A stretch of DNA of 42,778 nt from Clostridia bacterium. GTDB taxonomy: Bacteria > Bacillota > Clostridia > Oscillospirales > Acutalibacteraceae. Below are positions 1-42,778 of the stretch, piece by piece; positions within the stretch are counted from its first letter, which is position 1, and every line of letters starts with the position of its first letter. Location of the stretch: assembly GCA_017518415.1 (NCBI GenBank), contig JAFWVC010000038.1, positions 1-42,778 on the forward strand, written 5' to 3'. The notes beneath the pieces were generated by a model. That model did no database searches, had not been told where the DNA came from, and saw only the letters and a list, made by a program, of their open reading frames with translations. The position numbers were made by a program, and so were the translations under genes.

Positions 1-174
1 CAGCGCCAGGACAGCGTCCAGACCGCTCTTGGCCTGAGACTGGGCCGCAGAAGCGTGGGCGGAGTTGATGATGGACGAGAAGGTCGGGATCAGCACGCCA
101 GCCAGGATGGCGATAACAGCGATAACGATAACCAGTTCAACGATAGTAAAACCTTTTTTGCTAAGCTTTTTCAT
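1..174 (-). CDS. Prepilin-like protein, N-terminal part only
   Basis: The gene runs off the left edge, so only the first 58 residues are visible. They form a type IV prepilin (class III) leader: a short basic start, a predicted prepilin peptidase cut between G8 and F9 in the context KKGFTIVEL, glutamate E13 at mature position +5, and a hydrophobic stem to about residue 30. The sequence LIPTFSSI after the stem is shared almost exactly with the larger prepilin at 851-2692, so the two probably belong to one assembly. An AGGGG ribosome binding site lies 11 nt before the ATG. The family is assembled at the membrane by an ATPase and platform protein, neither of which is in the window. Whether it is a major pilin or a pseudopilin cannot be told from the fragment. 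Confidence 0.9.
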   Translation of the reverse strand, partial: MKKLSKKGFTIVELVIVIAVIAILAGVLIPTFSSIINSAHASAAQSQAKSGLDAVLAL

Positions 175-205
175 GATCACATTAACCCCTTTGATTTTAA
201 TTTTT

Positions 206-228
206 GTAGTATAGTGTAGTAGTATAGT
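206..228. repeat. Two copies of a 10-mer (GTAGTATAGT) upstream of the prepilin
   Basis: GTAGTATAGT occurs at 206-215 and again at 219-228, a 13-bp period, in the 96-bp gap upstream of the edge prepilin gene. The same 10-mer in the opposite orientation is at 3361-3370, in the other AT-rich gap of the pilin region. On the minus strand each copy contains TATACT, so they may be -10-like elements or protein-binding sites. I found no good -35 partner for them. Function is inference. Confidence 0.4.
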
Positions 229-270
229 GTTATGGAGCTGTTTATTTTTCAGTCCGAAGAAGGCACCGCA

Positions 271-744
271 TCAATTGTTCAGACGACAGTGACGCAGATA
301 CATTCTTTCACAATACAAAGTTACGGGCCCGTAACCGTATTTGCGCTGTGTAAAGGGGCGGCGCCGGGCGGCCACGCGGCGGCAGATGCGCCGCAGCTCG
401 CCGTAGATATCGATACCGGCGGCGATGAGGTAGGCGATGACGGAAATACCAAAGACCACCGCCAGGCACACGATGTTCTGCAGCACCCACATGGGGGCTT
501 CGAGCATCTGATCCCGGATATCGACAAAGGCGCGGAAGACCTGGCTGCCGTGCAGCCATGCGATGCGGCTGAGATCCAGCCCAAAATCAAAGACGTCCCA
601 GAAGAAGACAAGATAGGTCCACCCCAGCAGGTAGCAGAACAGCACCGTGTAAGCGATGGAGGCGGCGCGCATCTTCTTCTTCTCAAGAAGGTGTGTGATA
701 TAGACCGCACAGATAGACCACAGCAGAATCATCAGTATGATCAT
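271..744 (-). CDS. Small integral membrane protein in the pilin cluster, function unknown
   Basis: A 157-residue protein that I do not recognise. Three hydrophobic segments are visible at about residues 2-20, 28-50 and 86-110, followed by a strongly basic stretch (RRICRRVAARRR, 118-129) that should be cytoplasmic by the positive-inside rule. An upstream GTG in the same frame overlaps the ribosome binding site; the ATG at 744 sits 8 nt after a near-perfect AAGGAGG and is the better start. The gene lies between two prepilin genes on the same strand, so a role as a pilus assembly or anchoring partner is possible. That is inferred from position only; no prepilin peptidase motif is visible. Confidence 0.75.
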   Translation of the reverse strand: MIILMILLWSICAVYITHLLEKKKMRAASIAYTVLFCYLLGWTYLVFFWDVFDFGLDLSRIAWLHGSQVFRAFVDIRDQMLEAPMWVLQNIVCLAVVFGISVIAYLIAAGIDIYGELRRICRRVAARRRPFTQRKYGYGPVTLYCERMYLRHCRLNN

Positions 745-808
745 ATCACGCACCTCCTTCTTGTTGTGGGACGTCGGGTTTTACCGTATGAGAGATCAAG
801 CGGGGATT

Positions 809-835
809 CCCCGGCCCCCGCGCAGGGGGCCGGGG
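809..835. other. Perfect GC hairpin between two pilin-cluster genes
   Basis: CCCCGGCCCCC (809-819) and GGGGGCCGGGG (825-835) form an 11-bp all-GC stem with a 5-nt loop. It lies just downstream of the large prepilin stop codon in the direction of transcription. There is no T-run on either side, so it is not a standard intrinsic terminator. It could stabilise the 3' end of a processed prepilin mRNA or lower expression of the next gene. Confidence 0.6.
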
Positions 836-850
836 ATTTAAGCGTTACAA

Positions 851-2692
851 TCAGGCTACGAGAGCGCCGTTGATGTCGTATACTTTACCGGCACCGCTGT
901 TGGTGATGGTGAAGTTGACGGCATTGTTCACCGTGACGTTGTTCAGGCCGGAGAACTTGTTGTCCGTGCCGGCTTTGATAAACTTCTCAGTAGCGGCGCA
1001 GATGTTGGCCACACGCATGGCCACACCCTTCGCGTTGAGCGTCGCACCAGAGACGTCAAAGTTGCCCTGGAAGGTGATGGATTTGGCCGCGAGCACGTCG
1101 CCGATGATAGCGGCAACACTCTGGTGACCGTCGACAGAACCGTTGAACACGTTGTTGCCCTTGAAGACAACGTCCGTCTGATCATCGCGGCACATCAGGC
1201 CGATGAAACCGCCCATCGGGCCGTACGCGTTGCTGGACGCGACATAGTTAGAGGACAGTTTGGCGGACACGGTGCAGCCTTCGATGGTCACGGTACCGAA
1301 GGTCTTGAAGCCGTCGCCGGCGCCGCCGATGTAACCGACCAGACCGCCGGCCGTAGCGCCGGCCACGATGTTGACGGTGTTTTCAACCGTGATGTTGCGC
1401 AGGGTCACGTTGACAGGCATACCGTCGCTCAGGCCCTTATCGGTGATACCGCCGATGATGCCGATGCAGTTACGGGAGTTGATCTTCTTGTTGGCCACGT
1501 CGGTCTGAGACAGGACGTAGTCGGTCGCCGGCTCATTGAGGGTGATGTTGCGGAAGGTCACGTTCTCAATGGTGGTCTCGCCGTACACAGTGCCGAAGAA
1601 ACCGGTCACGAAGTACTTGGAAGCGGAACCGGTGAAGCCCACGGTGGAGGCGTAACCGGTCGCGTCAGTCAGGCGGGCGCCGTCGATGACGATGGGCTTG
1701 CTGGGATCGGTAGAACCGAAGTAACCGGTGAACTCTTTGACCGGAGCCCACTCGTGCGCGGACACGTCGATGGTGACGCCGCTCTCGAGCACGATGTTGG
1801 CTTCGCCGGTGATCTGGCCGGCGTTGATCTTGGTGAAGATGGTGTAGACCATCTCGCCCGCGGCGGCCTGGACGTCTTTATCGCTCATGATCGTAGCAGA
1901 GTCGCCGTTACCTTTGACGGAGATGTAGAACAGGTTCTCGGCGACCTCGCCGTCGCTCTTCAGGGTCGGGGTAGCGGAACCGCCGACGGCCATAACCTGC
2001 ATGGAAACGTAGTTGCCGTTAGCGTTCTTCGGAGTGGTAACCTCACGGCTGCCGTATACATACGCGGTAGAGCCGCCGTCGAGGGCGCTGCTCTTCAGCG
2101 CGGTGTTGCTCGTGAGGGCGGCGCTGATAGCGGTAAGGTTCGCCTGCTCGGAAGCGGAAGCGCCGCTGCCCAGCTCGGTAATCTGCTTACCTTTGCCGTT
2201 GCTGTCGAGCGTCATGTAAGAAGTGCCGCTGGCGTTCTGAGAGGAGCTGATGGAGAAATCAAACTTAACAGCCTTCTGGTTGTTCTCGTTATACAGGAAG
2301 AAGTGGTTGTTGGCGTTGGTCATGATCTTCGCGTCGTATTCTTCCGGATATTCGACAGCGGCCTCTTTGGCGTTGTACAGCACGAGGCGGTTGTCCTCTT
2401 TGAACCAGTAGACTTCATAACCGGTGGTCAGGCACTGCCAGTTGTCAGAGTTGTAACCGGCGTTGGCGAGGACCTTCATAACGGTCTCGATATCAGCCGG
2501 GCGGCCGTTGAGCGCCTCATCGGCGGCAAGGGCCATGTTCATCTCACGCACGGCAGATTTGTCGGACGAAAGATTGGCTTTGCGGGAGATGCTGGAGAAG
2601 GTCGGGATCAGCACGGCGGCCAGTACAGCGATGACCGCAATGACGATCACGAGTTCTACAACCGTAAACCCGCGTTTTTTGGTTTTGCGCAT
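851..2692 (-). CDS. Large prepilin-type protein with beta-helix-like exodomain
   Basis: A 613-residue protein with a clear prepilin leader: MRKTKKRG, cut expected between G8 and F9, E13 at +5, hydrophobic stem 14-30, then LIPTFSSISRKA. Ordinary pilins are 120-200 residues. Here the stem and a helix to about 75 carry a domain of some 530 residues. Residues 370-600 repeat short turns rich in N, T, V and G (for example TTIENVTFRNIT and VNVTLRNITVENT) and contain AGGLVGYIGGAG (about 449-458), typical of right-handed beta-helix or GLUG-type surface repeats. AAGGGG precedes the ATG by 8 nt. The protein is probably a surface-displayed minor pilin or adhesin on a type IV filament, or a pseudopilin held in the membrane. 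Ligand unknown. Confidence 0.85.
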   Translation of the reverse strand: MRKTKKRGFTVVELVIVIAVIAVLAAVLIPTFSSISRKANLSSDKSAVREMNMALAADEALNGRPADIETVMKVLANAGYNSDNWQCLTTGYEVYWFKEDNRLVLYNAKEAAVEYPEEYDAKIMTNANNHFFLYNENNQKAVKFDFSISSSQNASGTSYMTLDSNGKGKQITELGSGASASEQANLTAISAALTSNTALKSSALDGGSTAYVYGSREVTTPKNANGNYVSMQVMAVGGSATPTLKSDGEVAENLFYISVKGNGDSATIMSDKDVQAAAGEMVYTIFTKINAGQITGEANIVLESGVTIDVSAHEWAPVKEFTGYFGSTDPSKPIVIDGARLTDATGYASTVGFTGSASKYFVTGFFGTVYGETTIENVTFRNITLNEPATDYVLSQTDVANKKINSRNCIGIIGGITDKGLSDGMPVNVTLRNITVENTVNIVAGATAGGLVGYIGGAGDGFKTFGTVTIEGCTVSAKLSSNYVASSNAYGPMGGFIGLMCRDDQTDVVFKGNNVFNGSVDGHQSVAAIIGDVLAAKSITFQGNFDVSGATLNAKGVAMRVANICAATEKFIKAGTDNKFSGLNNVTVNNAVNFTITNSGAGKVYDINGALVA

Positions 2693-2765
2693 TGTTAAAA
2701 CCCCTTTTTGTCAGATTTTTATTTTATGGCTGATTGTTGCTGGCAGCCATAATGCCCGTTGTTGG

Positions 2766-2903
2766 TCAGCGGCAAAGCAGGAACCCGATGAGCAGAGCTG
2801 CCGCAATCTCTACTGCAATAATGCACCACGACAGGACCGGGTTGACGAATTTTTTTGCCGATTTTGCCGGTTTGGACGCGGTTTTGGCTTTGGTCTCTTC
2901 CAT
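2766..2903 (-). CDS. 45-residue single-span membrane peptide
   Basis: A short protein with a lysine-rich head (KTASKPAKSAKK, about residues 7-18) and one hydrophobic segment, 27-44, at the very C-terminus, ending LLCR. It has the look of a tail-anchored or small bitopic membrane peptide. GAGGAG lies 5 nt before the ATG at 2903; a longer reading frame to 3029 exists but lacks a ribosome binding site and starts in low-complexity sequence. The gene is first in the leftward pilin cluster, 73 bp before the large prepilin. I do not recognise it; a regulatory or stabilising role for the pilin system is a guess from position. Confidence 0.55.
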   Translation of the reverse strand: MEETKAKTASKPAKSAKKFVNPVLSWCIIAVEIAAALLIGFLLCR

Positions 2904-3042
2904 TTTCTCTCCTCGCTTTCTGACTTGACGATACGTCGATTTATCACACAAAACAAGCAGATGCTGCTTTGCAAGATACAAAAATGGATAAACGCGCCGA
3001 AACCGGCACAAACTGATAGTAAAACCCACCGCGAAAGGATGG

Positions 3043-3342
3043 ATGATGTTGCTGTATTTGGTGTGCTACGGCCTGTCACTGTTCGACCTGAGTGCTACCG
3101 TGTACCTGACCGAGCAATACGGCGCACAGGAAAACAACCCCTTTGGCCAGCTGCTGTTGGCTTGCCCGCCCGCCGCGCTGTTTTACAAGGCTGTGGTGGT
3201 GGGGGCCGCGCTTTGGCTGCTGTACCGCCTGCGCCGCAACCGGGCGGCGGTGTGGGGGGCGAGGCTGATATGCACCGTGTTATGCGCCGTGACGGCGTAC
3301 CATGCGGCCTTGATCAGCCTGGTGGCGCGTGGGATTTTATGA
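3043..3342 (+). CDS. Small membrane protein, DUF5658-like
   Basis: A 99-residue protein with hydrophobic segments at about 2-22, 38-60 and 73-95. FDLSATVYL (14-22) and ENNPF (30-34) match, as I remember it, the DUF5658 family pattern of an early Asp/Thr followed by E-x-N-P; function of that family is unknown. Two in-frame ATGs lie side by side at 3043 and 3046. AAAGGA at 3034-3039 gives better spacing to the second. It is the only plus-strand gene in the first 31 kb and diverges from the 45-residue peptide gene. A candidate minus-strand promoter at 3378-3406 would transcribe across it in antisense. Confidence 0.65.
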   Translation: MMLLYLVCYGLSLFDLSATVYLTEQYGAQENNPFGQLLLACPPAALFYKAVVVGAALWLLYRLRRNRAAVWGARLICTVLCAVTAYHAALISLVARGIL

Positions 3343-3377
3343 CACAATGCGCCCCAAAAAACTATACTACAATTGCT

Positions 3378-3406
3378 ACTATACTATCATTCCGCCGGTT
3401 TGTCAA
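3378..3406 (-). promoter_or_regulatory. Candidate sigma-A promoter facing the pilin cluster
   Basis: On the minus strand TTGACA (3401-3406) and TATAGT (3378-3383) are separated by exactly 17 bp. Transcription would run left, first antisense to the small membrane gene at 3043-3342 and then into the pilin cluster. It is the best promoter-like match upstream of that cluster, but a leader of about 470 nt would be unusual. Confidence 0.45.
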
Positions 3407-3493
3407 GAAAAAAGTTTTTATTTTTTCTTATCCTATTATTATGGTGCCGGTGCGGGCCGCCGGAGCAGCGGCCGAAATGCCTGAAACAAAGGC

Positions 3494-3531
3494 AAAATAA
3501 AGGCGGCTGCCGGAGCGGCCGTCTTTATTTT
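3494..3531. terminator. Bidirectional intrinsic terminator
   Basis: AAAATAAAGGCGGC (3494-3507) pairs with GCCGTCTTTATTTT (3518-3531) with one G-U pair, giving A/T-flanked stems that work in both directions. It sits 20 bp after the leftward sortase operon ends at 3551 and about 150 bp after the rightward small membrane gene ends at 3342. Confidence 0.75.
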
Positions 3532-3550
3532 TAATTGTTTACATAGTTGC

Positions 3551-4432
3551 TTACACATCGGCGCGGCGCGCGGCATGCAGCAGCAGCAGCACGACCGAAA
3601 CGCCCGCCGCGAGTACTGCCGCCGCCAATGCGACGGACGCCGCCAGCAGCGCGGAGGAAAGAATCCGGTTCCAAAAGGTGGCGATGAGCAGTTTGAGCGG
3701 AGAATCCGCCAGCGGCAGGCGACCAGGCAGATCATAAAACCGGAGCAGCAGCGCCGGGAAGAAAAAGGCCGAGGCCGCAATGAACAGCGCCGCCGAAAAG
3801 CGATACAGACGCGCGGCAAACCGCTCCGCCCCGAAGAGCAGCACGCACACCGCCAGCACCAGCGCCGAGCCGAGCCAGAACCAGAACGTCCGGTACAGCC
3901 AGGAGGCCCATCCTGCCGCGAACAGGTACTGCGAAAGCGGAGACAGAAACTTTTGCCCCGCCAGAGCGGCGACGTTCTCACTCACGCGTTCGGCGATCTG
4001 CTCCGACAGGTAGGCCGCGTCTTCGGCCGCCTGCTCCGCCGGGAAGCCTTCCCCGAGCAGGTGGCGCTCGATCGCATCGTACAGGCCGTCGACCGGTTGG
4101 GCGGTGCGTTCCACCTGCCCGCCGGCGGTCAGCGCGTCATACAAAGCGTTGAAATATTGCCGGTTCTGCCGGCCGATCTGTGCTGTATCCAGCCGGTCCT
4201 CCACAAGGGAGAAAGGCAACCGGTATACGTCGCAGTCCGCCTCCAGATCATCACGCACATAGGTGAGCAACTGCTCGCAATAGGCGGGATCCTCCGCGGT
4301 ACGCAGATAAAAATCGCGGTTGAGCAGCACGGTCCGTACCAAAAACGACGCTATGCCGCCCGCCAGCGCCGCCGTCAGCAGCACCAGACAGACCGCACGC
4401 AGCGCGCCGATCAAAAGCGGTTTATATTTCAT
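3551..4432 (-). CDS. Multi-span membrane protein coupled to sortase
   Basis: A 293-residue protein not assigned to a family. It has an N-terminal hydrophobic segment at about 7-33, then a likely extracytoplasmic region of about 130 residues rich in acidic and Gln residues, then several more membrane segments in the C-terminal half. The start ATG at 4432 overlaps the sortase stop as ATGA, so translation is coupled; a GTG-type upstream extension would only lengthen the overlap. Third gene of the substrate-sortase-membrane protein unit, ending in the terminator at 3494-3531. It could be an accessory factor for sorting or presenting the surface protein, inferred from context. Confidence 0.75.
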   Translation of the reverse strand: MKYKPLLIGALRAVCLVLLTAALAGGIASFLVRTVLLNRDFYLRTAEDPAYCEQLLTYVRDDLEADCDVYRLPFSLVEDRLDTAQIGRQNRQYFNALYDALTAGGQVERTAQPVDGLYDAIERHLLGEGFPAEQAAEDAAYLSEQIAERVSENVAALAGQKFLSPLSQYLFAAGWASWLYRTFWFWLGSALVLAVCVLLFGAERFAARLYRFSAALFIAASAFFFPALLLRFYDLPGRLPLADSPLKLLIATFWNRILSSALLAASVALAAAVLAAGVSVVLLLLHAARRADV

Positions 4433-5139
4433 CCGCGTTTCACCCACGTTTTCCCTTCAATCTTGTCGCAGATCAGCGCCATACGCTGCGCCGTGTAGCG
4501 ATACCCCACCGAGCGCGGATAGCAGGTATAGAGCACCAGCGTCTCCTCCCCGTCGGTGTTGGCCAGGATCGTATTGTCGGATTTTTCGAACACCAGCGTC
4601 TCACGCACCTGATAGACGTAGGTGCCGTAATCTGTTTCCAGCGTAATGCGGGTGCCGACGGGCGTCGTTTCCAGTTCATAAAACCAGGTGGTCACATGCG
4701 CACAGAGCACCAGCTTGCCGTCCTGCCCGCACAAGCGGGAGCCGCCCCAGGTGCCGGCGCCTTTTTTCAAGGCCGTTTTGCTGCAGCCGTAATACACCTT
4801 GACGGCGTCCTTCTCCCACCCGTCGACGTGCATAACGGCCCACTGGTCGTCCAGATACACGTGCGGCACAAAATATTCCTCCGGGGGCGGATCGTCCTTA
4901 TCATCGCCGCTCTCCGCCGGGACGCTGACGACAGGATCCGGCTCCTCGGGCGGGACGGCAGCCTGTTTCGGATATACGAGTACCGAAAACAGCGGATATT
5001 TCTCCTGCGCGACGTGCCAGCCCCAAAAGCTGCTGGCCACCGCCATCAGCCCGATGAAAAGAAAAGGGCATACCAAAAGAACCCCGTTCCACACGAGGTT
5101 CTTTTTCGTATTGCCTTTATGAATGTTGCGGTTTGCCAT
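4429..5139 (-). CDS. Sortase, class D-like
   Basis: A 236-residue transpeptidase that would join a surface protein to the cell wall at the outer face of the membrane. One membrane segment is at about 17-38, followed by a Pro/Glu/Asp-rich linker to about 90. The beta-barrel core shows H148 in LVLCAHVTTW, C206 in LVLYTCYPRS and R219 in YTAQRMAL, the catalytic His, Cys and Arg in the expected order. The usual GHR around the histidine is AHV here, a departure from classic sortases. The start at 5139 begins 1 nt after the stop of the upstream gene; there is no strong ribosome binding site, suggesting coupling. The upstream gene is its likely substrate. Class D is my best fit, not certain. Confidence 0.88.
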   Translation of the reverse strand: MANRNIHKGNTKKNLVWNGVLLVCPFLFIGLMAVASSFWGWHVAQEKYPLFSVLVYPKQAAVPPEEPDPVVSVPAESGDDKDDPPPEEYFVPHVYLDDQWAVMHVDGWEKDAVKVYYGCSKTALKKGAGTWGGSRLCGQDGKLVLCAHVTTWFYELETTPVGTRITLETDYGTYVYQVRETLVFEKSDNTILANTDGEETLVLYTCYPRSVGYRYTAQRMALICDKIEGKTWVKRG

Positions 5140-5140
5140 T

Positions 5141-5704
5141 TCAGGCAGCCAGAGCTTTTTTGCCGAACACGAACGCAGCCGCCGCAATCAGGCCCAGAGC
5201 CGCCACGGCCGCCGGCCACAGGGTAGCGGTCTGCTCCGCGCCGGTCTGCTCGATATCGCCGTCGATTTCGGCAATGGCGTTGTTGTTGTAATACACAATG
5301 ACCTTGCTGTCGCCGGCGCCGGTGCTGTCAGTCGTCTTCAGCACGACTTCATAGGTGACGCCGAGGATGTCGCCGATCTCGTTGAGCGCGCTGACCAGTA
5401 CGTTCTGCTCTTCCGACGTGTAGTTGCGCAGGGTGTGCCCTTTGTCGGTAACGCCCATATTCTTCAGCGCAGTCTCCGTATCCTCAATGATGCCGAGGAT
5501 CTGCAGGCATTTGTTGGAGCTGGGGTTGACCTCGTCCAGTACCTTCTCCATCTGCGCCACATACAGATACTCGTACTTCTCCGGAACAGCGGCTTTGACG
5601 GCGTCGATAACGTCCTGCTTGGTAGCCTTTTCAGCCGAAGCGGAAAAAGCAAACGCCGAGACGGCCAACGCCAGAACAGCCAGCAAAACGAAAACCTTTT
5701 TCAT
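5141..5704 (-). CDS. Secreted protein with C-terminal sorting-like signal, probable sortase substrate
   Basis: A 187-residue precursor. Residues 1-24 are a Sec signal peptide with an expected cut after SASA. The mature region to about 150 has no family I recognise. The C-terminus has a sorting-signal layout: IEQTG at 151-155, a hydrophobic segment about 161-180, then GKK and a short tail. The pentapeptide resembles LPXTG but has I and E in the first two positions, so the cognate sortase should have a changed specificity. It is immediately upstream of the sortase gene with a 1-nt gap. AGGAGGGG lies before the ATG. First gene after the promoter at 5761-5789. Wall attachment is inferred. Confidence 0.82.
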   Translation of the reverse strand: MKKVFVLLAVLALAVSAFAFSASAEKATKQDVIDAVKAAVPEKYEYLYVAQMEKVLDEVNPSSNKCLQILGIIEDTETALKNMGVTDKGHTLRNYTSEEQNVLVSALNEIGDILGVTYEVVLKTTDSTGAGDSKVIVYYNNNAIAEIDGDIEQTGAEQTATLWPAAVAALGLIAAAAFVFGKKALAA

Positions 5705-5760
5705 ATGATGCCCCTCCTAATTCTAAAAAAAGGATACTCCTTTTCCTTTATAGCATGATT

Positions 5761-5789
5761 ATTATAACACGGCGTCTTGTATTTGTAAA
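5761..5789 (-). promoter_or_regulatory. Sigma-A promoter of the sortase operon
   Basis: On the minus strand TTTACA (5784-5789) and a perfect TATAAT (5761-5766) are separated by 17 bp, about 55 bp upstream of the surface-protein start at 5704. Confidence 0.85.
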
Positions 5790-5805
5790 GATAAATTTTT
5801 GCCAT

Positions 5806-6240
5806 TCAGTTTTGTGCAATATTTACAAGACCGTTTTCCTCCAAAAACCGGCAAACCCCCTGCGCGATCGCGTCTCGGGTGGCACGGTAGCACGCGATAT
5901 CCCCGCCGTAGGGATCCGGAATACCGTCGCCGAGCACAAAGATTTTTTCAGCCGGTATCCCTGCCTGCCGCAGGATCTGCGCGTGGCCAGGCGTCATCAC
6001 ACAAATCTGATCCGCCTGCGCGCACAGTTCCGCCGTCAGCGAACGGGAACGGTGGGCCGACAGATCGATGCCCCACTCCTTCATCACGGCTACCGCCTGC
6101 GGAGAGGCCGGCGAGCCGTCGGCCGCCAGCCCGGCACTCTGCACCTCGACGTCACAGCCGCGGGCCCGCAGCTCTTTTTGCAGCAGAGCCGCCGCCATCG
6201 GGCTGCGGCAGGTGTTGCCGGTACAAACCACCAGGATCAT
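5806..6240 (-). CDS. ywlE: Low-molecular-weight phosphatase, YwlE-type protein-arginine phosphatase
   Basis: A 144-residue cytoplasmic phosphatase. The P-loop CTGNTCRS starts at C6 (nucleophile) with R12, and the general acid is D109 in PDPYGGD. Ordinary tyrosine phosphatases of this fold have Ile or Leu in the fifth loop position; here it is T10, the feature that gives Bacillus YwlE its arginine-phosphate specificity. The start at 6240 overlaps the ywlG stop as ATGA. In Bacillus ywlE and ywlG are also neighbours. McsB-type arginine kinase, the expected partner, is not in this window. Substrate class is inferred from the loop residue. Confidence 0.88.
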   Translation of the reverse strand: MILVVCTGNTCRSPMAAALLQKELRARGCDVEVQSAGLAADGSPASPQAVAVMKEWGIDLSAHRSRSLTAELCAQADQICVMTPGHAQILRQAGIPAEKIFVLGDGIPDPYGGDIACYRATRDAIAQGVCRFLEENGLVNIAQN

Positions 6241-6788
6241 AGCAACGCTTCGTCGTATACGGCGCGGCTGCCGCCGGTAAACGGCAGGCGCGTGCGGGCG
6301 CACACCAGATTTGCCTGGCCGATCCGGCGGATGCTCAGGCGCACCGGCACCGCCACCCGGCGCAAATGCATACCGATGAGCGTGTCGCCGATATCCATCC
6401 CGCACACGGCCTGCACCGAGGAAACCAACACCGGATGCACCATGCGGGCGTACGTCTGCGTGGCAAAGGAGCCGCCCGCTTTGGGCTGCGGCACGGCGTT
6501 GACGCGCTCCAACCGTTCGCGCAGCTGCACCTCCCGCTCCACCACGAGGGCGCGGTTGAGATGTTCGCAGCACTGTGCCGCCAGAAACAATCCGTTTTCC
6601 TGCAAAACCGGCCAGATCCCGTCGAGTACGGCAGCAGCCGCCTCCATGCTGGAATGGGAACCGATCTTTTCCCCCAGCACTTCGCTCGAAGAACAGCCGA
6701 CCACGAACAGGTCGCCCGGTTCGGGGCGGGCCATGCCGATCAGTTCACGCGCGGCAGCCCGCGCCTACTCCGTTATTTCATGCAACAC
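6237..6788 (-). CDS. ywlG: YwlG / UPF0340 (DUF436) family protein with an in-frame amber codon
   Basis: The body from residue 27 on is clearly this family (GDLFVVGCSSSEV, AAQCCEHLNRA, PQPKAGGSFA, GMDIGDTLIGMHL, RTRLPFTGGSRAVYDE). Reading upstream in the same frame gives LHEITE, then TAG at 6765-6767, then ARAAARELIGMA, which matches the family's N-terminal helix. GGGAGGG lies 6 nt before a GTG at 6788. With that start and the TAG read as an amino acid the protein is 183 residues, the family's normal size. The next ATG (6734) has no ribosome binding site. Either amber is sense or suppressed here, or this is a fresh nonsense mutation or sequence error. The biochemical role of the family is unknown. 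It sits between azlD (17 bp) and ywlE (ATGA overlap). Confidence 0.8.
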
Positions 6789-6805
6789 AAGAATCCCTCC
6801 CGTCG

Positions 6806-7120
6806 TCAGAAATCAATATGCATCAGCCATTCGGTCAAAAATACCGACAAGGCCGATATCAGTGCCACCGGCAACAGCGACAGCCCGATATAAGACAGCG
6901 CCAGCGCCGCCGCCAGACCGACCGCCGCCGACCACACGCTCGACGTCGAATACAGGATGGCCGGTATCGTCATCGCGCCCAGCACGGCATACGGCATATA
7001 GTACAGCCACGAGCGCAGGAAGCGGCTTTTGACGGTATGCCGCAGCAGCGACAGCGGCAGTGCACGCGGCAGATATGTAACCGCCGCCATCACCAGTATG
7101 CCCCATACGTAATAAATCAT
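6806..7120 (-). CDS. azlD: Branched-chain amino acid exporter small subunit, AzlD
   Basis: A 104-residue membrane protein that forms a two-part exporter with AzlC. It has four hydrophobic stretches, and the early YLPRALPL motif is characteristic of AzlD. The start at 7120 overlaps the azlC stop as ATGA, so the two subunits are translationally coupled. It ends 17 bp before ywlG. Substrates of the family are branched-chain amino acids and analogues such as 4-azaleucine; which is used here is unknown. Confidence 0.88.
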   Translation of the reverse strand: MIYYVWGILVMAAVTYLPRALPLSLLRHTVKSRFLRSWLYYMPYAVLGAMTIPAILYSTSSVWSAAVGLAAALALSYIGLSLLPVALISALSVFLTEWLMHIDF

Positions 7121-7821
7121 ACCGCCGCCCCCTGTTCCTCCGGGTGCGGCCACAGCCACGCCGCCAGCAAAGAGGCTGCCAGCGCCGCCGCAATCAGCGC
7201 CCAGCCGGCCGGAATCTCCCGCAGGCCGGGCACATAGTACAGCAGGCAGGACAGCGCCGCCGCCAGCAGCACCGCCAGCAGCACAGGCCGGTCCTTGCGG
7301 GCCGGCGGGATCATGATGGCGATAAACATCGCATACAGCGCGATCCCCAGCGCGGAGGTCAGCGCGGCCGGCAGCACCGAACCAAGCAGGATCCCGCCCA
7401 GCGTGCCGCCCACCCAGCCCATATACGGGCCAAGCGCCAACCCGAAGAAAAACCGGCAGGACAGCTGCCCCGGCTGCTGCGCGGCGAGGAAGAACACCTC
7501 GTCGGTAATACCGTTGGCCATGATCAGCCGCTTATACCACGGGATGCGCTGCATTTTCTGTGACAGCGACAGCGACATGAGCATATACCGGACGTTGATC
7601 AGCAGCACCGTCACGCCGATCTCGGGCAGCGGCGCCCCGCCGGCCATCAGGTTGCTGCCGGCCGCCTGCCCGGCCGAAGTGAAGTTGGTGACCGACACCA
7701 GCAGGATCACCTGCCACGGCAGCCGGCCCGCCATTGATACCGCAAAAGCAAAGGCCACCGGCACATACCCGAGGCAGACCGGAAGCCCTGTGCGAAACCC
7801 TTTCCAAAACGGAGACTGCAT
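7117..7821 (-). CDS. azlC: Branched-chain amino acid exporter large subunit, AzlC
   Basis: A 234-residue integral membrane protein of the AzlC family. The pattern GLPVCLGYVPVAFAFAVS near residue 10-28, and NFTSAGQAAG with LINVRYMLMSLSL further on, are family hallmarks. The start at 7821 is preceded by GGAGAGGG at 5 nt. The gene begins 13 bp after livF, so an exporter for branched-chain amino acids appears to be co-transcribed with the importer for the same compounds. Confidence 0.9.
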   Translation of the reverse strand: MQSPFWKGFRTGLPVCLGYVPVAFAFAVSMAGRLPWQVILLVSVTNFTSAGQAAGSNLMAGGAPLPEIGVTVLLINVRYMLMSLSLSQKMQRIPWYKRLIMANGITDEVFFLAAQQPGQLSCRFFFGLALGPYMGWVGGTLGGILLGSVLPAALTSALGIALYAMFIAIMIPPARKDRPVLLAVLLAAALSCLLYYVPGLREIPAGWALIAAALAASLLAAWLWPHPEEQGAAV

Positions 7822-7834
7822 CCGATCCCTCTCC

Positions 7835-8545
7835 TTATTCGCCGAGGTAGGCCTTTTTGACCTGATCGTTGTGCAGCAGATCGACCGCCGGGCCGGACAG
7901 CGTGATGCGCCCGGTTTCCAGTACATAAGCGCGGTCGGCGATGGAAAGCGCCTTTTTGGCGTTCTGTTCCACCAGCAGCACCGTCGTGCCGTCTTCGTTG
8001 ATCTCGCGGATGATGTCGAACACTTCGGACACCAGCAGCGGGGACAAACCCATCGACGGCTCGTCCATCAGCATGATCTTCGGGCGCGACATCAGCGCGC
8101 GGCTCATCGCCAGCATCTGCTGTTCGCCGCCCGAAAGGGTACCGGCGATCTGGTTGCGCCGCTCCTTCAGGCGGGGGAACCGGTCATACACCGACGCCAG
8201 AGAATCCGCTATCTCCCGCGGGTTGGAGCGGGTATACGCCCCGAGCCGCAGGTTGTCGTACACCGACAGCTGCTGAAAGATCCGCCGGCCCTCCGGCACA
8301 TGGGCGATGCCCATGGAAACGATTTTATGCGGCGGGGTCTTCATCAGGTCGACCCCGTCGAAGGTGATGCGGCCGGCCCTGGCCTGCAGCAACCCCGTAA
8401 TGGTATGCAGCGTCGTGGTTTTACCGGCGCCGTTGGCGCCGATCAGGGCGATGATCTCGCCCTGGTTGACCTCAAAGGAAACGTCTTTGATGGCCTTGAT
8501 CACACCGTAATTGACCTGCAGATGCTCTACTGTCAGCAATGCCAT
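7835..8545 (-). CDS. livF: Branched-chain amino acid ABC transporter ATPase LivF
   Basis: A 236-residue ATPase subunit on the cytoplasmic face of the Liv permease. It shows Walker A GANGAGKTTT, ABC signature LSGGEQQ, and Walker B LMDEPSMGLSP with the H-loop region. The length is typical. GGAGGAC precedes the ATG at 8545, which lies 15 bp after livG. Last of the livHMGF block and immediately upstream of azlCD. Confidence 0.95.
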   Translation of the reverse strand: MALLTVEHLQVNYGVIKAIKDVSFEVNQGEIIALIGANGAGKTTTLHTITGLLQARAGRITFDGVDLMKTPPHKIVSMGIAHVPEGRRIFQQLSVYDNLRLGAYTRSNPREIADSLASVYDRFPRLKERRNQIAGTLSGGEQQMLAMSRALMSRPKIMLMDEPSMGLSPLLVSEVFDIIREINEDGTTVLLVEQNAKKALSIADRAYVLETGRITLSGPAVDLLHNDQVKKAYLGE

Positions 8546-8560
8546 ACTCCGCCGTCCTCC

Positions 8561-9340
8561 TTACTCGCCCAGATAGGCGGTGATCACGTCGGGATTCTTC
8601 AGAACCCGGGCCGTCTCACCCTGTGCGAGCACCGTGCCGAAGTTAAGCACCGTCAACTGCTCGCAGATACCCGATACCAGATGCATATCGTGCTCGATCA
8701 GCAGGATGGTCATCTGAAAATGCTCGCGCACGAACAGGATGGTATCCATCAGTTCGGCCGTCTCGTTGGGGTTCATGCCGGCCGCCGGTTCGTCCAACAG
8801 CAGCAGCTTGGGCCGGGTCGCCAACGCCCGGCAGATTTCCAGCTTGCGCTGCTGGCCGTACGGCAGGTTGGCCGCCAGATAAGAGGCCTCGTCCTGCAGG
8901 CCGAACACCTCCAGCAATTCCATGCCGTGTTCGACCATCTTTTTCTCCTGCCGGTAGTAGCGCGGCAGCCGCAGCAGCCCTTCCGCCACCGTGTACGGAT
9001 ACTGATGTTCGAACCCGACCTTAACGTTGTCGAGCACCGACATGTTTTTGAACAACCGGATATTCTGGAACGTCCGGGCAATGCCGTGCCGGCCGATATA
9101 GGTGGTAGAGCGGCCGGTCAGGTCCTCCCCGTCGAGCAGGATGCGCCCGGTCGTGGGCTTATACACGCCCGTGAGCAGATTGAAAACGGTGGTTTTTCCG
9201 GCGCCGTTCGGGCCGATCAGGCCGTACAGCTGGCCCTTCTGCACTTCGATATTGAAAGAGTCGACCGCCTGCAGACCGCCGAAAGAAATGCCCAGGTTTT
9301 CCACCTTCAGCATCGGGGTCTGCTCCTGTGTTTTTTCCAT
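8561..9340 (-). CDS. livG: Branched-chain amino acid ABC transporter ATPase LivG
   Basis: A 259-residue ATPase, paired with LivF. It has Walker A GPNGAGKTTV, the LivG-type degenerate signature LPYGQQRKLEI, and Walker B LLLDEPAAGMNPNE. The C-terminal VLAQGETARVL and AYLGE are usual for the subfamily. The ATG at 9340 has GGAGG upstream and starts 5 bp after livM ends; in-frame upstream codons reach into livM and are not needed. Confidence 0.95.
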   Translation of the reverse strand: MEKTQEQTPMLKVENLGISFGGLQAVDSFNIEVQKGQLYGLIGPNGAGKTTVFNLLTGVYKPTTGRILLDGEDLTGRSTTYIGRHGIARTFQNIRLFKNMSVLDNVKVGFEHQYPYTVAEGLLRLPRYYRQEKKMVEHGMELLEVFGLQDEASYLAANLPYGQQRKLEICRALATRPKLLLLDEPAAGMNPNETAELMDTILFVREHFQMTILLIEHDMHLVSGICEQLTVLNFGTVLAQGETARVLKNPDVITAYLGE

Positions 9341-9345
9341 CGTTC

Positions 9346-10344
9346 TCACGCCTCCTTCTTCCGGCGTCTGCCGCGGATCAACTTCCACAGGCGGCGCACG
9401 CTGAACCGGGCCCGCAGCGCCTGCATCCTGGGCGACGCGTTGATGATCATCACCGCGATCAGCACGATGGCGTACACCAGCAGGCGGTAATCGCTGAAGG
9501 TGCGCAGCACCTCCGGAATCACCGTGATCAGCCCCGCGGCGATCAGGCTGCCGGGGATGCTGCCCATGCCGCCGAGTACCACGATGACCAGGATCTCGAT
9601 GGAGCGGTTATAGTCAAACTTGTTGGCGTCCAGCTGCCCGATATTGTGTCCGTACAGCACGCCGGCCACCCCGGCAAAAAAGGCGGCGATGACAAACGCC
9701 AGCAGCTTGTAATATGTAATGTTGATGCCGATGGATTCCGCCGCGATGCGGTTGTCCCGTATAGCGGTGATGGCGCGCCCCTGCTTGGAATACACCAGAT
9801 TGGTGATGACGATCAGCGTGATGAACACCAGCACAAAGGCGATCAGATAATTGGACCCGCGGTAAATGTCGCGCGGCACGTTGTTGATGCCGGCCGCCCC
9901 GCCGGTAAAATCGAGGTTCAGGATGATCGAGCGGATGATCTCGCCGAAAGCGAGGGTCACGATGGCCAGATAGTCACCCTTGAGCCGCAGCACCGGAATG
10001 CCGATCACCAGGCCGAACAGCGCCGCCACCAGCCCGCCGAACAGCATGACCAGCGGCAGCCGCAGCGCCATGGGCATCGTGCCTTCCAGATATACGGACA
10101 GCAGGCAGCCGGCATACGCGCCCACCGACATAAAGCCGGCATGGCCGAGCGTCAGCTCGCCCAGAAAGCCGACGATCAGGTTCAGCGACAGCGCCAGCAT
10201 CATATTGACGCACAGCGGTACCACCAGCGATTTGAACTGGCGGCTGGCCACCCCTGTCTCGATCAGCACGAAAACAAGCACACAAACGGCTGCCAGGATC
10301 CCGTAAGTCAGCAGCACGCGAAGATTGAGCTTCTTCTTTTTCAT
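9346..10344 (-). CDS. livM: Branched-chain amino acid ABC transporter permease LivM
   Basis: A 332-residue permease with about ten membrane segments. The conserved EAA-like loop region is present around residues 195-215 (RAITAIRDNRIAAESIGIN), which contacts the ATPases. ELTLGHAGFMSVGAYAG is the LivM hallmark. The C-terminus is basic (RRRKKEA). Preceded by AGAGG and 16 bp after livH. Confidence 0.94.
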   Translation of the reverse strand: MKKKKLNLRVLLTYGILAAVCVLVFVLIETGVASRQFKSLVVPLCVNMMLALSLNLIVGFLGELTLGHAGFMSVGAYAGCLLSVYLEGTMPMALRLPLVMLFGGLVAALFGLVIGIPVLRLKGDYLAIVTLAFGEIIRSIILNLDFTGGAAGINNVPRDIYRGSNYLIAFVLVFITLIVITNLVYSKQGRAITAIRDNRIAAESIGINITYYKLLAFVIAAFFAGVAGVLYGHNIGQLDANKFDYNRSIEILVIVVLGGMGSIPGSLIAAGLITVIPEVLRTFSDYRLLVYAIVLIAVMIINASPRMQALRARFSVRRLWKLIRGRRRKKEA

Positions 10345-10360
10345 CTCCGGTACCTCTTTC

Positions 10361-11239
10361 TTACACTTTTTCGGCGATCTTTTTGCCGAGCAGGCCGGTC
10401 GGCTTGATCAGCAGCACCAGGATCAGGACCGCGAACACGATGCCGTCGGACAGTTCCGTGGAAATATAGCCTTTGGACAGGTTTTCGATCACACCCAGCA
10501 GGATCCCGCCGATCATGGCGCCGGGAATGCTGCCGATGCCGCCGAACACGGCGGCCACAAAGGCCTTGATGCCGGGCATCGACCCGGTGTACGGCCCGAT
10601 AAAATTATAGGTAAGCCCGTAGAACAGGCCCGCCACCGCCGCCAGCGCGGAACCGATGGCGAAGGTGATGGAAATGGTGCGGTTGACGTTCACGCCCATG
10701 AGCTGCGCGGCGCCCTTATCCTCCGACACGGCCAGCATCGCCTTGCCGATTTTGGTCTTGTTGATCAGCAGCATGATGCCGGCCATAATGACCAGCGTCA
10801 CGCCCAGGGTGACGATGCTCTCCCCTTTAATGACCAGATCCTTGCCGATCCGGATCGGCGAAAGGGAGAAAAGTTTGGGGAACGGGCGCTGGGTCGAACC
10901 GAAGATCAGCAGCGCGACGCTCTGCAGAAAATAGCTCACACCGATAGCCGTGATCAGCACCGCCAGCGGCGACGAGCCGCGCAGCGGCTTATACGCGATC
11001 TTTTCGGTCAGCACGCCGAGGATCACGCAGGTCACCAGCCCGCAGAGGATCGCGACAAAAGGATTGCCGCCCAGTGAGGAGGCAGCCGTAAAAATGGTGA
11101 ACGCACCCACCATGATAATGTCCCCGTGTGCAAAGTTGAGCATTTTGGCAATGCCGTACACCATCGTATACCCCAGAGCGATCAGGGCATAAATGCTGCC
11201 TAAACTCAGCCCGCCGATCAGATTGGAAATAAAACTCAT
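10361..11239 (-). CDS. livH: Branched-chain amino acid ABC transporter permease LivH
   Basis: A 292-residue permease, first gene of the livHMGF block. GGLSLGSIYALIALGYTMVYG at the N-terminus and MLAVSEDKGAAQLMGVNVN in the ATPase-contact loop (about 185-203) are typical LivH features. It starts 71 bp downstream of the promoter at 11311-11339. The separate promoter means that permease and binding protein can be expressed at different levels. Confidence 0.94.
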   Translation of the reverse strand: MSFISNLIGGLSLGSIYALIALGYTMVYGIAKMLNFAHGDIIMVGAFTIFTAASSLGGNPFVAILCGLVTCVILGVLTEKIAYKPLRGSSPLAVLITAIGVSYFLQSVALLIFGSTQRPFPKLFSLSPIRIGKDLVIKGESIVTLGVTLVIMAGIMLLINKTKIGKAMLAVSEDKGAAQLMGVNVNRTISITFAIGSALAAVAGLFYGLTYNFIGPYTGSMPGIKAFVAAVFGGIGSIPGAMIGGILLGVIENLSKGYISTELSDGIVFAVLILVLLIKPTGLLGKKIAEKV

Positions 11240-11310
11240 GTTCTTCCCGCCTCTTGTTCCGGATCTTTTCTTTTTCGCCGTTTTATTTTACAAAATCATG
11301 ATAGATGTAT

Positions 11311-11339
11311 AGTATATCACAAAATATCACAAGTTACAA
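11311..11339 (-). promoter_or_regulatory. Sigma-A promoter of livHMGF-azlCD-ywlGE
   Basis: On the minus strand TTGTAA (11334-11339) and TATACT (11311-11316) lie 17 bp apart, in the AT-rich gap between the livK terminator and livH. Confidence 0.75.
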
Positions 11340-11382
11340 TACCTTTTTTCTTTTTCTTATTACCTTGATGACAAGATAGCAA

Positions 11383-11416
11383 GGAAAAGCGGGTCCTTTC
11401 CGCAGAAAGGACCCGC
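11383..11416 (-). terminator. Intrinsic terminator of livK
   Basis: GCGGGTCCTTTC (11389-11400) and GAAAGGACCCGC (11405-11416) form a perfect 12-bp stem with a 4-nt loop, followed on the minus strand by TTTTCC. It lies 31 bp after the livK stop and separates livK from livH. Confidence 0.9.
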
Positions 11417-11447
11417 TGGCAGAGCGGATAATGACCGTCCGGCCGGT

Positions 11448-12593
11448 TTACATGGCTTCGTATATGCCGTTGACGATCTTCATGGCCTTCGGTTCCTTGT
11501 TCGGTTCGCCGTTGGCGCTCCAGGTCATCTTGCCGGTCAGACCGTCGATTTCGATCTGCAGCATGGCGGCTTTGAGCGCATTGCAGATGTCGGACACGCT
11601 CATGTCGCCCTTGACGTTGGCTTTTTCGCAGGCGGCCTTGATGGTGTAGATCGCATCATAGGCATCGGCGGCGAACTGGTTGGGCATCTCGCCGTAAGCG
11701 GCTTTGTAGTCCTGCGAGAACTTCTTGGTCTTGGCGTCTTCGGCAGTGGCCACAAACGGGGTCAGCAGCATCACGCCTTCGGCCGCCGCGGCGTTCTGTT
11801 CGCCGAGCTGGTCTATCACGCCGTCCAGACCGTCGCAGCCGAAGAACTTGGTCTCCAGACCGGCGCTCTTGGACTGGGTCAGAATGTAGGCGGCCGCTTC
11901 ATAATAGATCGGCAGGAAGACCAGATCGGCGTCCGCGTTCTTGATGTTCTGCAGCTGCGCGCTGAAATCGGTCGCGGAAGAGCTGGTGAACGCTTCCTTC
12001 GCCACGATGTTCAGGCCCAGCTCGCCGGCTTTGGCTTCGAACTTCTCGGTAATACCGGTGGAATATACGTCGGATTTGTCGTAGATGATCGCGATCTTCT
12101 GCGCCAGATTCTGCTGCTTGATGTACTGCGCGGAAGCCGTGCCCTGGTCCGGATCGTTGAAGCAGATGCGGAAGGCGTTGTCGTACTTGATGCAGTCGAC
12201 AGCGGAGCCGGACGGCGTGATCTGGAAGATGTTGTCCTCGCGGGCGACTTCGGCCACAGCGATGCAGGGCTTACTGGTCACGGTGCCCATCAGGATCTGC
12301 ATGCCCTTGTCCATCAGCGTGTTGTAAGCGTTGACGGCCGTCTCGGGGTTATGCTGGTCATCTTCGAACAGATACTTGATCTGCATGCCGTTGATGCCGC
12401 CGGCCGCGTTGATCTCGTTGACGGCCAGCTGCGCGCCGTTTTTCACGGCCGTGCCGTAGGTGGCCGCTACGCCGGTGGTCGGCCCGATGCCGCCGATGAC
12501 GAGGGTGTAATCGCTGTTGCCGTCATTGCCGCAGCCGACCAGACACAGGGACAGCAGGGCGCATACCAGCAACATACAAATTGCTTTTTTCAT
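11448..12593 (-). CDS. livK: Branched-chain amino acid binding lipoprotein LivK
   Basis: A 381-residue periplasmic-binding-type protein, tethered to the outer membrane face by lipid. The signal peptide ends in the lipobox LVGC with C21 as the lipid-bearing residue. The mature protein has the Leu/Ile/Val-binding layout (GGIGPTTGVAATYG near residue 35-48, then NEINAAGGINGMQI). AAGGGAG lies 10 nt before the ATG at 12593; an ATG 7 codons upstream overlaps that site and is less likely. It has its own promoter (12661-12689) and terminator (11383-11416), as expected for a protein needed in excess over its permease. Confidence 0.94.
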   Translation of the reverse strand: MKKAICMLLVCALLSLCLVGCGNDGNSDYTLVIGGIGPTTGVAATYGTAVKNGAQLAVNEINAAGGINGMQIKYLFEDDQHNPETAVNAYNTLMDKGMQILMGTVTSKPCIAVAEVAREDNIFQITPSGSAVDCIKYDNAFRICFNDPDQGTASAQYIKQQNLAQKIAIIYDKSDVYSTGITEKFEAKAGELGLNIVAKEAFTSSSATDFSAQLQNIKNADADLVFLPIYYEAAAYILTQSKSAGLETKFFGCDGLDGVIDQLGEQNAAAAEGVMLLTPFVATAEDAKTKKFSQDYKAAYGEMPNQFAADAYDAIYTIKAACEKANVKGDMSVSDICNALKAAMLQIEIDGLTGKMTWSANGEPNKEPKAMKIVNGIYEAM

Positions 12594-12660
12594 ACCTATG
12601 ATACTCCCTTTCATTTCTTCGTCCCACCGGATTGGTACGGCGGAGCGATTATGATATCAC

Positions 12661-12689
12661 ATTGTAACACCCTTTTTTCATTTTTGCAA
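12661..12689 (-). promoter_or_regulatory. Sigma-A promoter of livK
   Basis: On the minus strand TTGCAA (12684-12689) and TACAAT (12661-12666) are 17 bp apart, 68 bp upstream of the livK start and just after the recO stop. Confidence 0.75.
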
Positions 12690-12716
12690 TAGAAAAACAA
12701 AAAATTGCATATTTTT

Positions 12717-13451
12717 TCATAAAGAATGAAAAAACTCCAACGTTTTGAAAGTTCGGCCCAGTCGTTCCATCAAATATTCCTCGCACACAGCCGCCAGCAA
12801 AGCCGTCTGCGGCTCCGGCAGCCGGAAAGCGAAGCACCGGGCCGCCGGTGCGGAAACGATATGCCGCAGCGCCGCCAGCACGGCGGGCGTCAGCGCTCTG
12901 GCCCCCGGTTCCGGCCGGCAGGCGGCGCAGCACAGCACGCCCTGCCGGGGCAGCAGCACCGGCTGCGGCGGTTCCGCTCCGCAGACCGCACAGCTTTGCA
13001 GCGCCGGACAATAGCCGGCCAGCGCCAGCATCCGCAATTCGAAAACCGCCTTGATCTGCCGCAGACCGTACGTTTTCTCTCCCAGCAGATGCAGGGCGTT
13101 GAGCAACAGCCGCAGATACTCCTGCGCCGGCTCTTCCTGCGGCGCCAGCACGGCGGACAGTTCGCAGAAATACTGGGCCAGCGCCAGCGTTTCTATATCC
13201 TCCCGCAGTTCGAAGAACATCCGCTCCGGCCGGGCGGTATCAATGATATATGTATCGCGATTTTTATACAGGACCAGTTGGGCATAGCACAGCAGCTGTG
13301 TGGCGGCCGCGTTGCGGTTTTTGACCTGCCGCACACCGCGGGCCGCCGCGCGAATGACCCCGAAATCCCGGGTCAGCAGCGTCACGAAGCGGTCCGCTTC
13401 ACCGATATTGCTGCTTTCCCGGATCACGATCCCGTCGGTTGTCAGGCGCAT
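12717..13451 (-). CDS. recO: DNA repair protein RecO
   Basis: A 244-residue recombination mediator that loads RecA at gaps together with RecR. The N-terminal OB fold begins with the standard TDGIVIRESSNIGEADRFV. A C4 zinc-binding element appears in the second half, with SCAVCGAE and VLCCAACRP. AAGGAGG lies 7 nt before the ATG at 13451. The first 53 bp overlap the end of the YqzL-like gene in another frame. Downstream lies the livK promoter. Confidence 0.93.
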   Translation of the reverse strand: MRLTTDGIVIRESSNIGEADRFVTLLTRDFGVIRAAARGVRQVKNRNAAATQLLCYAQLVLYKNRDTYIIDTARPERMFFELREDIETLALAQYFCELSAVLAPQEEPAQEYLRLLLNALHLLGEKTYGLRQIKAVFELRMLALAGYCPALQSCAVCGAEPPQPVLLPRQGVLCCAACRPEPGARALTPAVLAALRHIVSAPAARCFAFRLPEPQTALLAAVCEEYLMERLGRTFKTLEFFHSL

Positions 13452-13551
13452 GCGCGTCCTCCTTTCCGTTCCGTGCCTCGAAGCGGTACCGCAGGTAATC
13501 CTCCACCCGGCCGGTCCGGTAAAACGTCTGCCAAAGCTCTTCTTTTTTCAT
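13399..13551 (-). CDS. yqzL: YqzL-like small protein
   Basis: A 50-residue protein whose first 27 residues (ELWQTFYRTGRVEDYLRYR) resemble YqzL, a small Firmicutes protein encoded directly before recO, which is also its place here. Role unknown. AAGGGGG lies 9 nt before the ATG at 13551. The last 18 residues, charged and low in hydrophobic residues, are encoded within the recO coding sequence, giving an overlap of 53 bp, longer than usual. The family normally ends close to where the overlap begins, so this tail may be an extension specific to this lineage. Confidence 0.75.
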   Translation of the reverse strand: MKKEELWQTFYRTGRVEDYLRYRFEARNGKEDAHAPDNRRDRDPGKQQYR

Positions 13552-13615
13552 CCGTCGCGCCCCCTTACCGTTAGTGTAAACGGCGACGGCGGCGGCATAC
13601 ATGGAAAATATTGCG

Positions 13616-15640
13616 TTAATTCATCGGCGTGTCGGCAAACAGCAGCCGCACTTCCCGCAGCAGCGCCTCTTTCTGCCCGTCGTCCTGCGCGCCGGCGCGG
13701 AACAAATCCTCGGCCGCCTGCCGGGCCTGTTGCAGCATCGGCATATCGGCCGCCAGGTCGGCAATGCGCAGCGCCGGCAGACCGTGCTGCCGGTTGCCGA
13801 AAAAGTCGCCCGGCCCGCGCAGTTTCAGGTCTTCGTCCGCGATGCGGAAACCGTCGTTGGTTTGACACATCACCTGCAGGCGGCGTTTGGCCTCCTCCCC
13901 CTGCGCGTCGGAGATCAGGATACAGGTCGAAGCCGCCCGGCCGCGGCCCACCCGGCCGCGCAGCTGGTGCAGCTGCGCCAGCCCGAACCGCTCGGCGTTC
14001 TCAATAAGCATCAGCGCCGCGTTCGGCACGTTGACCCCCACCTCGATCACGACGGTGGACACCAGCACAGCCAGCCGCCCGGCGACGAAATCGGCCATCA
14101 CCCGTTCCTTCTCCGCAGCTTTCATACGGCCGTGCAGCAGCCCCACCGGCACGCCCGGCAAGGCGTCCGTCAATTCTTTGACGTAGGCGGTAGCGCTGCT
14201 CAGGCTGCTTTCGCCTTCCTCGTCCTCCACCAGCGGGCACACGACGTAGGCCTGCAGCCCGGCGTCCACGTGCTTGCGGATATACTTCCACGCCCGCATG
14301 CGCTTGTCGCTGCCGACGGCGTAGGTAGCCACCTTCCGGCGGCCCGGCGGCAACTCGTCGAGCACCGACAGATCCAGGTCTCCGTAGATCATCAGCGCCA
14401 GCGTGCGCGGGATGGGCGTGGCCGACATCACCATCACGTGCGGACAGTTGCCTTTGCCGGATAATCCGGCCCGCTGCCCGACGCCGAAACGGTGCTGTTC
14501 ATCTGTAATGACCAGCGCCAGCCGGTTGAACTGCAGCTGCTCGCTCAACAGCGCCTGCGTGCCGATCAGCAGCTGCACGGTGCCGTCGGCCGTCTGCTCG
14601 CGCACCCGGCGTTTGTCCGCCGCCTTCATGGAGCTGACCAACAACTCCACCGTCACGCCGGAGCCCGCCAGCAGCGCCGACAGATCGGTATAATGCTGCC
14701 TGGCCAGGATCTCGGTCGGCACCATGAGCGCCGCCTGATACCCCGCCCGGCAGACCGAATCGGCCACCGCGGCCGCCACTGCGGTTTTGCCGCTGCCGAC
14801 GTCCCCCTGGATCAGGCGGTTCATGGCGATACCGCCGGCCAGGTCGGCCATACAGTCGGCCACGGCCCGGCGCTGCGCCCCGGTCGGCGTAAAGGGCAGG
14901 CGGGCAAAAAACTCTTCGCTGCGGTCCTGCGTGATGACGGCGCCGGCCGTATCCCGCGAGCGCCGCCGCATATACAGCATCCCCAGCTGCAAAAAGAACA
15001 GTTCCTCGAACACCAGCCGGCGGCGGGCGATCTGCAGCGCCGCCGGATCCGCCGGAAAGTGGATATGATGCAGCGCGTATTCGCGCCCGCACAATTTATA
15101 TTGCTGCCGGATGCCGGGCGGCAGCGGATCGGTCAACTGGCCGGCGGTTTCGCGCAGGGCGGTTTCCACCGCGCTTTCGATCATGACGGAGGTCAGCCCC
15201 TGCGTCTGCCGGTACACCGGCCGGATATGCGCCCGGCCGACCTCGGCGATCTGCGGCGAGGACATCTCGGCCCGGAAAAAGTCCCGTTTGACCGGCCCGT
15301 AGAACAGATACTCCCGGCCGGCGCGGATGCGGGCGGCCAGAAACCGGTTGTTGAACAGCGTGACCTGCATGCAGCTTTCCCCGTCGCTGACGGGGAAGGT
15401 GTACAGCACCATCCCGGCGCGGATGCGCCGCTCGGCCGGGTCGCTGAGCACGGTGCCGCGCACGCAGCAGGGCGTATCCAGCGGCGCCTGCATGATCGGC
15501 ACCGTCTGCGACCAGTCCGCATACTGGCGGGGATAATGCCGCAGCAGATCCCACACCGTGCGGATATCCAGCTGCGCAAACCATTTGGCGCGCTGAGCGC
15601 CCACCCCGCGCAGCGCGGTGATCGGGTCGGTCGGCCGCAT
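13616..15640 (-). CDS. recG: ATP-dependent DNA helicase RecG
   Basis: A 674-residue helicase that remodels stalled replication forks and branched DNA. An N-terminal wedge/OB region is followed by the helicase core, with Walker A GDVGSGKT near residue 280, the DEAD-type box DEQH followed by RFG near 375, and SATPIPRTLA. The C-terminus has QLRGRVGRGRA and the TRG-like GPGDFFG element. GGAGG lies 8 nt before the ATG at 15640. A terminator separates it from yloV upstream, so it may rely on read-through or a promoter I could not identify. Confidence 0.97.
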   Translation of the reverse strand: MRPTDPITALRGVGAQRAKWFAQLDIRTVWDLLRHYPRQYADWSQTVPIMQAPLDTPCCVRGTVLSDPAERRIRAGMVLYTFPVSDGESCMQVTLFNNRFLAARIRAGREYLFYGPVKRDFFRAEMSSPQIAEVGRAHIRPVYRQTQGLTSVMIESAVETALRETAGQLTDPLPPGIRQQYKLCGREYALHHIHFPADPAALQIARRRLVFEELFFLQLGMLYMRRRSRDTAGAVITQDRSEEFFARLPFTPTGAQRRAVADCMADLAGGIAMNRLIQGDVGSGKTAVAAAVADSVCRAGYQAALMVPTEILARQHYTDLSALLAGSGVTVELLVSSMKAADKRRVREQTADGTVQLLIGTQALLSEQLQFNRLALVITDEQHRFGVGQRAGLSGKGNCPHVMVMSATPIPRTLALMIYGDLDLSVLDELPPGRRKVATYAVGSDKRMRAWKYIRKHVDAGLQAYVVCPLVEDEEGESSLSSATAYVKELTDALPGVPVGLLHGRMKAAEKERVMADFVAGRLAVLVSTVVIEVGVNVPNAALMLIENAERFGLAQLHQLRGRVGRGRAASTCILISDAQGEEAKRRLQVMCQTNDGFRIADEDLKLRGPGDFFGNRQHGLPALRIADLAADMPMLQQARQAAEDLFRAGAQDDGQKEALLREVRLLFADTPMN

Positions 15641-15662
15641 GCTTCCGCCTCCTTCCTGTGTT

Positions 15663-15705
15663 AAAAAAACGGAGCGTTCTCTTTTTGCTGCAAGAGACCG
15701 CTCCG
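15663..15705 (-). terminator. Intrinsic terminator between yloV and recG
   Basis: On the minus strand CGGAGCG at 15705-15699 pairs with CGCTCCG at 15676-15670, extended by TCTCTT/AAGAGA, and is followed by seven T. It begins only 11 bp after the yloV stop. Confidence 0.88.
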
Positions 15706-15715
15706 TCCGGATCAT

Positions 15716-17386
15716 TCATTCAAGGGAAATAAAGTAATAATAGACGGGCTGACCGCCGTCGACGACGGTCACATCCAGGTCTCCGTACTTGGCCCGGACC
15801 GCTTCGCCGACAGCCTCCGCTTCTTCCCGGCTCACGCCGTTGCCGTATATCAGGGTCATCACGCCGCTCGTGCGGCCGGCCCGGCGGCGGGCGGAAATCA
15901 GCTCGCGCACCAGCTTGATGCAGGCATGCGTCATTTCCTCGTCGGTAAACAGCAGTTTACTGCCCGCCAGCGCCAGAAGCTGACCTTCTTTGATGCTGCG
16001 TCCCTCGAAATCGCTGTCGCGCGCGGCGAAAGTCAGCGACCCGGTCGAAACGTTTTCGGCCGCCTGCATCATGGCCGTCAGGTTTTCTTCCACCTGCGCA
16101 TCGGGGTCAAAGGCCAGCAACGCCGCCACCCCCTGCGGAACGGTGCAGGTTTGCAGCACGTGTACCTCTCTGTCGGCCAGCGGTATCGCCTGTTCGGCCG
16201 CCAGAATGATGTTCTTGTTGTTGGGCAGCACATATACCACCTTGGCCGGTACCGCCTCCACCGCGCGCAGGATATCGTCCGTCGACGGATTCATCGTCTG
16301 CCCGCCGGACACTACCTGCCCGCAGCCCAGCTCGCCGAACAGCGCCTGCAGGCCCTCGCCGGCCGCCACCGCCACAAAGCCGTACGGCTCCTCCGGGGCG
16401 GTATACTGCGGCACCTGCGCCCCGCTCTCCGGGCCGATCGCCTGATCAACCCAGCCGGCGTTCTGATGCTGGATACGCATGTTTTCGACCTTGACCGTCT
16501 CAAACTGCCCGTATTCGATCGCCTTGGACAGCGCCTTGCCGGGGTCATTGGTGTGCACGTGAACCTTGATGATCTCCTCATCGTCCACTACGACCACGCA
16601 GTCGCCGATCGATTCCAGATAAGCGCGCAGCCGCAGGGGATCCGCCGTGCAGTTTTTGTCCCGGCCGACGATAAACTCGGTACAGTATGTAAAACGGATA
16701 TCCGTTTCAAACGTACCGGCCGCCGACGCGCCGACGGCAGCCGCCGTTTCGGTACGCGGCTGCGTATCGGCTTCCATTTCTCCGCCGGCGAACACGTTTT
16801 CCATTGCGCGCAGAATAATGCACAGGCCTTTGCCGCCCGCATCCACCACGCCGGTCTTTTTCAGCACCGGCAGCAGGTCGGGCGTACGCTCCAGCGATTC
16901 CTCGGCGGCCAGACACATCGCCTGCCAGACCGGCAGTATCTCCTGCGTCTCCTCCGCCTTGGCGCGGCCGGCCTCCGCCGCCTCGCGCGAGACGGTGAGG
17001 ATCGTGCCCTCGGTCGGCTTCATGACGGCTTTATAAGCCGCTTCCACGCCGAGCGTCAGCGCAGCGGCCGCCTCGGCTCCGTTGCATTGCTTTTTGCCGC
17101 GCAGGCCCTTGGAAAAGCCGCGGAACAGTAACGACAGAATCACGCCGGAGTTGCCGCGGGCACCCCGCAGCATGGCGGAAGCGGCCTGCTCCGCCACTTC
17201 GGACACCGTCTGGTTTTTGGATTTTTCGAGAACGCGGGCCGCTGCGGACAGCGTCATGGACATATTGGTACCGGTGTCCCCGTCCGGAACGGGGAATATA
17301 TTTAATGCGTCCACCGCCTGCTTTTCAGTCATCAGTTTGCGGGACGCCGAAATGAGAGCGTCGCGCAACACGTTTCCCTGTATCAA
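15716..17386 (-). CDS. yloV: DAK2-domain protein YloV (FakA-like fatty acid kinase)
   Basis: A 556-residue cytoplasmic protein. The N-terminal DAK2 nucleotide-binding domain shows NIFPVPDGDTGTNM (about 29-42) and RGARGNSGVILS (about 95-106); a middle DAK1-like domain and a C-terminal DegV-associated region follow. In Staphylococcus the orthologue phosphorylates fatty acids carried by a FakB (DegV) protein. No FakB gene is in this window. The start appears to be TTG at 17386, 9 nt after AAGGAG; no in-frame ATG lies upstream. It follows yloU by 43 bp, the common Firmicutes order. Gene ends at a terminator. Confidence 0.93.
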   Translation of the reverse strand: MIQGNVLRDALISASRKLMTEKQAVDALNIFPVPDGDTGTNMSMTLSAAARVLEKSKNQTVSEVAEQAASAMLRGARGNSGVILSLLFRGFSKGLRGKKQCNGAEAAAALTLGVEAAYKAVMKPTEGTILTVSREAAEAGRAKAEETQEILPVWQAMCLAAEESLERTPDLLPVLKKTGVVDAGGKGLCIILRAMENVFAGGEMEADTQPRTETAAAVGASAAGTFETDIRFTYCTEFIVGRDKNCTADPLRLRAYLESIGDCVVVVDDEEIIKVHVHTNDPGKALSKAIEYGQFETVKVENMRIQHQNAGWVDQAIGPESGAQVPQYTAPEEPYGFVAVAAGEGLQALFGELGCGQVVSGGQTMNPSTDDILRAVEAVPAKVVYVLPNNKNIILAAEQAIPLADREVHVLQTCTVPQGVAALLAFDPDAQVEENLTAMMQAAENVSTGSLTFAARDSDFEGRSIKEGQLLALAGSKLLFTDEEMTHACIKLVRELISARRRAGRTSGVMTLIYGNGVSREEAEAVGEAVRAKYGDLDVTVVDGGQPVYYYFISLE

Positions 17387-17429
17387 TGCATAGCACTCCT
17401 TTGGCCGGTCTGAACCGCAGACCGGATGA

Positions 17430-17780
17430 TCATTCTTTCAGGTCGTCGACGAAAACGTTGACCTTTTTGACGTCCAGCCCGGTCGCCTGTTCTATGACAT
17501 AGCGCACTTTGTTGACGATACTGCGGGAAATCGCCGCTATGTTCATGCCGTAGATCACGGTGATGTGAAGGTCCACGATCAGCTTGTCGTTTTCACTGCG
17601 CACATTGATGCCCTCGTCGGCAAAAGTGCGGCGGAAAAAGACGGAGCGCAGCCCCTGCTTCGGCCCGCTTTTGACCATGCCGGCCACCCCGTAGCACGAG
17701 GAAACGGCGTTGCCGACCAGGTAAGCGAAATATTCCTGCGATATTTCGATCGTTCCCAGATGATTTTCAATGCGTATCAT
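17430..17780 (-). CDS. yloU: Asp23/Gls24 family protein YloU
   Basis: A 116-residue Asp23/Gls24 protein. The pattern EISQEYFAYLVGNAVSSCYGVAG and the late VDLHITVIYG are typical. The family is linked to envelope stress and, in Staphylococcus, membrane-associated filaments. Immediately upstream of yloV as in other Firmicutes. Preceded by AAAGG at 9 nt. It begins 22 bp after the binding-protein gene. Confidence 0.93.
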   Translation of the reverse strand: MIRIENHLGTIEISQEYFAYLVGNAVSSCYGVAGMVKSGPKQGLRSVFFRRTFADEGINVRSENDKLIVDLHITVIYGMNIAAISRSIVNKVRYVIEQATGLDVKKVNVFVDDLKE

Positions 17781-17802
17781 AATGTCACGCCTTTCTTCTT
17801 TG

Positions 17803-19215
17803 TCACACGCCGGAAAAACTCCATTGTTCGATTCCGGAGAGCGGTTGCTGCTCCGTCATCTCCGTATACTGCAGCGCGCGGGGGAAGGCTGCCATCGCAG
17901 CCCGCCGGCAAAGCGGTACGAACGGCAGGGCGGCCGCAAAGGCCGTGCAAAACGCCTGCGCACTGCGCCGCCCGGTATAAGCGGCCAGCATCCCGGGCGC
18001 GTACCGCGCGAGCAGACCGGTCAGGTCCCAGTCCGCCGGCAGATCCACCTGCGTCAGCAGCAGATCATACTGCCCGGCAAGCCGTTCCTGCTCCCACGCA
18101 GCCGACGGCACCCGCCGCACCTCTACCTGCACGGACACCTGCGCCAGCTGCTGCGCGACCTGTTCCGCCGCCGCTGTTAAAAAGCCGTTTTCCCGCGGCA
18201 CAAGCAGTTGCAGCGGACCGATTCCGGAAGGGTTTGCCTCTGTATTATACCCCAATTGCCGCCATTGTGCAACCACATCTTTTATTTTTTTCTCCTGCAC
18301 GATTTCCGGCGTCTGCCAGGAGGCCGGAAAAAGGGTGTGCGCCGGCCGGGCATACCCGCCGAAAGCTGCGGTCAGCTCCTCACGCCGCAGAGCGGCCGAC
18401 AGCGCCTGCCGCACCTGTGCGCCGGCCGTGATTCCCTGCTGACCGTTGAAGCACAAAATCGCCAGCGAAGTCAGCGGCACCGCTTCGGATGCGCCGGTAA
18501 TCTGCGGCACGAAGCCTTCCGACAGAGTATCGTAATAAAACGTCAGTTCTCCGCCGCCGCGGGCCCGCCGCAGCGCCGACAGGTCTTCGTAGGTGCGCAG
18601 CGGAATGGAGCCGAGCTGCACGTCCCGTGTCGGGTAAAGCGTGCCGCCGCTGTAGCGGTACGGGCCGCTGCCCAGCGGCACGGGGCCGCCGGTTTGCCGG
18701 ATGATCGGGAAGGTCAGCAGCAGCTGCGGCTGCGGCGAGCCGGCCGTCACGGTAAAGATCATCGTCCCGCCGTTGGTTTCCAGCCCTTCGATGCGGCCGG
18801 CCGTTTCCCGGTAACGGTCGCTTTGCCGGGCTGCCTGCAGCGAAGCTTCCACATCCTGCGGCGTAACGGCGCTGCCGTCGGAAAAGCGAGCGTCCGCCCG
18901 CAGGGAAACGAGGATCCGCTCGCCGGTCACCTGCGCCGTGGCGGCCAGGCACAGCTGCGGCTGATCGTCCGCATCCGCCGTGATCAGGCTCTCATACAGC
19001 AGCGAACAGACCGCGCGGTTCGCATCGGAGCGGGCCTGATACGGGTCCAGCGCATCTCCTTGCAGCAGGCCGAGTATCAGCGTATTCACTTGCGATGGCT
19101 GTGCGTGCGGCCCGGAGGGATCCGATGCGCCGGAAACAGGCGCCTCCGGCAGCCGGAAGTGACACCCGGTCAGCAGCAGCGCCGGGCAAAGCAGCAGCGG
19201 CAGCAGGCGTTTCAT
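17803..19215 (-). CDS. Peptide/nickel-type ABC substrate-binding lipoprotein
   Basis: A 470-residue protein of the OppA/DppA (SBP_bac_5) family. The signal peptide ends in LLTGC with lipid-bearing C18. Features include VCSLLYESLI, FSDGSAVTPQDVEASL (standard FSDG.xxTaxDV region), GSGPYRY and a late VRQALSAAL segment. It is shorter than typical OppA (about 540). No permease or ATPase genes are adjacent, so its transporter must be elsewhere or it may act as an orphan receptor. AAAAGGAG lies 7 nt before the ATG. It follows ymdB by 24 bp and precedes yloU. Confidence 0.87.
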   Translation of the reverse strand: MKRLLPLLLCPALLLTGCHFRLPEAPVSGASDPSGPHAQPSQVNTLILGLLQGDALDPYQARSDANRAVCSLLYESLITADADDQPQLCLAATAQVTGERILVSLRADARFSDGSAVTPQDVEASLQAARQSDRYRETAGRIEGLETNGGTMIFTVTAGSPQPQLLLTFPIIRQTGGPVPLGSGPYRYSGGTLYPTRDVQLGSIPLRTYEDLSALRRARGGGELTFYYDTLSEGFVPQITGASEAVPLTSLAILCFNGQQGITAGAQVRQALSAALRREELTAAFGGYARPAHTLFPASWQTPEIVQEKKIKDVVAQWRQLGYNTEANPSGIGPLQLLVPRENGFLTAAAEQVAQQLAQVSVQVEVRRVPSAAWEQERLAGQYDLLLTQVDLPADWDLTGLLARYAPGMLAAYTGRRSAQAFCTAFAAALPFVPLCRRAAMAAFPRALQYTEMTEQQPLSGIEQWSFSGV

Positions 19216-19239
19216 GCGTTTTCTCCTTTTCAGGGGGGA

Positions 19240-20007
19240 TCAAACGGCGATCCGGCGGATCGCCGTGGTATGGCCGGTCTTTTCATCGATTTGCGCCAGA
19301 ACGCCGCACAACCGGCAAGGACCGGGGGCGGTGGTAAAATGTACCGGCATATGGTCCTTGATCCGGGCAATGGACTGCTCCGGCACAACGCCCAGCACCG
19401 ATTGTACGGGCCCCGTCATGCCGATATCGGTCATAAATCCGGTGCCGCCGGGCAGGATCTGTTCATCCGCCGTCTGCACATGGGTATGCGTGCCGTACAC
19501 CAAAGAGACCCGGCCGTCCAGCCAGCAGGCCAGCGCCCTTTTTTCCGCGGTGGCCTCCGCGTGAAAATCCAGCACACAAACCGTCGGCTTTTCCGGATCA
19601 CGCAGCAGGGCGTCCGCCGTCTCGAAGGGCGAAGCCAGCGGATCCAGATACACCGTGCCCAGCAGGTTGCCCACAGCCACGCGCACCCGGCCCTTATCTA
19701 CGATATACCAGCCCGCGCCCGGAACCGACGGCGGATAATTGGCCGGCCGCAGCAGAGCGGGGTTGCTTTCCAGCACCGGGTAGATTTCCCGGCGGCGGAA
19801 CACATGGTTGCCGGTGGTGATCACGTCGGCCCCGTAGCGGAAGATGGTATCCGCCGCATCCGGCGTGATACCGTTGCCCTCGGCCGCATTCTCTCCGTTG
19901 ACGACGCATACGTCGACCGCATACTGCTTTTTCAGCTGCGGCAGATGCCGGGTCAAGTACTCCGTCCCGGGTTGTCCCACGACGTCCCCGACACAAAGGA
20001 TATTCAT
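19240..20007 (-). CDS. ymdB: YmdB metallophosphoesterase (cyclic nucleotide phosphodiesterase)
   Basis: A 255-residue calcineurin-like enzyme of the TIGR00282/YmdB family, which hydrolyses 2',3'- or 3',5'-cAMP with two metal ions. Visible metal-binding motifs are GDVVGQPG, VVNGENAAEGNG, TTGNHVF, LDFHAEATAEK and YGTHTHVQTADE. GGGAGG lies upstream of ATG 20007. The rny-ymdB order is conserved in Firmicutes. The stem-loop at 20029-20071 lies between rny and this gene. Confidence 0.95.
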   Translation of the reverse strand: MNILCVGDVVGQPGTEYLTRHLPQLKKQYAVDVCVVNGENAAEGNGITPDAADTIFRYGADVITTGNHVFRRREIYPVLESNPALLRPANYPPSVPGAGWYIVDKGRVRVAVGNLLGTVYLDPLASPFETADALLRDPEKPTVCVLDFHAEATAEKRALACWLDGRVSLVYGTHTHVQTADEQILPGGTGFMTDIGMTGPVQSVLGVVPEQSIARIKDHMPVHFTTAPGPCRLCGVLAQIDEKTGHTTAIRRIAV

Positions 20008-20028
20008 ACCGTTCCTCCCCTGCGGGCG

Positions 20029-20071
20029 AAAAAAGCGCAGCACAGTTTGTGTGGCTGTGCCGCGGCTTTTT
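20029..20071 (-). terminator. Stem-loop terminator between rny and ymdB
   Basis: On the minus strand AAAAAGCCGCGGCACAG pairs with CTGTGCTGCGCTTTTTT across a 9-10 nt loop. The A/T-flanked stem ends in T6. It begins 13 bp after the rny stop and probably gives partial termination before ymdB. Confidence 0.75.
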
Positions 20072-20084
20072 CGGTGATGTTGTG

Positions 20085-21650
20085 TTATTTCGCGTAGTCC
20101 ACCGCGCGGTTTTCGCGGATCAGGTGCACCTTGATCTGCCCCGGGAACTCCATATCGCTTTCGATCTTCTTGGCAATGTCGTGCGCCAGCAGCGTCATCT
20201 GGTCGTCGCTGACCAGCTCCGGCTTGACCAGAATGCGGATCTCGCGGCCGGCCTGAATGGCAAAGGAGCGCTCGACGCCGTTGAAATCGTTGGCGATCTC
20301 TTCCAGTTTTTCCAGCCGCTTGATATAGTTCTCGAGGTTCTCGCGGCGGGCGCCCGGCCGGGCGGCGGAGATCGCGTCGGCCGCCTGCACCAGGCAGGCG
20401 ACTACCGTGGTGGCCTCCACGTCGCCATGGTGCGCCTGGATGGCGTGGATCACGGCGTCGCTTTCTTTATACTTGCGGGCAATATCCACGCCGATTTCCA
20501 CATGGGAACCTTCCACCTCGTGGTCGACGGCCTTGCCGATATCATGCAGCAGGCCGGCGCGGCGCGCCACTTCCGGATCCAGCCCCAGTTCGCTGGCCAT
20601 AATGCCGGCGAGGAAGGCCACTTCCATCGAGTGGTTGAGCACGTTCTGCCCGTAACTGGTGCGGTAATGCAGCCGGCCGAGCAGGCGGACCACCTCGGGG
20701 TGGATGCCGTGCAGCCCCGTCTCCAGCACTGCGCGTTCCCCTTCGGCTTTGATATTGGCTTCCACCTCGCGGCGGGCCTTATCCACCATTTCTTCAATGC
20801 GGGCGGGATGGATGCGCCCGTCGGTAATCAGGTGTTCGAGCGACAGGCGGGCGATCTCCCGGCGCACCGGGTCAAACCCGGACAGGGTGATCGCTTCGGG
20901 CGTGTCGTCAATGATCAGATCAACGCCGGTGAGCGTCTCGATCGCACGGATGTTGCGGCCCTCGCGGCCGATGATGCGCCCCTTCATCTCATCGCTGGGC
21001 AGCGGCACGACGGATACCGTCGTCTCGCTGACCTGGTCGGCCGCCACCCGCTGGATGGCATGCGAGATCAGGTTGCGCGCGCGCTGATCCGCCTCGTCCT
21101 TCAGGCGGGTCTCGTAATCGGCGATGCGCACGGCCTTGTCGTGCGCCAGGTCTTCCTCCAACCCTTTGAGCAGATATTCCTTAGCCTGTTCGGCGGTGTA
21201 GCCGGAGATCCTCTCCAGCATTTCAAACTGGCTTTTTTTCAGGCTTTCTGCCTCGGCCAGCCGGGTCTCGACTTCTTTCCGGCGGGCGGCGATCATTTCT
21301 TCCTTCTTCTCGTAGTTCTCGATCTTGCGGTCCAGCGCTTCCTCTTTTTGCTGCAGGCGGCGGTCCTGACGCTGCTGGTCGGCGCGCCGCTCTTTCAGTT
21401 CGCGGTCCGCTTCGTTGCGCATGCGATGGATCTCGTCCCTGGCTTCCAGCAGTTTTTCCTTCTTCATGGCCTCCGCCTTCAAGGCCGCTTCTTCCTCAAT
21501 GGTGCGGGCCTTCTCCTCAGCGGAACCGATCAGCGCTTCCGCCGTTTTTTTACGGTGGCGGATCCCCATGCGAAACGCTACAAGACCTGCTGCCACGGCG
21601 CCGACAATCAACGCGCCGACGGCAAGCAGAATGGCATACATCAATTCCAT
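20085..21650 (-). CDS. rny: Ribonuclease Y
   Basis: A 521-residue membrane-bound endoribonuclease that starts mRNA decay. It has one N-terminal membrane segment (about 4-25), a long Glu/Lys/Arg-rich coiled coil (about 30-190), a KH domain with [15 protein letters not shown] near 215-230, and an HD domain with [12 protein letters not shown]. The ATG at 21650 has GGAGGTG 13 nt upstream; an in-frame ATG 18 codons earlier would place the ribosome binding site inside the coding region. Downstream ymdB follows after a stem-loop. Confidence 0.97.
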
Positions 21651-21827
21651 ACTGTGTAAAAAACACCTCCGTATCATCATTTCAAAGTACAGAAAAGTAT
21701 CCACTGCGGCCGCGCCGCAGACTGTTCTGTAAAGGGATAAATATACCGCCGCGGATCGTCCGCGCGGCCGGGAAACGCTCGTTCCGTGAGCACCGCCCCA
21801 CAGAGATCGCCTTTTCCCTTATTTTAT

Positions 21828-21856
21828 ATCTTAACCCTTAAAATGCCTTCTGTCAA
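21828..21856 (-). promoter_or_regulatory. Sigma-A promoter of rny
   Basis: On the minus strand a perfect TTGACA (21851-21856) and TAAGAT (21828-21833) are 17 bp apart. They direct transcription into rny after a leader of roughly 170 nt. Confidence 0.82.
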
Positions 21857-21901
21857 GTAAAACTTTTCATCTTTCCTATCCGCGCAGATAGAAAAAACAT
21901 C

Positions 21902-21930
21902 AAAAAAGCACGGCTGCGCCGTGCTTTTTT
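21902..21930. terminator. Terminator of the seven-gene envelope operon
   Basis: AAAAAAGCACGGC (21902-21914) and GCCGTGCTTTTTT (21918-21930) form a perfect 13-bp stem with a 3-nt loop. It works in both directions and follows popT by 27 bp. Confidence 0.92.
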
Positions 21931-21956
21931 ATGCATCCGTATCCGGCGAAGCGCCG

Positions 21957-22832
21957 TCAGGTTTCCCGGCGGGTAAAGAAAAATGAGAGTGCCGCGCTGC
22001 CGAGCAGCAGTATGACCGCCGCGGCGCTTTCCGCGTTCAGGCCGAACGACGGGAACAGATACACAAGCGACCCGAGGATCAGCCCGAGAATGGCCGCGTA
22101 CGTCCCCTGCGGGAACCGGTGCAGCAACCCGTCTACCAGCCGGGAACCGAAAACCAGCCCGCACGCAATGCCGGCGCCGGCCGGCAGCAGAATCAGCAGC
22201 CGGGGCCACGCCTCCCCCAAAGGAAGCTGGCCGCGCAGCACGTCAGTCACCGCGCTGATGGCACCGATCACGGTATAATATTGCCCGAAGATCACCAGCA
22301 TGGCGGAGCCGCTGATGCCGGGCAGGATCATCGCCACAGTGCTCACGGCGCACACGGCCAGCAGCAGCAGCGCCAGCGGCAGCGTCAACGCCTGCGCGCC
22401 GGCCGTCTCGCCGGTGCCGGCGTAATTTTGCAGCAGCATAAAGCCCACCATCACGGCGATGCCGCCGCACAGGGGCACCAGCTCCGCCGGCCGGAAGGCA
22501 CGGCCGCCCGCCCGCCGGAAGATCATCGGGATGCTGCCCAGCACCAGCCCGAAGAAGACGGCGGCCGTCGCCGTCGGGAAGTTGCTCAGCAGCCACTTGA
22601 TCAGTCCGCTGAAAGCCAGCACGCCGCCGCCGGCGCCCAGCCCGAACAAAATCAAAAATCCGATGTTTTTTCGCAGATTTTTCAGGCCCAGCGCCTCGAC
22701 CATCCGATCGAACACGCCGAGAATGACCGCCATCGTCCCGCCGCTGACGCCGGGGATGACGTTGGCGACCCCCACCGCCGCGCCGGCCAGCACGGTACGC
22801 AACCCGCCCCAGGCGGATCGGATCCATTTCAT
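21957..22832 (-). CDS. popT: DUF368 undecaprenyl-phosphate translocase (PopT family)
   Basis: A 291-residue membrane protein with about eight hydrophobic segments. The DUF368 signature is present in two inverted-repeat copies: VANVIPGVSGGTMAVILG near residues 23-40 and MILPGISGSAMLVIFGQY near 190. Members return the lipid carrier undecaprenyl phosphate to the inner face of the membrane for cell wall and surface polymer synthesis. AAAGGAG lies 8 nt before ATG 22832. Last gene of the operon. Its presence beside secreted carbohydrate-active proteins fits an envelope role, though the link may be only transcriptional. Confidence 0.9.
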   Translation of the reverse strand: MKWIRSAWGGLRTVLAGAAVGVANVIPGVSGGTMAVILGVFDRMVEALGLKNLRKNIGFLILFGLGAGGGVLAFSGLIKWLLSNFPTATAAVFFGLVLGSIPMIFRRAGGRAFRPAELVPLCGGIAVMVGFMLLQNYAGTGETAGAQALTLPLALLLLAVCAVSTVAMILPGISGSAMLVIFGQYYTVIGAISAVTDVLRGQLPLGEAWPRLLILLPAGAGIACGLVFGSRLVDGLLHRFPQGTYAAILGLILGSLVYLFPSFGLNAESAAAVILLLGSAALSFFFTRRET

Positions 22833-22845
22833 CGTATCGTCTCCT

Positions 22846-23802
22846 TTACAACCGGTCAAAGGCCGGGATCAGCCATACGTCGTCCAGCGCGAAGGTGCGG
22901 CCGTTGAGATAGGCCAGCTCCTGCGCATCGTCCCGAAAAGCAAAGGTCAGCCGGTAGGAACACAGCGCCTGCGCAGTAAACCCGGTACCCTTGTTCATCG
23001 CATTGGTGCCGTACTTGCCGTCCCCCAGCAGCGGATGCCCCACCGAGGCCAGGTGCGCCCGGATCTGATGGGTGCGGCCGGTGAGCAGCTCGATTTCCAG
23101 CAGCGAGTAGCCCGGCTTCTCCTTCAGCACCTTATACCGGGTGGCGATAGAGCGCATCCCGGCACGGTACCGTTCGGACACGTATACCCGGTTGTGCTCC
23201 TCGTCCTTTTCCAGATACCCCTCCAACAGTCCCTCCGGCTGCGGCATCTGTCCGTGTACGATGCACAGGTAATACTTTTCGATCTCCCGCGCACGCAGCT
23301 TGGCATTGAGGATGCGCAGCGCCGCCGCCGTTTTGGCCGCTATAACGATGCCGCAGGTGTTCCGGTCAATCCGGTTGACCAGCGACGGCACGAAACTGTT
23401 TTCCGCCGCCGGATCGTATTCGCCTTTTTCGTACAGATAGCGCTGCACCCGGGCAATCAGGGTATCCCGGTACTCGTTGTCGTCCGGATGTACCAGCAGC
23501 CCGACCTTTTTGTTCAGCAGCAGCAGATGCTCATCCTCGTACACGATGTCCAGCTGCTTGCCGGCCGTCATAAAATCGTACACCGGGTCGACCTGTTCCA
23601 GACACTCGTCCTTCAGGTACAGCGTCAGTACGTCGCCGACGGACAGTTTGGTGGAAATTTCGCACCGCTTGCCGTTGAGTTTGATGTTCTTGGTGCGGAT
23701 TCCCTTATACATCATGGAGGCGGGCAGCAGCGGGAACGCCTTGGTCAGGAACTTGTCCACCCGCTGCCCGGCGTCATTCTCTTTTACGATGATCTGCTTC
23801 AT
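22846..23802 (-). CDS. RluA-family RNA pseudouridine synthase
   Basis: A 318-residue enzyme that isomerises uridines in rRNA or tRNA. An S4-type RNA-binding domain is at the N-terminus (QRVDKFLTKAFPLLPASMM, about 13-31). The catalytic Asp lies in VNRIDRNTCG (about 141-150), and GRTHQIRAHLASVGHPLLGD is the C-terminal family motif. I cannot say which position it modifies; RluC/RluD-type is most likely. AAAGG is 6 nt before the ATG. It lies 10 bp after the beta-helix gene and 13 bp before popT. Confidence 0.92.
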   Translation of the reverse strand: MKQIIVKENDAGQRVDKFLTKAFPLLPASMMYKGIRTKNIKLNGKRCEISTKLSVGDVLTLYLKDECLEQVDPVYDFMTAGKQLDIVYEDEHLLLLNKKVGLLVHPDDNEYRDTLIARVQRYLYEKGEYDPAAENSFVPSLVNRIDRNTCGIVIAAKTAAALRILNAKLRAREIEKYYLCIVHGQMPQPEGLLEGYLEKDEEHNRVYVSERYRAGMRSIATRYKVLKEKPGYSLLEIELLTGRTHQIRAHLASVGHPLLGDGKYGTNAMNKGTGFTAQALCSYRLTFAFRDDAQELAYLNGRTFALDDVWLIPAFDRL

Positions 23803-23812
23803 ATTTTTCCTT

Positions 23813-26800
23813 TTACGGCAGTACGGCCGAATGCTTGCCCGCGAGCGACACGTCCGCCGCCCGTACGTCCGCCAGCATCAGAAAATCGCCGTCCGCAGCG
23901 CGGATCTGCGCGCCGTCCCCGGAGCAGGCCACGTCGTGCAGGGCGCTGACGCGCACGTTTTGCAGTTGCACCCCGCCGTCCTGTGTCTCTATATGGCTGA
24001 AAGTCAGGTAATATCCGTCGTGCAGCGTCACACCGGCCGTCTGCCGGGCGGTCAGGCCGGAGGCCTGCGAATAGATGCTGCCCAGCGAGAAGCCCTCCCC
24101 CGCCGTCTGCTCCGCCGTGCAGCCGAACAGATAGCAATGCAGCAGCCCCGCGGCGGCAAAGCCGGTTCCGCCGACGTCCCGCGCGGCGCAGCGGTTGGTC
24201 CATATCGCCCACGAATCGTTCAGCGAGAAGGCGGGCGCGCTGCCGGCGGCGCTGTGACAAACGGTGCAATCCTCCAGAATCATGCCGTAGTTGGTCTTGA
24301 CGTAAACGCCGGGCTGCACGGCGCGCCGGCCCTGAAAGTCCACCGTCACGCGGCGCAGGAATACAAAGCCGAAAAAGTCGGTCATCGCAAAGCCGCCCGT
24401 GCGCGGCGCCGTGATTTGTATATTATCGAAATGTACGTTGCCCACGAGGCTGCGGTTGCCGGTATCGTCATCGGCCGCCGCCGTGCCGGGGCTGAGGATG
24501 TTCAGATTGTAAAAACGCTGCTGATCCATGCCGCCGGCGGCGGTATGGAAATACAGGCACACGGCGTCGTCCGCGGCCGCGCTCATATCCAGCGTCAGGT
24601 CGTGCACCCGCACGCCGGTCACCGGCGTGATCCACCGGGACACGCCGGCCGCCGCTTTCAGTACCGGCTGCCGGCTGCCGACGCCGCACAGCGTATGCCA
24701 CGCCGCCAACGACAGCTCGCCGACGACGTAGCCGTTTTCGGTATACGGCACGCAGACGCGGCCGAACAGCTTGACCGCCTGCGCAAAGGCGGCGGTATCG
24801 TCCGTCACACCGTCCCCGACGGCGCCGAACCACTGCGGATACGCCTCGGTGTTCAGCGGGATGCCGCGCACCCGGCCGTCAAAAACCTGATACAGGCCGG
24901 CCTGCACCGTGCCGGTGCAGTAAAACCCGTTGCCCTCGATGCGCAGCAGCGCGCCGGGCGCGAACACCAGCACGGTGTCCGGTTCGACGACCAGCCGCCC
25001 CGTCACCCGATAGGTGCCGGCCGGGAAATAAAGGCTGCCGCCCTGCTCCGCCGCCTGTTGCAGCGCGGCGGTATCGTCGGCCTTGCCGTCCCCGACGGCG
25101 CCGAAATCACGCACGTCGGTCCCCCCGGCGAGAACTGTATACAGGCCGTTGCTCACGGTATCCGCGGCGGTGCGCAGCAGCTGCTGCCGCCGCTGCATGG
25201 CCTCCCACGCGGCGCGGTATGCCTGCGGCATATCCGCCGGCATCACCGCACGGGTCCGCTCCGGCACGTCGGCTGCCCGGTAGGCGCCAAGCTGCGCGGT
25301 ATAGCTGCCGGCAGCGGTCGGCTGGTAGCCGCCGCTGTTCTTCATCATGCCTTCCACGGCGGAGGAGCCGCCCGTCAGGGCCGCATCGCCGCCCTGGCAG
25401 TAGATCACCATCAACTGCCGGATCAGGTTGTGGTCGCTGCCGCCGCGCTCAACAAGCGCCTTGCCGTTATTGAAATAAGCGGTCAGGTTGTCGATCCTCG
25501 TGCCGGCGGCGTCCTCCAGTACAAAGGCGTGGCCGAGGTTGCACAGGCTCTGCACGTTGTCAAAGGTGCACAGCGAGCAATCCCGCAGCACCACGCCGTC
25601 CACGGCGTCCGCACCGCCCAGTTCCCAGCGGCCGAATTGTTTGAATTGCCGCACCGTCACGCGGCTGCAGCGCTCCATCAGCAGCCCGATGCCGTTGCTC
25701 AGGCCGCTGCCGCAGTTGATCAGTTCGGTATGGCAAACATCCTGCAGCAGGAATCCTCCGCCGGCGAGGGTGTCCGCATACTCCCGCTCCAGACGTACGG
25801 CGGCGCAGTTTTGCAGCACGAAGCCAGGCTGGCCGCGCTTGTCGTCGGACAGATAGCTGCCCAGCACGTCGCACTGTTCCATCATCAGCCCGACGCAGCC
25901 CGTGACACGGTAAGCGTCATACAGCACCGTTTGCTTGCGGCCGACGACTTTCTGGTTGTAATCGGTCACGCAGTGCCGCATATACAGGAAAGCGGCGCAG
26001 TCCCCGAGCAGGAAGGTCGTCCCGTCCGGATCACGGCAGTCAACCTCGTAAAACCGCACGTCGGTGATCGGCCGGCCGCTGCCGGCGTCGCGCACGATGT
26101 GATACCCGCCCGAAGTGAACAGATCGCTGAACGTCAGCCGGGACAGCGGGACGTCGGCGTTATCGAGCAGAACGGCCGTCGAGCCGTCCGCCATCTTTTT
26201 CAGCTGCAGTTCCAGGTGCCGTACCGTCACGTCGCTGCCCTTGACGTCCAGCAGCGTCCGGCAGCCGGATACGGCGTACAGCCTGGTGCGGGCGCCGCCC
26301 TCGCCGTACATATACGTGCCGTCGGACAGCGCCAGCGTACCGCAGAGGTACCCGTCCGCCGTAGCCGGCAGGCATACGGTCCGGCAGGCGTCCAGGCAGG
26401 CCTGCAGGGCGGCTGTGTCGTCGGTCTTGCCGTCGCCGACGGCGCCGAACCACTGCGGATAGGCAAACTGCCCCTCCCCTTCCAGCAGAACGGTGCCCCC
26501 TTTGAAAACGCGGGCGGCGGCCGGCGCGTCAAACGGACCGCGCAGGGTCAGCTTTGCGCCGTCGGCCAGCGTCAGGCAGGCGCCGCTTTCCATATACAGG
26601 CTGACCGTCTCCGGCAGCACGACGTCGTCGGAAAGGGTATAGGCGCCGCGCGGCAGGCAGAGCACCGCCGCCCCCGCAGCCGTATAAGATTTCAGCGCCG
26701 CGGTGACGTCGCCCCCGTCGGCCCCGGCGGACAGATCCGTCTGCTCAACGTCGTTCCAGGCGTCGGCGAACAGCCGGCGCTCATACCCCTGCAACGCCGC

Positions 26801-27058
26801 CTGCTGCTCATGAAAAGCAAAATATTGCTCGTTGTTTTGCTGCATGAATTGCAGGATTTCCGCTGCCGATTGCTCCGTCACGGCGGAAAAATCGATATCC
26901 GGCATGGTCGTCCCTCCCGGTTCAGTCGGTCTGGCGGTAGGCTGCGTCGACGTCGGTTCCCCTACGTCGGAAGAAGCCGGAGGTCCGCCGCCCGGCGTAC
27001 ACCCGGCCGCCAGCAGAAAGAGTGCGCTCAAAAATGCTGTTCCTGTCCTGATTTTCAT
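23813..27058 (-). CDS. Giant lipoprotein with repeated pectate-lyase-type beta-helix modules
   Basis: A 1081-residue exported protein. The signal peptide ends LLAAGC, giving lipid-bearing C20, followed by a Pro/Thr/Ser-rich tether to about 50. The motif FGAVGDGxxDDTAA occurs three times, at 204, 652 and 744, two of them preceded by YPQW; it marks the start of pectate_lyase_3 right-handed beta-helices. Between them lie regular short turns, for example GVVLRDCSLCTFDN and GLMMEQCDVLGS. Phage tailspikes and some polysaccharide lyases share the fold. No catalytic set can be named. The start overlaps the GH5-like gene as ATGA. Likely binds or cleaves a surface or plant polysaccharide. Confidence 0.87.
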   Translation of the reverse strand: MKIRTGTAFLSALFLLAAGCTPGGGPPASSDVGEPTSTQPTARPTEPGGTTMPDIDFSAVTEQSAAEILQFMQQNNEQYFAFHEQQAALQGYERRLFADAWNDVEQTDLSAGADGGDVTAALKSYTAAGAAVLCLPRGAYTLSDDVVLPETVSLYMESGACLTLADGAKLTLRGPFDAPAAARVFKGGTVLLEGEGQFAYPQWFGAVGDGKTDDTAALQACLDACRTVCLPATADGYLCGTLALSDGTYMYGEGGARTRLYAVSGCRTLLDVKGSDVTVRHLELQLKKMADGSTAVLLDNADVPLSRLTFSDLFTSGGYHIVRDAGSGRPITDVRFYEVDCRDPDGTTFLLGDCAAFLYMRHCVTDYNQKVVGRKQTVLYDAYRVTGCVGLMMEQCDVLGSYLSDDKRGQPGFVLQNCAAVRLEREYADTLAGGGFLLQDVCHTELINCGSGLSNGIGLLMERCSRVTVRQFKQFGRWELGGADAVDGVVLRDCSLCTFDNVQSLCNLGHAFVLEDAAGTRIDNLTAYFNNGKALVERGGSDHNLIRQLMVIYCQGGDAALTGGSSAVEGMMKNSGGYQPTAAGSYTAQLGAYRAADVPERTRAVMPADMPQAYRAAWEAMQRRQQLLRTAADTVSNGLYTVLAGGTDVRDFGAVGDGKADDTAALQQAAEQGGSLYFPAGTYRVTGRLVVEPDTVLVFAPGALLRIEGNGFYCTGTVQAGLYQVFDGRVRGIPLNTEAYPQWFGAVGDGVTDDTAAFAQAVKLFGRVCVPYTENGYVVGELSLAAWHTLCGVGSRQPVLKAAAGVSRWITPVTGVRVHDLTLDMSAAADDAVCLYFHTAAGGMDQQRFYNLNILSPGTAAADDDTGNRSLVGNVHFDNIQITAPRTGGFAMTDFFGFVFLRRVTVDFQGRRAVQPGVYVKTNYGMILEDCTVCHSAAGSAPAFSLNDSWAIWTNRCAARDVGGTGFAAAGLLHCYLFGCTAEQTAGEGFSLGSIYSQASGLTARQTAGVTLHDGYYLTFSHIETQDGGVQLQNVRVSALHDVACSGDGAQIRAADGDFLMLADVRAADVSLAGKHSAVLP

Positions 27059-28866
27059 TTTGTTTCCTTTTTTCCGTCTGCCGGAACTTCTTGCTCCGGC
27101 CGTGTTTTCGGCCTCTCCTCCGGAGGCGTTTCTTCTTCGGATTCCGTTCGCGGCGATTCCTCCGGTTCCTGCTGCGGTTCCGGTACCTTCTCTTCCGGCT
27201 GCGGTTCCGGTACCTTCTCTTCCGGCCGCGTTTCTTCCGGGTCCTTGCCGCCCAGGATCCACAGCACGCAGAATATCAGCACCGACACCAGCACCGCGCC
27301 GCCGATGACCCAGTACCCCCACCACAGACGGAACCCCTGTTCCGCCGGTTCGGAGGGGATCTGCGTTTCGGACGGAAACGGCGCCCCGTCGGACACCGGC
27401 ACGATAGCGGGCGTTTTCTTCTCGGTCACCACCGGGCCCTCGGAACGCAGGACCAGACGATCGACGGCCACGCTGTCGCCCTCGCCCGCCGGATCCCGCC
27501 ACAACACGAAGTCCACAAACTTCTGTTCGGTCGCCAGTTCAAACACGGCCTCGGTCGCCTCCTCCTGCCAGGAGGAAAGGGTGCCGATCGGCACGATACC
27601 GCCGTCAGCCGTCGTGTAGCCGATCTGCAGGTTGGCCGCATCCTCGTGCCCGAACAGCCGCACCCGCAGCTCATACAAGCCGGAAGGGAACACCTGCCCG
27701 CTGTCCACCACCGCACAGTTTTCGCCCGCGCCCGCGAGGAAGGATAACGCCTCCCCATATACGCCGACCGGCTTCTGCCGGATCAGGTAGGTTGCGGGCG
27801 CCGCCGTTTCCGCCTCATACACAAAACGGCGATCCTGCGGCTGCGCGGCCGTTTCCTTCACGCCCTCGTGCCAGAGCGGCAGCGAGGCCTCGCCCGTCTC
27901 GGCATCAAAGAACACGGAAACACAGGTCGGTGCCTGTGCCAGCTTCAGCAGATTTTCCTGCGCGACGGCGTCGACGGTTTCTTCCGTCGCCGAAACCCGC
28001 CCGAAAAACAGGCAGGCGCCCCACTCCGTCGCCGTCGCCGTCCACCACGCGCCGTAATAAGAATACGAACCGCTGAGGATGTCGGTACCCGTATGGATGC
28101 TGAACGCCGTGTTGTGATACACCGAATCCAGCTGATCGGCCGCACCGGCCCATTGGGTGGCTACCGCCGTGCCGTGCCCGCCGTTCCAGTCGCTGACGAT
28201 CAGAACGTGCTCGGTATCATACAGGCGCAGGGTATCCACCGCGTCGACAAAATATTTTCCCAGCAGTTCCCTGCCTTCCGGGTCGTCCTGCAAATCGAAA
28301 GCGGGCTCGTCCCACAGATCGAAAGCGGCGATCATCGGTTCGCCCGCATAATGCCGCACCAGCTCGATCCACAGCGGCAAACTGCAGGACAGCGCCTGCT
28401 CCACCGCGGCGGAAATGTGTTTCGCGGCCGGCGGATCGCTCAGCGTCAGCACCAGATACATGCCGCTGCCGAGCACTGCCTGCACGTCCGCATCCACATA
28501 GCGGTCGATAAACAGGTTGATCCCTTCCGCGGTGTATCCGCCGCATTCCTCCACCCGGTCGACCCCGTCGACCACGGTGCACACGCCCAGCCGCACGGCG
28601 TTGGCGCCCTGCGCCCGCCAGTTTTCGGCTATCTGGGTAAGGCTTTTTTCATATACCCGGTCCTGCCGGAGGAAGGGCCCCGTCAGGGTCACGGCGGCAC
28701 CCTGCGCGTCGACAAAATACCGCGGACCGGCGCCGCTGCTGCTCAGATGCAGCCAACGGTCGGTCAGGCGCGTGTCTCCCGCGGCCGAAAACAGGCCGCC
28801 CAGCAGACAGCACAGGACCAGCCAGGCCGCAACGCGTATTCTTTTCAACGGCTTCTCCCCTTTCAT
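27055..28866 (-). CDS. Membrane-anchored GH5-like glycoside hydrolase
   Basis: A 603-residue protein: signal-like segment 11-29, a clan GH-A-type barrel at about 45-330, a beta-sandwich domain at about 345-475 that resembles a carbohydrate-binding module, one membrane segment at 515-540, then a Pro/Glu-rich tail with PEEKVPEPQ repeated. Candidate catalytic residues are E187 in FDLWDEP and E281 in ATEWGAC, 94 residues apart, with H258 between. GH5 enzymes normally have NEP; here the residue before E187 is Asp, so activity may be altered. Start at 28866 overlaps the DUF218 gene stop as ATGA and end overlaps the beta-helix gene the same way. Probably acts on extracellular glycans; substrate unknown. 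Confidence 0.8.
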   Translation of the reverse strand: MKGEKPLKRIRVAAWLVLCCLLGGLFSAAGDTRLTDRWLHLSSSGAGPRYFVDAQGAAVTLTGPFLRQDRVYEKSLTQIAENWRAQGANAVRLGVCTVVDGVDRVEECGGYTAEGINLFIDRYVDADVQAVLGSGMYLVLTLSDPPAAKHISAAVEQALSCSLPLWIELVRHYAGEPMIAAFDLWDEPAFDLQDDPEGRELLGKYFVDAVDTLRLYDTEHVLIVSDWNGGHGTAVATQWAGAADQLDSVYHNTAFSIHTGTDILSGSYSYYGAWWTATATEWGACLFFGRVSATEETVDAVAQENLLKLAQAPTCVSVFFDAETGEASLPLWHEGVKETAAQPQDRRFVYEAETAAPATYLIRQKPVGVYGEALSFLAGAGENCAVVDSGQVFPSGLYELRVRLFGHEDAANLQIGYTTADGGIVPIGTLSSWQEEATEAVFELATEQKFVDFVLWRDPAGEGDSVAVDRLVLRSEGPVVTEKKTPAIVPVSDGAPFPSETQIPSEPAEQGFRLWWGYWVIGGAVLVSVLIFCVLWILGGKDPEETRPEEKVPEPQPEEKVPEPQQEPEESPRTESEEETPPEERPKTRPEQEVPADGKKETK

Positions 28867-29633
28867 CGGCCGAGTAAGACCATATGACAAACCCCCGCAA
28901 ACTCCCGGATCCAATACGGCAGCAGCTGATACAGCGGCGTCGGCGCCACGACGGCGCCCGTTTCGGTCAGGCCGGCCTGCCGGGCAAAACTTTGCCCGCG
29001 CAGTTGATGGAACCCCTGCGTGACAACGGCCGTTTTTTCGCAAAGGCCGTGCCGCCGGATCAGTTCCGCGGTGTTTTGCAGGTTTTCGTATGTACTTTGA
29101 GAATCCTCTTCCGCATAAATGCGGCTTTCTTCTATCCCGTAAGACACCAGGATGCGCCGCATCACCGACGCCTCGGACACCGCTTCGTCGGCGCCCTGCC
29201 CGCCGGTGACGACGCACGCGGCCTGCGGATGCGCCAGCAGGTATTCCGCCGCCGCCCGCAGCCGTTCATGCAGGATACGGCTCGGCTGCTCGCCGCGCAA
29301 GCCGGCGCCGAGCACCACCACCGTTGCCTGCGGATCAGGCGTGCGGCAGCAGGCGCCGATCATACAGGCGGAAACGGTCGCAAACAACAGCACCAGCGCC
29401 GCGGCCGCCGCACAGACGACCCGCAGCGCGATCCGGCCGCCCCTGCGCGCCCGCAGCCACCGGAACCCGGCGGCAAAAGCCGCCGGAAACAGCAGCGCTG
29501 CGATCGCCGCGGCCGCCAGCGCCAGCAGCACCACGTTGCCGGTGTGGATGCGGATGCGCATCGTCACCAGCGCGTCCGCCGCCAGCAGCACCGCGGCCGC
29601 CAGACCGACCCATCGTCCTGTTTTTTTCACCAT
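28863..29633 (-). CDS. DUF218 / YdcF-like membrane protein
   Basis: A 256-residue protein with three hydrophobic segments in the first 100 residues and a DUF218 domain after. Family motifs include VVVLGAGLRGEQPSRILHERL, VVTGGQGADEAVSEASVM, and EDSQSTYENLQNT. DUF218 proteins of the SanA/YdcF group are linked to envelope integrity; their enzymatic role is unsettled. GAGAGGG precedes ATG 29633. Starts 13 bp after the HD gene and couples to the GH5-like gene. Confidence 0.88.
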   Translation of the reverse strand: MVKKTGRWVGLAAAVLLAADALVTMRIRIHTGNVVLLALAAAAIAALLFPAAFAAGFRWLRARRGGRIALRVVCAAAAALVLLFATVSACMIGACCRTPDPQATVVVLGAGLRGEQPSRILHERLRAAAEYLLAHPQAACVVTGGQGADEAVSEASVMRRILVSYGIEESRIYAEEDSQSTYENLQNTAELIRRHGLCEKTAVVTQGFHQLRGQSFARQAGLTETGAVVAPTPLYQLLPYWIREFAGVCHMVLLGR

Positions 29634-29646
29634 GCCGATCCCTCTC

Positions 29647-30237
29647 TCAGGCGCCCAGCCACCCGGCCCGTACCGCGTCGTCGAGCTGCCGGCGCAGCAT
29701 CGGTTCCATCTGCGGAAACACCTGCATCACCGGCTGCAAACGCCGTTCCACCTGCGGCCGGCGCACCTTGCCGTGCTCCCAGGTATACCCCTGCGTTCTG
29801 ATATTATTCAAAAAAGGCTGCAGCCGGTCAATGGCGGCCGCAAACAGCGCGTCCGGCGTCTGCATGGCGTCGAACTCTTCCCACAGGGTGCGGTACTCCG
29901 CCCCCTCCTGCGCAGGCAGCAGGGCAAAAAGCCGGTCGGCCGCCGCCTGCTCGCGCTGCGCCTTGTCGGTATACCCCGCCTCGTCATAAGCGAAGGTATC
30001 CCCCGCGTACACCTCCACCAAATCATGCACCAGCAGCATCCGCACGATGCGCGCGCCGTCCAGCCCCTGCATCGGCGTCTGGTCCAGCAGCGACATAGCC
30101 ATCACGGCCACGTGCCAGCTGTGTTCGGCGTCGGTCTCCCGGCGGGACCCGTCCGCCACCAGCGTGCGGCGGTAGATGGACTTCATTTTGTCGATTTCCA
30201 TAAGAAAATCCAGTTTTTGCCGCCATATCTCCTTCAT
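29647..30237 (-). CDS. HD-domain hydrolase, YfbR-like
   Basis: A 196-residue HD-superfamily protein. Metal-binding residues appear as H39 and H42 in AEHSWH, H71-D72 in LLVHDLVEVYAGD, and a later Asp in AAAIDRLQPFL. This layout matches YfbR-type 5'-deoxynucleotidases and related proteins. Substrate is not provable from sequence. The start overlaps the dehydrogenase stop as ATGA. Confidence 0.87.
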   Translation of the reverse strand: MKEIWRQKLDFLMEIDKMKSIYRRTLVADGSRRETDAEHSWHVAVMAMSLLDQTPMQGLDGARIVRMLLVHDLVEVYAGDTFAYDEAGYTDKAQREQAAADRLFALLPAQEGAEYRTLWEEFDAMQTPDALFAAAIDRLQPFLNNIRTQGYTWEHGKVRRPQVERRLQPVMQVFPQMEPMLRRQLDDAVRAGWLGA

Positions 30238-31349
30238 CGTTCCGCCTCCGGTCCGCAGACCTCGTACAGCGTTTGCAACGCCAGCCGTTCGTCAAAACCG
30301 CCCGGTGTGCGCGCATAATGCTTGCAGCCGGTCAGCCGTTCGCGCTGCGCCTCGATCTGCTCCGGCGTCATGCGCACGTCGCAGCGGACCAGCGCTTCGA
30401 GCACGTCGGCCAGCGCATCCCCGCCGCCGAAGGCCCGGTACAGCCGCATAAGCCGCATCGGCGTAAAGGCGCCGGCCCGGCGCAGCAGCGCCGGCAGAAA
30501 CACCGCGCTGGCCATGCCGTGCGGCACGCCGTATTGCTCGGTCAGAATATACCCCATCGGGTGCGGAAAGGCCGTACCCGTCTGATTGATGACCAATCCC
30601 GCCCAGATCGACCCGTACAGCAGCGCCTGCCGGGCCGCCGCGTCCGGCGGCTCAGGCCCGCACAAAGCCGGCATTCCGTGCCCCAGCAGGGACAGCGCCT
30701 TTTCGGCAAACAGCATCGGCGCCTCCTCGCAGAGAGGGGACAGCATCCCCTCCGCCGCGTGGCACAGCGCGTCGAGAGCCGTGGAAACAGCCTGCTCCCG
30801 CGGGAGGCTGGCGGTATAGGCGGCATCCGCAAAGGCGTACCGCGCATACAGCCGGGGGTCGGTCACGCTCTTTTTGCGGCCGGTAGCGTCCACCGTCAGC
30901 ACCGACACGGCGGTCACCTCGCTGCCGGTGCCGGCCGTGGTACCCACGAGCACGCAGGGCAGCGGCGCACACCGCAGCGTACGGGCATACAGGCCGTCGG
31001 TATCCTCCGGGCGGTTGGCGGCCAGCCATGCGATCACCTTGGCGGCGTCCAGCACCGACCCTCCGCCGATACCGAACACAAACTGCGCCCGCACCGTCTG
31101 CACGGCCTGCGCGGCCGTCACGCAGCGGGACAGCAGCGGATTGGCCGGAATATCCGGGTACACGGTAGCTTCCACCTTATACTGCCGGCACAGCTGCAGC
31201 GCCGCATCGAGCGCGCCGCTCTCCCGCGCGCCGTGCTGCCCTGTCACAATCAGGCAGCGCCGGCCCAGAGCCGCCACCTTGTCAAACTGCGCGGACAAAC
31301 ACCCGGTTCCGCTGAACACCCGCACCGGCATATAAAAGTTCAGGTCCAT
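30234..31349 (-). CDS. Iron-containing alcohol dehydrogenase
   Basis: A 371-residue group III (iron) alcohol dehydrogenase. It shows the NAD(P)-binding motif GIGGGSVLDAAK at about 92-103, TTAGTGSEVTA, and candidate metal ligands as Asp in AFADAAYTASLP and His in ALCHAAEG, FPHPMGYIL and YGVPHGMASA. Such enzymes reduce aldehydes or oxidise short alcohols in fermentation. GGGAGG lies 9 nt before the ATG. First gene after the promoter at 31466-31494 and head of the seven-gene operon. Confidence 0.93.
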   Translation of the reverse strand: MDLNFYMPVRVFSGTGCLSAQFDKVAALGRRCLIVTGQHGARESGALDAALQLCRQYKVEATVYPDIPANPLLSRCVTAAQAVQTVRAQFVFGIGGGSVLDAAKVIAWLAANRPEDTDGLYARTLRCAPLPCVLVGTTAGTGSEVTAVSVLTVDATGRKKSVTDPRLYARYAFADAAYTASLPREQAVSTALDALCHAAEGMLSPLCEEAPMLFAEKALSLLGHGMPALCGPEPPDAAARQALLYGSIWAGLVINQTGTAFPHPMGYILTEQYGVPHGMASAVFLPALLRRAGAFTPMRLMRLYRAFGGGDALADVLEALVRCDVRMTPEQIEAQRERLTGCKHYARTPGGFDERLALQTLYEVCGPEAER

Positions 31350-31415
31350 CTGGCCCGCCTCCCGACGGTTTTTCGTGTAAAAAACGCGCTTTCGCCGATT
31401 TTTTTCAAAAAGGAC

Positions 31416-31444
31416 TTGTAATTTTTCCGCAGATACATTATTTT
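31416..31444 (+). promoter_or_regulatory. Candidate promoter of the Rnf operon
   Basis: TTGTAA (31416-31421) and TATTTT (31439-31444) are 17 bp apart, about 80 bp before the first gene. A second plus-strand candidate, TTTAGT (31463-31468) and TAAAAT (31486-31491) with the same spacing, overlaps the minus-strand promoter. I cannot choose between them. Confidence 0.45.
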
Positions 31445-31465
31445 ATAAGTAAGCATGTACGGTTT

Positions 31466-31494
31466 AGTATATCATATCTGCCGTGTAAAATCAA
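31466..31494 (-). promoter_or_regulatory. Sigma-A promoter of the alcohol dehydrogenase operon
   Basis: On the minus strand TTGATT (31489-31494) and TATACT (31466-31471) lie 17 bp apart. The leader to the dehydrogenase start is about 110 nt. Confidence 0.72.
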
Positions 31495-31523
31495 CCGTAT
31501 ATTCTACAGAACGGAGGCACGGG

Positions 31524-31895
31524 ATGCGCAACAGGGCAGGGCTTCGTCCGGGCGATTGTGTGGTCGGCGGTGCAGTAGTGCTGCTGGCCGTTTTATTGTG
31601 GCTTTTTTCCCGCGGGCAGCCCGTCGGCCGGCAGGTCGAAGTCGTTTCCCCGGCCGGGCGCACCGTGTATTCGCTTGCACAGGACCGCACCGTTGAAATT
31701 GACGGGAAGGACGGTGTGCGCGTTGTGCTGACGATTGCGGACGGCGCCGTGCGTTTTACCGAAAGCGCCTGCCCCGATCAGATCTGCGTGCACAGCGGCG
31801 CCCTCTCGCGCGCGGGGCAAAGCGCCGCCTGCGTGCCGGCCGGCGTGGCGGTCCGTATCCTCGGCGAAGGGCAGGTGGACGCCGTTGCCTCGTAA
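31524..31895 (+). CDS. NusG domain II protein of the Rnf operon
   Basis: A 123-residue protein with one N-terminal membrane segment (about 14-28) and an exposed NusG_II-like beta domain. FTESACPDQICVHSG is the signature of the group found next to Gx transporter and Rnf genes; the C-x4-C pair, with a later AACVP, may bind metal or form a disulfide. It is unrelated in role to the transcription factor NusG as far as known. GGAGG lies 6 nt before ATG 31524. Confidence 0.82.
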   Translation: MRNRAGLRPGDCVVGGAVVLLAVLLWLFSRGQPVGRQVEVVSPAGRTVYSLAQDRTVEIDGKDGVRVVLTIADGAVRFTESACPDQICVHSGALSRAGQSAACVPAGVAVRILGEGQVDAVAS

Positions 31896-32388
31896 GCCTT
31901 TGTACCGGCAGGTCGCCGTGTTGGGCCTGCTGAGCGCGCTGGCAATCGCGCTGTCGGTGCTGGAAGCCCAACTGCCGGCCCCGCCGCTGCCCGGCGCCAA
32001 ACTCGGCCTTGCCAACATCGTAACGATGTACGCCCTGTCTTCCTTGTCGCTGCCGGCGGCGCTGTGCGTATGCGCCGTGCGGGCCGCCTTTGCCCTGCTG
32101 CGGGGCTTCACGGCCTGCCTGATGAGCGCGGCGGGCGGGTTGCTGAGCATCCTGATGATGGCGGCGGCGCTGCGGTTGACCCGGCGCCTGAGCTACATCG
32201 GCGTCGGTATTCTCGGCGCGGTCGGCCACAACGTCGGCCAATGGCTGATGGCGCTTGTGCTGGTCGACGCATCGCTGTTCCGGTATCTGCCCGTGCTGCT
32301 GGCGGCCGCCGTCGTAACCGGCACGCTCACCGGGCTGGCACTCAATCTGCTGCTTCCCTCTTTGCGAAAAATCCCATTTTTATCATAA
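31885..32388 (+). CDS. Gx transporter family protein (heptaprenyl diphosphate synthase component I-like)
   Basis: A 167-residue membrane protein with five or six hydrophobic segments, a basic start (PRKPLYRQ) and the pattern PGAKLGLANIVTMYAL typical of this group. These proteins were first named as heptaprenyl diphosphate synthase component I but look like ECF-type S-component transporters. The start appears to be TTG at 31885, overlapping the end of the NusG_II gene by 11 bp; no in-frame ATG lies nearby. Substrate unknown. RnfC begins 16 bp after it ends. Confidence 0.82.
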   Translation: MPRKPLYRQVAVLGLLSALAIALSVLEAQLPAPPLPGAKLGLANIVTMYALSSLSLPAALCVCAVRAAFALLRGFTACLMSAAGGLLSILMMAAALRLTRRLSYIGVGILGAVGHNVGQWLMALVLVDASLFRYLPVLLAAAVVTGTLTGLALNLLLPSLRKIPFLS

Positions 32389-32404
32389 GAAAGGCGTGTT
32401 TTCC

Positions 32405-33745
32405 TTGCCATTTCCCGGCTTTTTATTCGACGGCGTACGTACGCCGCACCGCAAACACACCGCACAGGCGGAAACGGTCGTCATGCCGCCGCCCGCCGCC
32501 GTCATTCTGCCCATGGTGCAGCACATCGGCGCCCCGTGTATCCCCACCGTCGCAGTGGGTGACACGGTCGACGTCGGGCAGGTTGTCGGCGACAGCGAGC
32601 AGGCTGTGAGCACGCCCGTTCACAGCAGCGTATCCGGCACGGTCACCGCCCTGCGCGACGTCGAGCTGCCGGGCGGCCGCACCGTGCAGGCCGTCGTCAT
32701 CCAAAGCGACGGTGAACAGCGCGTGCATCCCGGCATCGCCCCGCCGCACGTCGAAACCAAAGAAGAGTTCCTGCGGGCGGTGCGCGCAAGCGGTCTGGTG
32801 GGCCTCGGCGGCGCCGGTTTCCCGACGCATATCAAACTCAACCCGCCGGATCCCGGGCGGATCGACACCCTGCTGATCAATGCTTCCGAATGCGAGCCGT
32901 ACCTGACGGCCGACTACCGGGAGTGTATGGAGAACCCGCAGGACGTACTGGCCGGCGTGCGCACGGTCATGACCTTTTTACCGGTCAGGCAGGTCATCCT
33001 TGCAACGAAGAAGGATCACCCGGAGCTGTTGCGCGTACTCGGCGACATCGCCGCCGAACTGACGACGCCGGCGTGCCGGGCCACGGCCAAGGCGCTGCCC
33101 GCCCGCTACCCGCAAGGGGCGGAAAAGGTGCTGATCTCCTCCTGCACCGGGCGCCGCGTCCCTCCCGGCCGGTTGCCGGCCGACGTAGGCTGCGTGGTCA
33201 TGAACGTCACCACCGCGGCGGCGCTGGCGCAATACCTGCGCACCGGCATGCCCCTGATCTCCCGGCGGATCACGCTTGACGGATCGGCCGTGGCGCATCC
33301 CCAAAACATCCGCGTGCTCATCGGCACGCCGATCCGCGACGTCATCGCCTTTGCCGGCGGCACCAAAGCGCCGATCCGCAAGCTGCTGATGGGCGGGCCG
33401 ATGATGGGCCTGGCCCAGCAGGACGACAGCCTGCCCATCCTCAAACAAAACAACGGCATCCTCGCACTGGCGGAACAAGACGTGCCATCCCACCCGGAAG
33501 AGCACTGCATCCGCTGCGGCCAATGCATCCGCGTCTGCCCGATGCACCTGATGCCTACCGCGCTGATGGACGCCTATGCCGCCCGCAATGCCGACGCGCT
33601 GCAAAACCTGCACGCAATGGTCTGCATGGAGTGCGGCTGCTGCTCATACACCTGCCCGGCGCACCGGCCGCTGACCCAGTCGATCCGGCTGGCCAAGGGC
33701 TTTTTACGCCGGCAAACCAGTCAACAGGAGGTGAAACGGCCGTGA
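32405..33745 (+). CDS. rnfC: Rnf complex subunit RnfC
   Basis: A 446-residue peripheral subunit that binds NADH and FMN and carries two [4Fe-4S] clusters. Motifs are GLVGLGGAGFPTHIKL (nucleotide/flavin region), CIRCGQCIRVCP and CMECGCCSYTCP. The TTG at 32405 lies 10 nt after AAAGG and is the likely start; a GTG at 32396 abuts that site. The stop overlaps the rnfD GTG start. First structural gene of the complex. Confidence 0.94.
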   Translation: MPFPGFLFDGVRTPHRKHTAQAETVVMPPPAAVILPMVQHIGAPCIPTVAVGDTVDVGQVVGDSEQAVSTPVHSSVSGTVTALRDVELPGGRTVQAVVIQSDGEQRVHPGIAPPHVETKEEFLRAVRASGLVGLGGAGFPTHIKLNPPDPGRIDTLLINASECEPYLTADYRECMENPQDVLAGVRTVMTFLPVRQVILATKKDHPELLRVLGDIAAELTTPACRATAKALPARYPQGAEKVLISSCTGRRVPPGRLPADVGCVVMNVTTAAALAQYLRTGMPLISRRITLDGSAVAHPQNIRVLIGTPIRDVIAFAGGTKAPIRKLLMGGPMMGLAQQDDSLPILKQNNGILALAEQDVPSHPEEHCIRCGQCIRVCPMHLMPTALMDAYAARNADALQNLHAMVCMECGCCSYTCPAHRPLTQSIRLAKGFLRRQTSQQEVKRP

Positions 33746-34698
33746 GCGATCGCTGGATTCTTTCCTCTTCCCCGCACCTGCACAGCGGCCATTCCACCAC
33801 CCGCATCATGGGCGACGTGCTGATTGCCCTGATCCCGGCCGTCATTGCATCCTTTGTCCTGTTCGGCTGGCGGGCGCTGGTCGTGGAGACGGTGTGCGTG
33901 GCTTCCTGCATGGCGGCGGAATATCTCAGCTGCCGGGTGATGAAAAAGCCCAACTCGACCGGCGACCTGTCCTGTATGGTCACCGGGCTGCTGCTGGCGA
34001 TGAACCTGCCGGTATCGATCCCGCTGTGGCAGGCGGTGTTCGGCTGCGTGACCTCCATCGTCGTGGCCAAAATGATGTTCGGCGGGCTGGGACAGAACTT
34101 CGTCAACCCCGCGCTGGTCGGCCGCATCGTGCTGACCGGCAGTTTTCCCGGCGATATGAACACCTGGACCCATCCGTTTGCCTGGCTTGGCCGGGCGGCG
34201 GACGGCGTTTCCTCCGCCACGCCGCTGGCGATGCTCAAGAACGGCGAAATCGTCGCCGAGCGCTACAGCATCTGGGATCTGCTGCTGGGCAACCGCACCG
34301 GCAGTCTGGGCGAAACCTGCGCGCTGGCGTTGATCCTCGGCGGCGCGTACCTGCTGGTCCGCCGCGTCATCTCCCCCGCCATCCCGCTGTGCTTCATCGG
34401 CACGGTAGGCGTGCTGGCGCTGCTTTGCGGGGAAAACCCCGTATACCATCTGCTGGGCGGCGGCCTGATGATCGGCGCCTTCTTCATGGCGACCGACTAC
34501 GTCACCTCGCCGATCACCACCTCCGGTAAAATCCTCTACGCCGTCGGTTGCGGCGCCCTGACGATGCTGATCCGTCTGGGCGGTTCGCTGCCGGAAGGCG
34601 TATCCTTCGCCATTGTCATCATGAATATCACGGTACCGTTGATCGAGCGGATCACCAAGCCGCGCCCCTTCGGTGCGGAAAGGAGGGTGCGCCGATGA
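33742..34698 (+). CDS. rnfD: Rnf complex subunit RnfD
   Basis: A 318-residue integral membrane subunit. DGVSSATPLAM (about 154-164) contains T160, the expected site for phosphoester-linked FMN (usually SGAT, here SSAT). GLGQNFVNPALVGR is the other family hallmark. Start is GTG at 33742, 7-8 nt after AGGAGGTG, overlapping the rnfC stop as GTGA. The flavin transferase ApbE needed to attach FMN is not in this window. Confidence 0.95.
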   Translation: MSDRWILSSSPHLHSGHSTTRIMGDVLIALIPAVIASFVLFGWRALVVETVCVASCMAAEYLSCRVMKKPNSTGDLSCMVTGLLLAMNLPVSIPLWQAVFGCVTSIVVAKMMFGGLGQNFVNPALVGRIVLTGSFPGDMNTWTHPFAWLGRAADGVSSATPLAMLKNGEIVAERYSIWDLLLGNRTGSLGETCALALILGGAYLLVRRVISPAIPLCFIGTVGVLALLCGENPVYHLLGGGLMIGAFFMATDYVTSPITTSGKILYAVGCGALTMLIRLGGSLPEGVSFAIVIMNITVPLIERITKPRPFGAERRVRR

Positions 34699-35240
34699 AG
34701 ACTCTCCGGCAAATCCTGCTGCCGGTACTGGCGCTGACGCTCATTGCCGCCTGCATGAGCGCCGCGCTGGCCGCCACCAACGCCCTGACGGCCGGCATCA
34801 TTGCCGACCGGGCGCAGCAGGCGGCCGATGCCGCCCGCCGGCAGGTCATTTCCGCCGACCGTTTTGAAGAGCTCTCTCTCGGCGACACGGGGCAGGATAA
34901 AATCACCTGCTTCCGCGCCGTCACCAACGGGCAAACGGCCGGCTACGTCTTCACCTCCGTCACCTCCGGCAAAAGCGCCGGGCTGACGGTGATGACGGGC
35001 ATCCTCGCGGACGGCACCGTCAGCGGCGTGGTCATCACGCAGGACAATGAGACCGCCGGCTACGTCGACAACGTCACCAAAGGCGGCCTGCCCTCCTCTT
35101 TTGTGGGGCAGAAAGCCGGCGTGTTCGAACTGGGTAAACACGTGGACAAGGTATCCAACGCGACCAAGACGTCCAAAGGCATCATCGCCGCCGTCAACCT
35201 TGCCTGCCGGTATTATGAAAAAATAAAGGAGGGAGCCTGA
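34695..35240 (+). CDS. rnfG: Rnf complex subunit RnfG
   Basis: A 181-residue subunit with an N-terminal membrane anchor (about 7-30) and an extracytoplasmic FMN domain. VSNATKTSKG (153-162) holds the covalent-FMN Thr, T157; most family members read SGAT, here SNAT. GGAAAGGAGG precedes the ATG, which overlaps the rnfD stop as ATGA. The stop and rnfE start overlap as TGATG. Confidence 0.92.
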   Translation: MKTLRQILLPVLALTLIAACMSAALAATNALTAGIIADRAQQAADAARRQVISADRFEELSLGDTGQDKITCFRAVTNGQTAGYVFTSVTSGKSAGLTVMTGILADGTVSGVVITQDNETAGYVDNVTKGGLPSSFVGQKAGVFELGKHVDKVSNATKTSKGIIAAVNLACRYYEKIKEGA

Positions 35241-35941
35241 TGAACCGCTACTGGCAATCCTTTTCCAAAGGCCTCATCCGGGAGAATCCCACCTTCCGGC
35301 TGGTACTGGGCACCTGCCCGACGCTGGCCGTCACCACCGCGGCGCTCAACGGCCTGGGCATGGGCGCCGCCGCCACCTTTGTGCTGGTATGCTCGAACAT
35401 TGTCATTTCCCTGCTGCGCAAACTCATTCCGAACAGCGTGCATCTGCCGGCGTACATTGTGGTCATCGCCGGGTTCACCACCATCGTGCAGATGCTGGTC
35501 AAGGCCTACCTGCCGGCGATCGACACGGCGCTGGGCATCTACTTGCCGCTGATCGTGGTCAACTGCATCATTCTCGGCCGGGCCGAAGCGTTCGCCGGCA
35601 AAAACAGCGTGGGGCTTTCCGCGCTGGACGGCCTGGGTATGGGCTGCGGCTTTACCGGCGCGCTGGTCCTGATGGGCGCCATCCGGGAGTTGTTGGGTAA
35701 AGGCACCCTCTTCGGCTGGCCGGAAGGCGGCATGATTCCGGCGATCGGCGTGTTTGCTCTGCCGGCCGGCGGCTTCTTCGTGTTCGGCGTACTGGTCTGG
35801 CTGACGGACCGCCTGTCCGTGCGTCTGCAGGGTCGCAACACCCGGGAGGAACTTTCCTCCGAGGTATGCGCAGCCTGCGCACTGGCCGGCAGCTGCCACG
35901 GCGGCGCCTGCCTGAAAAAGGAAGGGGGCGACGCGTCGTGA
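35240..35941 (+). CDS. rnfE: Rnf complex subunit RnfE
   Basis: A 233-residue membrane subunit with six hydrophobic segments. RENPTFRLVLGTCPTLAVT at the N-terminus and ALGIYLPLIVVNCIILGRAEAFA are shared features of RnfA/RnfE. The C-terminus carries VCAACALAGSCHGGAC (about 211-226), a cysteine-rich tail that is longer than in many homologues and may bind metal. Start overlaps the rnfG stop; the stop overlaps the rnfA GTG. Confidence 0.93.
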   Translation: MNRYWQSFSKGLIRENPTFRLVLGTCPTLAVTTAALNGLGMGAAATFVLVCSNIVISLLRKLIPNSVHLPAYIVVIAGFTTIVQMLVKAYLPAIDTALGIYLPLIVVNCIILGRAEAFAGKNSVGLSALDGLGMGCGFTGALVLMGAIRELLGKGTLFGWPEGGMIPAIGVFALPAGGFFVFGVLVWLTDRLSVRLQGRNTREELSSEVCAACALAGSCHGGACLKKEGGDAS

Positions 35942-36525
35942 CAAGCAACCCGGTTTTTCTGGTCGTCATCGGCGGCCTGCTGGTCAACAACTTCGTGCTC
36001 AGCCAGTTTCTCGGTATCTGCCCGTTTCTGGGCGTGTCCAAGAAGCTCGGCTCCGCCGCGGGCATGTCGCTGGCCGTGCTGTTCGTGATGCTGCTGGCCA
36101 CGGCGGCCACCCACCCCGTCTACTATTATCTGTTGCTGCCGTATGATCTGGCCTATCTGCGGACCATCGTATTCATCCTGATCATCGCGGCGCTGGTGCA
36201 ACTGGTTGAAATGGTACTGCGCAAGTTCGTGCCGCCGCTGTATAAGGCGCTGGGCATCTATCTTCCGCTGATCACGACCAACTGCGCCGTGCTGGGCGTG
36301 ACCATCCTCAACATCGACAGCAGCTATTCCTTCGGGATGTCGATGATCAATTCACTGGGCGCCGGGCTGGGTTTTCTGCTGGCGATGGTACTGTTTGCCG
36401 GCGTGCGGGAGCGGCTGGAACAGGCCGACATCCCGCCGACGCTCAAAGGCCTGCCGATCACGCTGATCGCCGCCTCGCTGGTATCTGTGTCGTTTCTGGG
36501 CTTTCAGGGCCTGTTCGGCCTGTGA
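35938..36525 (+). CDS. rnfA: Rnf complex subunit RnfA
   Basis: A 195-residue membrane subunit, homologous to RnfE. NNFVLSQFLGICPFLGVSKK (about 16-35) and ALGIYLPLITTNCAVLGV hold the two conserved Cys that, in solved Rnf/NQR structures, ligate a membrane iron-sulfur centre with RnfE. Start is GTG at 35938, overlapping the rnfE stop as GTGA, with AAGGGGG upstream. Confidence 0.95.
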   Translation: MTSNPVFLVVIGGLLVNNFVLSQFLGICPFLGVSKKLGSAAGMSLAVLFVMLLATAATHPVYYYLLLPYDLAYLRTIVFILIIAALVQLVEMVLRKFVPPLYKALGIYLPLITTNCAVLGVTILNIDSSYSFGMSMINSLGAGLGFLLAMVLFAGVRERLEQADIPPTLKGLPITLIAASLVSVSFLGFQGLFGL

Positions 36526-36539
36526 CGGGAGGGTAACAA

Positions 36540-37328
36540 ATGCATCCGATCCTTTTAGCAATCCTGATCGTCGCCGGCATCGGCCTGCTGTGCGGGCTGC
36601 TGCTGGCGGTAGCCTCCCGCCTGTTCGCCGTGCGGCAGGATGAAAAGACCGTCCAACTGCGGGCGGTACTGCCGGGCGCCAACTGCGGTGCCTGCGGCTA
36701 TTCCGGCTGCGACGGCTACGCCGCCGCCATGGCAAAGGGCGAAGCGGCGCCCGGGCTTTGCACGCCGGGCGGGGCCGAAACGGCGGCCGCCTGCGGCCGT
36801 CTGCTCGGCGTCGAGGCGCACGCCGAGATCAAAACCTGCCTGGTCCGCTGCGGCGGCTGCGCGCAGGTTGCCGGCAAAAAAGCGGATTATCAGGGCGTGC
36901 CCACCTGCGCGGCGGCCGCCCAGTTCTTCGGCGGTGACAAGTTGTGCGCCTACGGCTGCCTCGGTTATGGCGACTGCGCCGCCGTCTGCCCCTACGGCGC
37001 CATCAAGATCGTCGACGGGCTGTGCACCGTCGACCCCTCCCTGTGCCGCGCCTGCGGCCAATGCGTCAAGACCTGCCCCAAACATCTGCTGGCCATCGTG
37101 CCGGGGTCAACGCGCGGCGTCGTGCGCTGCGCCAGCCACGCCAAAGGCCCGGTCGTGCTCAAAGCCTGCTCCAAAGGCTGCATCGGCTGCCGAAAATGCA
37201 CTAAGGTCTGCCCGCAGGGCGCCGTGACCGTGGAAGATTTTCTGGCGTCCATCGATCCGGAAAAATGCATCGGCTGCGGGGAGTGCGCCAAGGCCTGCCC
37301 CAACGGATGCATCACCATCTTCGGCTGA
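36540..37328 (+). CDS. rnfB: Rnf complex subunit RnfB
   Basis: A 262-residue ferredoxin-type subunit that takes electrons from reduced ferredoxin. One membrane anchor (about 4-25) is followed by the cluster motif C49-x2-C52-x4-C57-x16-C74 and several further [4Fe-4S] motifs (CAAVCPYGAIKI, CRACGQCVKTCP, CIGCRKCTKVCP, CIGCGECAKACP). GGGAGGG is 6 nt before the ATG. Last subunit gene, 14 bp after rnfA. Confidence 0.96.
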   Translation: MHPILLAILIVAGIGLLCGLLLAVASRLFAVRQDEKTVQLRAVLPGANCGACGYSGCDGYAAAMAKGEAAPGLCTPGGAETAAACGRLLGVEAHAEIKTCLVRCGGCAQVAGKKADYQGVPTCAAAAQFFGGDKLCAYGCLGYGDCAAVCPYGAIKIVDGLCTVDPSLCRACGQCVKTCPKHLLAIVPGSTRGVVRCASHAKGPVVLKACSKGCIGCRKCTKVCPQGAVTVEDFLASIDPEKCIGCGECAKACPNGCITIFG

Positions 37329-37355
37329 ATGCCGCACCGTTCAGGAGGTATTTGT

Positions 37356-37862
37356 ATGAACCGTTTTACTCCCGTGGATCCCTCTGCCCTGCCGGACAAC
37401 GTGTTTGACCTGATCGGCCGGCAGTGGATGCTCATCACCGCCGGGGACGCCGGCGCCTGCAACACCATGACGGCCAGCTGGGGCGCACTGGGCGTGCTGT
37501 GGAACCGGCCGACGGCCTTTATTTTCGTACGCCCTTCCCGCCATACCTACGGCTTTGTCGAACGCTGCGATACGTTTTCCCTCTGCTTTTTCGAGGAGTC
37601 CTTCCGCCCGGCGCTGCAACTGTGCGGCCGCGTTTCCGGCCGGGATACCGATAAGATCGCGGCGGCCGGCCTGACCCCGCGTTTCGACGGCCCGGCGCCG
37701 TTCTTCGACCAGGCGCGGCTGGTACTGTTCTGCCGCAAAGTTTATCAAACGGATCTGGATCCCGCCGCTTTTTTCACGCCGGATATCGCCGCCAACTACC
37801 CCGGCGGGACGGATTACCACCGGATGTACGCCGGGCAGATCACCGACGTTTGGACCAGATAA
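37356..37862 (+). CDS. Flavin reductase-like domain protein
   Basis: A 168-residue FMN-binding split-barrel protein of the flavin reductase-like family. NTMTASWGALGVLWNRPTAF (about 31-50) and FVRPSRHTYGF are typical FMN contacts. AGGAGG lies 7 nt before ATG 37356. Its place directly after rnfB, 27 bp on, suggests a link to the flavin or redox pool, but such proteins also occur alone. A strong terminator follows. Confidence 0.85.
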   Translation: MNRFTPVDPSALPDNVFDLIGRQWMLITAGDAGACNTMTASWGALGVLWNRPTAFIFVRPSRHTYGFVERCDTFSLCFFEESFRPALQLCGRVSGRDTDKIAAAGLTPRFDGPAPFFDQARLVLFCRKVYQTDLDPAAFFTPDIAANYPGGTDYHRMYAGQITDVWTR

Positions 37863-37866
37863 CAGA

Positions 37867-37900
37867 AAAAAAGCCTTTGCCTGCGGGCAAAGGCTTTTTT
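37867..37900. terminator. Bidirectional terminator of the Rnf operon and metA
   Basis: GCCTTTGCC (37873-37881) and GGCAAAGGC (37886-37894) form a perfect stem with a 4-nt loop, flanked by A-runs on one side and T6 on the other. It serves both converging transcripts. Confidence 0.95.
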
Positions 37901-37912
37901 ATTCTTTTGCTT

Positions 37913-38827
37913 TTACAGTTGTGCCAGATCGTACGGCGTCTGCTGATATACGCAGTAGTTCAGCCAGTTGGTGAACAACAGCATCGCGTGGCTGCGCCAC
38001 GTCAGCGGCGGCAGCGCGCGCGGGTCATTCCCGGGAAAGTAGTGGGCCGGCACCTGCGGATGGATGCCGCGGTTGACGTCCCGCTCATACTCTTTGGCCA
38101 GCGTCATACGGTCGTACTCAAAGTGCCCGGTCACGAAGACCTGCCGGCTGTCGAGCGAGGCAACGATAGCCACCCCCGCCTCTTCGGAATCCGCCAGCAG
38201 CTGCAGATCCGGGCAGGCGGCCACCGCCGCCGGAGAGGTGGCGGTATAGCGGGAATGCGGCATCCGGAAAATCTCGTCAAACCCGCGCAGCAGCGGGTGC
38301 TGCGGCACCAGTGTCCGGTGTGTGTACACGCCGGACAATTTCTGCGGCAGTGCGATTTTCTCCACCCCGTAGTGGTACTGCATGCCGGCCTGCGCGCCCC
38401 AGCAGATGTGCAAGGTAGAATATACGTGACTCTTGCTCCACTGCATGATGCGGCACAACTCTTCCCAATAATCCACCTGCTCAAACGAAAGGTTTTCCAC
38501 CGGCGCGCCGGTGATGATCATCCCGTCGTACCGGTTGCCCTTCAGTTGGTCAAAAGTATGGTAAAACTCCAGCAAATGCTCCGCCGCCGTATTGCGGGCG
38601 GTGTGCGTGGCGGTCTGCATCAGGTCGATATCCACCTGCAGGGGCGAGTTGCCCAGCAGGCGCAGCAGCTGCGTTTCCGTTTCGATCTTGGTGGGCATCA
38701 GGTTGAGAATCAGAATATGCAGCGGCCGGATATCCTGCGTCGTCGCCCGCTTTTCCGTCATCACAAATACGTTCTCTGACTCCAGAATACGGGCAGCCGG
38801 CAGCCCGTCGGCAATTTTGATCGGCAT
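37913..38827 (-). CDS. metAA: Homoserine O-acetyltransferase (MetA family)
   Basis: A 304-residue enzyme that acylates homoserine in methionine synthesis. The catalytic residues fall at the family positions: C142 in LHICWGAQ, H235 and E237 in GHFEYD. Residue 111 is Glu (ITGAPVENL), which in characterised members favours acetyl-CoA over succinyl-CoA, so acetylation is the likely reaction. GGAGAG is 8 nt before ATG 38827, which begins 4 bp after the AI-2E permease. No S-box or other leader lies directly in front. Confidence 0.94.
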
Positions 38828-38831
38828 ACGG

Positions 38832-40127
38832 TCACTCTCCGTCCTTGGTTTGCGGTTGTTCCGGCTGCGGCGGTTCGGGCGTCGGCGCGGCGGAATATAC
38901 CGGCGCGCCCTGCTCGTCGATGGCCGACAGCCCCTTATACGCTTCGGTCTCACGCGGAAGATTCTTTTTCAGCAGTTTTTTGTCCGACCAGGTGCGCAGC
39001 GCGGTAAACAGTACCGCAAACAACGGCACGCCGATCACCATGCCGACCGGCCCGAACAGCCCGCCGACAAACAGGGTGGCAAACATGATCCAGAATCCCC
39101 GCATCCCCACCGTACTGCCCAGGATCCTGGGCCCGATGAAGTTGCCGTCCAACTGCTGCAGGACCACGATGATGATCACGAACAACAGGCACTTGCCCGG
39201 GTCGACCAGCAGGATCAGGAAGGCGCTCGGAACACCGCCGATAAACGGGCCGAAAAACGGAATAATATTGGTCACGCCCACGATCAGGCTGACCAGCCCC
39301 GCATACGGGATGCGGAAGATCAGCAGCAATATCAGGCAAAGCAGACCGATGATCAGCGAATCCATCAATTTGCCGAGGATGGTGCGGCTGAACACCTTGT
39401 GCGTGTAACTCATCCCGCCGATCATATTGTTGGCCGTCCGCACGGGCAGCAGCGTATAGGTAATTTTCTTCGCCTGCGCAATAAAGGTCTCTTTATTGTA
39501 TAACAGATAGGCCGCCGCCGCCACGCCGACGACAAAGTTGAACACAACCTGCACCAGGTTCAGCACGCCGGTCGTCACGCTGGGCAGCAGGCTGTTGGCG
39601 GTGGGCAGCAGGTCGTTCTGCAGCCAGTTGGTCACGTAATTGGTCACACTCTCGATCGTTTCGGTGATCCATTCCGCCATATCGGGATCCCGGCTGAACA
39701 GGCCCTTGATCCACTCGATACTGCTCTTGACGTAACCGGACATGTTCGAGATCATCGTCTGTACGCTCGCCGTGATCTGCGGCAGAATCAAAACCAGCAG
39801 CAGCGCCACGAAGCCGACCAGCAGGACCAGCGAGATCGCCGTTGCCGTACCGCGGGCAAAGATGGAAGCGTGCCGGACGTTTTTCCGGAACAGTTTGCTT
39901 CCGAGCTTTTTCAGGAAGGCGTTCTCCAAAAAACGAACAACGGGTGACAACAGATACGCAATCACGATACCGTAAATAATAGGCGTCAGGATATTCAGGA
40001 TCCTTGCCAGAAACCCGCTGATGTCGGACAGCCTCGTGAGCAGCAGATAAAAAGCCACAGCCGCCGCAATGACGCAAAAAGCAGTTATGCCCCAGTACAG
40101 ATATTTTTTATCCCAACGGAATTTCAA
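38832..40127 (-). CDS. AI-2E / PerM (UPF0118) family transporter
   Basis: A 431-residue membrane protein with about eight hydrophobic segments and the family region [19 protein letters not shown], followed by [16 protein letters not shown]. Some members move autoinducer-2 or sodium/proton; the substrate here is not predictable. The C-terminal 40 residues are Pro/Glu-rich. The likely start is TTG at 40127, 9 nt after AAAGGAGG; a GTG three codons earlier touches the ribosome binding site. Co-transcribed with metA from the promoter at 40171-40199. Confidence 0.9.
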
Positions 40128-40170
40128 ACCGGCCACCCTCCTTTGATACGATTGTCTGCCTTATTAGATA

Positions 40171-40199
40171 ATCATATCGCATTCGTCCGGCCGTGTCAA
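40171..40199 (-). promoter_or_regulatory. Sigma-A promoter of the permease-metA operon
   Basis: On the minus strand TTGACA (40194-40199) and TATGAT (40171-40176) lie 17 bp apart. It is back to back with the cdd promoter, 3 bp from it. Confidence 0.85.
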
Positions 40200-40202
40200 C
40201 AC

Positions 40203-40231
40203 TTGTCACCTCTGTTTTTGTATGATATACT
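40203..40231 (+). promoter_or_regulatory. Sigma-A promoter of cdd-pdp
   Basis: TTGTCA (40203-40208) and TATACT (40226-40231) are 17 bp apart, 21 bp before the cdd start. A strong and intact promoter argues that cdd-pdp is expressed despite the amber codon in cdd. Confidence 0.85.
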
Positions 40232-40252
40232 GAAAAAAAGGAGGGATGATCC

Positions 40253-40645
40253 GTGCAGCAACCAGATTTGATGGCGCTGGCCGCCGAGGCCGCTGCCCGC
40301 GCGTACGCGCCTTAGTCCGGCTTTGCGGTGGGGGCCGCTTTGTTATGCGATAACGGCCGGGTCTACACCGGCTGCAATATTGAAAACGCTTCTTATTCTC
40401 TGACCGTCTGCGCCGAACGGGTCGCCGCCTTCCGGGCGGTCAGCGACGGGGCGCGCCGCTTTGTCGCCCTGGCCGTCACCGGCGGCCCGGCGGGCGATAC
40501 CGGGCGCTGCACGCCGCCCTGCGGCAGCTGCCGCCAGGTACTGTATGAGTTCGGCGGGCCCGATATGCAGATTCTCCTGCGGGACGGTGCCTACCGCCTG
40601 GGCGACCTGCTGCCCAAAGGTTTCGGGCCGGAGGCATTGTCATGA
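40253..40645 (+). CDS. cdd: Cytidine deaminase with an in-frame amber codon
   Basis: Deaminates cytidine and deoxycytidine in pyrimidine salvage. From residue 22 the protein is a standard homotetrameric-type enzyme: GFAVGAAL, GCNIENASYSLTVCAE (zinc C53, active-site E55) and PPCGSCRQ (C90, C93). Codon 21 (40313-40315) is TAG, exactly where the family has the Tyr of APYS. AGGAGG lies 8 nt before GTG 40253, and with read-through the length is 130, normal. A restart at the GTG at 40328 lacks a ribosome binding site and would lose part of the fold. Causes: recoding or suppression, mutation, or sequence error. The stop overlaps the pdp ATG as ATGA. Confidence 0.85.
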
Positions 40646-41949
40646 CGATGTATGAGATCATCCAGGCCAAACGCAGCGGCCGGGCGCTGACCCGGGAGCA
40701 AATATCCTTTTTTGTGCGGGGTTTCACCGCCGGCGATATTCCGGACTATCAGGCCGCCGCCCTGCTCATGGCGATCTGCCTGCGCGGTATGACCGCCCGG
40801 GAAACGGCCGACCTGACGCTGGCCATGGCCGCCTCCGGCGACAGGCTGGACCTGTCCTCGCTGCCCGGCGTACCGGTGGATAAGCACTCGACCGGCGGCG
40901 TGGGCGACAAAACCACGCTGATCGTCGCGCCGGCGGCGGCCGCCTGCGGCGTGCCGGTATGCAAAATGTCCGGCCGCGGGCTGGGCCACACCGGCGGCAC
41001 CATCGACAAGCTGGAGGCCATCCCGGGGTTTCGCACCTCTTTGACGCCGCGGCAGGCGATCGTGCAGACCCGCCGCATCGGCCTGTGCGTGGCGGGGCAA
41101 ACCGGCCGGCTGGCGCCCGCCGACAAAAAGATGTACGCCCTGCGGGACGTCACGGCCACGGTGCAGAGCCTGCCGCTGATCGCCTCCAGCATCATGAGCA
41201 AAAAAATCGCCGCCGGCTGCCGCGGCATCGTGCTGGACGTCAAGTTCGGCAGCGGCGCGTTTATGAAAACCCGGCGGGAAGCGGAACAGCTGGCCCTGCA
41301 GATGCTGCGCATCGGCAAGCGGGCCGGCCGCCGCTGCGCCGCGGTTTTATCGGATATGGACCGGCCGCTCGGCTATGCCGTCGGCAACGCCGTCGAGGTG
41401 GCGGAGGCCGTCGAGGTACTGCGGGGCGGCGGCCCGGCGGATCTGCGCGCGCTGTGCGTCACGCTGGCCGGGCTGATGGTCGGTTTGAGCCTCGGCTTGC
41501 CCCGCGAACAGGCTGAACAGCGGGTGACCGCCGCCCTGGCGGACGGCTCCGCTTTGGAAAAACTGCGTCAACTGTGCGCCGCGCAGGGCGGCGACGTACG
41601 CTGCATAGACGACCCCTCCCGCCTGCCGCAGGCCGCCTGCCGCATCGAGGTGCCGGCCCCGCAGAGCGGGTACCTGCTGGCGGTCGATACCGAACAGATC
41701 GGCCTGGCCGCGATGCTGCTCGGCGCCGGCCGGCGCACCCGCGGCGACGCAATCGACCCCGCGGCCGGTATCCTGCTGCGCAAAAAGCCGGGGAACGCCG
41801 TACAAAAAGGCGAACCGCTCGCCGTGCTGCTGACCGATCGGCCGGACGCCGCCGCCGAAGCGGCCGCCAAGCTGACCGGCGCGCTGCGCTTCGGCGCCGC
41901 GCCGCCCACGGCCGCCCCGCTCATCGCCGCCGTGCTGACCGAGGCGTAA
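40642..41949 (+). CDS. pdp: Pyrimidine-nucleoside phosphorylase
   Basis: A 435-residue enzyme that splits uridine, deoxyuridine and thymidine with phosphate. Motifs are KHSTGGVGDKTTL (phosphate site), MSGRGLGHTGGT and LPLIASSIMSKK. The length and sequence match the Firmicutes Pdp group; DeoA (thymidine-specific) is a near relative and cannot be excluded. Its start overlaps cdd, so its translation would be expected to depend partly on ribosomes finishing cdd. Confidence 0.94.
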   Translation: MTMYEIIQAKRSGRALTREQISFFVRGFTAGDIPDYQAAALLMAICLRGMTARETADLTLAMAASGDRLDLSSLPGVPVDKHSTGGVGDKTTLIVAPAAAACGVPVCKMSGRGLGHTGGTIDKLEAIPGFRTSLTPRQAIVQTRRIGLCVAGQTGRLAPADKKMYALRDVTATVQSLPLIASSIMSKKIAAGCRGIVLDVKFGSGAFMKTRREAEQLALQMLRIGKRAGRRCAAVLSDMDRPLGYAVGNAVEVAEAVEVLRGGGPADLRALCVTLAGLMVGLSLGLPREQAEQRVTAALADGSALEKLRQLCAAQGGDVRCIDDPSRLPQAACRIEVPAPQSGYLLAVDTEQIGLAAMLLGAGRRTRGDAIDPAAGILLRKKPGNAVQKGEPLAVLLTDRPDAAAEAAAKLTGALRFGAAPPTAAPLIAAVLTEA

Positions 41950-42043
41950 TTCCCTTTCCGCACACCCGTACGCTGACCGGCGGGTAAGCAATCCGGTAAA
42001 AAACCCGCGCCGCAGGCCGGGAAAAAATAAGGAGGACGTTCAG

Positions 42044-42418
42044 ATGGAAATGCAGTTTTATCGTTGCCCCGTTTGCGGGCAGATGGTCGCCATCGTCAAA
42101 AAGACCGGCGTGCCGCTGGTGTGCTGCGGCCGGCCGATGCAGGAGATCGTGCCCGGCACGACGGACGCGTCGCCCGAAAAGCACGTGCCCGTGTACCAGG
42201 CGGCGGACGGCAAGTTGACCGTGACGGTCGGCTCGGCGGAGCATCCGATGGCGCCGGAGCATTTTATCGAGTGGATCGCGGTGCAGACCAGGTTCGGCAA
42301 CCAGCGCAAGGCGCTGCAACCGGGCCGGGCGCCGCAGGCCGTCTTCGCTTTGTGCGACGGGGACGAGGTGGAGGCCGTGTACGCCTATTGCAACCTGCAC
42401 GGCTTGTGGAAGGCCTGA
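42044..42418 (+). CDS. dfx: Superoxide reductase (desulfoferrodoxin, two-iron type)
   Basis: A 124-residue enzyme that reduces superoxide to hydrogen peroxide in anaerobes. Centre I ligands are C8, C11, C27 and C28; centre II ligands are H47, H67, H73, C116 and H119, with E45 and K46 next to the active site. All are present. GGAGG is 8 nt before the ATG. The 94-bp gap after pdp has no clear terminator, so it may be transcribed from the cdd promoter as well as its own. Terminator at 42441-42469. Confidence 0.96.
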   Translation: MEMQFYRCPVCGQMVAIVKKTGVPLVCCGRPMQEIVPGTTDASPEKHVPVYQAADGKLTVTVGSAEHPMAPEHFIEWIAVQTRFGNQRKALQPGRAPQAVFALCDGDEVEAVYAYCNLHGLWKA

Positions 42419-42440
42419 ACCTGCACCATACCGGCACAAA

Positions 42441-42473
42441 CAAGCGGCGATATCGGGTATCGCCGCTTGTTTT
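42441..42473 (+). terminator. Intrinsic terminator of the superoxide reductase gene
   Basis: CAAGCGGCGATA (42441-42452) and TATCGCCGCTTG (42458-42469) form a perfect 12-bp stem with a 5-nt loop, followed by TTTT. Confidence 0.9.
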
Positions 42474-42542
42474 GCGTCACGGCGTAACGCTTTTTCCGGC
42501 TTTTTTCGCCTGCCGGGCGAGTTTTTCTCAAAAAACGCGTGA

Positions 42543-42571
42543 TTGGCACGGCCGTTCCTTTGTGGTATACT
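42543..42571 (+). promoter_or_regulatory. Sigma-A promoter of the XRE regulator
   Basis: TTGGCA (42543-42548) and TATACT (42566-42571) are 17 bp apart, 49 bp before the start codon. Confidence 0.82.
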
Positions 42572-42619
42572 GGGTATGAAAGCAGGGCCCGCTTACCTTT
42601 TACAAGGGGTGAAACATCC

Positions 42620-42778
42620 ATGAAAACCATCGGCGAAAAAATCAAAGAGCTGCGCAAAGCGCGGGATATGACGCAGGACGAACTGGCCGCCTGCCTCGGC
42701 GTCGCCTATCAGACCGTTTCCAAATGGGAAACCGGCGTCACCAGCCCCGACCTGTCTCTGATCGTGCCGATCGCGCGG
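42620..42778 (+). CDS. XRE-family transcription regulator, N-terminal part only
   Basis: The first 53 residues of a DNA-binding protein that runs off the right edge. A helix-turn-helix of the XRE/Cro type is clear: IKELRKARDMTQDELAACLG, then VAYQTVSKWETGVTSPDLSL with the recognition-helix QTVSKWE signature. AAGGGG lies 10 nt before the ATG. The C-terminal domain, and so the signal it senses, is not visible. Confidence 0.93.
   Translation, partial: MKTIGEKIKELRKARDMTQDELAACLGVAYQTVSKWETGVTSPDLSLIVPIAR

Follow-up and report, generated by a model that had tools for sequence, protein, structure and literature searches.

Stop codons inside bacterial genes have been encountered in several settings. 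Suppressor tRNAs occur in about 0.3% of bacterial genomes with the standard code, in which scattered nonsense stops lie in intact genes and the release factor is kept (PMC13092985). In-frame stops are widespread in bacterial genes and likely readthrough has been described, including a TAG/CAG case in Paenibacillus; the stops reported there are common to several species (PMC7918605). The bacterial stop reassignments listed as known in one account are of UGA, to Trp or Gly, the codon being found inside conserved genes and scarce as a terminator (PMC8629427). In pyrrolysine decoding, an in-frame UAG is read as sense. In the window (the whole stretch of 42,778 nucleotides that was analysed), there is an in-frame TAG in ywlG and a second one in cdd, and at least four more genes of the same genome carry one. 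As in the suppressor-tRNA bacteria, the stops are scattered over intact genes and the release factor is retained; what sets this genome apart from theirs is that the stops found are TAG only and that searches of its assembly turned up no suppressor tRNA. The Paenibacillus case is matched in having a single TAG at a CAG position with a conserved frame around it, whereas here one genome is concerned and several genes, including polC. This genome resembles the UGA reassignments in that a stop codon appears within conserved genes and seldom serves as a terminator, but the codon here is UAG, its sites are few and have no single meaning, the release factor is intact and the codon still terminates. 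The in-frame UAG with a candidate sense reading likewise recalls pyrrolysine decoding, although no Pyl gene scores over cut-off and the interrupted genes are ordinary household genes. A literature search found no published report of these in-frame TAGs.

The ywlG gene lies on the minus strand immediately downstream of azlD (6806..7159, also minus strand), which is itself preceded by azlC. Its 5' codons read GTG TTG CAT GAA ATA ACG GAG TAG GCG CGG ... ATG, with the TAG as codon 8 (6765..6767), and the eight codons from GTG to TAG (6765..6788; VLHEITE, then the stop) align to the N-termini of relatives. A GGGAGGG ribosome binding site (6795..6801) is placed directly behind the azlD stop (6808-6806) and 6 nt before the GTG (6788-6786), where anti-Shine-Dalgarno pairing reaches -10.8 kcal/mol. 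In contrast, the first ATG after the TAG (6732..6734) has no ribosome binding site, with a pairing value of +0.3 kcal/mol. The rest of the gene (6237..6764) is intact, and its TGA (6239-6237) overlaps, as ATGA, the ATG (6240-6238) of a minus-strand ywlE-like gene for a low-molecular-weight protein tyrosine phosphatase (5806..6240). The preliminary description had claimed a ribosome binding site before the GTG, none before the ATG, and translational linkage of ywlG to ywlE, and the sequence agrees with all of this.

The ywlG product scores over the cut-offs of the curated DUF436 (Pfam) and TIGR01440 models and so belongs to the YwlG/UPF0340 family. When the TAG is read through, the DUF436 score rises from 234 to 239.6 bits; with the codons before the TAG included, the match starts at profile position 3 instead of 14. 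Since readthrough raises this score and 98 alignments to relatives extend across the TAG, the homology of the upstream frame is, as far as sequence comparison goes, more than chance. The nearest relatives compared are up to 72% identical. At the TAG column, 104 distinct relatives have Gln (73), Glu (15), Asp (5) or other residues (11), and none has a stop; the codon is CAG in 58 of them and CAA in 15. At the column of the GTG, relatives have Met in 41 of about 109. Past the TAG the frame is open, and wherever a 40-sequence alignment is invariant (41 columns) it has the conserved residue. Family-like sequence on both sides of the TAG, a position that is often Gln, fitting a single CAG to TAG change, and an otherwise intact gene had each been proposed from the window itself, and the comparison with relatives agrees on every count.

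In a structure model of the readthrough YwlG, in which Gln was written at the TAG (mean pLDDT 94), helix 1 comprises residues 2-20 (block pLDDT 98) and the TAG is residue 8, in the middle of this helix. By the same model, a protein begun at ATG 6734 (residue 19) would lack almost the entire helix; the N-terminal helix that precedes the first strand is predicted only with readthrough and would be nearly absent from the ATG 6734 product. Of the studied homologues, the YwlG of S. aureus (174 residues) is hexameric and a binding partner of the hibernation factor HPF (PMC9522360), and ywlG of B. subtilis influences EF-P modification (PMC5885033).

The second in-frame TAG of the window is on the plus strand, at codon 21 (40313..40315) of the cytidine deaminase gene cdd (40253..40645), and falls on the Tyr of the PYS motif of aligned cytidine deaminases. 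The gene has a GTG start behind a GGAGGG ribosome binding site (40240..40245), and its stop is overlapped by the start of a gene for pyrimidine nucleoside phosphorylase (40642..41949, plus strand), with which it apparently forms an operon. No relative with a match at the TAG position has a stop there.

A scan with a self-trained codon model covered 1.168 Mb of the 1.703-Mb genome (69%) and 870 good ORFs. Six in-frame TAG interruptions were found, in ywlG, cdd, the tail of rpoB, polC, a nifS-like gene and a lipoprotein gene, and no TAA or TGA interruption was found in the 1.168 Mb scanned. The 870 ORFs end in TGA (480), TAA (371) and TAG (19), and four of the 19 TAG-ended ORFs are unlike gene ends, namely rpoB, the cysteine desulfurase-like (nifS-like) gene, polC and the lipoprotein gene. 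In rpoB (genome G000, contig C58, 13056-13058, plus strand), the TAG stands before the conserved acidic tail: behind SSVANEG and the stop the frame goes on with LDGYTMEDPELADGDLF, in all for 36 codons that correspond to the acidic tail of relatives, until a TAA just ahead of the rpoC ribosome binding site. In this column 16 of 29 relatives have Asp or Glu at the place of the TAG, and one matching relative has a stop in the compared stretch, a TAA. The nifS-like gene (C46, 9276-9278, plus strand) is interrupted in the middle, AVRRAAP being followed by the stop and AVVHCDAVQAFGK, and each half matches its own half of PF00266. There is no stop among the matches listed from 60 relatives, and the TAG column is variable among relatives. 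Two nifS-like paralogues elsewhere in the genome have no stop in the compared stretch. The lipoprotein gene (C57, 8401-8403, plus strand) has its TAG after an acidic run and a 110-codon continuation without a second start; it is the weakest of the six cases, because it is without a confirmed homologue.

The polC gene (C75, 10915-10917, minus strand) encodes 1435 residues, scores over the cut-offs of PolC models and is the only PolC gene in the genome. Its TAG is in mid-gene, at a position occupied by Gln in PDB chain 9qpc and by His in Geobacillus, and none of the PolC copies listed from about 52 relatives is interrupted by a stop. PolC is essential in Firmicutes. In the assembly, in-frame TAGs thus stand in several intact genes, including essential ones, as natural amber suppression would have it.

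How far this pattern departs from chance can be gauged from the other stops. Stops that are followed by in-frame coding sequence without a start signal make up 4 of 5 cases for TAG vs 5 of 97 for TAA/TGA (P = 1.4e-4); the five TAA/TGA cases without a clear start signal we take, judging by sequence, to be ordinary tandem-gene junctions. In the relative G007, TAG is followed by coding sequence without a start signal in 0 of 4 cases. By codon counts, random single-base changes would give 53% TAG, 33% TAA and 14% TGA, and the TAG share would be 59% if transitions were favoured. Against this expectation, interruptions by TAG only in six of six have P = 0.02-0.04, a restriction to TAG of the kind expected of amber suppression, and without ywlG five of five have P = 0.04. 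The contrast is suggestive, not strong: it comprises six sites, and ywlG itself prompted the search.

As a terminator, TAG ends about 15 of 866 genes (1.7%), though it accounts for 15% of the stop triplets between genes; in relatives of similar G+C, it makes up 5.1% of terminators vs 18% of the stop triplets between genes. This scarcity is permissive rather than diagnostic, because bacteria in general make little use of TAG (PMC9348620). Several of the TAGs are clearly genuine terminators, among them that of an apparent MutS gene before MutL and that of the gene before rpmF. Backup stops showed no excess behind TAG terminators; one gene that ends in TAG is directly followed by TAA (C57, 10853, plus strand).

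RF1 is present with its PVT and GGQ motifs and looks ordinary. An Rfam search of the whole genome found 34 tRNA genes. No CUA tRNA was detected by that search, by ARAGORN on the tRNA loci, by an anticodon/T-arm pattern or by a home-made cloverleaf search; of four pattern hits, three lie in known tRNA genes but not at the anticodon, and the fourth appears to be a chance match. This negative is weak, because an assembly rated 99% complete likewise yielded no tRNA for Ile, Phe, Asn or Cys, and part of the expected tRNA set would lie in gaps. An altered tRNA-Gln(CUG) and an altered RF1 were both considered and set aside, as neither looks out of the ordinary.

The polC gene narrows the choice. No living cell could bear an unsuppressed nonsense mutation halfway along its only copy of an essential polymerase gene; hence either UAG is translated here or the assembly has a wrong base. 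The first of these, by which the ywlG TAG would be one of a set of tolerated amber mutations with UAG leaky or suppressed in vivo, is our best explanation, and we put it just short of an even chance. It draws on what the assembly contains, namely the codons themselves, homology on both sides of them, the restriction to TAG among the interruptions found, the presence of RF1 and the scarcity of TAG terminators. A tRNA pairing with UAG, whether hidden in a gap between contigs or of a type that such searches miss, would compete with the intact RF1. Misreading would be cheap with TAG ending fewer than 2% of genes, and single-base changes of CAG, GAG or TAC/TAT to TAG could stay viable. Translation of ywlG would begin at GTG 6788 and, with some efficiency, continue beyond the TAG to give the full 183 residues with helix 1. 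We infer that the codons are real and that they are read through, and likewise infer the tRNA responsible and the residue it inserts.

The second, that this metagenome-type assembly has base errors or bases of a minority strain at the six TAGs, where the real codons are sense, is a substantial possibility, held by us with less than even confidence. Such errors would account for polC. The genome is split into 121 contigs, its contamination is estimated at 3.3%, the ends of contigs overlap one another with 91-99% identity, and the whole 32,678 bases of contig C4 form a perfect inverted repeat, most likely an assembly artefact. These signs of trouble, the failure to find a decoding tRNA and the mixed ancestral residues favour error. 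The sites correspond to Gln, Gln, Tyr, Asp/Glu, a mixed position and one without an assignable residue, which counts against readthrough; ancestral codons of several kinds, all a single base away from TAG, are as expected of scattered nonsense changes or of errors alike. Errors, however, should have made about 41-47% of new stops TAA or TGA, and none was found (P = 0.02-0.04): six TAGs need about 4e-4 errors per base, a rate that predicts about 3.8 TAA and about 1.6 TGA interruptions as well. Moreover, homology checks over about 242 kb of coding sequence gave a single weak frameshift candidate, in a scan biased by its many queries homologous to the interrupted genes. The TAG-only pattern and the few TAG terminators favour readthrough, for sites that are all known from one assembly.

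Two further explanations fare worse. A plain nonsense mutation in ywlG seems to us unlikely, whether translation ends with the seventh residue and a restart at ATG 6734 supplies some protein, or ywlG is a young pseudogene. Deletion mutants of ywlG are viable in both B. subtilis (PMC5885033) and S. aureus (PMC9522360), in-frame stops are no rarity in bacteria (PMC7918605), and restart some 30 bases past a stop is plausible in principle. Set against this are the bare ATG, the predicted cost of nearly all of a confidently modelled helix and a downstream frame without decay; polC and the other TAG sites would also be left unexplained. Full reassignment of TAG to sense, or pyrrolysine at TAG, has six genes with in-frame TAGs and the few TAG terminators in its favour, and we regard it as very improbable. 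The PylD and PylS models match weakly, below cut-off, and the general tRNA model found no tRNA-Pyl in the whole genome. Reassignment would entail one amino acid at the sites, RF1 lost or changed and TAG no longer a terminator; instead, RF1 is present, about 15 genes end in TAG, and in-frame TAGs number about six in 870 ORFs. With no one amino acid fitting the sites and with TAG still in use as a terminator, reassignment is not established here.

Sense decoding of the ywlG TAG, as the preliminary description envisaged it, is therefore upheld in part. One codon in one assembly cannot show it. At least five more genes with a lone TAG, and no TAA or TGA counterpart found, speak for it; the want of a CUA tRNA in the assembly, the intact RF1, the remaining TAG terminators and the lack of one fitting amino acid speak against. 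Readthrough of UAG could even mark an ambiguous intermediate on the way of UAG from stop to sense, with TAG nearly gone as a terminator, RF1 kept, and ambers accumulating, in essential genes too, and decoded by a putative tRNA. We consider this stage doubtful.

If the codons are errors, they warn that a metagenome assembly may imitate recoding through lone in-frame stops, against which a count of all three kinds of stop is an inexpensive safeguard. If they are real, an essential polymerase gene of this gut-type bacterium needs UAG readthrough to work, and the organism would offer a natural, testable case of amber suppression alongside the standard release factor, in or close to the ambiguous stage of codon-reassignment models.
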